Made by a program: the position numbers and the translations under genes. Below, in pieces: positions 1-43,039 of a stretch of 43,039 nt of DNA. The stretch is taken from assembly GCF_030068445.1 (NCBI RefSeq), contig NZ_JAQPOK010000039.1, forward strand, positions 1 through 43,039, in the 5' to 3' direction. Source of the stretch: Roseofilum halophilum BLCC-M91. Lineage in GTDB: Bacteria > Cyanobacteriota > Cyanobacteriia > Cyanobacteriales > Desertifilaceae. The notes under the pieces were generated by a model, which had not been told where the DNA came from, searched no databases, and saw nothing but the letters and a program-made list of their open reading frames with translations. Position 1 is the stretch's first letter, and every line of letters starts with the position of its first letter.

Positions 1-141
1 GTGACTTGAATGGGGCAATAAACATAAAAAATAGGGCGGCAGGGCATTGCGTCCTTAAAGCTCGTGGAGTCCGACGCAATAGCGGGACTGCGAAGCGAGA
101 AGCCCACACTATAGCGTCAGCTTAGTGTGGGAGTATGTCAC
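1..141 (+). mobile_element. Right end of an IS200/IS605/IS607-type TnpB element
   Basis: The end of a tnpB reading frame is followed by a hairpin with 9-bp arms (CCCACACTA at 103-111 and TAGTGTGGG at 123-131) and then GAGTATGTCAC. A hairpin overlapping the tnpB stop codon is typical of the right end of such elements and of the 3' part of their omega/reRNA guide scaffold. The left part lies outside the window. The exact boundary, about 141, is inferred from similarity to the right end of the element near 42.9 kb, which shares GGGAGTAT after its hairpin. Confidence 0.7.
3..125 (+). CDS. tnpB: TnpB-family RNA-guided nuclease/transposase accessory protein, C-terminal fragment (partial)
   Basis: The frame is open from the window edge to a TAG at 123-125 and encodes 40 residues. 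It begins DLNGAINIKNRAAGH, which matches the last RuvC motif and following helix of TnpB proteins (D-x-N-x-A-x-N-I-x-N-R-A-x-G-H), followed by the usual basic, poorly conserved tail. TnpB is a guide-RNA-dependent DNA endonuclease encoded by IS200/IS605 and IS607 elements. The start lies outside the window, so whether the gene is intact cannot be judged. The stop codon lies within the right-end hairpin. Confidence 0.75.
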   Translation, partial: DLNGAINIKNRAAGHCVLKARGVRRNSGTAKREAHTIASA

Positions 142-190
142 GGATTCATCGATCCTCTTTTCTTACTCAACCCTGTGTTCATAAATCGGC

Positions 191-628
191 ATGGCTCTCA
201 ATCCTGTATTTATTTGGCTAATTGCTGGCTTTATCCTCTGCGTGATGGAACTGTTTACCCCCACCGCTTTTATTGAGCTACTCATGGGAGTCGGAGCCTT
301 TGCGGTGGCTGGGGTGTCCTTATTGCTTCCTCAACTGGGGTTAGGAATACAAATTGGACTTTGGATGCTGTTCTCTTTGGGGTTGGTCTTAGGAACGCGC
401 AAACTCTTACCCAAGCGGACTCCCTATAGTATTGGTGATTCCCAGGAAGCGCAAACCTTAACCGAAATTTTACCCGGTCAACCCGGACGGGTGTTATATG
501 AAGGTAATTCTTGGTGGGCTAAGTGCGACGACCCCCAAGAGGCGATCGCCCCTGATGAAATGGTTTATGTTCTCCGTCGAGAAGGGAATACGTTAATCGT
601 GATTCCCCAAAAAATGCTCAATTCTTAA
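191..628 (+). CDS. NfeD-like membrane protein
   Basis: The product is 145 residues with three hydrophobic segments (about 7-25, 28-50 and 52-69) and a soluble C-terminal part (about 75-145) that reads like the OB-fold domain of NfeD/YbbK proteins. Members of this family partner with SPFH/stomatin proteins and are thought to organise or protect membrane microdomains. The next gene, 33 bp downstream on the same strand, is an SPFH protein, which is the standard pairing and supports the call strongly. No good Shine-Dalgarno precedes the ATG. Only the short form without a ClpP-like protease domain is present. Confidence 0.85.
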   Translation: MALNPVFIWLIAGFILCVMELFTPTAFIELLMGVGAFAVAGVSLLLPQLGLGIQIGLWMLFSLGLVLGTRKLLPKRTPYSIGDSQEAQTLTEILPGQPGRVLYEGNSWWAKCDDPQEAIAPDEMVYVLRREGNTLIVIPQKMLNS

Positions 629-661
629 AGAACTTGAATTAAATGATATGGAGGTTTTCCC

Positions 662-1690
662 ATGGGTGAACTATTTGGTCTACTCGTTGCTCTATTTGTC
701 GGGGGTAGTGCTTTATCTTGCATTAAAATCGTTAAACAAAGCGAACAAATGCTGGTAGAAAGTCTAGGAAAATATAATGGTAAAAAACTCGAACCCGGCT
801 TAAATTTTTTAGTCCCTGTAGTCGATCGCATTTCTTTCAAAGAAACCACTCGCGAAAAGGTTCTCGATGTCCCGGCGCAACAATGTATTACCCGTGATAA
901 TGTATCGATTAGCGTGGATGCCGTCGTCTATTGGAAGATAATGGATTTAGAAAAAGCCTATTATCGGGTGGAAAATTTGAACGCGGCAATGACCAATTTA
1001 GTGCTAACTCAGATCCGCGCCGAAATGGGTCAATTAGAGTTAGACCAAACCTTTACCGCTCGTTCAGAAGTGAATGAAGTTCTGTTGCGAGAATTGGATA
1101 TTTCTACCGATCCTTGGGGCATTAAAGTCACAAGAGTAGAATTGCGGGATATTGTCCCCTCTAAAGCCGTGCAAGATTCCATGGAGCTGCAAATGTCTGC
1201 CGAACGGAAAAAACGGGCAGCCATTTTAACTTCGGAAGGAGAAAGAGATTCAGCCATTAACAGTGCCAAAGGACGGGCAGAAGCCCAGGTTTTAGACGCG
1301 GAAGCGCGGCAAAAAGCAGCAATTTTAGATGCGGAAGCGCAACAAAAAGCGACGGTCTTAAGGGCGCAAGCAGAACGGCAACAATCGGTATTAAAAGCCC
1401 AAGGAACCGCCGAAGCCATGCAAATTATTACCAAGATGCTCAAAGCCGATCCGAGAGCCAAGGATTCACTGCAATTTTTAATCGCCCAAAACTATATGGA
1501 TATGGGCATGAAAATTGGCAGTAGCGAGAGCAGTAAGGTAATGTTTATGGACCCTCGCAGTATTCCCTCTGCCCTGGAGGGAATGCGGTCAATTGTCGGT
1601 GATGCGGTGACTTCCTTAGACTCAGAAGAGGTGAATACCATGCCTAGTGAATTAGACCAGGATTTAAAAGCTATGCGATCGCAATCTTAA
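662..1690 (+). CDS. SPFH/band 7 (stomatin-like) membrane protein
   Basis: This 342-residue protein has one N-terminal membrane segment (about 4-22), an SPFH domain (about 23-190), and a long Ala/Glu/Gln-rich coiled coil (about 185-255) made of near-repeats around [11 protein letters not shown]. This is the architecture of QmcA/stomatin proteins, which oligomerise on membranes and recruit NfeD-type partners. A Shine-Dalgarno-like GGAGG (651-655) lies just upstream of the ATG. It forms an operon with the NfeD-like gene before it. A hairpin (1701-1717) follows the stop. Confidence 0.9.
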
Positions 1691-1700
1691 AGTAAGGAGT

Positions 1701-1717
1701 GGGAGCATCTTGCTCCC
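1701..1717 (+). repeat. Short perfect hairpin after the SPFH gene
   Basis: GGGAGCA, loop TCT, TGCTCCC. The stem is 7 bp and begins 11 nt after the SPFH stop codon. There is no T-run after it, so it is at best a weak terminator or RNA-stabilising hairpin. Confidence 0.5.
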
Positions 1718-1719
1718 TA

Positions 1720-1838
1720 GTGCCGTGACACAGCTAAAAATGTGCATTAGCGTAGGGTGGGTTAGGCGGCTAAAACCTAGACTCTGACAGCAATCTATCA
1801 ATCCGCCGTAACCCACCATTTTAGGGTTGTCACGGCAG
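1720..1838. mobile_element. MITE-like element 1 (119 bp, TA target duplication)
   Basis: The ends are GTGCCGTGACA (1720-1730) and TGTCACGGCAG (1828-1838), an inverted repeat with one mismatch at the outermost base. The similarity continues imperfectly inward (CTAAAA near 1734, TTTTAG near 1819). TA flanks both sides (1718-1719 and 1839-1840), as for IS630/Tc1-mariner-type insertions. The interior holds a second palindrome, GGTGGGTTA...GGCGG against CCGCC...TAACCCACC. It encodes no protein. Confidence 0.7.
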
Positions 1839-1840
1839 TA

Positions 1841-1991
1841 GTGGACTGTTTCATCTAATTTGATGCATTAGAGGAGTGGGTAGCGTAGCGTGTCCGCAGG
1901 ACAAATATCTTGCTCGCTGTTGTTTTCCCTAGCGAGCGAGACGCTCGCACTCCGGGAAACCTATCGCCCTATTTTAGCTTAAACAGTCCAG
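1841..1991. mobile_element. MITE-like element 2 (151 bp), abutting element 1
   Basis: The ends are GTGGACTGTTT (1841-1851) and AAACAGTCCAG (1981-1991), inverted with the outermost base differing. Both sides are flanked by TA (1839-1840 and 1992-1993), and the left TA is the same dinucleotide that bounds element 1. The inside contains GTCCGCAGGAC and GCGAGCG-AGA-CGCTCGC hairpins, which look like further short palindromes nested within it. There is no coding capacity. Confidence 0.65.
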
Positions 1992-1995
1992 TAGA

Positions 1996-2049
1996 GTGGG
2001 CAGGAGGATAAGTGACATGATTCAACTTCTACAAGCAGAGCCTGCCCAC
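1996..2049. repeat. Inverted repeat GTGGGCAGG / CCTGCCCAC
   Basis: Nine-base arms at 1996-2004 and 2041-2049 enclose 36 nt. It lies between MITE-like element 2 and the 3' end of the Fur-family gene. The arms resemble those of the longer palindrome at 2678-2702, so this may be a decayed member of the same short-palindrome family. Confidence 0.45.
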
Positions 2050-2099
2050 CTTACCCATGGACTACCCATGGAATCGATTCAAAGCTCACCAACACCCTC

Positions 2100-2498
2100 T
2101 TAAAGCTCGGAAGCGGGTAACAGTTGGCACTGTTCACACAGTCCAAAAAATTCTAGGGTATGATAGAAGATTTTGAACTCGTAGGATTTTTGCAGACTCG
2201 TTTCTAGGTCATGCACGGGACATTCCGGGAGTATAATCGACTCACCACATCTTAAGCAAGTTAAGTGATGTCGATCCTGTTCAATCGAGGTATAGACTGC
2301 TTCCCCATTAGGTAAGGTGCGAGATTGGATCGCACCTTTTTGTTTGAGTCCTTCTAGAGCGCGATAGATCGTTGCTAGTCCGGTGGTTTGACTGCGACTG
2401 CGTAGTTCAACATAGATATCTTGAGCAGAGAGCGATCGCTGAATCTCTTTCAGAAGTGTAATAATTTTCTGTTGACTGCGAGTATACTTAGATTTCAT
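2100..2498 (-). CDS. Fur-family metalloregulator, probably Zur-like
   Basis: This 132-residue protein has an N-terminal winged helix (about 1-75, with the recognition-helix motif GLATIYRALEGL) and a C-terminal dimerisation domain. C81/C84 (TCLRCG) and C121/C124 (LCEQC) would form the structural Cys4 zinc site. The sensory-site candidates H77/H78, C93, H96, H113 and E116 include a Cys, which fits zinc-sensing Zur better than iron-sensing Fur or peroxide-sensing PerR. This subtype is my inference. The gene stands alone. A Fur-superfamily-like palindrome lies immediately upstream of its start, which suggests autoregulation. Confidence 0.85.
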   Translation of the reverse strand: MKSKYTRSQQKIITLLKEIQRSLSAQDIYVELRSRSQTTGLATIYRALEGLKQKGAIQSRTLPNGEAVYTSIEQDRHHLTCLRCGESIILPECPVHDLETSLQKSYEFKIFYHTLEFFGLCEQCQLLPASEL

Positions 2499-2503
2499 GA
2501 CCA

Positions 2504-2518
2504 GTATAATAATTAAAA
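2504..2518 (-). promoter_or_regulatory. Fur-superfamily (Zur/PerR-type) operator candidate
   Basis: GTATAATAATTAAAA starts 5 nt upstream of the fur-family start codon. It matches 12 of the 14 specified positions of the PerR-box consensus TTATAATNATTATAA and the central ATAATNATTA core of cyanobacterial Zur boxes. The surroundings are generally AT-rich, so a chance match is possible. If real, it would serve for autorepression. Confidence 0.45.
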
Positions 2519-2598
2519 TTGTAATTAAAACTCAAGTATTACCCCAACGGAAAGGCTTTGTGTAATGCTTGTCTTGGTGAAATTTTCCTCATCGCTCG

Positions 2599-2636
2599 CT
2601 CGCCAACCAATTCTCTACTCGCCAACCAATTCTCTA
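2599..2636. repeat. 19-bp perfect tandem duplication
   Basis: CTCGCCAACCAATTCTCTA occurs twice back to back (2599-2617 and 2618-2636) in the spacer between the Fur-family gene and the end of htpG. It looks like a recent slippage or duplication event. Confidence 0.8.
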
Positions 2637-2677
2637 ACTGCAAATTGGGAATTTCTCTAAAATGATGAGCTATAGGG

Positions 2678-2702
2678 GTAGGGTGGGCACTGCCCACCCT
2701 AC
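2678..2702. repeat. Near-perfect palindrome after htpG
   Basis: GTAGGGTGGGCA, then C, then TGCCCACCCTAC, giving 12-base arms. It lies 16 nt beyond the htpG stop. Similar GTAGGG-type palindromes sit at other gene ends in this window (8110-8166, 16553-16581, 31328-31361). It may help end or stabilise the htpG transcript, but there is no T-run. Confidence 0.7.
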
Positions 2703-2717
2703 AAATTGGCTTGATAA

Positions 2718-4694
2718 TTACGCTTTCGCCGTTAAGCGGGTTAAAACCTGCGTCGAGCGATCGACAAAAGACTTCATTCCACCGGAATCAAAGCCTTTTT
2801 GTGCCATCAGAGCCAAATCATAAACTTGATGACAAATCAGATTGGCTAATTCCGCAGAAGGGGAAGATCCTTCACCGGAAATGATTGTGCCTTGACTCAA
2901 GCGCAATAAATCTTGAATCAGTGGATGAGCGGTATTGACTAACAGAATATGCTCTTCGGGAAACTTCGCTGTTTCTTGTTGGAACATGGCGTTCATTTCC
3001 TGCAAGCGGCGCATAAATTCGGGCAATAATACCATGGCGGGTGGATTTTGTTCGTTATTATTGCCTTTCAAGGATTCGGTGCGAATCTGAAGTTTGGGTT
3101 TATTAAGGGCTTTCTCGAACAGTTCTTTAATCTGTTCGCTGGCAGTGGTATTGGTTTTCGGATCGACAATTTCCTTGTCGTTTTCCTTATCCAATAATTG
3201 CTCGTCAATTTCGGCATCCACGCGGGAGAATTTGACATCAGAATGCTCGCGCTCTAGGAAGCTGATAAAGTGAGGATCGATGAAGGAGTCCATATAGAGA
3301 ACTTCTAACCCTTGATTTTGGTGAAGTTGGATATAGGTTCCTTGGTTGACTTCATCGGTGCAGTAGAAGACGCGATTTTCGTGGCGCTCTTTGTTGCGCT
3401 CTAGGTATTCTTTTAAGGTGCTATAGGTGTGTCCTTGAGCGTCTTTGTTGCTGGGTTGAACCTCTTGCCAAGCGTCTCCTTCTTCTGCTTGTACTTGTAC
3501 TTCTGGGGTAGTCTCGGCAGTTTCGCCGTCCCAAGTGGTACGGTAGATGATGATATCTTCGACTTGGTTCTTAAATTTGTCGTCGTTGAGACAGCCAAAT
3601 TTAACGAATGTGCCTAAGTCTTTCCAGCTCTTGATGTAGTCTTCGCGGGAGTCGCGGTATTGTTCTTTGAGGCGATCGCCGACTTTCTTGGCCACAAAGT
3701 CTGCTATCCTGCGGACGGTGCGATCCATTTGCAGAGCAGATCGAGATACATTCAGGGGAATATCGGGACTGTCAATCACCCCGCGCATGGGAAGCAGGAA
3801 TTTAGGGATAATTTCCTCGCAATGCTCAGAGACAAACACCTGATTGCAGAACAGCTTAATCTGTCCTTTGGTGACATCCACATCCGGCTTAAGTTTGGGG
3901 AAATAGAGAATCCCGTTGAGCAGGAAAGGATAATCGGTTTTCAGATGAATCCACAGCAGGGGTTCTTCTTGGAAGGGATAGAGATAGCGATAAAACTCTA
4001 GATAGTCCTCATCCGTGAGATCTTGGGGAGATTTACGCCAGAGAGCATCCCGCTTATTAATTTGCTCTCCATCGAGCATAATCGAAACGGGCATAAAATC
4101 ACAGTAGGTTTTCACCAACTGTTTAATCCGCGTCGGTTCTAAGTATTCTTCCTCTTCATCCATCAGAGTCAGAATAATGGTTGTTCCACGGGTGGTACGC
4201 TCCGAATCTTCGAGCTTAAACGCTGGGGAACCATCACAAGTCCAGTGAACCGCTTGCGCTCCTTCCCGATAAGAAAGGGTATCGATTTCTACTTGTTTAG
4301 CCACCATGAAGGAAGAATAAAAGCCTAGACCAAAGTGGCCGATGATCCCTTCTTCTGTGGTTCCCTTATACTTTTCTAGGAATTCTTCGGCGCTAGAAAA
4401 GGCAACTTGGTTAATATATTTTTTGACTTCATCGGCACTCATACCGATGCCATTATCGCTAATGGAGAGGGTTTTCTTCTCTTTATCAAGAGTAATCACG
4501 ATTTCGGGTTCTCCGACTTCACCGGAAAATTCATCGGTGTGGGAGACCATTTTTAATTTGGCGATCGCATCTACCGCGTTAGAAACCAATTCCCGAAAGA
4601 AAATCTCATGGTCAGAATAGAGGGATTTTTTGATAATCGGGAAAATATTCTCGGTATGAATATTGATTGTGCCTTGTTCAAGTACAGTCGTCAT
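2718..4694 (-). CDS. htpG: Molecular chaperone HtpG (Hsp90)
   Basis: This 658-residue protein has the standard bacterial Hsp90 architecture. The N-terminal GHKL ATPase shows NAVDA (near 40), DNGIGM (near 82) and GHFGLGFYSSFMV (near 120-135). A middle client-binding domain contains the conserved NVSRSALQ segment (about 318), and a C-terminal dimerisation domain follows. HtpG is a cytosolic ATP-driven chaperone. In cyanobacteria it is known to support heat and oxidative tolerance and phycobilisome linker folding. The gene is monocistronic. No CIRCE element is visible upstream. An acidic stretch in the middle domain (around 400-425) looks like a normal variable loop. Confidence 0.97.
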   Translation of the reverse strand: MTTVLEQGTINIHTENIFPIIKKSLYSDHEIFFRELVSNAVDAIAKLKMVSHTDEFSGEVGEPEIVITLDKEKKTLSISDNGIGMSADEVKKYINQVAFSSAEEFLEKYKGTTEEGIIGHFGLGFYSSFMVAKQVEIDTLSYREGAQAVHWTCDGSPAFKLEDSERTTRGTTIILTLMDEEEEYLEPTRIKQLVKTYCDFMPVSIMLDGEQINKRDALWRKSPQDLTDEDYLEFYRYLYPFQEEPLLWIHLKTDYPFLLNGILYFPKLKPDVDVTKGQIKLFCNQVFVSEHCEEIIPKFLLPMRGVIDSPDIPLNVSRSALQMDRTVRRIADFVAKKVGDRLKEQYRDSREDYIKSWKDLGTFVKFGCLNDDKFKNQVEDIIIYRTTWDGETAETTPEVQVQAEEGDAWQEVQPSNKDAQGHTYSTLKEYLERNKERHENRVFYCTDEVNQGTYIQLHQNQGLEVLYMDSFIDPHFISFLEREHSDVKFSRVDAEIDEQLLDKENDKEIVDPKTNTTASEQIKELFEKALNKPKLQIRTESLKGNNNEQNPPAMVLLPEFMRRLQEMNAMFQQETAKFPEEHILLVNTAHPLIQDLLRLSQGTIISGEGSSPSAELANLICHQVYDLALMAQKGFDSGGMKSFVDRSTQVLTRLTAKA

Positions 4695-4878
4695 CGTTGA
4701 TAATAAAGGATAGCGAGAAGTGACATAGATAGATATTCTAATTTTGGAAGATGGAGGCCAGTTTGCCTAGACGACTGCACCGTACCGTTGATTCGGATCT
4801 CCCTACTTTATAGAGGTTTTGATAGCGCTCTTCTGCCACTCTCGGAAAATGACAGAAGACGGGGGAGGCGATCGCCGT

Positions 4879-5208
4879 TTAAGATTGGGGACGGATTTCA
4901 CTACAAACTTGATAGAACGTGGTTACCGGAGGCTCAACAAACAACGGTAGCATCTTGTGTAAAATTTTTTCATTGGCCTCATTCTTATTGGCTTCCATAT
5001 CCTCAATATGATCCCAGAAGATCACGGCAATTCCCCGGTCTGTTCCCGGTTCCTGTAGCAAGTAGGCTCCCTCAAATCCCTGGCTATAGGTGGCGATCGC
5101 CTCTTCGTACAGCTCTCGTGCTTCGGCAAACTTACCTGGCTTAAATTCACCTACCGCCACATAAGCATACTTGTAATTGGGTTTAAGATAATCTAAAAAT
5201 TCACTCAT
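4879..5208 (-). CDS. Small protein, dimeric alpha/beta-barrel (antibiotic-monooxygenase-like) fold suspected
   Basis: The product is 109 residues from the ATG at 5208. A GTG four codons upstream (5220) is possible, but the ATG begins the more natural sequence MSEFLDYLK. The order of strands and helices (YAYVAVGEFKPGKFAEARELYEEAI, then GFEGAYLLQEPGTDRGIAVIFWD) resembles ABM-like or DUF1330-like ferredoxin-fold proteins, which form dimeric barrels. No catalytic residue can be assigned. It stands alone between htpG and a secreted protein. The fold call is a judgement from pattern only. Confidence 0.65.
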   Translation of the reverse strand: MSEFLDYLKPNYKYAYVAVGEFKPGKFAEARELYEEAIATYSQGFEGAYLLQEPGTDRGIAVIFWDHIEDMEANKNEANEKILHKMLPLFVEPPVTTFYQVCSEIRPQS

Positions 5209-5324
5209 GGTTTCGCTCACACCTTCACGCGATCGCTTAGTTGCCGTTAATAGTTTGCCATAGCTTGGGGAGGATTCATCCGGATTTGGGGACGGGGAGA
5301 TTCCCTATTCCCCATTCCCTCCTG

Positions 5325-5942
5325 CTATCGACTGGGAATACCTAACTGATCTAAATCCGGTTCAATACCAGGAATCAGGGGTAGGGGTGGAGGCGCTCCG
5401 GGAGTGGGGGCTAAAGGTTGGCCAACCCTGGATAAATCGGGATAAAATCCTCTGGGTTGCTCGCGAGCTTCAATGCAATCACCGATCGCCGTTTGGGGAG
5501 TTAAATCCATATCCCGACTGATCCCCACCACACATTGGGCAAAGCGTCGGGGTAAGAGCGATCGCCGACAAGTCTCTAGTACAGTGCTGGCGATCAGATC
5601 CGATTCATCGATGCCATTAATATCAGTGACGCAACTGGCCAAATCTAGGGGACGGCGCACTTGCCGACAGGTAGACAAGGCGGCTGCGGGATCAATATCA
5701 TCATTATCATTGGCAATTCCGATGACACATCCGGAAATATCCCTGGGATATAAGGCAGCACCACAAGCCTTAGAGCGCTCTGGGGCAGAGATTCCCATCT
5801 GAGCTAACTCATAATCACAGGTTTCAAAGCCATTGCGGGCGATCGCCGGTTCCGGGGGCACAAGTACAGCACTGAAGGCGACCAAAACCCCACCCATCAA
5901 AGGACTCAAGGCAGACATTAGGCGAAATTTAGGATTAGACAT
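5325..5942 (-). CDS. Secreted protein with three Cys-pair repeats and a Pro-rich tail
   Basis: I do not recognise the family. The 205-residue product has an N-terminal hydrophobic signal segment (about 9-35, with a plausible cleavage after AIARN or AIA). Eight cysteines follow at 42, 60, 72, 92, 104, 125, 137 and 156. Pairs 60/72, 92/104 and 125/137 are each 12 apart, and the units repeat every 32-33 residues, each with the core P/L-x-D/F-x-x-C-V-x-x-I. The tail (about 160-205) is rich in Pro and Leu. This suggests a disulfide-stabilised helical repeat protein of the periplasm or cell surface. No partner gene is adjacent. Confidence 0.7.
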   Translation of the reverse strand: MSNPKFRLMSALSPLMGGVLVAFSAVLVPPEPAIARNGFETCDYELAQMGISAPERSKACGAALYPRDISGCVIGIANDNDDIDPAAALSTCRQVRRPLDLASCVTDINGIDESDLIASTVLETCRRSLLPRRFAQCVVGISRDMDLTPQTAIGDCIEAREQPRGFYPDLSRVGQPLAPTPGAPPPLPLIPGIEPDLDQLGIPSR

Positions 5943-6093
5943 CCTGACAACTCCTCACAAAACACAACAGGGCCAGCAGTTGTTTCTAATTATTGCCTGA
6001 AGTGAGATTAGAAGCTACAACTGCTCTCTAATAATTTACAGTGGATAAGGTATGGAAAACTAAGTTTATAGAAAACAGAGGACACCTTAACCT

Positions 6094-8004
6094 ATGCATT
6101 TAAGTGAACTCACTCACCCCAACCAATTACATGGCCTGTCCATTGCCCAATTGGAACAAGTCGCACGTCAGATCCGAGAAAAGCATCTACAAACGATCGC
6201 GGCTAGTGGAGGGCATTTAGGCCCTGGTTTAGGGGTGGTTGAACTGACCTTAGCCCTGTATCAAACCCTGGATCTTGACCACGATAAAGTCGTTTGGGAT
6301 GTGGGTCACCAAGCCTATCCCCATAAAATGATTACGGGACGCTACAACGAATTTCATACGTTACGGCAAAAAGATGGCATTGCGGGCTATTTAAAGCGAT
6401 CGGAGAGCAAATTTGACCATTTTGGTGCTGGACACGCTTCTACGAGCATTTCTGCGGCACTGGGAATGGCTTTGGCACGGGATAGGATGGGCGAAAACTA
6501 TAACGTTGCTGCCATCATTGGAGATGGCTCGCTCACGGGAGGAATGGCCCTAGAAGCGATTAACCATGCCGGCCATTTACCCCATACACGGCTGTTGGTG
6601 ATCTTAAACGATAATGAAATGTCCATTTCCCCCAATGTGGGAGCCATTTCCCGGTATCTGAATAAAATGCGCCTGAGTCCGCAGATGCAGTTTTTGACGG
6701 ATAACTTGGAAGAACAGTTTAAGCATATTCCCTTCTTGGGCGAAACCTTTACCCCAGAGATGGAGAGAGTCAAGGAAGGGATGAAGCGCTTGGCGGTCTC
6801 TAAAGTTGGGGCCGTGATTGAGGAATTGGGCTTTACTTATATGGGGCCAGTGGATGGCCACGATCTACAGGAGCTAATCACCACGTTTGAGCAAGCGCAC
6901 CAAATCGAGGGGCCGGTTTTGGTGCATGTATCAACGACAAAAGGAAAAGGCTATGCGATCGCCGAAAACGATCAAGTCGGCTATCATGCCCAAAGTCCCT
7001 TTAACCTGGCAACCGGTAAGGCCATCCCCTCCAATAAGCCCAAACCCCCCTCCTATTCCAAAGTCTTTGCCCATACCCTCACCCAACTGGCCGAAAATAA
7101 TCCCAAGATTATCGGCATTACCGCAGCCATGGCCACGGGAACGGGTCTAGATAAACTCCACGCCAAATTACCCGACCAGTATATCGATGTGGGCATTGCC
7201 GAACAACATGCCGTGACCCTGGCTGCCGGGTTAGCCTGCGAAGGAATGCGGCCCGTCGCTGCCATTTATTCCACCTTCCTACAACGGGCCTACGACCAAG
7301 TAATTCATGATGTCTGTATCCAAAAACTCCCCGTCTTCTTCTGCTTAGACCGGGCGGGAATTGTCGGTGCAGATGGCCCCACCCACCAAGGAATGTATGA
7401 TATTTCCTACTTGCGCTGCTTGCCCAATTTGGTGCTGATGGCTCCCAAAGATGAAGGCGAACTGCAACGGATGATTGTCACGGGTATTGATTATACCGAT
7501 GGCCCGATCGCCATGCGCTATCCTCGCGGCAATGGTTACGGTGTGCCTCTGATGGAAGAAGGCTGGGAACCTCTGGAAATTGGTAAAGGGGAAATCCTAC
7601 GCAATGGCGATGATTTACTCCTAGTTGCCTATGGTTCCATGGTGCATCCTGCCCTACAGGTAGCCGAACTGTTGAGCGAATATGGCGTAGAAACCACCGT
7701 GGTTAATGCTCGCTTTGCCAAACCCCTAGATACGGAGTTGATTCTACCTTTAGCCGAAAAAATCGGTCGCGTCGTCACCCTGGAAGAAGGCAGCTTAATC
7801 GGTGGCTTTGGCTCTGGTATCGTAGAAGCGCTAATGGATGCCAATATCGTGGTTCCCGTTCAGCGTTTGGGTGTCCCCGATATCCTCGTGGATCATGCTA
7901 CGCCCGATCAATCGAAAACCGCTTTAGGATTAATGCCAGCACAAATGGCAGATTCGATCCGCGATCGTTTTTTCCAAAACCAGCCCACCCCCGTCAACGC
8001 TTAA
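6094..8004 (+). CDS. dxs: 1-deoxy-D-xylulose-5-phosphate synthase
   Basis: The enzyme condenses pyruvate with glyceraldehyde 3-phosphate, the first and flux-controlling step of the MEP pathway that supplies isoprenoids for carotenoids, the chlorophyll phytyl tail and quinones. The 636 residues match the usual length. The thiamine-diphosphate motif [18 protein letters not shown] lies near 150-167 with N about 30 residues on. HQAYPHKM (near 73) and the PTHQGMYD loop (near 430) are also present, followed by the C-terminal transketolase domain. A GAGGACA sequence precedes the ATG. The upstream spacer 5943-6093 shows no other gene. Confidence 0.97.
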
Positions 8005-8109
8005 TTTTAGGGAATAGGGAATGGGGAATGGGGAATAAGCCATCTCCCCATCCCATCTACAACGCTTCTGGTTTGTATAGACGTAAACTCTGGAGGGAGA
8101 CAGAGAAGG

Positions 8110-8166
8110 GGGGCGGGTTTACAAAATGGGCTGGTGAGTCTTCTAGTTATGGGGTTAACCCGCCCC
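8110..8166. repeat. Inverted repeat GGGGCGGGTT / AACCCGCCCC
   Basis: Ten-base arms at 8110-8119 and 8157-8166, the right one followed by TACAAA. It belongs to the same GTAGGGGCGGGTT-type family as the block at 16.4 kb. The flanking 8015-8045 is low-complexity GGGAATRGGGAATGGG. No gene is visible in 8005-8229. Confidence 0.6.
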
Positions 8167-8229
8167 TACAAATCCATTGTTTCGGCTGTCGCCGACATGA
8201 AAATTGTTAATTGTTAATTGTTCATTGCC

Positions 8230-9123
8230 ATGACTCGGCAAACCCACGATCAATTTGCCAAACAATACCTAAAAGAACTGCTCGAACCCCTGGGAACCGT
8301 AGAAATTAGTCGCGAAATTCCAGGGGAAACCCTGCAAATTGACCTCTTTTTCCAACCTTCCCCGGAACCTCCCAGTAACCCTCCACCCTTGGGTTTACTC
8401 GCTCAACTTGCCTCTACCCCTTGCCTATGGGAACCGTTTCGCAACTGTCCCAGTAAACGAGAAATTAGTAGTTGTGTCCTCAAACTGCTGTACATCCATG
8501 GAGAATTCTATCGTCAGGCAACACGAGACAAACAACCTATAGATACCCAAACCTTACCCAATCTGTGGATTTTAACCCCCACCGTATCCGAAAGAGTTGT
8601 AGAGTTGTGTGGCGCTCATGCAGATGAGAAAAATTGGTGTACGGGAGTTTACCGATTTGCCGAGCTTTTCCACACCGGAATTATCGCCATTAACCAACTC
8701 CCCGAAACCCCAGAAACCCTCTGGTTAAGACTGTTGGGAAAAGGGGGAACCCAGAAAAGAGCCATCCAACAAGTGCTAGAGCTGCCAGATGATGATCCGC
8801 AACGGCGTAGTATTCTAGAACTCATTGGCGTATGGCGGATTAATGTACAAGCTAAAATAGACCTCAATCCAGAAGACCAGGAGTTAGTTATGGAATTAAC
8901 CCCCGCTTACTTAAAATGGCGAGAAGATACAGTACAAGAAGGTGTTCAACAGGCTAAACGAGTAACGATTGAAACGTTATTGAGGACTCGCTTTGGTTCT
9001 TTGGATGAGGAGTTAGTGGGAATGATAGACAGCATGATGGAACTGGCTCTAGAAGAGTTGATTCCGGTCTGTATGCAGGCTTCTCGTGAGGAGTTGTTAG
9101 CCCGGTTTAGTCCAGAAAATTAA
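8230..9123 (+). CDS. Rpn/PD-(D/E)XK-like protein of unknown function, DUF4351-type C-terminus suspected
   Basis: The product is 297 residues from the ATG at 8230. The frame extends to a TTG at 8218, but the ATG gives the natural start MTRQTHDQFAKQYLKELL. This opening, then an E...ETLQIDLFF strand about 25-35 residues in, resembles the restriction-fold nuclease core of Rpn/YhgA-like 'putative transposase' proteins common in cyanobacteria. The C-terminus (about 240-297) carries a helical segment, ETLLRTRFGSLDEEL, like DUF4351. Members have been linked to RecA-independent recombination, but the role here is unknown. It is flanked by repeats and unrelated housekeeping genes. Confidence 0.65.
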   Translation: MTRQTHDQFAKQYLKELLEPLGTVEISREIPGETLQIDLFFQPSPEPPSNPPPLGLLAQLASTPCLWEPFRNCPSKREISSCVLKLLYIHGEFYRQATRDKQPIDTQTLPNLWILTPTVSERVVELCGAHADEKNWCTGVYRFAELFHTGIIAINQLPETPETLWLRLLGKGGTQKRAIQQVLELPDDDPQRRSILELIGVWRINVQAKIDLNPEDQELVMELTPAYLKWREDTVQEGVQQAKRVTIETLLRTRFGSLDEELVGMIDSMMELALEELIPVCMQASREELLARFSPEN

Positions 9124-9228
9124 TCCCCTGGTGTTCCCAGAAACCTGGCTTCTCCCATGTCTATCGTAGATGGTAAACTGCGTTAGGGTCTTAACGTCCC
9201 TATCCCCCTATCCCCTCATCCTCCGATC

Positions 9229-9858
9229 ATGCTTACCGTTGCCATCCCCAAAGGGGCCTTACTTAAAGAAACGATTCAACTGCTCCAGCAAGCGGGCCTC
9301 GATTTTAGTGCCTTTCTGGACTCAAGTAACCGTCAACTGCAAATTGTCGATCCGACGGGAACCATGAAAGGGTTATTGGTTCGCGCTCAAGATGTGCCCG
9401 TTTATGTCGAATATGGACAAGCCCAATTAGGGATTGTCGGCTATGATGTGTTGCGGGAAAAGAAACCGAATGTTGCCCAACTTGCCGATCTCGGTTTTGG
9501 GTATTGCCGCATGTCTGTAGCGGTGAAGCAGTCGAGTCCGTATGAAGAAGTGCTGGATTTACCTGCCCATTGTCGAGTTGCCTCTAAATCGGTCAATTGT
9601 GCCAGGGAATATTTCCATGGGTTAGATTTGCCCGTGGAGATTATCCCCTTGTATGGTTCTGTGGAGCTTGGGCCGATTACAGATATGTCTGAGGCAATAG
9701 TCGATTTAGTCTCTACAGGCAAAACCTTGAAGGAAAATGGGTTAGTGGAAATTAAGAAATTATTCGATAGTACCGCCTATTTGATTGCCCATCCCTTAAG
9801 TTATCGCCTGAATGTGGAAGGGATCGATCGCTGGATTACCCAATTGCAAAACTCTTAA
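9229..9858 (+). CDS. hisG: ATP phosphoribosyltransferase, short form
   Basis: The enzyme joins ATP and PRPP, the first step of histidine synthesis. At 209 residues it is the short HisG form, which lacks the C-terminal regulatory domain and needs HisZ for activity and feedback. No hisZ lies in this window. The sequence begins [22 protein letters not shown] and contains the phosphate-binding segment [18 protein letters not shown] (near 155-172), both diagnostic. The gene converges with the following minus-strand gene, with 22 bp between stops. Confidence 0.96.
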
Positions 9859-9880
9859 GCTAACCTCGATCCATTATCCA

Positions 9881-12769
9881 TTATTCATTAATCACTTCCA
9901 CAATTCCTTTTTCCCCATCAATGCGAACCCATTGCCCATCATGCAAGCGTTCCATAATGTTGGGAATATCCATTACTGCGGGAATTCCGTACTCTCGCGC
10001 CACGATCGCCCCATGGGATAGCCTTCCCCCAACTTCGGAAATCAATCCCCCTGCCTTACCTAAGACTAGAGACCAACCCGAATCCGTATAAGGAACGACT
10101 AAAATTGTATCCGCATTCACTTCTCCTACCTGCTGTAATTGATGCATTATTTTTACCCGACCTTCCGCTTGTCCCGGACTTGCGCCAATGCCCGATAACT
10201 TTTGCCCTTGCTTGAGTATAGGTCTGTGAGGAGAAGGGGTGAGTCTTTTGATGGGTTGATAGCCATAGACCACATAAGGGATAGATTTCACCTCTTTATC
10301 TTCAGCCAACTCCGCTTTGCGAGTCGCAATTATTTCCGGTATACTCTTCGCCGATCCGGAGATATCCGTATTTTCAGACAACACCCCTTGTACCTCCGGC
10401 AAAGTCAGAAAAAAGATATCCCCTTTACTGTGTAAAATAGCCGCCTCTATCCAGAACTTCTCTAGAGCCAAGAAACTCCAGCGCAACTCGGCCAACAATT
10501 GGCTATAGACTTGAGTAACGCGACCTTTAAGATTTAAGCGCACTTGTACAATTTGAATTTTTAAGCCTTTCGGTAAGGTTTTGGGGCGATCGCCTTTGAT
10601 ATCATGTAACTGTCTTAAAAACATATCCCTAACCATCCTCGGATGATCCCGCCATCGAGGAACGGAAATATCTGTAGCCACCTCACTCAGATACCCATAA
10701 TCTTGCATAAACTCGTAAAGCTGATCGATAATATTCTGACCATCCGGTAGTTCAGACAGCCGACCAAATAAGCTTTCCGGGGTTTCCGTCTCCAAATGGG
10801 GTAACAAATGGTGGGCACAAGTGGCCAACTCTTTCAGGGCTTCGAGAGCCGCAACTTCCGGCATTTTCTGATAATCCAAATCCTGTTCAGAAACCCGAAA
10901 GACCGCCTGCCTCAAGGCGAAACTCAACGGAGCCAAAATACTGTAATAGGTCGCTCGCTTAAGAGTTTCTAAAATTAAATCTACTCGGTCTAAACACTCC
11001 TGTGGCGTTTGAGGAGATTGGCTTTTCAATTGCTCTAAGGTAGGGGCAAACCACTGACGGTTATCGCGCTCAAAATCCTCTTCTAGAAACCATTCCCGTT
11101 GCAACAGTCGCCATAATCCCGGAATCTGTTTTACCGTTGATGATACGGGCGGTCGGGTAAACTTGGCTCCTCGGGTGAGAAACTCCAAACTTTCGGGAGG
11201 CAGTCCCATTTTGCGGAAAATATCCCCTAATAAAGATGCATTAAAATAGGCAACAGAATGGTGGAGCGTGGCTAATTGATTTAAGTCTAAATTAGCAATT
11301 TTTGTGCCTAAAACAATGGCAAAAATATCGCGCCAGACTCCACAAGTGAGGGGCTGATTAATTGACCAGGTAAGGGGATGAATAAAACCGGGAATTACTT
11401 CTGCTGCGATTTTTCTGGTCCAAATGGGAATCAGGGTGGTAATGGGGCGAGTTTGTAAAATCCAGAGTTGTTGGCCATCATACGTCCATTCAATATCTTG
11501 GGGAATTCCGTAATAGTGGCCTTCAATTTGACGGGCAATTTCAGCCACTTGGTGAATTAAGGCGGGGGGAATATCTCCGTCGCCATTTAAGATTTGGGTC
11601 GTGGGTTCTCCCTCGGTTTCAACGACTAACACGCGGTAGGATTCTGGAGTCACTTGACCGGATACGACAAGGGTGGGATCTCCGGGAAGGGCTTCAATAA
11701 TTACATCATCGCCACTGCGGGCAATGGGATCGCGGCTAAAGGCGACACCGGAAAAAACTCCAACAATTTGTTTTTGAATTAAAACGGCGACTTGGGTATC
11801 GGGGAGTTGTCGATTTTGCCGATAGGCGATCGCCTGGGGATTATCGGCCGATCGCATACAGGTGAGGATGGCTTGGTGGAGGCTTTGGGGGTTGGCGATC
11901 TGGGGAATACTGGTATATTGACCGGCGGCCGAGGAGTAATTGGTATCTTCTCCAAAGGCTGAAGATCGGACAATGAGAGGGTTTTGGGGGGAAGGTTTGA
12001 GCCAGTCGATGGCTGGTTGGGGGTCATCTCCAGGGAGTAAAATCCAACCCGGTGGTACAGCATAACCGAGTTTTTTTAGGTAGGCCAGGTTAGCGGCTTT
12101 TGCACCGACTTCTTGGGATTTGAGGGGTCGATCAAGGGAGAGAATACCGGAGTTTCGGGAAAAAAATGAGGGCATATTGGGGTTTGGGGTGGAGGAGTCG
12201 GCAGGAAGATCGAGGTCGTCGGGGATGTGTTGGTAGATGAGCGCAAGGGTGGCATTGAGGGAGATGGTGGCGATCGCCAAACCTTTGGCACTCGGATGCA
12301 TGAGAATCTGAAGCAGGGGAAACAGGATTAAAATCCCATATTGACGGGATTTGCGCTCCCGGACGATAGCCAAACCCACCAGGGCAATCAGTCCCACAAG
12401 CAGGGAAATTTGCCAATTATGTACCACTAATCCCCAGGTGGCGTTGGTGGTTCCTGCGCCTTTGCTGATGAAGTAGCGCCCCAAAACTAGGGCAATGAGG
12501 GCGAGGATTTCCCACACGGGACTCTGGGGAAAGAGCGATCGCGCCAAGAGAACTGCACCGATCCCTTTTCCCGCTTCCGATAAGACGGCACTGATGCCGG
12601 CCACTTTACCCCCATGATAAAAGGCCGCCGAGACCGAAATATTGCCCGTCCCCAGTTGAGCTAAGTTTTTGCCAGTCAAGGCCAAGGTTAGCCATTGGAT
12701 CAGGGGAGTGCCGCCGAGCAATGGACAGAGGGTTAAAATAGCCAGACCTTTGAGCAGTTCCATAGACAT
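9881..12769 (-). CDS. Fusion: PlsY-like membrane domain + PEP synthase/PPDK-like ATP-grasp and phospho-His domains
   Basis: In this 962-residue protein, residues 1-195 are polytopic and aligned in order with PlsY acyl-phosphate:glycerol-3-phosphate acyltransferase. GTGNIS stands where PlsY has GSGNxGxTN, followed by EAGKGIGAV and KGAGTTNATWG. Residues about 215-450 form a PPDK/PEP-synthase ATP-binding domain (KAANLAYLKKLGYAVPPGW, IVRSSAFGEDTNYSSAAGQY, DIEWTYDGQQLWILQTRPIT). Residues about 450-850 are a helical linker. Residues about 870-962 are the swivelling phospho-His domain with H919 in GGRLSHGAIVARE. There is no PEP-binding TIM barrel, so the soluble part resembles rifampicin phosphotransferase more than true PEP synthase. 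The substrate is unknown. Confidence 0.85.
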   Translation of the reverse strand: MSMELLKGLAILTLCPLLGGTPLIQWLTLALTGKNLAQLGTGNISVSAAFYHGGKVAGISAVLSEAGKGIGAVLLARSLFPQSPVWEILALIALVLGRYFISKGAGTTNATWGLVVHNWQISLLVGLIALVGLAIVRERKSRQYGILILFPLLQILMHPSAKGLAIATISLNATLALIYQHIPDDLDLPADSSTPNPNMPSFFSRNSGILSLDRPLKSQEVGAKAANLAYLKKLGYAVPPGWILLPGDDPQPAIDWLKPSPQNPLIVRSSAFGEDTNYSSAAGQYTSIPQIANPQSLHQAILTCMRSADNPQAIAYRQNRQLPDTQVAVLIQKQIVGVFSGVAFSRDPIARSGDDVIIEALPGDPTLVVSGQVTPESYRVLVVETEGEPTTQILNGDGDIPPALIHQVAEIARQIEGHYYGIPQDIEWTYDGQQLWILQTRPITTLIPIWTRKIAAEVIPGFIHPLTWSINQPLTCGVWRDIFAIVLGTKIANLDLNQLATLHHSVAYFNASLLGDIFRKMGLPPESLEFLTRGAKFTRPPVSSTVKQIPGLWRLLQREWFLEEDFERDNRQWFAPTLEQLKSQSPQTPQECLDRVDLILETLKRATYYSILAPLSFALRQAVFRVSEQDLDYQKMPEVAALEALKELATCAHHLLPHLETETPESLFGRLSELPDGQNIIDQLYEFMQDYGYLSEVATDISVPRWRDHPRMVRDMFLRQLHDIKGDRPKTLPKGLKIQIVQVRLNLKGRVTQVYSQLLAELRWSFLALEKFWIEAAILHSKGDIFFLTLPEVQGVLSENTDISGSAKSIPEIIATRKAELAEDKEVKSIPYVVYGYQPIKRLTPSPHRPILKQGQKLSGIGASPGQAEGRVKIMHQLQQVGEVNADTILVVPYTDSGWSLVLGKAGGLISEVGGRLSHGAIVAREYGIPAVMDIPNIMERLHDGQWVRIDGEKGIVEVINE

Positions 12770-12770
12770 A

Positions 12771-12790
12771 AATGATCCGCAATGATCCGC
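12771..12790. repeat. 10-bp tandem duplication AATGATCCGC x2
   Basis: Two identical decamers lie back to back immediately upstream of the PlsY/PPDK-like fusion gene (on its promoter side, minus strand). This may be chance or slippage. Confidence 0.5.
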
Positions 12791-12890
12791 GAGTGGTCGT
12801 TGATGGCGATCTTAATATGACAATGGGGAGATGGGGAGGATGGGAATAGGACATCTGAGTGTTTCCGGATCTCCCCATTCCCGTTTCTTT

Positions 12891-14222
<1,332 letters not shown>

Positions 14223-14297
14223 TTAGAATACGCCATGGATAGCCAATCCGCCTTGAATTTTGGAAAGTATTTGGGATTGAAACTTGGAGATTAAACC

Positions 14298-14684
14298 ATG
14301 CGATTTTTACACACCATGTTACGAGTGAAAAATTTAGAAGAGTCTCTAAGCTTTTATTGTGACGTTTTAGGGATGAAACTGCTGCGCCAGAAGGACTATC
14401 CGGGGGGAGAGTTTACCCTAGCCTTTGTTGGGTATGGGGAAGAGTCGGATCATACCGTTCTGGAGTTGACCTATAACTGGGGTCAAGACCAGTACACTCT
14501 CGGCGATGCCTATGGTCATATTGCCCTAGGGGTTGAGGATATTTATCAAACCTGTGACCAAATTAAGGGGAAAGGCGGTAAAGTGGTGCGCGAACCGGGG
14601 CCGATGAAGCATGGTTCGACGGTAATTGCTTTTGTGGAAGACCCGAATGGCTATAAAGTGGAACTGATCCAAACAAAGTCTTAG
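14298..14684 (+). CDS. gloA: Lactoylglutathione lyase (glyoxalase I)
   Basis: The enzyme isomerises the methylglyoxal-glutathione hemithioacetal to S-lactoylglutathione. The 128-residue, two-betaalphabetabetabeta sequence carries the metal ligands at exactly the positions of the E. coli enzyme: H5, E56, H74 and E122. This favours a Ni2+/Co2+-type enzyme. GGAG precedes the ATG. It diverges from eno. The partner glyoxalase II gene is at 26286-27059, so the full detoxification pair lies in the window, about 12 kb apart. A DUF2079 gene follows after 20 bp, probably co-transcribed. Confidence 0.95.
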
Positions 14685-14704
14685 AGAGCTTCGGCAAGAG
14701 TTAT

Positions 14705-16396
14705 ATGACTGCCAATGTAGAGCAAGGGAGAAACATAACCCCCCTTCAAGCGAATGAATGGAAGCCCCTGCTAATGGTCGGGGGATTTTTTTTGATGGTC
14801 TGTATGGTGCTGGTGTTGCATCGCCATTTCACGTTCTACTCGTCCTACGATCAGGGCATTTTTAATCAGGTGATGTGGAATGGAGTCCAGGGGAATTTTT
14901 TCCAAAGTAGCCTGTCGTCGCAGCTTTCGACGAATGTGGTTCATGCTGGGGAAGTGCCAGAGGTGAGTTATCACCGGTTGGGACAGCATTTTACCCCGGC
15001 TTTGCTCTTCTGGTTGCCGTTCTATTCTTTGTTTCCGCAAGCGGCGACCCTATCCGTATTATTAGTGACGGTGATTTCGGCGGCGGGTCTGGTGTTATAC
15101 GTGCTGGCTCGGCAGTATTTGGAGCCGACTCCGGCTCGCTGGATTACATTTAGCTATTATGGGGCCCATGCGGTAATTGGGCCAACTCTGTGTAATTTCC
15201 ATGATAATTTCCAGTTGCCTCTGTTTATGTTTACGCTGCTGCTGGCCATGGAAAAGCGCTGGTGGTGGCTGTTTGCGCTCATGTGTCCTTTGATTTTGGC
15301 CATTCGCGAGGATACGGGGATTGCTTTGTTTGGGGTGGGCATGTATATGATTTTGAGCCGCCGGTTTCCTCGGATTGGGGCGATCGTTTGTGTGCTGAGT
15401 TTTGGGTATATTTTGGCGTTGACCAATCTGATTATGCCCCTGTTTTCCGATGATATTTCTAAGCGCTTTATGTTGGAGCAATTTGGCCAATATACGGAGG
15501 CAGAGGAAGCGTCAACCCTGGATATCATTGGGGGGATGTTGATGAATCCGGGGAAATTGGCGATCGAATTGTTTACGCCATTTTCACTGACGATTAGGTA
15601 TATTATCGCTCAATGGCTGCCCCTTGCGTTTGTGCCGGTGGTGGCCCCGACTTCCTGGGTAATTGCGGGGTTTCCCTTGCTGAAATTACTCTCCGGTCAG
15701 ACGACTTCCTTACTCTCGATTAATGTGCGCTATGCCATTGCTCTGGTTCCGGGCCTCTGTTATGGGACGATTTTATGGTGGTCTGGGGAAGGGTTTAATA
15801 ATTTTTTTCAGCCCAAAAAGCCACGGAAACCCCGCTCTCTGACACGCTTCTGGAAACGGGTGTGGGCAATTTGTCTTAGCACTTCGATTTTTTTGGCGAT
15901 CGCCGCTAATCCCAATCGCACGCTATACTTCATTGTGCCCGATGCCGTGGAGCCATGGGTTTATGTCTCCCCCCTCCAACAATGGCAAAGAAGCCGGGAA
16001 ATCTATGAGATTATCGGTCAAATTCCCGACGATGCCAGTGTTGCAGCCACAACCTATATCATTCCCCATCTGTCGAGTCGTCGCGAGATTATCCGTTCCC
16101 CCTTTGTGTTTATTCGGGGCGATAATGGGCAAGTGGAAACAGTGGATTATCTGGTGGTTGATTTATGGCGTTTGGTGCGCTATCAACCGGCGTTTGATGA
16201 TGATTTAGAATTGCTCAAAATCCATGTGGGGTTAATTAATCATCTGCTTGTCACATCCCAGTATGGCGTGACTGAGTTTATCAATGGGGTGATTTTAATG
16301 CAAAAAGGGGTTAATTCTGTTCCCCAGGAGTTACAGCAATGGCAAGAATATGAACAATCCATTCAACCGATTTTGAATCAACTACAAGTGCCATGA
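14705..16396 (+). CDS. DUF2079 family polytopic membrane protein
   Basis: This 563-residue protein has about nine to ten hydrophobic segments between residues 20 and 400 and a soluble C-terminal part (about 410-563). The start region, HRHFTFYSSYDQGIFNQVMWN, is the hallmark of DUF2079. In the family the conserved luminal Asp of the SYDQGIFNQ motif recalls the catalytic Asp of GT-C glycosyltransferases (PMT/ArnT-like). A lipid-linked sugar-transferase role is therefore conceivable but unproven. It sits 20 bp after gloA, and no clear functional link to that gene is visible. Confidence 0.85.
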   Translation: MTANVEQGRNITPLQANEWKPLLMVGGFFLMVCMVLVLHRHFTFYSSYDQGIFNQVMWNGVQGNFFQSSLSSQLSTNVVHAGEVPEVSYHRLGQHFTPALLFWLPFYSLFPQAATLSVLLVTVISAAGLVLYVLARQYLEPTPARWITFSYYGAHAVIGPTLCNFHDNFQLPLFMFTLLLAMEKRWWWLFALMCPLILAIREDTGIALFGVGMYMILSRRFPRIGAIVCVLSFGYILALTNLIMPLFSDDISKRFMLEQFGQYTEAEEASTLDIIGGMLMNPGKLAIELFTPFSLTIRYIIAQWLPLAFVPVVAPTSWVIAGFPLLKLLSGQTTSLLSINVRYAIALVPGLCYGTILWWSGEGFNNFFQPKKPRKPRSLTRFWKRVWAICLSTSIFLAIAANPNRTLYFIVPDAVEPWVYVSPLQQWQRSREIYEIIGQIPDDASVAATTYIIPHLSSRREIIRSPFVFIRGDNGQVETVDYLVVDLWRLVRYQPAFDDDLELLKIHVGLINHLLVTSQYGVTEFINGVILMQKGVNSVPQELQQWQEYEQSIQPILNQLQVP

Positions 16397-16401
16397 GACA
16401 G

Positions 16402-16612
16402 GGTAGGGGCGGGTTTCAAACCCGCATGAGACAGGGTAGGGGCGGGTATACCCTATCCTCCATTTCCCACCGATGTAGGGGCGGGTATACCCTATCCTCC
16501 ATTTCCCACTGATGTAGGGGTGGGTATACCCTATCCTCCATTTCCCACTGATGTAGGGGTGGGTTTCAAACCCACCCCTACAAATTCATAATTCCCCATT
16601 CTTGTAGGGGTG
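16402..16612. repeat. GTAGGGG repeat block with three 39-bp tandem units
   Basis: Three tandem copies of a 39-bp unit occupy 16436-16474, 16475-16513 and 16514-16552. They differ at single C/T positions, and each holds GTAGGGG(C/T)GGGTATACCC and CCTCCATTTCCCAC. A partial fourth starts at 16553 and runs straight into a palindrome (GTAGGGGTGGGTTT, C, AAACCCACCCCTAC; 16553-16581). Related fragments occur at about 16402-16430 and 16600-16617. The block fills most of the 350-bp gap between the DUF2079 gene and the RarD-like gene. No coding frame of note is seen. Confidence 0.85.
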
Positions 16613-16747
16613 GGTTTCGCCCAGATTGAGGACAGGCAGCGATCGCCTGATTAAAAACCAAATTATTTTAGATTATGATTATGGAAGTGTAATTTCCAGC
16701 TAAAGGTATTCATTGTTAAGGGTTCATTCATCGGGGTTTTTGTCGGC

Positions 16748-17647
16748 ATGTCAATCCAGTTTAATATCGGAATTCTCTATGCCGTTTTGGCCTATGGAGC
16801 CTGGGGACTCTTACCCCTGTACTGGAAGTTATTAGAGTCTGTGCCTGCGGTGGAGATTCTCTGTCATCGGATGATGTGGTCTGCATTGCTATTGTTGGCA
16901 GTGTTGGCGATACAGGGACGATTGATAGAAGTGAAGCGATTGTGGCGATCGCCGAAACGGTTGGCTCTGCTCTTCTCTACAGCCGCCCTGATCTCGCTGA
17001 ACTGGGGCATTTATATTTATGGTGTGAATAGCGATCGCGTTTTGGAAGCCAGTTTGGGCTATTTTATTAATCCCCTATTCAGCGTTTTCCTCGGCTATGT
17101 CTTTCTGGGAGAGAAACTGAATATTTGGAAAATAATCGCCGTGATCCTGGCTGTTCTGGGAGTCGGGAATCTGATTTGGGAACTCGGAGAAATTCCGTTG
17201 ATTGCGATCGGTCTAACCCTAACCTTCGGATTATACGGTCTCATCCGTAAAGTTGCCGCCATCCAAGCCCTGGCCGGATTAACCGTTGAAACCCTCCTAA
17301 TGACCCCCTTTGCCCTCGCTCTAGTCCTGCATTGGGCAAAAACCGGCTCAGGCAACTTTGGACTCACCTTACCCATCACCCTCCTATTTATCGGTTGTGG
17401 TCTAGTCACCTCCTTACCCTTACTCTGGTTTAACTTAGCTGCGAAAAAATTACACTTATCAACCCTGGGTTTTTTGCAATATATCGGGCCCACATTTCAA
17501 CTGATTTTAGCCGTCTTTCTCTATCACGAACCCTTTACCCGCACCCACGCCATCTCCTTTGGCCTCATTTGGACAGCACTGGCGATTTATTCAACCCATT
17601 CTCTCCTTCAGGTCGTGGGTGCATCGAAAGTTTCCGATTATCAGTAA
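16748..17647 (+). CDS. rarD: EamA/RarD-family drug/metabolite transporter
   Basis: This 299-residue protein has about ten hydrophobic segments spread over the whole length, as in the DMT superfamily (two EamA repeats). The N-terminus YAVLAYGAWGLLPLYWKLL, the motif EILCHRMMWS, and the later VNSDRVLEASLGYFINPL and LQYIGPTFQ are the signature of the RarD subgroup. The substrate is unknown; the original chloramphenicol-sensitivity link of E. coli RarD does not define it. The gene is followed by an imperfect hairpin with a T-run at 17651-17680 that may be its terminator. Confidence 0.9.
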   Translation: MSIQFNIGILYAVLAYGAWGLLPLYWKLLESVPAVEILCHRMMWSALLLLAVLAIQGRLIEVKRLWRSPKRLALLFSTAALISLNWGIYIYGVNSDRVLEASLGYFINPLFSVFLGYVFLGEKLNIWKIIAVILAVLGVGNLIWELGEIPLIAIGLTLTFGLYGLIRKVAAIQALAGLTVETLLMTPFALALVLHWAKTGSGNFGLTLPITLLFIGCGLVTSLPLLWFNLAAKKLHLSTLGFLQYIGPTFQLILAVFLYHEPFTRTHAISFGLIWTALAIYSTHSLLQVVGASKVSDYQ

Positions 17648-17650
17648 TCA

Positions 17651-17680
17651 AGACCTCAAAAAGTTAGGCCTTTTAATTTT
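17651..17680 (+). terminator. Possible weak terminator after rarD-like gene
   Basis: AAGACCT, loop, AGGCCTTTTAATTTT. The arms pair with one mismatch and are followed by T-rich sequence, starting a few nt after the rarD-like stop. Confidence 0.4.
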
Positions 17681-17886
17681 CGATCGCGGTAGGAATTGAT
17701 CCTATCCAATCCTATTCCCACTCGCGATAGAATGGGTTGCATTTGACAGCTCAGATGAGATATACTCAACCCGAATCTGATTTACACAAGGATGAACGAT
17801 CTTCAAACAATAAAGACCCGTTGCCCCAGCATCGTTGTTAAGAAAATATGCATTGACCATAAAGGACAAAAAAGAGGGAAGTTTTA

Positions 17887-18849
17887 ATGGAATACCCAAG
17901 CTGTTCGCTTTCAATCTTGGTAGCCCGTACCGACATTCCATTTATGATGCACACCATTCCTCATTTGGTGAAGATGTGCAACTTCCCCTTTCGCCAACGC
18001 TTGCTGGCCATCGATACAGCCCCTCTTTCAGGAGATAAAGTCAATCGTCCTGGGGTAGGAACATTAGAGCAAGTACGTGAATATTGTAGCCAGTTATTAT
18101 CTTCTGGAGCCGTCGATCGCGTGGTAGATATTAACTACGATCCAGACTACCGCCGTCAAGTTTATCAAAAACATTTGGGTAACGGTAGTATCCGACCGAC
18201 CCATAATTATAAAGGTTATCCTATTCTAGGCACAATTTTTTCCCTGGAAGAACCAACGGGTGATTATCTTCTGCACTTCGATAGTGATATGATGCTCTAT
18301 CAACAGTCAGATTATAGCTGGATCGAAGCCGGTATTGAAGTATTCAAAAATCATCCAGAAGTGATGGCCGTTCGTCCCTTATCCGGGCCCCCCACAGAAG
18401 ACAAGAAATTTTATCAAGGCAAAAAAAAATATACAAAAGATCCAGACGGATTTTATAAATTTAAGTTTTTCTCATCTAGAGCGTATTTAATTGACCGCAA
18501 ACGCTTCGATTCTTTACTCCCGTTGCCAGTCCTATGGCGTTCCTATCGTAATCAATGGCTCAATCCTCTACCGAGTCAAATGAAAACGATCCTCAACTGC
18601 TATACGGGTAAGGGGAAACTTGCATCTTGGGAAGTGATGGTCTCGCAACGGATTGAAAATAACGCCTATGTTCGTGCTACGATGGATTCGCCACAAGCTT
18701 GGACGATTCATCCGAATACGCGATCGCCAAAATTTATTGCTGCCCTACCGGAAATTATACAAGCCATTGAATCGGGCCAGTATCCTTCAACTCAAGCAGG
18801 GTACTACGATCTAAAACTCAATGATTGGTTGAATTATTTGAGTGCTTAA
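17887..18849 (+). CDS. Glycosyltransferase, GT-A-like fold
   Basis: The product is 320 residues. The central HFDSDMML (about 137-144) is a DxD motif of GT-A glycosyltransferases, which bind nucleotide-sugar through a divalent metal. The N-terminal SLSILVARTDIPFMMHTIPHL fits the first strand and helix. A basic mid-region and KLASWEVMVSQRI, where E is a candidate acid, follow. No membrane segment is seen, so it is probably cytosolic. GAGGGAAG precedes the ATG with good spacing. It opens a plus-strand run of glycosylation and modification genes (to 22636). Donor and acceptor sugars are unknown. Confidence 0.75.
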   Translation: MEYPSCSLSILVARTDIPFMMHTIPHLVKMCNFPFRQRLLAIDTAPLSGDKVNRPGVGTLEQVREYCSQLLSSGAVDRVVDINYDPDYRRQVYQKHLGNGSIRPTHNYKGYPILGTIFSLEEPTGDYLLHFDSDMMLYQQSDYSWIEAGIEVFKNHPEVMAVRPLSGPPTEDKKFYQGKKKYTKDPDGFYKFKFFSSRAYLIDRKRFDSLLPLPVLWRSYRNQWLNPLPSQMKTILNCYTGKGKLASWEVMVSQRIENNAYVRATMDSPQAWTIHPNTRSPKFIAALPEIIQAIESGQYPSTQAGYYDLKLNDWLNYLSA

Positions 18850-18882
18850 GCGATCGATAAATACTGTTTTTGGGGTCAAAAT

Positions 18883-20010
18883 ATGCCATTAGAATCCTTG
18901 AAAAATGCGATTAAAAGTAGACTACCCTGGACAAACAACTTAACCCAGAAACTCAAAGCAAAAACCTGGCCCGATCGCTCAATTGCCTGTTATGTTGGCA
19001 ATAAACCCATGGTACTAGAATCTGATTTGCGAGCTAAAGGAGCCAGTGGATCGGAAGCTTCTATTATCTTTTTGACTCAAGAATGGGCAAAAAAAGGGTA
19101 TCAAGTTACGGTTTACACCAATACTGAAGGTAAAGATGGAGTATATAATGGCGTTAATTATCAGCATTTCCGTCAATGCAATTGGTATGATAAGTTTGAT
19201 ACGCTTTTAATCGCCCGCAATCCAGGGTTATTGAATCTAGAGACTCAAGCTAAACGGATTTGGTTAGAATGGCAAGATGTGGCTTATCCGCCCAAGTCTT
19301 TTACGCCCAAATATTTAGATAAGTTTGATAAGATTTTTGCTAAAAGTCACTATCAACGACAGCTTTTACCGCAAGTGCCGGATGAAAAATTTGTGATTAT
19401 TCCTAATGGGGTGTCACCTTGGGTGCTGGAAATGGGCGATCGCCCCAAAAATCCCTACAAGCTCGTCTATGCTTCGAGATATTACCGGGGTCTGGAATCC
19501 ATGCTATCCTACGGCTGGCCGATTATTAAACAGGAAATCCCCGAAGCAGAACTGCACCTTTTTTATGGCTTTACCAAGAGGGATGAGCGTCCAGCACGGC
19601 TCCCTTGGAAGCAGAAAATGATGGAACTCATCGCTCAACCGGGAGTAATCGATCGCGGCAAAGTCGGATATGAGCAACTAATGGCAGAAAAAGCAACAGC
19701 CTCTATCCATTACTATGGCTGCACCTATGAGGAAGTAGACTGTATCTCCGTGCGCGAGTCCTCCCTAGTCGGTTGTGTGCCCGTTACCACTGATTTTGCG
19801 GTATTGGGGGAAAAATCCTATTGCATTACCGTTCCTGGAGAACCAGCCGATCGCAACACTCAAGAGGCGATCGCCCATAAAATCATCCATCTATTAAAAA
19901 ATCCCGATGAATTAGAATCTATCCGTCAAAAAACCAAGGAACTGGCTAAACACGAAACCTGGAATAATCTCGCCCCTCTTTGGTTAAGATCTCAGCATGA
20001 AAAACCCTAA
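18883..20010 (+). CDS. Glycosyltransferase, GT-B fold (GT4-like)
   Basis: This 375-residue protein has the two-domain GT-B layout. The N-domain has a Gly-rich loop, LRAKGASGSEASIIFLTQEW (about 49-68), and a linker at AKSHYQRQLLP...FVIIPNGVSP (about 150-180). The C-domain carries DCISVRESSLVGCVPVTTDF (about 286-305), equivalent to the EPFG-type nucleotide-sugar loop with a conserved acidic residue. It follows the preceding glycosyltransferase by 33 bp, so they are likely co-transcribed. It ends before the base composition falls at about 20.0 kb. Confidence 0.85.
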   Translation: MPLESLKNAIKSRLPWTNNLTQKLKAKTWPDRSIACYVGNKPMVLESDLRAKGASGSEASIIFLTQEWAKKGYQVTVYTNTEGKDGVYNGVNYQHFRQCNWYDKFDTLLIARNPGLLNLETQAKRIWLEWQDVAYPPKSFTPKYLDKFDKIFAKSHYQRQLLPQVPDEKFVIIPNGVSPWVLEMGDRPKNPYKLVYASRYYRGLESMLSYGWPIIKQEIPEAELHLFYGFTKRDERPARLPWKQKMMELIAQPGVIDRGKVGYEQLMAEKATASIHYYGCTYEEVDCISVRESSLVGCVPVTTDFAVLGEKSYCITVPGEPADRNTQEAIAHKIIHLLKNPDELESIRQKTKELAKHETWNNLAPLWLRSQHEKP

Positions 20011-20140
20011 CTACTAAGATGTTTGTAAAGGTGATTGTGTAACTATTTGTTTTCATCAAACGGTAATAAATAGAGGGGATCTTAATTGATGTTTATTTTT
20101 GTTTGTGCTATCATAGAGAAACAATTTCTGAAATCTTGAC

Positions 20141-20770
20141 ATGCTAAAAAAAATCCTAAACAAAATATACAAATCCGTACAACCTCACTCTGCAAAAAAA
20201 CAGAAATATTCTAAGAAAGAAAAACGTGACTTTCTATTTAACACTTTACCTAAACAGTCTGTAGGAGCTGAAATTGGTGTTCATGAGGGAGAATTCTCGC
20301 AGCAGATGATAGAGGCCCTTTCGCCTAAAGAGTTACACTTGATTGATCCTTGGGAGTATCAAGACTCAAATGACTACAAAGATGCACTCTATGGAGGTAA
20401 GGTAAACGATGGGCAAAAAAGTATGGATGAGCGGTATGCTAGAGTTTGTGACAAATTTAGCGATTCAATTAAAATGGGTCAGATAAAAATACATCGTGGA
20501 TATTCCACAGATGTTTTAGAAAAGTTTCCTGATGAGTATTTTGACTGGATCTATATTGATGGAAATCACCTCTATGAGTATGTAAAAGCAGACTTACAAT
20601 TATCACTTCGTAAAGTTAAAGTTAATGGACTGATAACAGGAGATGATTGTTACTTAGGTGGATGGTGGGGAGATGGTGTCGTGAAAGCCGTAAACGAGTT
20701 TTCTGACAATGGAAGGGTTAAACTCATTGCAAAACGCTACGGCCAGTTTATTTTTGCCAAACAATCTTAA
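20141..20770 (+). CDS. Class I SAM-dependent methyltransferase
   Basis: This 209-residue protein contains SAM-binding motif I, VGAEIGVHEGEFSQQM (about 41-56), an acidic end of strand 2 in LHLIDPWEY, and FDWIYIDGNHLYEYVKADL (about 131-149). The last pattern is typical of TylF/Methyltransf_24 type enzymes acting on sugars or cephalosporin-like substrates. The basic, Lys-rich first 30 residues are unlike the core. The gene lies in an AT-rich, Lys/Asn-rich stretch, codon use differs from its neighbours, and it begins after a 130-bp AT-rich spacer. It is probably a polysaccharide O-methyltransferase by context. Confidence 0.8.
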   Translation: MLKKILNKIYKSVQPHSAKKQKYSKKEKRDFLFNTLPKQSVGAEIGVHEGEFSQQMIEALSPKELHLIDPWEYQDSNDYKDALYGGKVNDGQKSMDERYARVCDKFSDSIKMGQIKIHRGYSTDVLEKFPDEYFDWIYIDGNHLYEYVKADLQLSLRKVKVNGLITGDDCYLGGWWGDGVVKAVNEFSDNGRVKLIAKRYGQFIFAKQS

Positions 20771-20874
20771 ATGGCCTTCTTGAGGACATCTGTAACAATT
20801 CTGATTTCTGAACTAAGTGAGAACAAATCCTCCATTTTTCAACTGATTTAACCTTCTTGGCAGTGGTACACCCT

Positions 20875-21687
20875 ATGGCAGGCTTAAGAACTTTAATCCA
20901 AAATAGAAAAAGTCAACTTAAGACTAACTATTATACATACCGCATCCACTCAACTCCCGATCCCTACAGCATCGCCTTTAGATCCAATCCTTACAAAGTC
21001 ATTTTTATACTCGGTCACATGCGATCGGCATCCTCTCTCCTCGTTCATTTATTAAACAGTAACCCAGAAATTATTGGTTACGGAGAAAGCCATATTCGCT
21101 ATTCCAGCGAGCAAGATCTAAAAAAACTCCTATACAAAGTTTATTCCCGTGTTGGAGAATTGAGGATGAACCATCCTTACATCCTGGATAAGCTCCTACA
21201 TAATAGTAAGCTTCTGAATGAAGACCTTTTGCTCTCAAAGCATATTTATAAAATTTTCCTGATTAGAAATCCTCAGCAAACCTTACCCAGCATCTTAAAA
21301 ATCAAACCCCATTGGAGCCAAGAAAAAACTGTCGATCACTATATCAGCCGTTTAGCAACCTTAGAAAGGTATGCAGAACAGATTAACTCTAAAGAACGCT
21401 CTTTACTAATCACCCACGATCAGCTTTTGCATCAAACAGAAGAGGTTTTTAGAGGGCTGCAATCATTTTTAGAAGTCCATCGTCCATTTTCAGAACAATA
21501 TCAGGTCTTAAGCACCACAGGAAAGCGTGGAGTCGGTGATTCTTCAGACAACATTAAACAAGGAAGAATTATCAGAGATCGCTCAAATCCAGAATTGTTG
21601 ATAAAACCATTTAACAACATTCAACCTTGTCTAGAAAGTTATAATAATTGTATTTCAACCTTATCCAAATACTGCAATCTAATCTAA
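20875..21687 (+). CDS. Sulfotransferase family protein
   Basis: The product is 270 residues from the ATG at 20875. A TTG at 20857 is possible but not supported by a ribosome site. The PAPS 5'-phosphosulfate loop is visible as VIFILGHMRSASSLLVHLL (about 43-61), and the 3'-phosphate-binding region is suggested by YKIFLIRNPQQTLPSIL (about 125-141). These motifs place it in the P-loop sulfotransferase fold, which moves sulfate from PAPS to hydroxyls of sugars or other acceptors. With the neighbouring glycosyltransferases it suggests sulfated glycan synthesis. AT-rich composition suggests acquisition. Confidence 0.8.
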   Translation: MAGLRTLIQNRKSQLKTNYYTYRIHSTPDPYSIAFRSNPYKVIFILGHMRSASSLLVHLLNSNPEIIGYGESHIRYSSEQDLKKLLYKVYSRVGELRMNHPYILDKLLHNSKLLNEDLLLSKHIYKIFLIRNPQQTLPSILKIKPHWSQEKTVDHYISRLATLERYAEQINSKERSLLITHDQLLHQTEEVFRGLQSFLEVHRPFSEQYQVLSTTGKRGVGDSSDNIKQGRIIRDRSNPELLIKPFNNIQPCLESYNNCISTLSKYCNLI

Positions 21688-21709
21688 TATCAATGTGGAG
21701 ATCCAATTT

Positions 21710-22636
21710 ATGTCTCAAGATCGAGAAAATATTATCATTAAAGCATTGAAAAATCCACAAGGTGCTGTTAAAAGAGTCCAAAATAACATAAAAGACTATC
21801 TAGAAGAAGGCGCACACATCTTATCCCTACGTCCTTCAGATTCAACCCTCATTAACCAGAAAGAAATTAGGATAGTTGGTTTAATGAGATCCGGTAATCA
21901 TGCGATTACCAATTGGATCAGGCAACAGCAAGGGGGTTCAATTAATTATCTTAACAATATTCCCTGTGACAAGAATCCCTATCAACACTTTTATGAAAGA
22001 CACCTTATCTATAATAAGTACCCAAAAACGATCCGCAAACTCAAACGACAAGCTCAAGGAAAGTTAATTACACATGATTGTTTAATTTATAGTCATGAAG
22101 ATTATAGCTTAGAACAGGTGACCGATCCAGAATTTGAGAAGAACCACGATCTCTATATGGGAAAAAGTGGAGAAAGATATGACGTACTGATTATTAGAGA
22201 TCCTTTCAACTTAATAGCGAGTCGATTGAAGAGTGGTTTTATTGATGTTAAAGCCCCGAATAGAAAAGCCATTGATTTATGGATAGCCTATGCCCAAGAA
22301 TATTTAGGAGAAACAGAGTACCTAAAACATAATAAAACTTGTGTAAATTATAATCAATGGACAACGGATGTAGAATACCGTAAAAGCATTGCTCAACAAC
22401 TTGGTTTAGAATTTTCTGATACTGGTTTTAATGAAGTTAAGGCTCAAGGTGGCGGCAGTTCCTTTGAAGGACAGAAATTTGATGGTCAAGCCAGTAAAAT
22501 GGATGTTCACAATCGCTGGAAAGTTTACCAAGATAATGAGGTGTATCGTCAGATGTTGAATCAGGATCGAGTATTTGAGTATTCGGAAAAAATCTTTGGT
22601 CGAATTACAGGAGTGGAGGCGTTAAGAAGCGGCTAG
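21710..22636 (+). CDS. Divergent sulfotransferase-like protein
   Basis: The product is 308 residues. I chose the ATG at 21710, preceded by GGAG (21696-21699) at good spacing, over the GTG at 21695. IRIVGLMRSGNHAITNWI (about 52-69) is a 5'-phosphosulfate-type loop with R-S-G-N in place of R-S-G-T/S. VLIIRDPFNLIASRL (about 162-176) corresponds to the 3'-phosphate motif with Asp in place of the usual Asn-Pro or Glu-Pro. It lies just downstream of the other sulfotransferase but shares little sequence with it, so it is not a recent duplicate. It converges with the ABC exporter gene, with 1 bp between stops. Confidence 0.7.
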   Translation: MSQDRENIIIKALKNPQGAVKRVQNNIKDYLEEGAHILSLRPSDSTLINQKEIRIVGLMRSGNHAITNWIRQQQGGSINYLNNIPCDKNPYQHFYERHLIYNKYPKTIRKLKRQAQGKLITHDCLIYSHEDYSLEQVTDPEFEKNHDLYMGKSGERYDVLIIRDPFNLIASRLKSGFIDVKAPNRKAIDLWIAYAQEYLGETEYLKHNKTCVNYNQWTTDVEYRKSIAQQLGLEFSDTGFNEVKAQGGGSSFEGQKFDGQASKMDVHNRWKVYQDNEVYRQMLNQDRVFEYSEKIFGRITGVEALRSG

Positions 22637-22637
22637 T

Positions 22638-24662
22638 TTATCTCAGTTTATTTTCAAAAATCTCAAAGGTTCTGAGCAGAGTAATCGCTGAACGGTACGC
22701 TTCTTCTGTTAATTCTAATTGTTCCTCTGGAGTATCCACAATCTCATCTGCCAATAACCTTAAAGAACCAATCATGGAATTGAGTTGAGTTCTCGCTTCA
22801 TAGGAGGCTTTAGATAGGGTTTCATAGTCAACCCTTGTTTGTCCAGTCGATTCTGCCTCTTCTGTTTCTGCAAATTGCATGGAATGGAGACGATGATACA
22901 ATCCCTGTTTTTCCAGTAATTCTTGGTGAGTCCCTATTTCTATCACTTCACCTTTATCTAAAACGGCAATTTGATCGGCATTCTGAATGGTGGAGAGACG
23001 GTGAGCAATGACTAATGTGGTGCGATCGCGACTGAGATGATCGATCGCCTCCTGCACGATACGTTCAGACACCGTATCCAGCGCACTGGTGGCTTCGTCT
23101 AAGATCAAGATATCCGGATCTTGCAGCAAAGCTCTGGCGATCGCCAACCTTTGGCGTTGTCCCCCAGAAAGCATCACCCCGCGATCGCCCACCTCCGTCT
23201 CCCATTGTCTCGGTAACTGCATAATAAAATCATAAGCATTCGCCTGTTTCGCTGCCGTTATCATCTCATCCTCCGTAGCATCTGGACGAGCATAGATAAT
23301 ATTGTTCCTCACCGTATCATTAAACATAAACGTCGTTTGACTCACAATCCCCATCGATCGCCGCAAACTTCTCAGCTCAAACTCACGAATATCCCGACCA
23401 TCAATCAGAATAGAACCCTCCGTCGGATCGTAAAACCTAGGCAACAAATCCGCAAACGTTGATTTACCCGCTCCTGACGAACCCACCAGAGCCAAACTCT
23501 TTCCTCTCGGTAACACCAGATCGGCACTCTTAATCACCAAATTACTATGACCCGGATACGCAAAGGATATCCCTTTGAAATGTATTTTATCCTTAAACCC
23601 ATTAAACGGAACAATCCCCTGAGTCATAATCGGCTTATTATCACGCCGCCAAATATCATAGGCAAAATCAACACTTGCTGACGCTTTAGCCAGAGTATTT
23701 CGCACATTATTAATTTGATTAACCACTGGCATCATCCGAAACAGGATAAATAGATAAGTGAGCAAAATAGCCGATAAACTTTCCAGTTGACTGGAAAAAA
23801 ATGTACGACCTACCAGTAAAATAGAAATCACTGTCAAGATATTAGTGATTTCACTCAGGGGTTTAATCAGGGCACTATTACTTTGAGCTAAGAAATTAAA
23901 GTTCTCCAGCTCAAGCATCATATTCTTAATCAAACCAAACTCTTTTTGCTCATTCCCAACCGACTTAACTAATCGAACTCCTCCTAGAACTTCCAATACC
24001 TTAATCGAGTATGTTTTTTGCCGATTGGATACTTCTCTTCCCAACCGCTTAGAGCGTTTAATTACCCCTTGATTCACCACCGCCACCAAAATGATCAGTA
24101 GGGTAGAAATAATCGTCAACTGCCAAGACAGTGAAATGAGGAAAAACAAGAAAACAAACGATGTAATTAAATGGATCGTTAAATCAATATAGCTATTAAC
24201 AGCCGTCGTCGTTTGTCCCGTATCTCCCCCCAAACGTTTTGTAATATCACCTAACTTATTTTTACTATAAAAATCAATATCCGTTTCTAGAAGAGTTGAC
24301 ATAATATCAATCTTCATACTGTTTGTGATTCTTCGCTTGAAGGCGGCTGCCACAATAGCACGCAAATAATTGACCCCTTCCTTAAGAACAATTGTTAAGA
24401 TAATCGCAACTAACATCACCCCTAGTCGATACTGTTCGGGGATGCCTTCAAAGGGGGAAAAGATAAATTGAAGGGCAGGAGGCGCACCTCTGAGCTTAAC
24501 TTCTTGTCCCACAATCTGAAGAACAACTGGAATAATCAGGGCGGTATTGACCCCATTAAAGATTGCGCCCGAAAATCCTAGGACAATATTTGCTATCAAA
24601 GGTAGAGGATATTTTTTTAAGTAATAAAATACAAAGTCTCTAGAAGATATTTTGGCTCTCAT
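22638..24662 (-). CDS. ABC exporter (half-transporter) with kinase-dimerisation-like C-terminal tail
   Basis: This 674-residue fused permease-ATPase is of MsbA/HepA type. Membrane domain about 15-320 has six hydrophobic segments. The nucleotide-binding domain shows Walker A LVGSSGAGKST (about 389-399), signature LSGGQRQRLAIA, Walker B ILILDEATSALD and H-loop VIAHRLSTI. The class exports lipids, lipid-linked sugars or glycans. Beyond the usual end (about 590), residues 611-674 read LSKASYEARTQLNSMIGSL and onward, very like the H-box helices of histidine kinases (S-H-E-x-R-T-P-L-N-S), but with Y621 for the phospho-His. It sits 3' of the glycosyltransferase gene on the same strand and probably exports the cluster's product. 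Confidence 0.9.
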   Translation of the reverse strand: MRAKISSRDFVFYYLKKYPLPLIANIVLGFSGAIFNGVNTALIIPVVLQIVGQEVKLRGAPPALQFIFSPFEGIPEQYRLGVMLVAIILTIVLKEGVNYLRAIVAAAFKRRITNSMKIDIMSTLLETDIDFYSKNKLGDITKRLGGDTGQTTTAVNSYIDLTIHLITSFVFLFFLISLSWQLTIISTLLIILVAVVNQGVIKRSKRLGREVSNRQKTYSIKVLEVLGGVRLVKSVGNEQKEFGLIKNMMLELENFNFLAQSNSALIKPLSEITNILTVISILLVGRTFFSSQLESLSAILLTYLFILFRMMPVVNQINNVRNTLAKASASVDFAYDIWRRDNKPIMTQGIVPFNGFKDKIHFKGISFAYPGHSNLVIKSADLVLPRGKSLALVGSSGAGKSTFADLLPRFYDPTEGSILIDGRDIREFELRSLRRSMGIVSQTTFMFNDTVRNNIIYARPDATEDEMITAAKQANAYDFIMQLPRQWETEVGDRGVMLSGGQRQRLAIARALLQDPDILILDEATSALDTVSERIVQEAIDHLSRDRTTLVIAHRLSTIQNADQIAVLDKGEVIEIGTHQELLEKQGLYHRLHSMQFAETEEAESTGQTRVDYETLSKASYEARTQLNSMIGSLRLLADEIVDTPEEQLELTEEAYRSAITLLRTFEIFENKLR

Positions 24663-24703
24663 TGGCTTAACTCATTTCAATACAATCATGACCTTCAGAT
24701 ATA

Positions 24704-25894
24704 TCATCCAAGTCCATCAAGCAAATTCGCTAAAATTTTTGACATCGCTTCAATACTATAGTTTGCTATACATCGTTCGCGGCTTTCCCGACCTTTTTCA
24801 TTGGCTAAATCTAGATCGTTGAAAATCGCATTGATCTGAGCGGCAATCCGATCGGGAGACTCCGGATCGACCAAATATCCCGTCCCTCCTAAAATCTCTG
24901 GTAAATCCCCCACATTAGAAGCTAAAACCGGCTTGCCCATGGCCATAGCATCGGTCAATTTTAGCGGAAATTGGGCTAATGCAGCCGGTGTATTCCGTTG
25001 AGGCACGACCACTACATGGGCCGCAGACACCACTTCTGGCATTTTCTCGTAGGGCAGTTTGGGAATCTGAATAATCCAGCGTCCCCATCGCTCTTGCAAA
25101 CGGCGATCGTAATCATCATAAGGACTACCGCCAATAATGACCACTCTTAAATCCGGTTGATTGAGTCGATCGAGTGCCAGTAAAACATCTTCAATTCCTT
25201 TGTAGGGTCGTGGCGCTCCGGGAAACATTAGCACTCGATAGTCTGAAAGTCCGTAGCGTTCTCTGGAAACTTCGGGATTATAATTTTGGGGATTAAACAA
25301 AGTCGTATCTTTACCATTGGGGACATAAACTCCGCCAAAACGCTCCTGTAAAAATCGGGTATGAACCGTCACTGCATCAGCCAGAGAAACTTGATTTTCC
25401 ATCCATTTGAGATAGAGGGGATGATCGGGCATTCTCAACGCGCCTTCTGGCTTAAGAATATCGCGGCCAAACTGTTTTAGGCCGGGACGATAGCGCCATT
25501 GATCTCCCCCATGCCAACTCAATTCCCAATCATCAATGTCTAAAATCACAGGGCAACGACGCTGTAGTTTTTTCAGTAGGGCTAAACCAAAACTGGTGGG
25601 TTTAGGTCTTAAGGCGTATAGAATATCTCCTTGAATGGCTTTGAGTAAGGTTTGGGCCGAGCGGAAAAAACCCGGATAGTTGACACCTGGCACACAAACC
25701 ATGGGATATTTGGACTTAGAGGGATCTGGAGGTTCGCCAAAGCTAAATCCCAGGATTTCTACTTCATGCCCCAGTTGAGTTAAGGCTTGGGCTAGTAGGA
25801 AGGTGCGGACAGCTCCTCCCCAACGGCCAGCTCCTGCTTGTGAGAGGTCACTGACGAGTAGAGAAATTTTTAATCGATTAGATTGGGTCTCCAT
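24704..25894 (-). CDS. Glycosyltransferase family 4-like protein
   Basis: The product is 396 residues from the ATG at 25894, which leaves the first strand of the GT-B fold (LKISLLVSDLSQAGAGRWGGAV) at the right distance. The frame extends to a TTG at 25963, whose use would overlap the stop of the gene upstream and add an acidic, unconserved lead. Seen: a Gly-rich loop, VHTRFLQERFGGVYVPNGKD at the interdomain linker, FPGAPRPYKGIEDVL starting the C-domain, and the donor-binding PLKLTDAMAMGKPVLASNVGDLPEIL, where the EPFG Glu is replaced by Asp or Thr-Asp. Same strand as the exporter gene (41-bp gap), so an operon is likely. Confidence 0.88.
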   Translation of the reverse strand: METQSNRLKISLLVSDLSQAGAGRWGGAVRTFLLAQALTQLGHEVEILGFSFGEPPDPSKSKYPMVCVPGVNYPGFFRSAQTLLKAIQGDILYALRPKPTSFGLALLKKLQRRCPVILDIDDWELSWHGGDQWRYRPGLKQFGRDILKPEGALRMPDHPLYLKWMENQVSLADAVTVHTRFLQERFGGVYVPNGKDTTLFNPQNYNPEVSRERYGLSDYRVLMFPGAPRPYKGIEDVLLALDRLNQPDLRVVIIGGSPYDDYDRRLQERWGRWIIQIPKLPYEKMPEVVSAAHVVVVPQRNTPAALAQFPLKLTDAMAMGKPVLASNVGDLPEILGGTGYLVDPESPDRIAAQINAIFNDLDLANEKGRESRERCIANYSIEAMSKILANLLDGLG

Positions 25895-25959
25895 CACCGG
25901 CGATCGCCCCAATACATCTGAATTAATACAGTCATCTTTGGTATCATTGTCTTCATCGA

Positions 25960-26169
25960 TCAAGAATCCACTAATTTCAACCGTCCAGCCTGTAGAGCAT
26001 CCAATATGCGATTAATTTCCTGCTTCATCTCCTGAGTCAGTGCCCTATTTGAGATCAGAGCCGAGGTAATAATCAAGTATTCTTTCGGTGTGAGTTGACC
26101 TCTTTCCAGAATTCCTTTAACCACTTGATGGGTGACTAAATTCGGTTGGCTAGATGGAGAACGGGACAT
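25960..26169 (-). CDS. Small conserved-looking protein, unknown function
   Basis: The product is 69 residues, helical and soluble by eye (VVKGILERGQLTPKEYLIITSALIS, then QEMKQEINRILDALQAGRLKLVDS). The second part looks like a short helix-loop-helix. I do not recognise the family with certainty. Similar small proteins, in which a 'L-T/S-x-x-E-x-x-x-I-x-x-A-L' segment precedes a basic C-terminus, are common in cyanobacteria. It is upstream of the glycosyltransferase and ABC exporter genes on the same strand and probably their first gene. Confidence 0.65.
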   Translation of the reverse strand: MSRSPSSQPNLVTHQVVKGILERGQLTPKEYLIITSALISNRALTQEMKQEINRILDALQAGRLKLVDS

Positions 26170-26285
26170 AAGGCGTTAATCTAGTGAATTAGAAGGTAAA
26201 CTGAATAAAACTGCACCTAATATCTTACCCTTACGATAGAAGAGAATAGGATAATCCTGAAGTTCAAGCGTATTATCGAGACCCT

Positions 26286-27059
26286 ATGCAAGTTTACCGA
26301 CTTCCTGCCCTTTCCGATAACTATATTTTTGTTTTACACGATCGCCACCTCAATCAAGCTGCTGTCGTCGATCCGGCCCAACCCCAACCCGTGTTAGAGT
26401 GCCTAGACCAGTTAGGAGCCGACCTAATTGCCATCCTCAACACCCATCATCATAGCGATCATGTGGGCGGCAATCAAAAGTTAATCAAACACTTTCCCCA
26501 CCTTCAAGTTTATGGCGGTGCTGTAGACCGGGGACGAATTCCCGGACAACACTTTTTCCTCGAAGACGGCGATCGCCTCACCATTTTAGGCCAAGAAGCC
26601 CAAATCTTCTTTGTACCCGGTCATACCAAAGCACACATCGCCTACTACTTCCCTCCCACAGATCCCAGCCAACCGGGAAACCTATTCTGCGGAGACACCC
26701 TGTTTGCCGGGGGATGTGGTCGCCTCTTTGAAGGAACCCCAGCCCAAATGGTTAATTCTCTGAGCAAATTAAGAGCGCTTCCCGATAACACCCAAATTTG
26801 GTGCGCCCACGAATACACCCTTAACAACCTCAAATTTGCCCTAACGGTAGATGGAAATAACCCCAAATTACAAGAGCGATTCACCAGCGTCAAGGAAGCC
26901 AGGCAAAACAACCAACCCACCGTCCCCTCCCTCCTCGGTCTCGAAAAACTCACCAACCCCTTCCTCCGTTGGGATCAGCCCAGTTTACAAGCGGCAGCCA
27001 ACAGCACCGATCCTGTGCAAACCTTTAGCCGCATTCGCGGTAAAAAAGACCTATTTTAG
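26286..27059 (+). CDS. gloB: Hydroxyacylglutathione hydrolase (glyoxalase II)
   Basis: The enzyme hydrolyses S-lactoylglutathione to lactate and glutathione, completing methylglyoxal detoxification begun by GloA (14298-14684). The 257 residues show the metallo-beta-lactamase zinc motif THHHSDH (53-59), further ligands in [11 protein letters not shown] (about 115) and [16 protein letters not shown] (about 137-152), and [13 protein letters not shown] (about 173). The C-terminal substrate domain ends in IRGKKDLF. It is divergent from the small gene to its left. Confidence 0.96.
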
Positions 27060-27079
27060 AACTTGAGACTATCCGAGAA

Positions 27080-27108
27080 TTGCGATCGCCCCCAAAGTCC
27101 GATATAAT
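27080..27108 (+). promoter_or_regulatory. Sigma-70 type promoter for rplI
   Basis: TTGCGA (27080-27085) and a perfect TATAAT (27103-27108) are separated by 17 nt, about 49 nt before the rplI start codon. The -35 box overlaps a HIP1-like GCGATCGC. Confidence 0.65.
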
Positions 27109-27156
27109 GAAAGACTTTGATCCCAACTTAACCCACTCAAGAAAACCTAACTCATC

Positions 27157-27615
27157 ATGAGCAAAAGAGTACAAATCGTATTAAACAAAGATGTAAGCAA
27201 ACTCGGCAAATCCGGAGATGTCGTAGAAGTAGCCCGTGGTTATGCCCGTAACTATCTCATCCCCCATGGTGTCGCCTTGCGAGCCACCCCAGGCATCCTC
27301 AAACAAGTGGAAATCCGCAAAGAAAAAGAACGTCAACGGCTGCTCGAAGAAAAACGCCAAGCCCAAGCCCGTAAAACTGCCTTGGAAACCATTGGTCGCT
27401 TCACCATCCGTAAACAAGTCGGTGAAGGAGAAGCCATTTTTGGAACCGTTACCGACCGGGAAGTAGCCGAAGTCATCCTCGAAACTACCGCCCAAGAAGT
27501 AGACCGCCGTGGCATTACCCTACCCGAAATCAGCAAACTCGGATTTTATGAAGCCGAAATTAAACTGCATCCGGAAGTTACCGCAACCGTTGAAATCCAA
27601 GTTGCTGCCCTTTAG
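27157..27615 (+). CDS. rplI: 50S ribosomal protein bL9
   Basis: The 152-residue protein has the bL9 signature: N-domain [36 protein letters not shown]-type start, a long connecting helix (about 45-75, rich in Lys/Glu/Arg) and a C-terminal rRNA-binding domain. bL9 sits at the base of the L1 stalk and affects frame maintenance. The rplI-dnaB order is ancient in bacteria and is kept here, with a 200-bp repeat-containing spacer. Confidence 0.97.
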
Positions 27616-27642
27616 GGATGGGGAGATGGGGGAAATATTGTG

Positions 27643-27747
27643 CCCTCATCCCCCAACCCCTTCTCCCACAGGCGCTGCCCTGAGCGCAGTCGAAGGGAGA
27701 AGGGGAGTAAAATCCCTCTCCCGTGGGAGAGGGATTTAGGGAGAGGG
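27643..27747. repeat. Composite palindromic repeat (~105 bp) between rplI and dnaB
   Basis: It consists of CCCTCATCCCCCAACCCC, an inner palindrome around GGCGCTGCCCTGAGCGCAG and TCGAAGGG, and an outer ATCCCTCTCCCGTGGGAGAG hairpin ending in GGGAGAGGG. A second copy in the opposite orientation lies inside the second DnaB intein (30796-30899). In that copy the outer parts match well, while the inner palindrome is flipped. The repeat supplies a GTG that lengthens the dnaB frame artificially. Confidence 0.85.
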
Positions 27748-27815
27748 CATCTCATGCGAAAATACTATATATCCCGTATCCTTCCCATATCCGAGTCCCG
27801 TCCCCACACCTTCCC

Positions 27816-30800
27816 ATGGTCAGCGAGTCCAACCTCCCAACCCTTCCCGAAACCCTTCCTCCCCAAAACATAGAGGCAGAAGAATCCATCCTGGGCGGTA
27901 TCTTGCTCGACCCAGAAGCCATTAATCGGGTGATTGATATTCTTCGCCCGGAAGCCTTTTCCCTCTCCGCACACCAAAAAATCTATCAAGCCGCCCTCAC
28001 CCTGCACAACGGTGGCAAACCCACGGATTTTATGACCGTGAACAGTTGGCTCTCTGACCATAATCTATTAGACAAAGTAGGGGGTCAAGGCAAGCTGGTA
28101 CAACTGCTCGACCGTACCGTGAGCGCGGTCAACATTGACGAGTATGCCAAACTCGTCATGGACAAATATCTGCGCCGTCAACTGATTAGAGCAGGCCATG
28201 AAATAGTGCAGTTGGGTTATGATAGCTCCACAGATATTAAGCAAATCCTCGACCAAGCCGAACAAAAAATCTTTAATCTCACCCAAGACCGGGTAAAGAA
28301 GGGTCTGGTTTCTTTAGCGGAAACGCTAACGCACACCTACGAAGAAATCCAATCTCAAAGTACCGGAGAAATTTTACCGGGTCTGCCTTGCCAATTTTAC
28401 GATCTTGATGCCATGACGGGGGGATTTCAGCGATCGGATTTGATTATTATTGCGGGTCGGCCGTCCATGGGCAAATGTTTAGCCTATGATAGTGAAATTG
28501 TCATAGATGATGGTTCAGTATTAACCATTGCCCAGATTTATCAGCAACAGCAGGCTACACTTTTAACTTTGGGAGAAGATTGGCAACTGAAAACTACTCA
28601 ACCTTCGGCCTTTGTAGATGATGGGATAAAGCCCGTTTTTCGAGTAACAACTGGTTTGGGAAGACAGATTGAGACTACACTCACTCACCCTTTTCGTGCC
28701 CTACCTGGATGGAAACCTCTGTCTGAGTTGAAACCGGGTGCGACTATTGCTGTACCGCGTCAAATCCCAATTTTTGGCAGCCAAACTCTACCTGAACCTA
28801 AAATTAAATTACTGGCTTATTTAATTGGTGATGGCTGTCTGACAGGGACAACTCCCCAATTTACGAATGCTAATTTGAGACTACAAGCTGAGTTTGCCCA
28901 AGCGGTTTCCTCTTTCCCTGGTTTGAAAATATCTGAACAAACCTCTCAAGGAACAAGAACCTTAACCAGTTATGTTGTCCGATGTCCCTTAAAAACCTCT
29001 GAAGCCAGAAAATATTTTGGTCAAAAACTAAGACAACTTTTACACGATCGCTCTTATTCGGCTCACCAATTGGCCAAAAAACTTTCTGTCAGTCCTTCAT
29101 TAATTACACCGTGGCTTCAAGGTAAATCAGGGCCAAGTCCTGCCAGCTTTGAGACAATTTGTCAGATGTTTGCTCTAACTCCTTCTTTTTTTGGAGTAAC
29201 GAGTTCGGCACAACTCTATAGCAAAGAGAAAAATCTATTAACTCAGTGGTTACAAAGTTTGGGCTTGTGGGGGAAAGATGCACACCAAAAAACAATTCCA
29301 GCAATTATCTTTCAATTGAAGCGATCGCAGCTTGCTTTGTTTGTCAACCGACTTTTTGCTACAGATGGCTGGATCAGTGTGTTACACAGTGGACAAGTTC
29401 AGCTAGGTTATACCAGTGTTAGCGAAACGTTAATACGACAGCTACAACATCTACTCTTGCGCTTCGGAATCATTGCTCGGCTAAAAAAACGGCAAGTTAA
29501 ATATAGGTCAGAAAGAAGACCCGCATGGCAACTGGATATTACTGATGGGCGATCGCTACAAACATTTATTGAAGCCATTGGGATTTTTGGTAAAGAAGAA
29601 GCTTGCTTCAAAGCACAGAAGGCTTTACAGTCTAAACGATATCAAACCAACCGAGATTTGATTCCCATAGAAGTATGGGAAGAAATTACCCAGGCTAAGG
29701 GGACAGAAAGTTGGAAATCAGTAGGACAACGGGCAGGAATTGTTGCCAGTAATCTCCATGTCGGGCGCAGATGTCCCACACGCGATCGCTTGAGTGTCAT
29801 CGCTGAAGCCTTAGATTCTGAACATCTCCAGCATTTAGCAACCAGCCATATCTATTGGGATACAATCGTCTCGATCGAATTAGTGGGCTATAAACAAGTT
29901 TATGATTTAACTATTCCCACAACTCACAACTTTATCGCCAATGATATTTGTGTTCATAATACCAGTTTCGCGTTGAATATTGCTAATAACATTGCCCAAA
30001 CGAGTCACTTAGCGGCAGCGATTTTTAGTTTAGAGATGTCGAAAGAGCAATTAGCGCTGCGTCTGCTCTCTAGTGAAGCGGGAATAGAAAGTAATCGTCT
30101 CAGGTCAGGGCGGATTAGTCAAACGGAATGGGAGCCTTTGATTGAGGCGCAAACGAATTTGTCTGAGTTGCCGATTTATATTGATGATACGGCTAATACT
30201 ACGGTGACGCAGATGCGATCGCAAGTTCGCAGACTGCAAGCAGAACAAGGACAACTCGGCTTGGTACTGCTCGACTACCTGCAACTAATGGAAGGAAGCA
30301 GTGATAACCGGGTGCAAGAACTTTCTAAAATCACTCGGCAACTGAAAGGACTGGCGCGGGAATTGAACGTGCCAGTCATTGCTTTGTCTCAGTTGAGCCG
30401 ATCTGTAGAATCGCGTACCAATAAACGGCCGATGATGTCAGATTTGAGAGAATCAGGTTGTTTAACTGGAGATACTCTAATTCCCTTAGCTGATGAAGGG
30501 ATTGAAGTTCCAATTCAGAATTTACTCGGTCGCTCTAACTTTACGGTTTGGGCAGTCAATTTAGAGAATTTGAAAATTGAAAAAGCGATAGTTACCAAAG
30601 TTTTTTCGACAGGAATTAAGCCTACTTTTAGTCTCACAACTGCTTTAGGACGTAAGATTCAAGCAACCGCGAATCACCCATTTTTAACTATTGATGGATG
30701 GAAAAGGTTAGATCAGTTGGACGTTGGCTCCTACATTGCTCTACCTCGGATATTACCGAGTCCAAAATATTCATCTATGAGTGATAAACATCTAGCCCTC

Positions 30801-31250
30801 TCCCTATATCCCTCTCCCACGGGAGAGGGACTGTCTCCCCTTCTCCTGCGGGAAAAGCGCCTCCTGAGCGGAGTCGAAGGGGGGTTGGAGGGTGAGGGGA
30901 AATGCTCTACAACTCATTTGAAAACGACAGATACTTTAGCCAATAGCGATCTTTATTGGGATAAAGTTGTTTCTATAGAAGCTTGTGGAGAAGCAGAAGT
31001 TTATGATTTAACGGTTCCTGGTTATCATAATTTTGTGGCCAATAATATCGTTGTTCACAACAGTATTGAACAGGACGCGGATCTAGTGATTATGTTATAT
31101 CGGGATGAATATTATAATCCCGATACCACCGATCGCGCGATCGCCGAAGCAATCATCACCAAACACCGCAACGGCCCCACCGGGATCGTTAAACTGCTCT
31201 TTGACCCCGAATTTACCCGCTTCCGTAACCTCGCCAAACCCCACAATTGA
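27816..31250 (+). CDS. dnaB: Replicative DNA helicase DnaB with two inteins
   Basis: DnaB is the hexameric 5'-3' helicase of the replication fork. I start it at ATG 27816 (MVSESNLPTLPETLPPQNIE), since the 93 nt upstream in frame are repeat DNA. The precursor is 1144 residues; removal of two inteins (495 and 201 residues) leaves 448, the normal DnaB length. The N-terminal domain begins AEESILGGILLDP. The RecA-fold core has Walker A GRPSMGK-TS interrupted by intein 1 between K and T, Walker B LVLLDYLQLM, and MSDLRESG-SIEQDADLV interrupted by intein 2. Splicing of both is required for an active helicase. It follows rplI as in most bacteria. Confidence 0.96.
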   Translation: MVSESNLPTLPETLPPQNIEAEESILGGILLDPEAINRVIDILRPEAFSLSAHQKIYQAALTLHNGGKPTDFMTVNSWLSDHNLLDKVGGQGKLVQLLDRTVSAVNIDEYAKLVMDKYLRRQLIRAGHEIVQLGYDSSTDIKQILDQAEQKIFNLTQDRVKKGLVSLAETLTHTYEEIQSQSTGEILPGLPCQFYDLDAMTGGFQRSDLIIIAGRPSMGKCLAYDSEIVIDDGSVLTIAQIYQQQQATLLTLGEDWQLKTTQPSAFVDDGIKPVFRVTTGLGRQIETTLTHPFRALPGWKPLSELKPGATIAVPRQIPIFGSQTLPEPKIKLLAYLIGDGCLTGTTPQFTNANLRLQAEFAQAVSSFPGLKISEQTSQGTRTLTSYVVRCPLKTSEARKYFGQKLRQLLHDRSYSAHQLAKKLSVSPSLITPWLQGKSGPSPASFETICQMFALTPSFFGVTSSAQLYSKEKNLLTQWLQSLGLWGKDAHQKTIPAIIFQLKRSQLALFVNRLFATDGWISVLHSGQVQLGYTSVSETLIRQLQHLLLRFGIIARLKKRQVKYRSERRPAWQLDITDGRSLQTFIEAIGIFGKEEACFKAQKALQSKRYQTNRDLIPIEVWEEITQAKGTESWKSVGQRAGIVASNLHVGRRCPTRDRLSVIAEALDSEHLQHLATSHIYWDTIVSIELVGYKQVYDLTIPTTHNFIANDICVHNTSFALNIANNIAQTSHLAAAIFSLEMSKEQLALRLLSSEAGIESNRLRSGRISQTEWEPLIEAQTNLSELPIYIDDTANTTVTQMRSQVRRLQAEQGQLGLVLLDYLQLMEGSSDNRVQELSKITRQLKGLARELNVPVIALSQLSRSVESRTNKRPMMSDLRESGCLTGDTLIPLADEGIEVPIQNLLGRSNFTVWAVNLENLKIEKAIVTKVFSTGIKPTFSLTTALGRKIQATANHPFLTIDGWKRLDQLDVGSYIALPRILPSPKYSSMSDKHLALSLYPSPTGEGLSPLLLREKRLLSGVEGGLEGEGKCSTTHLKTTDTLANSDLYWDKVVSIEACGEAEVYDLTVPGYHNFVANNIVVHNSIEQDADLVIMLYRDEYYNPDTTDRAIAEAIITKHRNGPTGIVKLLFDPEFTRFRNLAKPHN
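28476..29960 (+). other. DnaB intein 1 (495 aa), in Walker A, with LAGLIDADG endonuclease
   Basis: It begins Cys1 (CLAYDSEIV), has block B TTLTHPFRALPGW, and ends THNFIANDICVHN with the His-Asn pair; the +1 extein residue is Thr. The homing endonuclease shows two LAGLIDADG-type motifs, LLAYLIGDGCL and FVNRLFATDGW, with an acidic residue in each. Between them lies a helix-turn-helix-like insert (SAHQLAKKLSVSPSLITPWLQG). A second HTH-like segment (WKSVGQRAGIVASNLHVGRR) follows the endonuclease, so the intein may have added DNA-binding modules. All splicing residues are present, so it should be active. Confidence 0.95.
30459..31061 (+). other. DnaB intein 2 (201 aa), endonuclease-less, carrying an in-frame repeat
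   Basis: It sits at the same site as the Synechocystis Ssp DnaB intein (RESG / SIEQD). It begins Cys1 (CLTGDTLIPL), has block B TANHPFLTIDGWKRL, block F YWDKVVSIEACGEAEVYDLTVP, and ends NFVANNIVVHN before Ser+1. No LAGLIDADG motif is present. Where the endonuclease would be, about 35 residues (around residues 113-147) are encoded by a genomic palindromic repeat, read through in frame without a stop. The splicing blocks remain intact. Confidence 0.95.
30796..30899. repeat. Palindromic repeat copy inside intein 2
   Basis: It runs from CCCTCTCCCTATATCCCTCT to GGAGGGTGAGGGG and includes the ATCCCTCTCCCACGGGAGAG hairpin and CTGAGCGGAGTCGAAGGGG. It is the reverse-complement counterpart of 27643-27747. 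It is read in frame as part of the intein 2 linker. Confidence 0.85.
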
Positions 31251-31327
31251 TCAAATCAACCCTGGGATAAAATAAAGAGAAACTCCCTATCCCCCACCTT
31301 GCCATTTTTCAAAGGCACGAATCCAGC

Positions 31328-31361
31328 CTGTAGGGGCTTCCCGGCCGGAAAGCCCCTACAG
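31328..31361. repeat. Palindrome CTGTAGGGGCTT / AAGCCCCTACAG
   Basis: Twelve-base perfect arms (31328-31339 and 31350-31361) lie between the dnaB end and the tRNA-Ala gene, where the two transcripts converge. It may act as a transcript end structure from both sides, though no T-run follows. It belongs to the GTAGGGG palindrome family. Confidence 0.7.
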
Positions 31362-31394
31362 ATTATCGTAAACACACTATCGCGAAGTGCTTTA

Positions 31395-31467
31395 TGGAGG
31401 TAAGCGGACTCGAACCGCTGACATCCTGCTTGCAAAGCAGGCGCTCTACCAACTGAGCTATACCCCC
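31395..31467 (-). tRNA. tRNA-Ala (anticodon TGC)
   Basis: The reverse complement starts GGGGGTATAGCTCAGTTGG and folds into the full cloverleaf: acceptor GGGGGTA/TACCTCC with the G3-U70 pair that is the main alanine identity element, anticodon loop TTTGCAA, and T-arm with GGTTCGAGTCC. The length is 73 nt, ending in discriminator A. The CCA tail is not encoded. Confidence 0.97.
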
Positions 31468-31578
31468 AAGGAATTCGAGCATTGGTGAAGTCGTTCAAAC
31501 TTAACCCACTCGATCTATTATACACATAAGACTTCATTTGAAAAGAGGTTGAGCTAAATTTTTTTTCGGGGGATGACC

Positions 31579-32484
31579 ATGAGTATTGTTGTAGCGACGT
31601 TTTACCAATTTTTTCCCTTTGCCGATTATGCCGAATGGCGATCGCCTCTATACTCCTTATGTGAACAACAAGCCATCAAAGGAACCATTCTCCTGGCCTC
31701 CGAAGGCATCAACGCCACGATCGCCGGTTCCCGCTCCGCCGTGGATACTCTCCTGGCCAATTTACGCTCCGATCCTCGGCTCTCGGATCTCACCCACAAA
31801 GAATCACTCTGCCCAGATTATCCCTTCGATCGCCTAAAAGTCCGCCTCAAAAAAGAAATCGTCACCCTCGGTCAACCCAACGTCAATCCCAATCAACAAG
31901 TAGGAACCTATGTCAGTCCCCAGGAATGGAACCAACTGATCGGCGATCCTGAAGTCACCCTGATTGACACCCGCAATGAATACGAAGTGCAGATCGGTTC
32001 CTTCCGAGGGGCCCAAAATCCCCATACCGACTCATTTCGTGAGTTTCCCGACTATGTGAAAACCCATCTCGACCCCCAAAAACATCCCAAGGTCGCCATG
32101 TTCTGTACCGGGGGCATTCGCTGCGAAAAAGCAACCGCCTTTATGCTCCAACAAGGCTTTCAGGAAGTCTACCACCTACAAGGAGGCATTCTAAAGTATC
32201 TCGAAGAAGTCCCCGAACCCGAAAGTTTATGGGAAGGGGAATGCTTTGTCTTTGACCAACGCATCGCCGTCAAAACCGGATTAGCTCCCGGTAGTTATGA
32301 CCTGTGTGCGGGTTGCGGTTATCCCATTTCTGAAGCAGATAAGGCTTCGCCAGAGTATGAAGAAGGGATCTGCTGTCCCCATTGCGGCGATCGCTCCCCT
32401 TATCCCCTTACCCCCGAAAAAAGGGCCCGCCAACAAGCCAAATCTCAGCCAAGCCAACTCAAGAAAACAAAGGATAACAAATAA
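31579..32484 (+). CDS. trhO: Rhodanese-domain tRNA uridine-5-hydroxylase TrhO
   Basis: The product is 301 residues from the ATG at 31579; GGGGG at 31568-31572 fits this start better than the ATG at 31573, which it touches. The family (YceA/TrhO) makes 5-hydroxyuridine at tRNA position 34 with O2. Seen: N-terminal acylphosphatase-like domain (about 1-90), rhodanese domain (about 110-215) with the catalytic loop [12 protein letters not shown], and a C-terminal Cys-rich part with CAGCGYP and CCPHCGDR, probably a zinc ribbon. It diverges from the tRNA-Ala gene beside it. Confidence 0.92.
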
Positions 32485-32644
32485 ACAGCACCCATCCCCC
32501 CACAAAAAAGATCCCAAATAGCCAAAGTAGAAACGTCAGAGAGCCTTTAACCTCCAGCGATCCCAGTATGGGAGTCGCCGAGATCAGCAACAGAATGAAA
32601 AAAACGCCAAACAATAACCACACAGAAGAACTATTCAGACCCAT
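32459..32644 (-). CDS. Small two-helix membrane protein
   Basis: The product is 61 residues with two strongly hydrophobic segments (about 8-27, [20 protein letters not shown], and about 37-59, [20 protein letters not shown]) joined by a short polar loop (LGSLEVKG). The gene overlaps the last 26 bp of trhO on the opposite strand. There is no recognised family. The composition and two well-formed helices argue for a real gene, but small size leaves doubt. Confidence 0.6.
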
Positions 32645-33086
32645 GATTGTGTACCCGATCGCCTTATTAATGCATACCCCAATCCTAGGCTATGCTTAAC
32701 CCAGTGGGGATTTTTTAAAAGTTTACCTTAATCCGCGATTCAGTCGAGTACAAAACGTCAGGTTGGAAGCTATCAGAGGATTTCGGCAAGGTGTTTGGGG
32801 TGGCAACGGTTGCTGTTCCTCCCCAGTACACTAGCCAGAACTGCTCCAAGTTATGCACTACATTCCGATCCCCCTTTCATGTCCCCTTGCGGAAAAACCC
32901 CCTGCAACCCTTCCTTAATAGATCGGATACCAAAATTTAGCTAAAGGAAATACAGTACCATTCCCCCAAACCCGTAAAATGACTGTTGGCCATTAGGCTG
33001 TTGTCTATTACCTCGCGAATTGAGTAATAGGCAACAGGCAGTGGCAACGAACATAATGTCTCTTTGCACTCTAAAACTCAACAACT
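32645..33086. other. Gene-free stretch upstream of carB
   Basis: No convincing coding frame is seen. Contents: a hairpin at 32998-33037, unrelated short palindromes such as GCAACGGTTGC near 32803-32815, and C-rich stretches. The space could hold the carB promoter and leader. Confidence 0.6.
32998..33037. repeat. 14-bp stem-loop upstream of carB
   Basis: CTGTTGTCTATTAC (32998-33011) pairs with GTAATAGGCAACAG (33024-33037) with one G-U pair and a 12-nt loop containing TCGCGA. It lies about 50 nt before the carB start codon, without a T-run. Confidence 0.6.
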
Positions 33087-36000
33087 ATGCCTCGTCGCAA
33101 CGATATTAAAAAAATTCTGCTCCTCGGCTCTGGCCCCATTGTCATTGGACAAGCCTGTGAGTTTGACTATAGCGGTGTACAAGCTTGCAAAGCGCTACGC
33201 TCCGAGGGATACGAAGTGGTACTCATCAACTCCAACCCAGCCACGATTATGACTGACCCGGAGATGGCAGAACGGACGTATATTGAGCCGCTTGTGCCAG
33301 AAATTGCCGAAAAAGTGATCGCCAAGGAGCGACCCGATGCCCTCCTGCCTACCATGGGGGGGCAAACAGCCCTCAACTTGGCGGTGGACTTGTCTAAAAA
33401 TGGGGTGTTGGAGCTATATGGCGTGGAGCTGATTGGGGCGAAGCTAGAAGCGATTGAAATGGCTGAAGACCGGCTATTGTTCAAAGAAGCCATGGAGCGC
33501 ATTGGGGTGAAGGTCTGCCCCTCTGGGATTGCCAGCACCCTGGAAGAGTGTAAACAGGTGGCGACTCAGATTGGGGCATATCCCCTGATTATTCGCCCTG
33601 CCTATACCCTGGGGGGAACCGGGGGTGGCATTGCCTATAACCAGGAGGAGTTCGAGACCATGGCCCAATATGGTCTGGACTGTTCGCCCATGTCCCAGAT
33701 TCTGATTGAAAGATCGCTGATTGGCTGGAAGGAATACGAGCTGGAGGTGATGCGAGATTTGGCGGACAATGTGGTGATTATTTGTTCGATTGAGAATGTT
33801 GACCCCATGGGAGTCCACACGGGGGATTCGGTGACGGTGGCTCCAGCCCAAACCCTGACGGACAAGGAATATCAGAGGTTGCGGGATGCGTCGATCGCCA
33901 TTATTCGCGAGATTGGGGTAGAGACGGGCGGCTCGAATATCCAGTTTGCGGTGAATCCGGCTGATGGGGATGTGATTGTGATTGAGATGAACCCCAGGGT
34001 ATCGCGCTCTTCGGCTTTGGCTTCTAAGGCGACGGGGTTTCCGATCGCCAAGTTCGCAGCGAAACTGGCGGTGGGCTACACCCTAGATGAAATTTCTAAC
34101 GACATTACGAAGAAAACCCCGGCTTCTTTTGAGCCGACGATTGATTATGTGGTGACGAAGATTCCCCGGTTTACGTTCGAGAAGTTTGCGGGCACGGAGC
34201 CGATTTTGACGACCCAGATGAAGTCGGTGGGGGAGGCGATGGCGATTGGTCGCACATTTGCGGAGTCTTTTCAGAAGGCTTTTAGGAGTTTGGAGACAGG
34301 GCGTGCGGGTTGGGGATGCGATCGCCAAGAGGTGCTGCCTTCTTTGGAGTCGATTCGGAGTGGACTGCGCACTCCCCACCCCGATCGCCTGTTTGATGTG
34401 CGCTATGCTCTGATGGCTGGGATGTCTGTGGAGGAAATCTATGAGCTGACGGGGATTGACCGGTGGTTTTTAGATAAGTTTGAGAGCATCCTGGAGGGGG
34501 AGAGGTTCCTGAAGCGTACGCCTTTGTTGAATATAGATCGATCCCAAATGTACTCGATTAAGCAGCTTGGTTTTAGCGATATTCAAATTGGGTTTGCGAC
34601 AGGTACTCCCCCAGCCACGGTGCGATCGCGCAGGCTGGAGTTGGGGGTGAAGCCCGTGTACAAGACGGTGGATACTTGTGCGGCGGAGTTTGAGGCGTTT
34701 ACTCCCTATCACTATTCGACCTATGAGTTGGGGGAAACGGAGGTGATTCCTTCTTCTCGGCGCAAGGTGATGATCCTCGGTGGCGGACCTAACCGGATTG
34801 GCCAGGGGATTGAGTTTGACTATTGCTGCTGTCATGCCAGTTTCTCTTTGCAGGGTGGGGGGTTCGAGACGATTATGGTGAACTCGAATCCGGAAACCGT
34901 GTCTACGGACTACGATACGAGCGATCGCCTCTATTTTGAGCCTCTGACTCTGGAGGATGTGCTAAATATCATTGAGGTGGAAGAGCCGGAGGGGGTTATC
35001 ATCCAGTTTGGGGGACAAACACCCCTGAAGTTGGCTCTTCCTTTGGCTAAGGCTTTGGAAAATAATCCGAAAACCAAGATTTGGGGGACTTCTCCCGATG
35101 CTATTGATACGGCGGAAGACCGGGAACGGTTTGAGGAGATTTGCCAGAGGTTGAATATTTTGCAGCCGCCGAATGGCATCGCTCGCTCGACGACGGAAGC
35201 GATCGCTGTGGCGGGGCGCATTGGCTATCCGGTGGTGGTGCGTCCTTCCTATGTGCTAGGGGGTAGGGCGATGGAAATTGTTTACTCGGATGCTGATTTG
35301 GAGCGGTATATGACCACGGCGGTGTTGGTGGAACCAGATCACCCGATTCTGATTGATAAGTTCCTGGAAGGGGCGATCGAGGTGGATGTGGATGCTCTTT
35401 CCGATGCTACGGGACAGGTGGTGATCGGGGGCATCATGGAGCATATCGAACAGGCGGGGGTGCATTCGGGGGACTCGGCTTGTGCGATTCCTCCGTTTAC
35501 TCTTTCTGATTCGGTGTTGAGCAATATTCGCGCTTCTACGGTGGCTTTGGCTAAGGCGTTGCACGTGATTGGGTTGATGAATATTCAGTTTGCCGTGCAG
35601 GAGGAGACGGTGTATATCCTGGAGGCTAATCCTAGGGCTTCGCGGACGGTTCCGTTTGTGTCGAAGGCTATTGGCAAACCCCTGGCGAAGTTGGCTTCTT
35701 TGGTGATGTCTGGCCAGTCCCTTATGGAGGTGGGACTGACCGAGGAGATTGTGCCCAGCCATGTGTCGGTGAAAGAGGCGGTGTTGCCCTTCGAGAAGTT
35801 CCCCGGAGCGGATACCCTGTTGGGGCCAGAGATGCGTTCGACGGGGGAGGTGATGGGCATTGACTCGGAGTTTGCTACCGCTTTTGCTAAGGCAGAAATT
35901 GGGGCCGGGGTGCGGCTGCCCCTGTCCGGTTGCGTGTTCGTTAGTTTGAGCGATCGGGACAAAGAGGCGATCGTGCCGGTGATCCGGGAGCTGATGGAGC

Positions 36001-36326
36001 TGGGCTTTCGGGTGATGGCTACTTCTGGGACTCGGAAGGTGCTAATTGAGAAGGGGCTAGAGGAGGTGCAATCGATTTATAAGTTGCACGAGGGCCGGCC
36101 CAATGTGATTGATGAGATTAAGAATCACAATATCCAGTTGATTATTAATACGCCTTCTGGGGAGGAGGCCCAGGCGGATGGCCGGTTGCTTCGGCGATCG
36201 GCTCTGACGTATAAGTTGCCGATTATCACCACGATTGCGGGGGCGAGGGCGACGGCGGAGGCGATTCGCTCTCTGAGGTCTTCTCCCCTGGAGGTGAAGG
36301 CCCTGCAAGACCATCTTCGGGGTTAA
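33087..36326 (+). CDS. carB: Carbamoyl-phosphate synthase large subunit
   Basis: The enzyme uses two ATP, bicarbonate and glutamine-derived ammonia to make carbamoyl phosphate for pyrimidines and arginine. At 1079 residues it is the standard length with two homologous ATP-grasp halves: [21 protein letters not shown]...[12 protein letters not shown] (first) and [21 protein letters not shown]...[14 protein letters not shown] (second). A C-terminal MGS-like allosteric domain follows (about 945-1079, with [11 protein letters not shown] and IINTPSG). The small subunit carA is not in the window. The codon use at the end is G-rich but otherwise normal. Confidence 0.98.
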
Positions 36327-36670
36327 CCACCTCCCTTTTTAGGGAAGTTAGTTGGGAATAACCTCTGCTGACTTCCGTCAGATGGGATTGATTCTTATCG
36401 CAACTTACCGATTTCCCCGTAGACCCTGGTCTATGGGGTTAATGTTTAGAATAGGAAAACCGGGTTTTCCTATTCCCCATTCCCTATTCCCAGTGCTACA
36501 AATTCACAAAAATGTTGTAAACAATGCATTTCTTCATAAAGTTCCTGGGTAACCTATGGAGAATCACCTGTAGATAAGACTTCTGGAGGTAGTTCTTCCT
36601 AAAGTAGTAGACGTTAACTTAAAATAATGTTACAATACTTAACATAATAGAATTCCGGTAGAGAAAGACA
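36327..36670. other. Gene-free stretch after carB
   Basis: It contains a perfect palindrome (36450-36474: AATAGGAAAACC, G, GGTTTTCCTATT), low-complexity CCCCATTCCCTATTCCC, and AT-rich sequence ahead of the next small gene (36605-36655) with TACAAT and CATAAT as possible -10 boxes. I see no protein-coding frame. Confidence 0.6.
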
Positions 36671-36832
36671 ATGACAAGCGAACTAATTTTAGTTACAGCC
36701 ACATCTGTTGTAGGTCTTATCCTTGTCCTGAGTGAAACCGAAGGACTTGCCCAACGCCTGATTGAAAATCAATCGGAATCTGCCCCAGAAACGGAAGTTG
36801 TGCCGATTCCTGTAAGGACAGATGAGGCTTAA
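36671..36832 (+). CDS. Small single-helix membrane peptide
   Basis: The product is 53 residues: a hydrophobic N-terminal helix (about 5-20, LILVTATSVVGLILVL) followed by an acidic, Glu/Gln-rich tail (NQSESAPETEVVPIPV). The ATG is preceded by an AT-rich promoter-like region. It lies 83 bp upstream of a sigma-factor gene on the same strand. The family is not recognised. The regular shape of membrane helix plus acidic tail suggests a real gene. Confidence 0.55.
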   Translation: MTSELILVTATSVVGLILVLSETEGLAQRLIENQSESAPETEVVPIPVRTDEA

Positions 36833-36915
36833 TTTGCCCCAACCAATGTGAGTCGATTGAGAGTTCCTAGTTCTTGAACTAGCTATCCATTGTTGTCAAC
36901 CCAAGACGCAGAGCT

Positions 36916-37872
36916 ATGAAAACCCCCCAAAAACCTACCGATCCCGTTCGTGCTTATCTTCGCGAAATTGGCCGCGTTCCTCTACTTACTCACGAGGAGG
37001 AAATTACCTTGGGTAAGCAAGTGAAGCGTTTAACCGATCTTCAGGAAACCAAAAATGCTTTAGCCAAGGACACCGATTGCGAACCGAGTTTAGAGCAATG
37101 GGCTAAAGCGGCTGATGTTTCTGTGAATCAATTGAAGGCGGCGATCGCCCAAGGAGAGAGAGCCAAGCGGAAAATGGTAGAGGCGAATCTGCGTCTAGTG
37201 GTTTCAGTGGCCAAGAAGTATATTAAGCGTAATGTAGACTTGTTGGACTTGATCCAAGAGGGAACCATTGGAATGCAACGGGGGGTAGAAAAGTTTGACC
37301 CCACCAAGGGATATCGCTTCTCCACTTATGCGTATTGGTGGATTCGTCAAGCAATTACACGGGCGATCGCCGAAAAAGGACGCACCATCCGCTTACCGAT
37401 TCACATTACCGAAAAACTCAATAAGATTAAGAAAGCTCAACGGCAGTTGTCCCAAACCTTGGGGCGATCGGCAACTATTAATGAGTTAGCCGAAGAGTTG
37501 GATCTAACGCCCAAACAAGTGCGGGAATATTTAGAGCGCTCTCGCCTTCCGTTATCCCTAGATTTGCGCGTGGGAGATAACCAGGATACAGAATTGGGAG
37601 AGCTTTTGGAAGATACTGGGCCATCTCCAGAGGATTTCACGATGAATACTTCTCTGCGAGCTGAATTAGAGCAAATGATGGCTGATTTAACGCCCCAACA
37701 ACAGCAAGTTTTATCTTTGCGGTTTGGGTTAGAAACAGGTCAATCTATGACCTTAGCTAAAATCGGCGATCGGCTCAGTATCAGTCGTGAGCGTGTCCGT
37801 CAAATTGAACGGGAAGCTCTGGGTAAGTTACGCAAGCGCAAAGCGGATATGCGTGAGTACATCGCGAGTTAG
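36916..37872 (+). CDS. sigD: RNA polymerase sigma factor, group 2, SigD-like
   Basis: The 318-residue sigma-70 family protein starts [24 protein letters not shown] (region 1.2), then has the region 2 core [46 protein letters not shown] and [18 protein letters not shown] (2.3-2.4), region 3, and region 4 with [19 protein letters not shown] (4.2). It has no long region 1.1 extension, so it is a non-essential-type group 2 factor. The length equals that of SigD in Synechocystis, which responds to light/redox and stress. The D assignment is by length and shape and is tentative. A clear terminator follows. Confidence 0.85.
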
Positions 37873-37927
37873 ATTCTCTAGCTGCTCTAGAGATCTATGG
37901 CCGCCTAATCCATTGATTCTCCCTCTC

Positions 37928-37960
37928 AACAAGCCTGTTACACTAGACAGGCTTGTTTTT
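37928..37960 (+). terminator. Rho-independent terminator after sigD-like gene
   Basis: AACAAGCCTGT (37928-37938), an 8-nt loop, ACAGGCTTGTT (37947-37957) and TTT following. The stem is perfect over 11 bp with a T-run. It lies about 55 nt after the sigma gene stop and could also serve the converging menB gene. Confidence 0.85.
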
Positions 37961-37976
37961 ATCTCTGTTCAATTCT

Positions 37977-38810
37977 CTACGGTAACCAGGGATATTGGCG
38001 GAAATTGGGCGGCCTTTTCTCTAAAAATGCCTGTTTGCCTTCCGCTCCTTCTTCGGTCATGTAATAGAGTAGGGTGGCATTGCCTGCCAGTTCTTGCAGG
38101 CCAGCTTGGCCGTCACAGTCTGCATTAAAGGCAGCTTTTAAGCAGCGAATGGCGATCGGGCTTTTTTGTAAAATTTCTTGGGCCCATTGAATGCCTTCTG
38201 CTTCTAGTTCTTCTACGGGAACCACATGATTGACTAAGCCCATGTCTAGGGCTTGTTGGGCGCTATACTGGCGACAGAGAAACCAGATTTCCCGCGCTTT
38301 TTTTTGACCGACAATGCGGGCTAAATAACTGGCTCCAAATCCGCCGTCAAAACTGCCGACTTTCGGCCCGGTTTGGCCAAAAATGGCATTATCGGCGGCT
38401 AGGGTGAGATCGCAGATTAGGTGTAAGACATGACCACCCCCGATCGCATATCCGGCGACTAAGGCAATCACCACCTTGGGCATCGACCGGATCAGCCGTT
38501 GTAAATCGAGAACATTCAGCCGAGGCACTCCCGCATCATCCACATATCCGGCTGTGCCCCTTACACTCTGGTCTCCACCGGAACAAAAGGCATATTTTCC
38601 ATCCGTATGGGGGCCAGCACCGGTAAACAGGACTACTCCGATTTGGGCATCTTCCCTTGCGTCGCAAAAGGCATCATAGAGTTCAAATACGGTTTTGGGA
38701 CGAAAAGCGTTGCGTTTATGGGGTCGATTAATGGTAATTTTGGCGATACCATCAGTTTTGTGATAGAGAATATCTTCGTAAGTTTTGACGCTTTCCCAGT
38801 TAACAGTCAT
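37977..38810 (-). CDS. menB: 1,4-Dihydroxy-2-naphthoyl-CoA synthase
   Basis: The enzyme cyclises o-succinylbenzoyl-CoA, a step in naphthoquinone (phylloquinone, for photosystem I, in cyanobacteria) synthesis. The 277 residues show the MenB pattern of the crotonase family: [28 protein letters not shown] (CoA/oxyanion site), [39 protein letters not shown] (active site), and the C-terminal [14 protein letters not shown] typical of MenB. No other men genes are adjacent. Confidence 0.97.
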
Positions 38811-38875
38811 AAATGCGATCGTACCTTATATCAAGACTTAAGGATTTTACCCCATTCCCCCATCTCCCTATCCCC

Positions 38876-40303
38876 CTATCCCTCTATCCCCCCATCTCCC
38901 ATTTCTGGAGGATTAAGAAACTGCTCATCGCGATGGATACGAATTTGGTCTAAGCGCGGCCCTTCTGCTTTAATCACCGTCAACTCTAGATTTTCATAAT
39001 TGAGGACTTCCCCCACCTCTGGGATTTTTTGCAGTTGGGCAATTACAAATCCTCCCAGGGTTTGATAGTCATCATCGAGGGGTAAATCCAGATTCAGCAT
39101 ATCGTTGGCTTCTTCCATATCGAGTTGGGCTTGCACCAGATAGGTTTGTTCGTCAAGCTGTTGGATCAGGGGTTCTTGGCCGTTATCGGGTTCTTCCGTA
39201 TCGCCGATAATTTCGGCGACGATATCCTGAAGGGTAATTAATCCAGCCGTACCGCCAAACTCATCGACAACAATCACCATCGCTTGGTGCGATCGCTGCA
39301 TCAATCGCAATAATTCTAATACGGGAGTATTTTCTTGGACAAATCGCGCCGGTCTTACCCAGGAGGCGATCGCGGTTTCTGGGGACAAATCGCCCTTAGC
39401 CAAGGGGCCAGCCAATTGTTTAAAGTTAATAATTCCCCGAATATCATCAAGGGAATCAGCCATCACCGGATAGCGAGAATGGCCGGTTTTTGCTACTTCA
39501 TCGAGTAAATCCTGAAACGTGGCATCATAGGCAATTCCTTCAAGACTGGTGCGGGGAATCATTACATCTTCAGCCACCACTTCCCCAAATTCAAATACAT
39601 TTTTGAGTAGTTCCCGTTCAGAGGCCTGTAGACCCATGGATTCTGTGGAGGTACTAATAATCAGTTGCAGTTCTTCGGGGGTGACGCGGGTGTGCCAGGT
39701 TTGACCAGAGTAGCGAATGCCGACGGAAGTCAGGAGAAAGCGGGTAGAGTGGTTGAGTATCCAAATAAAGGGATTAAAAAAGCGGGCGATCGCCCAACTG
39801 GGAGGCCCTAACACCCTGGCTAATTTTTCTGAATACAGCAGGGCAAGGGATTTCGGGCATAATTCCCCTAAAACGATCTGTAAATAGGCAATCAGAATAA
39901 ACGCCAAGGGGATAGAGAGGGAATGGGTTAAAGTTTGGCGAATTGAAGGGGATAGGGGCGTATTCGAGATCGCCCCTTGCAAAATGGCTGCCATGGTATT
40001 TTCCCCAATCCAGCCTAGGGCTAAACTCGATAGGGTAATTCCCAATTGGGTGGTCGAAAGCAGGCGCTCTAAATTGGTGTGTAACTTTTGTACCGTTTGC
40101 GCCGGGACATCTCCCGTAGAGACCAATTGTTGAATCCGCGATCGCCTGACGGAGACAATGGAAAATTCAGCCGTAACGAAAAAGGCGTTAATCGCGATTA
40201 AGAGGAACACCCATAAGAGGCGAATGGAACTATCAGCAAGGGTTAATGCAACCAGATGAGGGGGTATTCCCATAACTAGAGTTAACAGAATCTCTGTGCC
40301 CAT
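38876..40303 (-). CDS. CorC/HlyC-family membrane protein (CNNM + CBS + CorC_HlyC domains)
   Basis: The 475-residue protein has an N-terminal CNNM/DUF21 membrane domain (about 28-215, four hydrophobic stretches, with FFVTAEFSIVSVRRSRI), two CBS motifs (about 230-350, DVMIPRTSLEGIAYD and VRPARFVQENTPVLELLRLM) and a C-terminal CorC_HlyC domain (about 365-455, NDMLNLDLPLDDDYQTLGGF). Such proteins handle Mg2+/Co2+ efflux or related ion roles; the older 'hemolysin' name is historical. The start ATG touches the stop codon (TAA) of the upstream gene, so the two are very likely translationally coupled. Confidence 0.92.
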   Translation of the reverse strand: MGTEILLTLVMGIPPHLVALTLADSSIRLLWVFLLIAINAFFVTAEFSIVSVRRSRIQQLVSTGDVPAQTVQKLHTNLERLLSTTQLGITLSSLALGWIGENTMAAILQGAISNTPLSPSIRQTLTHSLSIPLAFILIAYLQIVLGELCPKSLALLYSEKLARVLGPPSWAIARFFNPFIWILNHSTRFLLTSVGIRYSGQTWHTRVTPEELQLIISTSTESMGLQASERELLKNVFEFGEVVAEDVMIPRTSLEGIAYDATFQDLLDEVAKTGHSRYPVMADSLDDIRGIINFKQLAGPLAKGDLSPETAIASWVRPARFVQENTPVLELLRLMQRSHQAMVIVVDEFGGTAGLITLQDIVAEIIGDTEEPDNGQEPLIQQLDEQTYLVQAQLDMEEANDMLNLDLPLDDDYQTLGGFVIAQLQKIPEVGEVLNYENLELTVIKAEGPRLDQIRIHRDEQFLNPPEMGDGGIEG

Positions 40304-40990
40304 TTAGCGAACGACTGGAATACCAGAAACCTGAAGATTGAGCTGCTCATCAGGATAATCGGTGAGCTTCATCGACAAGTGTTGGGCATCCGCTAACAAA
40401 GCCACAGGTACGCTCACTTTACCGGAAAACTCTTCCTGATTGGGGGGAAGTTGGGAGGGTAAACCAGAGGTTGTCGCCATCAAAGAGCGGCCGCGATCGT
40501 CGGTAATATTCAACAGACTATAGAGAAAGCGCACCACTTGGGGACTATCATTGCGGATTGTGACATCGAGTTCCAAATTATCATTTTCTTGATGGGCAGC
40601 AAAGACCTCTAGGGTAACGCCTCGATCTTGAGCGGCGATCGGAAAACCGGGTAAGCTGATAGCCAGCTCCCTTGGCTCTACTTTCGCCTGCTTATAGGGT
40701 TCTGGAGTCGGTTGAAAACTCTGCTCTTGTGCCTCATTCGCCCCTTCACCCTCAATATAACTGTCCACCCGTTTTAAGATCTCCTCTTCCTTCAAAATCG
40801 GCACTGACGTTTTGCCCGTCGTTCCCGGTTGACGATTCACCATGGTGCTAGTGGGGCTAGAATCCGGTTGCGTAATCCCCTTGAGCGCTTCTCGACCTAT
40901 ATTAAACCCTAGTGCCGCACTAATAATCCCTGCACCAAACATCATCGACAGTAAAATTAACGTCAGCGCAACTGTAGAATTTAATCTCAT
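40304..40990 (-). CDS. Membrane-anchored protein of unknown function, immunoglobulin-like C-domain suspected
   Basis: The product is 228 residues. One N-terminal membrane helix (about 7-30, ALTLILLSMMFGAGIISAALGF) and a low-complexity linker (about 40-95, Pro/Glu/Gln-rich) precede a domain (about 105-228) with alternating strands (VTLEVFAAHQENDNLELDVTIRNDSPQVVRF) that reads like DUF4352-type or other immunoglobulin-like domains. The stop is immediately followed by the start of the CorC-family gene, so a common operon and possible co-function are implied. No exact family is recognised. Confidence 0.75.
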   Translation of the reverse strand: MRLNSTVALTLILLSMMFGAGIISAALGFNIGREALKGITQPDSSPTSTMVNRQPGTTGKTSVPILKEEEILKRVDSYIEGEGANEAQEQSFQPTPEPYKQAKVEPRELAISLPGFPIAAQDRGVTLEVFAAHQENDNLELDVTIRNDSPQVVRFLYSLLNITDDRGRSLMATTSGLPSQLPPNQEEFSGKVSVPVALLADAQHLSMKLTDYPDEQLNLQVSGIPVVR

Positions 40991-41221
40991 TTTTGTCTAC
41001 CTAGGTTGTTCTCTGTTTTAATCTCTTCAGTCAAGATACCCATCATCCGATTAGTGTACGCTAACTTGGGTGAAGTGACACGGAATTTACCCATTCCCCA
41101 CCCCCTATCTATTCCCCATTGCCTATTGCCTCCCCCCTTGTGTTAAGATAATCCATAGGATTGAGATTGACACAAGATAATCGTTCACTCCCTAAGTTTA
41201 CTCTGAGTCTATCAATCTCTA

Positions 41222-41294
41222 GCGCCCTTGGCCGATTGGGGAGGCAGCGAACTCATAATTCGCCTTCAGACTGGTTCGATTCCAGTAGGGCGCA
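41222..41294 (+). tRNA. tRNA with CAT anticodon, probably tRNA-Ile2 (lysidine-modified)
   Basis: The 73-nt cloverleaf has acceptor GCGCCCT/AGGGCGC, D-arm GCC/GGC, anticodon arm GCGAA-CTCATAA-TTCGC, and T-arm ACTGG-TTCGATT-CCAGT. CCA is not encoded. The body TGGCCGATTGG...AACTCATAATT resembles chloroplast trnI-CAU more than elongator Met tRNA, so an AUA-reading Ile tRNA modified by TilS is likely. Met is the alternative. A TTGACA box at 41167-41172 may be its -35 element. Confidence 0.9.
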
Positions 41295-41296
41295 GT

Positions 41297-41340
41297 GAAA
41301 CCCGACTCAAACTCTTGCTGAGTTAAGGTCGGGTTTCTTT
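41297..41340 (+). terminator. Terminator after tRNA(CAT)
   Basis: GAAACCCGAC (41297-41306) and GTCGGGTTTC (41328-41337) form a perfect 10-bp stem over a 21-nt loop that can itself pair (CTCA/TGAG), and TTT follows. Confidence 0.75.
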
Positions 41341-41386
41341 GTTGATTCACCATATATCTCCTAGAAAATGGCTGCACCTTGAGAGC

Positions 41387-41902
41387 TTAGAAGAGCTGAG
41401 GTTCGGGGGCAGGAGGCGGTGGAGGAGCAGGAGGTAAGGGAGCAGCCGGAGGACGAGAAAAGGGCACAAACGGAGTAGGCGCAGGGGGAATCGGATTGGG
41501 TTCTACGGATGCACTCGGAGAAACCACCAAGTTTTGATCGAAGGGGTTATACAAGTCTTCGGTACGAACAATAGGCGTGCTGGTATTTTGAACGTCGGTA
41601 ATGTTTTTGTAGAGGATATGAACCAGTTGGGCGCTCCGCCGAGTGTTATGCTCGGAAAATCGGGGCAACCCTAAAAAGTTTTGGATTTGACCGAAAAACG
41701 ATCGCTGATAAAAGTAGTCTCCACTATTGCTATAGTAGGCTGCATCAAAAAGTTCGGGAATCGATTGGTAAACTACGGCTTGATCGGGCAGTACCGGGTT
41801 GGGATCGGCACTAAACTGGGCATTGGCTTTAGGCGCTAGGGTTCCAACCCCTAGGGAAATTAGCAAACACAGGGAACTTAGAGTTTTGAGTCGAGTTAGC
41901 AT
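41387..41902 (-). CDS. Secreted Pro-rich protein of unknown function
   Basis: The product is 171 residues with a clear signal peptide (about 1-28: LKTLSSLCLLISLGVGTLAPKANA, probable cleavage after ANA). A soluble middle follows with Tyr/Phe-rich PELFDAAYYSNSGDYFYQRSFFGQIQNFLG. The C-terminus (about 130-171) is mostly Pro/Ala/Phe. No family is recognised; similar short exported proteins are widespread in cyanobacteria. The Pro-rich tail may span or bind the cell wall. It is divergent from pyrE. Confidence 0.75.
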   Translation of the reverse strand: MLTRLKTLSSLCLLISLGVGTLAPKANAQFSADPNPVLPDQAVVYQSIPELFDAAYYSNSGDYFYQRSFFGQIQNFLGLPRFSEHNTRRSAQLVHILYKNITDVQNTSTPIVRTEDLYNPFDQNLVVSPSASVEPNPIPPAPTPFVPFSRPPAAPLPPAPPPPPAPEPQLF

Positions 41903-42009
41903 GTTGACTACTCCTCACTATTTTTAGACCATCATAAACTAGGGAAGAAAGAATGGGGAATACTGTCTTCTGATAAAGTATGATCGCAGAGGAAAGAGGA
42001 AGGGCAGTT

Positions 42010-42585
42010 ATGGACGATTTTGCGCTACGCCAAGAGTTACTGGATCTATTTTGTCAATTGGCTTATCAAGAGGGAGATTTTTTGCTCTCTTCGGGCCAAA
42101 AAAGTTCTTACTATATCAACAGTAAACCGGTTACCCTCCACCCCCAGGGAGCGGTGGCTGTGGGTCAATTATTGTTAAGGCAGTTACCGGAAGAGGTACA
42201 AGCCGTAGCGGGTTTAACCTTGGGAGCTGATCCCATTGTTACAGCCGTTAGTGTGGTTTCTGCTTATGAAGAGCGCCCGATCTCGGCGTTAATTGTGCGT
42301 AAGGAAGCGAAAGGGCATGGAACCCAGGCTTATATTGAGGGGCCAACTTTACCCCAGGGTGCTAAAGTTGTGGTTTTAGAAGATGTGGTGACGACGGGAC
42401 AGTCGGCGATGAAAGCGGTGGAACGGTTGCGGGCTGTGGGGTACGAGGTGAACCAGGTGATGGCATTGGTCGATCGCCTCCAGGGAGGTGCAGAGTTTTA
42501 TCAGTCCATGGGTTTGAAGTTTGACGCTCTGTTTACGATTCAGGATGTACAACAGCGCTATCAACAGAGAGGCAATGGGCAATAG
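42010..42585 (+). CDS. pyrE: Orotate phosphoribosyltransferase
   Basis: The enzyme makes OMP from orotate and PRPP in pyrimidine synthesis, the pathway CarB also feeds. I chose the ATG at 42010, which has AGAGGAAGG just upstream (7-nt spacing), over the in-frame ATG at 41980; this gives 191 residues. Seen: DFLLSSGQKSSYYINSKPV substrate loop, RKEAKGHGTQAYIEG (catalytic flexible loop with K/H), and the PRPP motif VVVLEDVVTTGQSAMKAVE. The following hairpin at 42694-42720 may be its terminator, although it belongs to a mobile element. Confidence 0.95.
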   Translation: MDDFALRQELLDLFCQLAYQEGDFLLSSGQKSSYYINSKPVTLHPQGAVAVGQLLLRQLPEEVQAVAGLTLGADPIVTAVSVVSAYEERPISALIVRKEAKGHGTQAYIEGPTLPQGAKVVVLEDVVTTGQSAMKAVERLRAVGYEVNQVMALVDRLQGGAEFYQSMGLKFDALFTIQDVQQRYQQRGNGQ

Positions 42586-42631
42586 GGATGGGTTAAGATC
42601 GAGGCAAAATTCTGATTGGATGAGGTGTTTT

Positions 42632-42693
42632 ATGGTGCTAGTGACAACGACAGATAGTTTAGATGGATATCAGATTACCAGAAAATTGGGTTT
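42632..42693 (+). pseudogene. YbjQ/DUF74-like gene, 5' fragment cut by a TnpB-derived insert
   Basis: From ATG 42632 about 21 residues, MVLVTTTDSLDGYQITRKLGL, closely resemble the conserved N-terminus of YbjQ/UPF0145 heavy-metal-binding-type proteins (M-x-V/I-T-T-T-x-x-x-x-G-Y/K-x-I). The match then stops at the left hairpin of the element that starts about 42694. The rest of the gene is not visible after the element's right end (about 42905-43039), so either it was deleted or it lies beyond the window. Confidence 0.6.
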
Positions 42694-42905
42694 AAAGCCC
42701 CGCCCTTCCAGGGCGGCTTTTTCGGCTTTCCTGTGTTATGATAATACCATGAAAACCCTAAAGTTTAAGCTATACAAACCTAAACGAAATAAAATATAAA
42801 ATCAGTTGGGGCATCAACTGATTCGTTAGGCGATGTCAGACAGTCCCAGACTGCTATTGCTGTTTGAGCGGAGAATCCCCACGCCTTTAGGCTGGGGAGT
42901 ATTGT
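42694..42905 (+). mobile_element. Miniature TnpB (IS200/IS605-like) element
   Basis: The left end has a bulged hairpin: AAAGCC+GCCCT (42694-42706) against AGGGC+GGCTTT (42710-42720). It is followed by a tnpB start codon, a 17-codon frame, an internal hairpin AATCAGTTG/CAACTGATT (42800-42823), and the right-end hairpin CCCCA..GCC-TTTA-GGC-TGGGG (42877-42897) leading to GAGTATTGTAA. The total is about 210 bp, so almost all of tnpB is deleted. The left hairpin plus T-run may also terminate pyrE transcription. Exact boundaries are inferred. Confidence 0.75.
42749..42875 (+). pseudogene. tnpB: tnpB remnant: N-terminus and C-terminus only
   Basis: The frame from ATG 42749 reads MKTLKFKLYKPKRNKI and then a stop. 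This is the typical start of cyanobacterial TnpB proteins, and the following Leu-His-x-Gln-Ile part is missing. About 30 nt on, GDVRQSQTAIAV followed by TGA (in another frame, ending near 42867) resembles TnpB C-terminal tails. The middle, including all RuvC motifs, is gone. The gene is dead, but right-end structures of the guide-RNA type remain. Confidence 0.65.
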
Positions 42906-43039
42906 AAAGTTTAATTAAAAATATAGTTAAACAGAGTTATGTATAGTAAATTATAGTCACTGCATCGATCTGACTCGGCCAAAAAAGCAGGAGTCGGAAA
43001 GATAGCATAGATTGATTGAGATGTAAATGTGTTCAAGAC

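Follow-up and report, generated by a model that had tools for sequence, protein, structure and literature searches.

The second intein of the DnaB helicase of Roseofilum halophilum BLCC-M91 carries, between its splicing halves, an in-frame copy of a palindromic repeat that occurs many times in the genome. It is very probable that such a repeat was inserted into the endonuclease region of a DnaB-b intein and now forms its linker, and that this region is a recurrent permissive niche. Positions refer to the window, i.e. the whole analysed stretch of 43,039 nucleotides (Table 1).

Structure of dnaB and of the intein copy of the repeat

The start codon of the dnaB precursor gene was picked from similarity to relatives. 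Its first intein contains an endonuclease, and self-comparison of the window listed no match to the repeat copy within it. Intein 2 has the features of a DnaB-b mini-intein: N- and C-terminal splicing regions, the first Cys (codon 30459-30461), the penultimate His and the last Asn (ending at 31061), followed by Ser. No LAGLIDADG match was found in it at E ≤ 0.001, whereas intein 1 matches LAGLIDADG. The first-pass annotation, which had described intein 2 as keeping its splicing blocks and lacking an endonuclease, was right in this respect.

Table 1. Positions of dnaB, its inteins and the repeat copies in the window.
Feature	Position	Strand	Remarks
Second window copy of the repeat, in the intergenic stretch before dnaB and in opposite orientation to the copy in intein 2	27643..27748	-	
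dnaB precursor gene (DnaB helicase carrying inteins 1 and 2)	27816..31250	+	Pfam DnaB, DnaB_C, two Intein_splicing stretches
Intein 1, DnaB-a site, 495 aa, LAGLIDADG endonuclease and HTH	28476..29960	+	
Intein 2, DnaB-b site (ESG/C...HN/S), 201-aa mini-intein without endonuclease	30459..31061	+	PF14890, E 2e-38; TIGR01445 and TIGR01443 over cut-off
N-terminal splicing half of intein 2, end approximate	30459..30746	+	Alignment to 4o1r and 6frh as far as ALPR
Two-hairpin palindromic repeat copy, in frame	30795..30899	+	
First hairpin core CCCTCTCCCACGGGAGAGGG, still perfect	30810..30829	+	
24-bp inner stretch, missing from the G004 and G005 copies	30857..30880	+	
Right outer (terminal-repeat) arm of MITE-like element, with AACTCATTTGAAAACG	30900..30935	+	Same arm and same spacing in genomic copy L002
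C-terminal splicing half of intein 2	30948..31061	+	Solved-structure alignment, AlphaFold, codon counts, TIGRFAM matches

The AlphaFold model gives both splicing halves a high-confidence predicted fold (pLDDT 92-99 per block of ten residues) and the linker a low one (50-64 per block). Between the genome analysed here (G000) and its sister G004, the N half (96 codons) shows an excess of synonymous changes, with 19 synonymous and 3 nonsynonymous codon differences; the C half (38 codons) has 4 and 3, counts that do not show selection. Judging from the predicted fold and the codon counts, the precursor may still be spliced. The solved DnaB mini-inteins 1mi8, 6frg, 6frh and 4o1r are among the closest solved relatives of intein 2 in both sequence and fold, and the alignments of 4o1r, 6frh and 6frg have only a few residues where intein 2 has the repeat; some of these linkers are presumably engineered.

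The repeat-derived stretch covers approximately 30795-30935, about 47 codons in frame. Its left junction is ambiguous by some 12-15 bases, estimated by eye, and the final few bases may belong to the intein itself. It had been proposed that about 35 residues, encoded at 30796-30899, derive from a repeat; the in-frame repeat is real, but the stretch is longer and includes an outer arm. Compared with the genomic copy L002, the insert is 82% identical over 144 alignment columns. The second hairpin is degraded, and only the right arm of the enclosing MITE-like element is kept. The copy upstream of dnaB, also pointed out earlier, matches the intein copy at 49 of 53 positions (27696-27748, E 2e-16, comparison within the window), although on the opposite strand, and the rest of it shows shorter patches of similarity. 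The first-pass annotation had missed the MITE arm as well as two points described below: that several species share the insertion, and that similar insertions recur independently.

Repeat family in Roseofilum

The repeat core, CCCTCTCCC-N1-6-GGGAGAGGG, occurs 71 times in the 4.85-Mb genome, and the reversed-pattern control gave no occurrence. Searching the whole genome with a 111-base query, with 40 of 142 first-look candidates scored, produced at least 50 match rows at E ≤ 0.001, a count which includes the query's own place and some reverse-strand doubles. Elsewhere in the genome, stretches of 105-107 bases align to the query at 85-86% identity (E down to 5e-26). The similarity is thus spread genome-wide and not confined to a few bases, and the main claim of the first-pass annotation, that the endonuclease slot of a mini-intein holds a genomic palindromic repeat in frame, is borne out. 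Copies with the inner 24-bp stretch and copies lacking it are both found in the genome.

The repeat also occurs inside a larger element of 151-203 bp when complete, with ends TATAGC...GCTATA. This element is MITE-like, as it is short and multi-copy, has terminal inverted repeats and contains no transposase gene. Its terminal pattern was found at 26 forward and 27 reverse places, against 2 and 1 for the control, and no clear target-site duplication was seen by eye in the complete elements. A RAYT, considered as a putative mobiliser, gained no support: neither repeat nor terminal-arm strings lie beside the eight fetched of nine Y1-transposase matches, several of the eight being at contig ends with their flanks cut. 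A gene that would mobilise the repeat was not found. In the fetched Roseofilum loci, at least three of the six frames are open in 48 of 65 two-hairpin units. Some of the 66 distinct cores from these loci lie within long open frames, with candidate in-gene copies in a TPR-type frame with two cores (L154) and in a fused frame (L022); the frames of the other in-frame cores appear antisense or low-complexity by eye.

The insertion is shared with two sister species, G004 and G005, where the repeat is cleaner and the left junction the same. Among the genomes searched, no other inteins contain the same residues, and the two that do carry more canonical repeat DNA than the window copy; relatives with these residues and no repeat-type DNA were not found. 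The G004 and G005 copies also lack 24 bp of the right outer arm, and because both size differences from G000 amount to 24 bp, the reading frame is kept. In G001 the same intein has an endonuclease remnant, LALLGHLIGDGCTLPRHAIQYTT, and no repeat, while both DnaB intein sites are empty in G002. Repeat copies are most numerous in the three species with the insertion: at E ≤ 1e-6 there are at least 46 match rows in G000, 47 in G004 and 52 in G005 (40 candidates scored in each), compared with 8 in G001, 1 in G002 and none in G003. An unrooted tree of five of the six genomes, with G003 left out, separates G000, G004 and G005 from G001 and G002 with support of 100/100. The simplest course would be a single insertion before the three species split.

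Recurrence in other DnaB-b inteins and the order of events

We screened 245 loci for DnaB-b inteins. After setting aside 24 loci without a match to the intein pattern, which missed some real inteins, and 34 duplicates, 187 distinct inteins were left: 50 with an endonuclease (by length), 27 with linkers shorter than 15 aa, and 110 whose linkers were screened. One search supplied loci from part of its 143 matching genomes and another from all 42 genomes, and the sample is weighted towards close relatives and the class to which the L097 genome belongs. Two further lineages among the 187 inteins, from records titled Chloroflexi and Anaerolineae, have palindromic repeats of other kinds in the corresponding slot. 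Linkers were compared with whole genomes in the named cases, i.e. Roseofilum, L097, L082 and L256. The L097 repeat is multi-copy in its own genome G059 (58 rows) and the L082 repeat in G686 (44 rows). A fourth case, L256 (G078), is degenerate and contains two repeats, likewise multi-copy in its own genome.

A hairpin cut, set after a first look at the linker screen, was passed by 4 of 125 windows from mini-intein middles (three insertions), by none of the 1372 windows taken from the rest of these genes, and by none of 546 endonuclease-domain windows from the 50 inteins. Two extein windows of endonuclease-type genes (L297 and L266) also pass, so that passes are confined to mini-intein middles and these two exteins, with none in splicing halves or endonuclease domains. 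The copy in intein 2 and L256 fall short of the cut, with full-linker z of -4.53 and -2.57, respectively. Fold z is above -3.5 in 103 of the 110 screened linkers; those of L268 and L048 are at or below this value and have small hairpins. A tRNA origin was considered for the linker peptides of L112 (GGVAQLVR), L127 (GGVAQIVC) and L130 (GGVALMVR) and rejected, as ARAGORN found no tRNA there; nor did it find one in L097. For the non-intein copies in G059 and G686, 33 loci were fetched (L168-L186 and L380-L393). In six of them (L168, L170, L177, L178, L184 and L393) a frame runs across the set place and extends 50 aa to either side of it, and five of these frames appear antisense, short or low-complexity by eye. 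L177 has a permease-like frame by eye, but the place is mis-set there because the locus is cut.

The same type of insertion is independent in these other bacteria, and the vacated endonuclease slot is therefore a recurrent permissive niche. We favour arrival of the repeats after, or together with, endonuclease loss, because G001 lost its endonuclease without a repeat and none of the 546 endonuclease windows passes the cut. The first-pass annotation had suggested that the repeat either replaced the endonuclease or followed its loss; the evidence leans towards the latter, or towards both happening together, without proving the order. Alternatively, a single event, an insertion with deletion, may have removed the endonuclease and put the repeat in its place, so that repeats cause mini-intein formation. 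In favour of this, the Roseofilum repeat starts directly at the LAL belonging to the first endonuclease motif and extends to TLANSD, and no other trace of the endonuclease was seen. We nevertheless consider this unlikely, since the deletion in G001 was a different one, L082 retains a remnant (LALLGHHIGNGG) next to its repeat, no endonuclease window passes the cut, and most of the screened mini-intein linkers lie above the fold threshold.

It is less likely still that the segment was recruited, e.g. to act as a linker that is folded or regulatory, or to form an RNA hairpin tuning translation and splicing. The first hairpin is perfect in all three insertion-bearing species, and between G004 and G005 the old linker has 0 differences in 60 bases and the repeat 2 in 89, compared with 24 in 276 for the N half. 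However, the divergence of the repeat does not differ significantly from that of the splicing parts (Fisher p 0.20), and recruitment could not be argued from it; the decayed second hairpin of the copy in intein 2, the low linker pLDDT and the insert lengths, which vary between species, also speak against it. Chance similarity of a GC-rich linker, for which one could say that strings such as CCCTC and GAGGG are probably more prone than others to turn up repeatedly by chance, or an assembly artefact, can be regarded as refuted by the long genomic matches, the 71 cores against none in the control, and the presence of this insertion in two further assemblies, one of them also in public record L061.

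Our preferred reading is that a non-autonomous two-hairpin repeat would have entered the endonuclease region of the DnaB-b intein and would now act as a flexible linker joining the two splicing halves. The insert would persist because many copies of the repeat have several of the six frames open, because the linker lies outside the splicing fold, and because the translated repeat should leave with the intein and mature DnaB remain unchanged. Once the endonuclease is lost, the flexible linker left behind would be removed from the protein with the rest of the intein, and in-frame repeats would therefore be tolerated there. Whether this amounts to a general succession, we see as evenly balanced: the endonuclease decays, the spliced-out slot becomes a preferred harbour for the host's active palindromic repeats, whose insertions are silent through protein splicing, and inteins of various bacterial phyla would thereby give refuge to nested selfish DNA.

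Comparison with known nested repeats

Within the literature searched on the topic, as far as its texts were available, no intein with such a palindromic repeat, or repeat inside a self-splicing protein, was found; genes with translated repeats are already known, and so is a self-splicing intron that contains a MITE. The insertions could serve as a natural test of intein-linker tolerance, as a marker for endonuclease loss and as natural linker variants for intein work, and with their help one can ask whether insertions that are otherwise purged find shelter through protein splicing. Their recurrence in unrelated hosts makes them a testable rule rather than an oddity.

The parallel with Rickettsia palindromic elements (RPE), drawn already in the first-pass annotation, is apt. 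According to the available text of PMC2229807, these are 105-146 bp long and form in-frame fusions within protein genes, many of them conserved, as the repeat does in intein 2. The likeness concerns the way of living in a gene, as published descriptions give it. RPE residues remain in the mature protein, as implied there by guanylate kinase, whereas the intein 2 repeat should be spliced out. Correia/NEMIS and other small MITEs also have open frames and are fused to other reading frames, but the available account of these fusions mentions no inteins (PMC2229807). The 'MITEtron' of Thiomargarita, in which a group I intron of dsrA hosts a MITE that has further copies throughout the genome (PMC4853749, available text), is similar in that a non-autonomous repeat is nested in a self-splicing element. 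There the splicing is that of RNA in an intron, while the host here is a protein intein, and the repeat must therefore keep the reading frame; unlike the MITEtron, the intein cases recur in several lineages.

The dnaB gene and its inteins

Using a profile search, we located two inteins within the one dnaB gene of the window. This gene is likely the replicative dnaB, because the sole other DnaB N-domain match in the 4.85 Mb genome (L411, on contig C83, the window being on contig C39) has a C-terminal part unlike replicative DnaB, as judged by eye. The site of the first intein is empty in the Roseofilum genome G004 and holds a 397-aa intein version in another, G005. The second intein had been described in the first-pass annotation as endonuclease-free with its splicing parts present, which agrees with the match to the splicing-domain model and the lack of any endonuclease match at E<=0.001 in the profile search.

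Features of the window
Feature	Position	Site and length	Observation
Tandem copies	16436-16564		three copies at 39-bp spacing, GTAGGGGCGGGTATACCCTATCC...
Repeat between the preceding gene and dnaB	27612-27755 (folded span)		inverted copy, z -6.76
Intein 1	28476-29960	DnaB-a site, 495 aa	LAGLIDADG domain retained, inserted helix-turn-helix
Intein 2	30459-31061	DnaB-b site, 201 aa	splicing-domain model matched over residues 8-201
Two hairpins within short outer arms	30795-30899		repeat copy inside intein 2
DNA fold around this copy	30780-30910		z -2.57; 2/200 shuffles equally good
Span aligned with L002	30795-30935		82% similarity across 144 columns

Intein 2 is predicted to splice, judging from its motifs, fold and codon counts. 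In the AlphaFold prediction, per-block pLDDT is 92-99 for the splicing halves and 50-64 for the linker, and the closest fold matches are the DnaB mini-inteins 6frg, 4o1r, 6frh, 6fre and 1mi8; such mini-inteins are also closest by sequence. Between the window genome (G000) and G004, the N half shows 19 synonymous and 3 nonsynonymous codon differences and the C half 4 and 3, respectively; across the six pairs of four inteins, the N half shows 13-22 synonymous and 3-11 nonsynonymous differences. Linker length differences among species preserve the reading frame.

The repeat and its history in Roseofilum

The repeat inside intein 2 was noted at first pass to lie also upstream of dnaB, and we found it there, inverted and with a better fold, as well as spread through the genome, with 71 repeat cores against 0 in the control. 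A 111-base query gave at least 50 match rows genome-wide (40 of 142 candidates scored); in this and later counts the query's own position is included and some positions are counted on both strands, which leaves fewer copies than rows. Some copies sit within a longer MITE-like element of 151-203 bp with the ends TATAGC...GCTATA, and others have no such ends in the flanks covered. The right arm of this element is present in the intein copy, where AACTCATTTGAAAACG lies 11 bases 3′ of GAGGGG, likewise in L002, another genomic copy. Since the similarity to L002 spans 30795-30935, the repeat-derived insert is about 141 bp or 47 codons, with the final few bases perhaps native. The repeat origin proposed earlier for some 35 residues thus stands, but the extent is larger, about 47 codons by the alignment through the outer arm.

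Copies also lie in other, putative reading frames of the genome. L154 (contig C36) has cores at 1501 and 2335 in a single open frame of 900 aa that looks TPR-like, close to proline-rich repeats. In L022 (contig C69) a frame that looks DUF559-like crosses two copies into a further coding-like stretch.

The insertion in intein 2 is shared by G004 and G005, whose copies have both hairpins intact and lack the inner 24 bp as well as 24 bp of the outer arm. G001 has the same intein with an endonuclease stub and no repeat, and both intein sites are empty in G002. G003 gave no intein match; the length of its main dnaB frame, 453 aa, is consistent with a gene free of inteins. The unrooted dnaB extein tree of five genomes (all but G003) splits G000/G004/G005 from G001/G002 with support 100/100, and the simplest, unproven reading is that the former three may form a clade. 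Repeat match rows number at least 46, 47 and 52 in these three vs 8, 1 and 0 in G001, G002 and G003. The shared insertion, the split and the repeat abundance in the same three species are most simply explained by a single insertion before they separated. The G004 and G005 inteins (L032 and L033) have 24 differences in the first 276 bases, none in the following 60 and 2 in the 89 repeat bases.

Repeats in other mini-inteins

By length, the endonuclease is absent from 137 of 187 distinct DnaB-b inteins. We surveyed hairpins with a cut requiring a perfect stem of >=8 that includes >=5 G+C pairs, and a z of <=-3.5, set after a first look at the linker screen; longer regions were split with half overlap, and the genome sample was non-random (30 + 12 places belong to the same class as the L097 genome). 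The cut was passed by 4/125 segments from mini-intein middles (L032, L033, L082 and L097, three insertions), 0/1372 from splicing halves and exteins of the same genes, 0/546 from endonuclease domains of 50 inteins, and 2/486 from other parts of endonuclease-type genes, both exteins (L297, L266). The window copy fell below the cut in this segmented form, because its second hairpin has decayed. In the linker screen, L268 and L048 showed small hairpins (z -3.87 and -3.6).

Two more lineages stand out with repeats in a mini-intein. L097 (record titled Chloroflexi bacterium Centralia_MAG_208) contains an element of ~110 bp (RNA fold z -6.76); a search of the genome it comes from, with 40 of 507 candidates scored, gave at least 58 match rows. 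L082 (record titled Anaerolineae bacterium SJ142) contains a palindrome of ~68 bp, GTCAT...ATGAC (z -6.22), with at least 44 rows (40 of 82 scored), adjoining an endonuclease remnant. The own-genome comparison covered these two, the window intein and L256, a 242-aa intein, endonuclease-free by length, picked out by peptide independently of the cut. Its linker seems to hold two different degenerate genomic repeats: the first part recurs at 8 places beyond its own (~40-87 bases, 79-85%) and the second at 31 (~26-48 bases, 85-100%), some matches being longer in a further comparison. Frame and splicing motifs, as read from sequence, are kept in all four inteins compared, and the splicing-domain model matched the window intein, G001, L097 and L082, the four run. 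The related mini-intein linkers of L112, L127 and L130 share a tRNA-like peptide pattern, GGVA[QL][LIM]V, but ARAGORN finds no tRNA.

Order of events and known parallels

As at least three frames are open in 48 of the 65 repeat units, the repeat could often enter a gene without bringing a stop. Such entry is probably harmful to most genes. The mini-intein linker would be an exception: it lies outside the splicing fold, once accommodated an entire endonuclease, and its residues should be removed along with the intein. For these reasons we think that repeats can land and be tolerated in mini-intein slots while the endonuclease decays or once it has done so. A repeat might also bring about the decay, in line with the replacement of the endonuclease suggested at first pass, and the Roseofilum junction would be compatible with that; the stub in G001, the remnant in L082 and the lack of passing segments in endonuclease domains, however, speak for decay first.

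No intein with such a repeat was found in the literature covered, which excludes most subscription journals, nor in passages of PMC5896051 and PMC7765530. Repeats translated inside genes (PMC2229807) and a MITE within a group I intron (PMC4853749) are already known.
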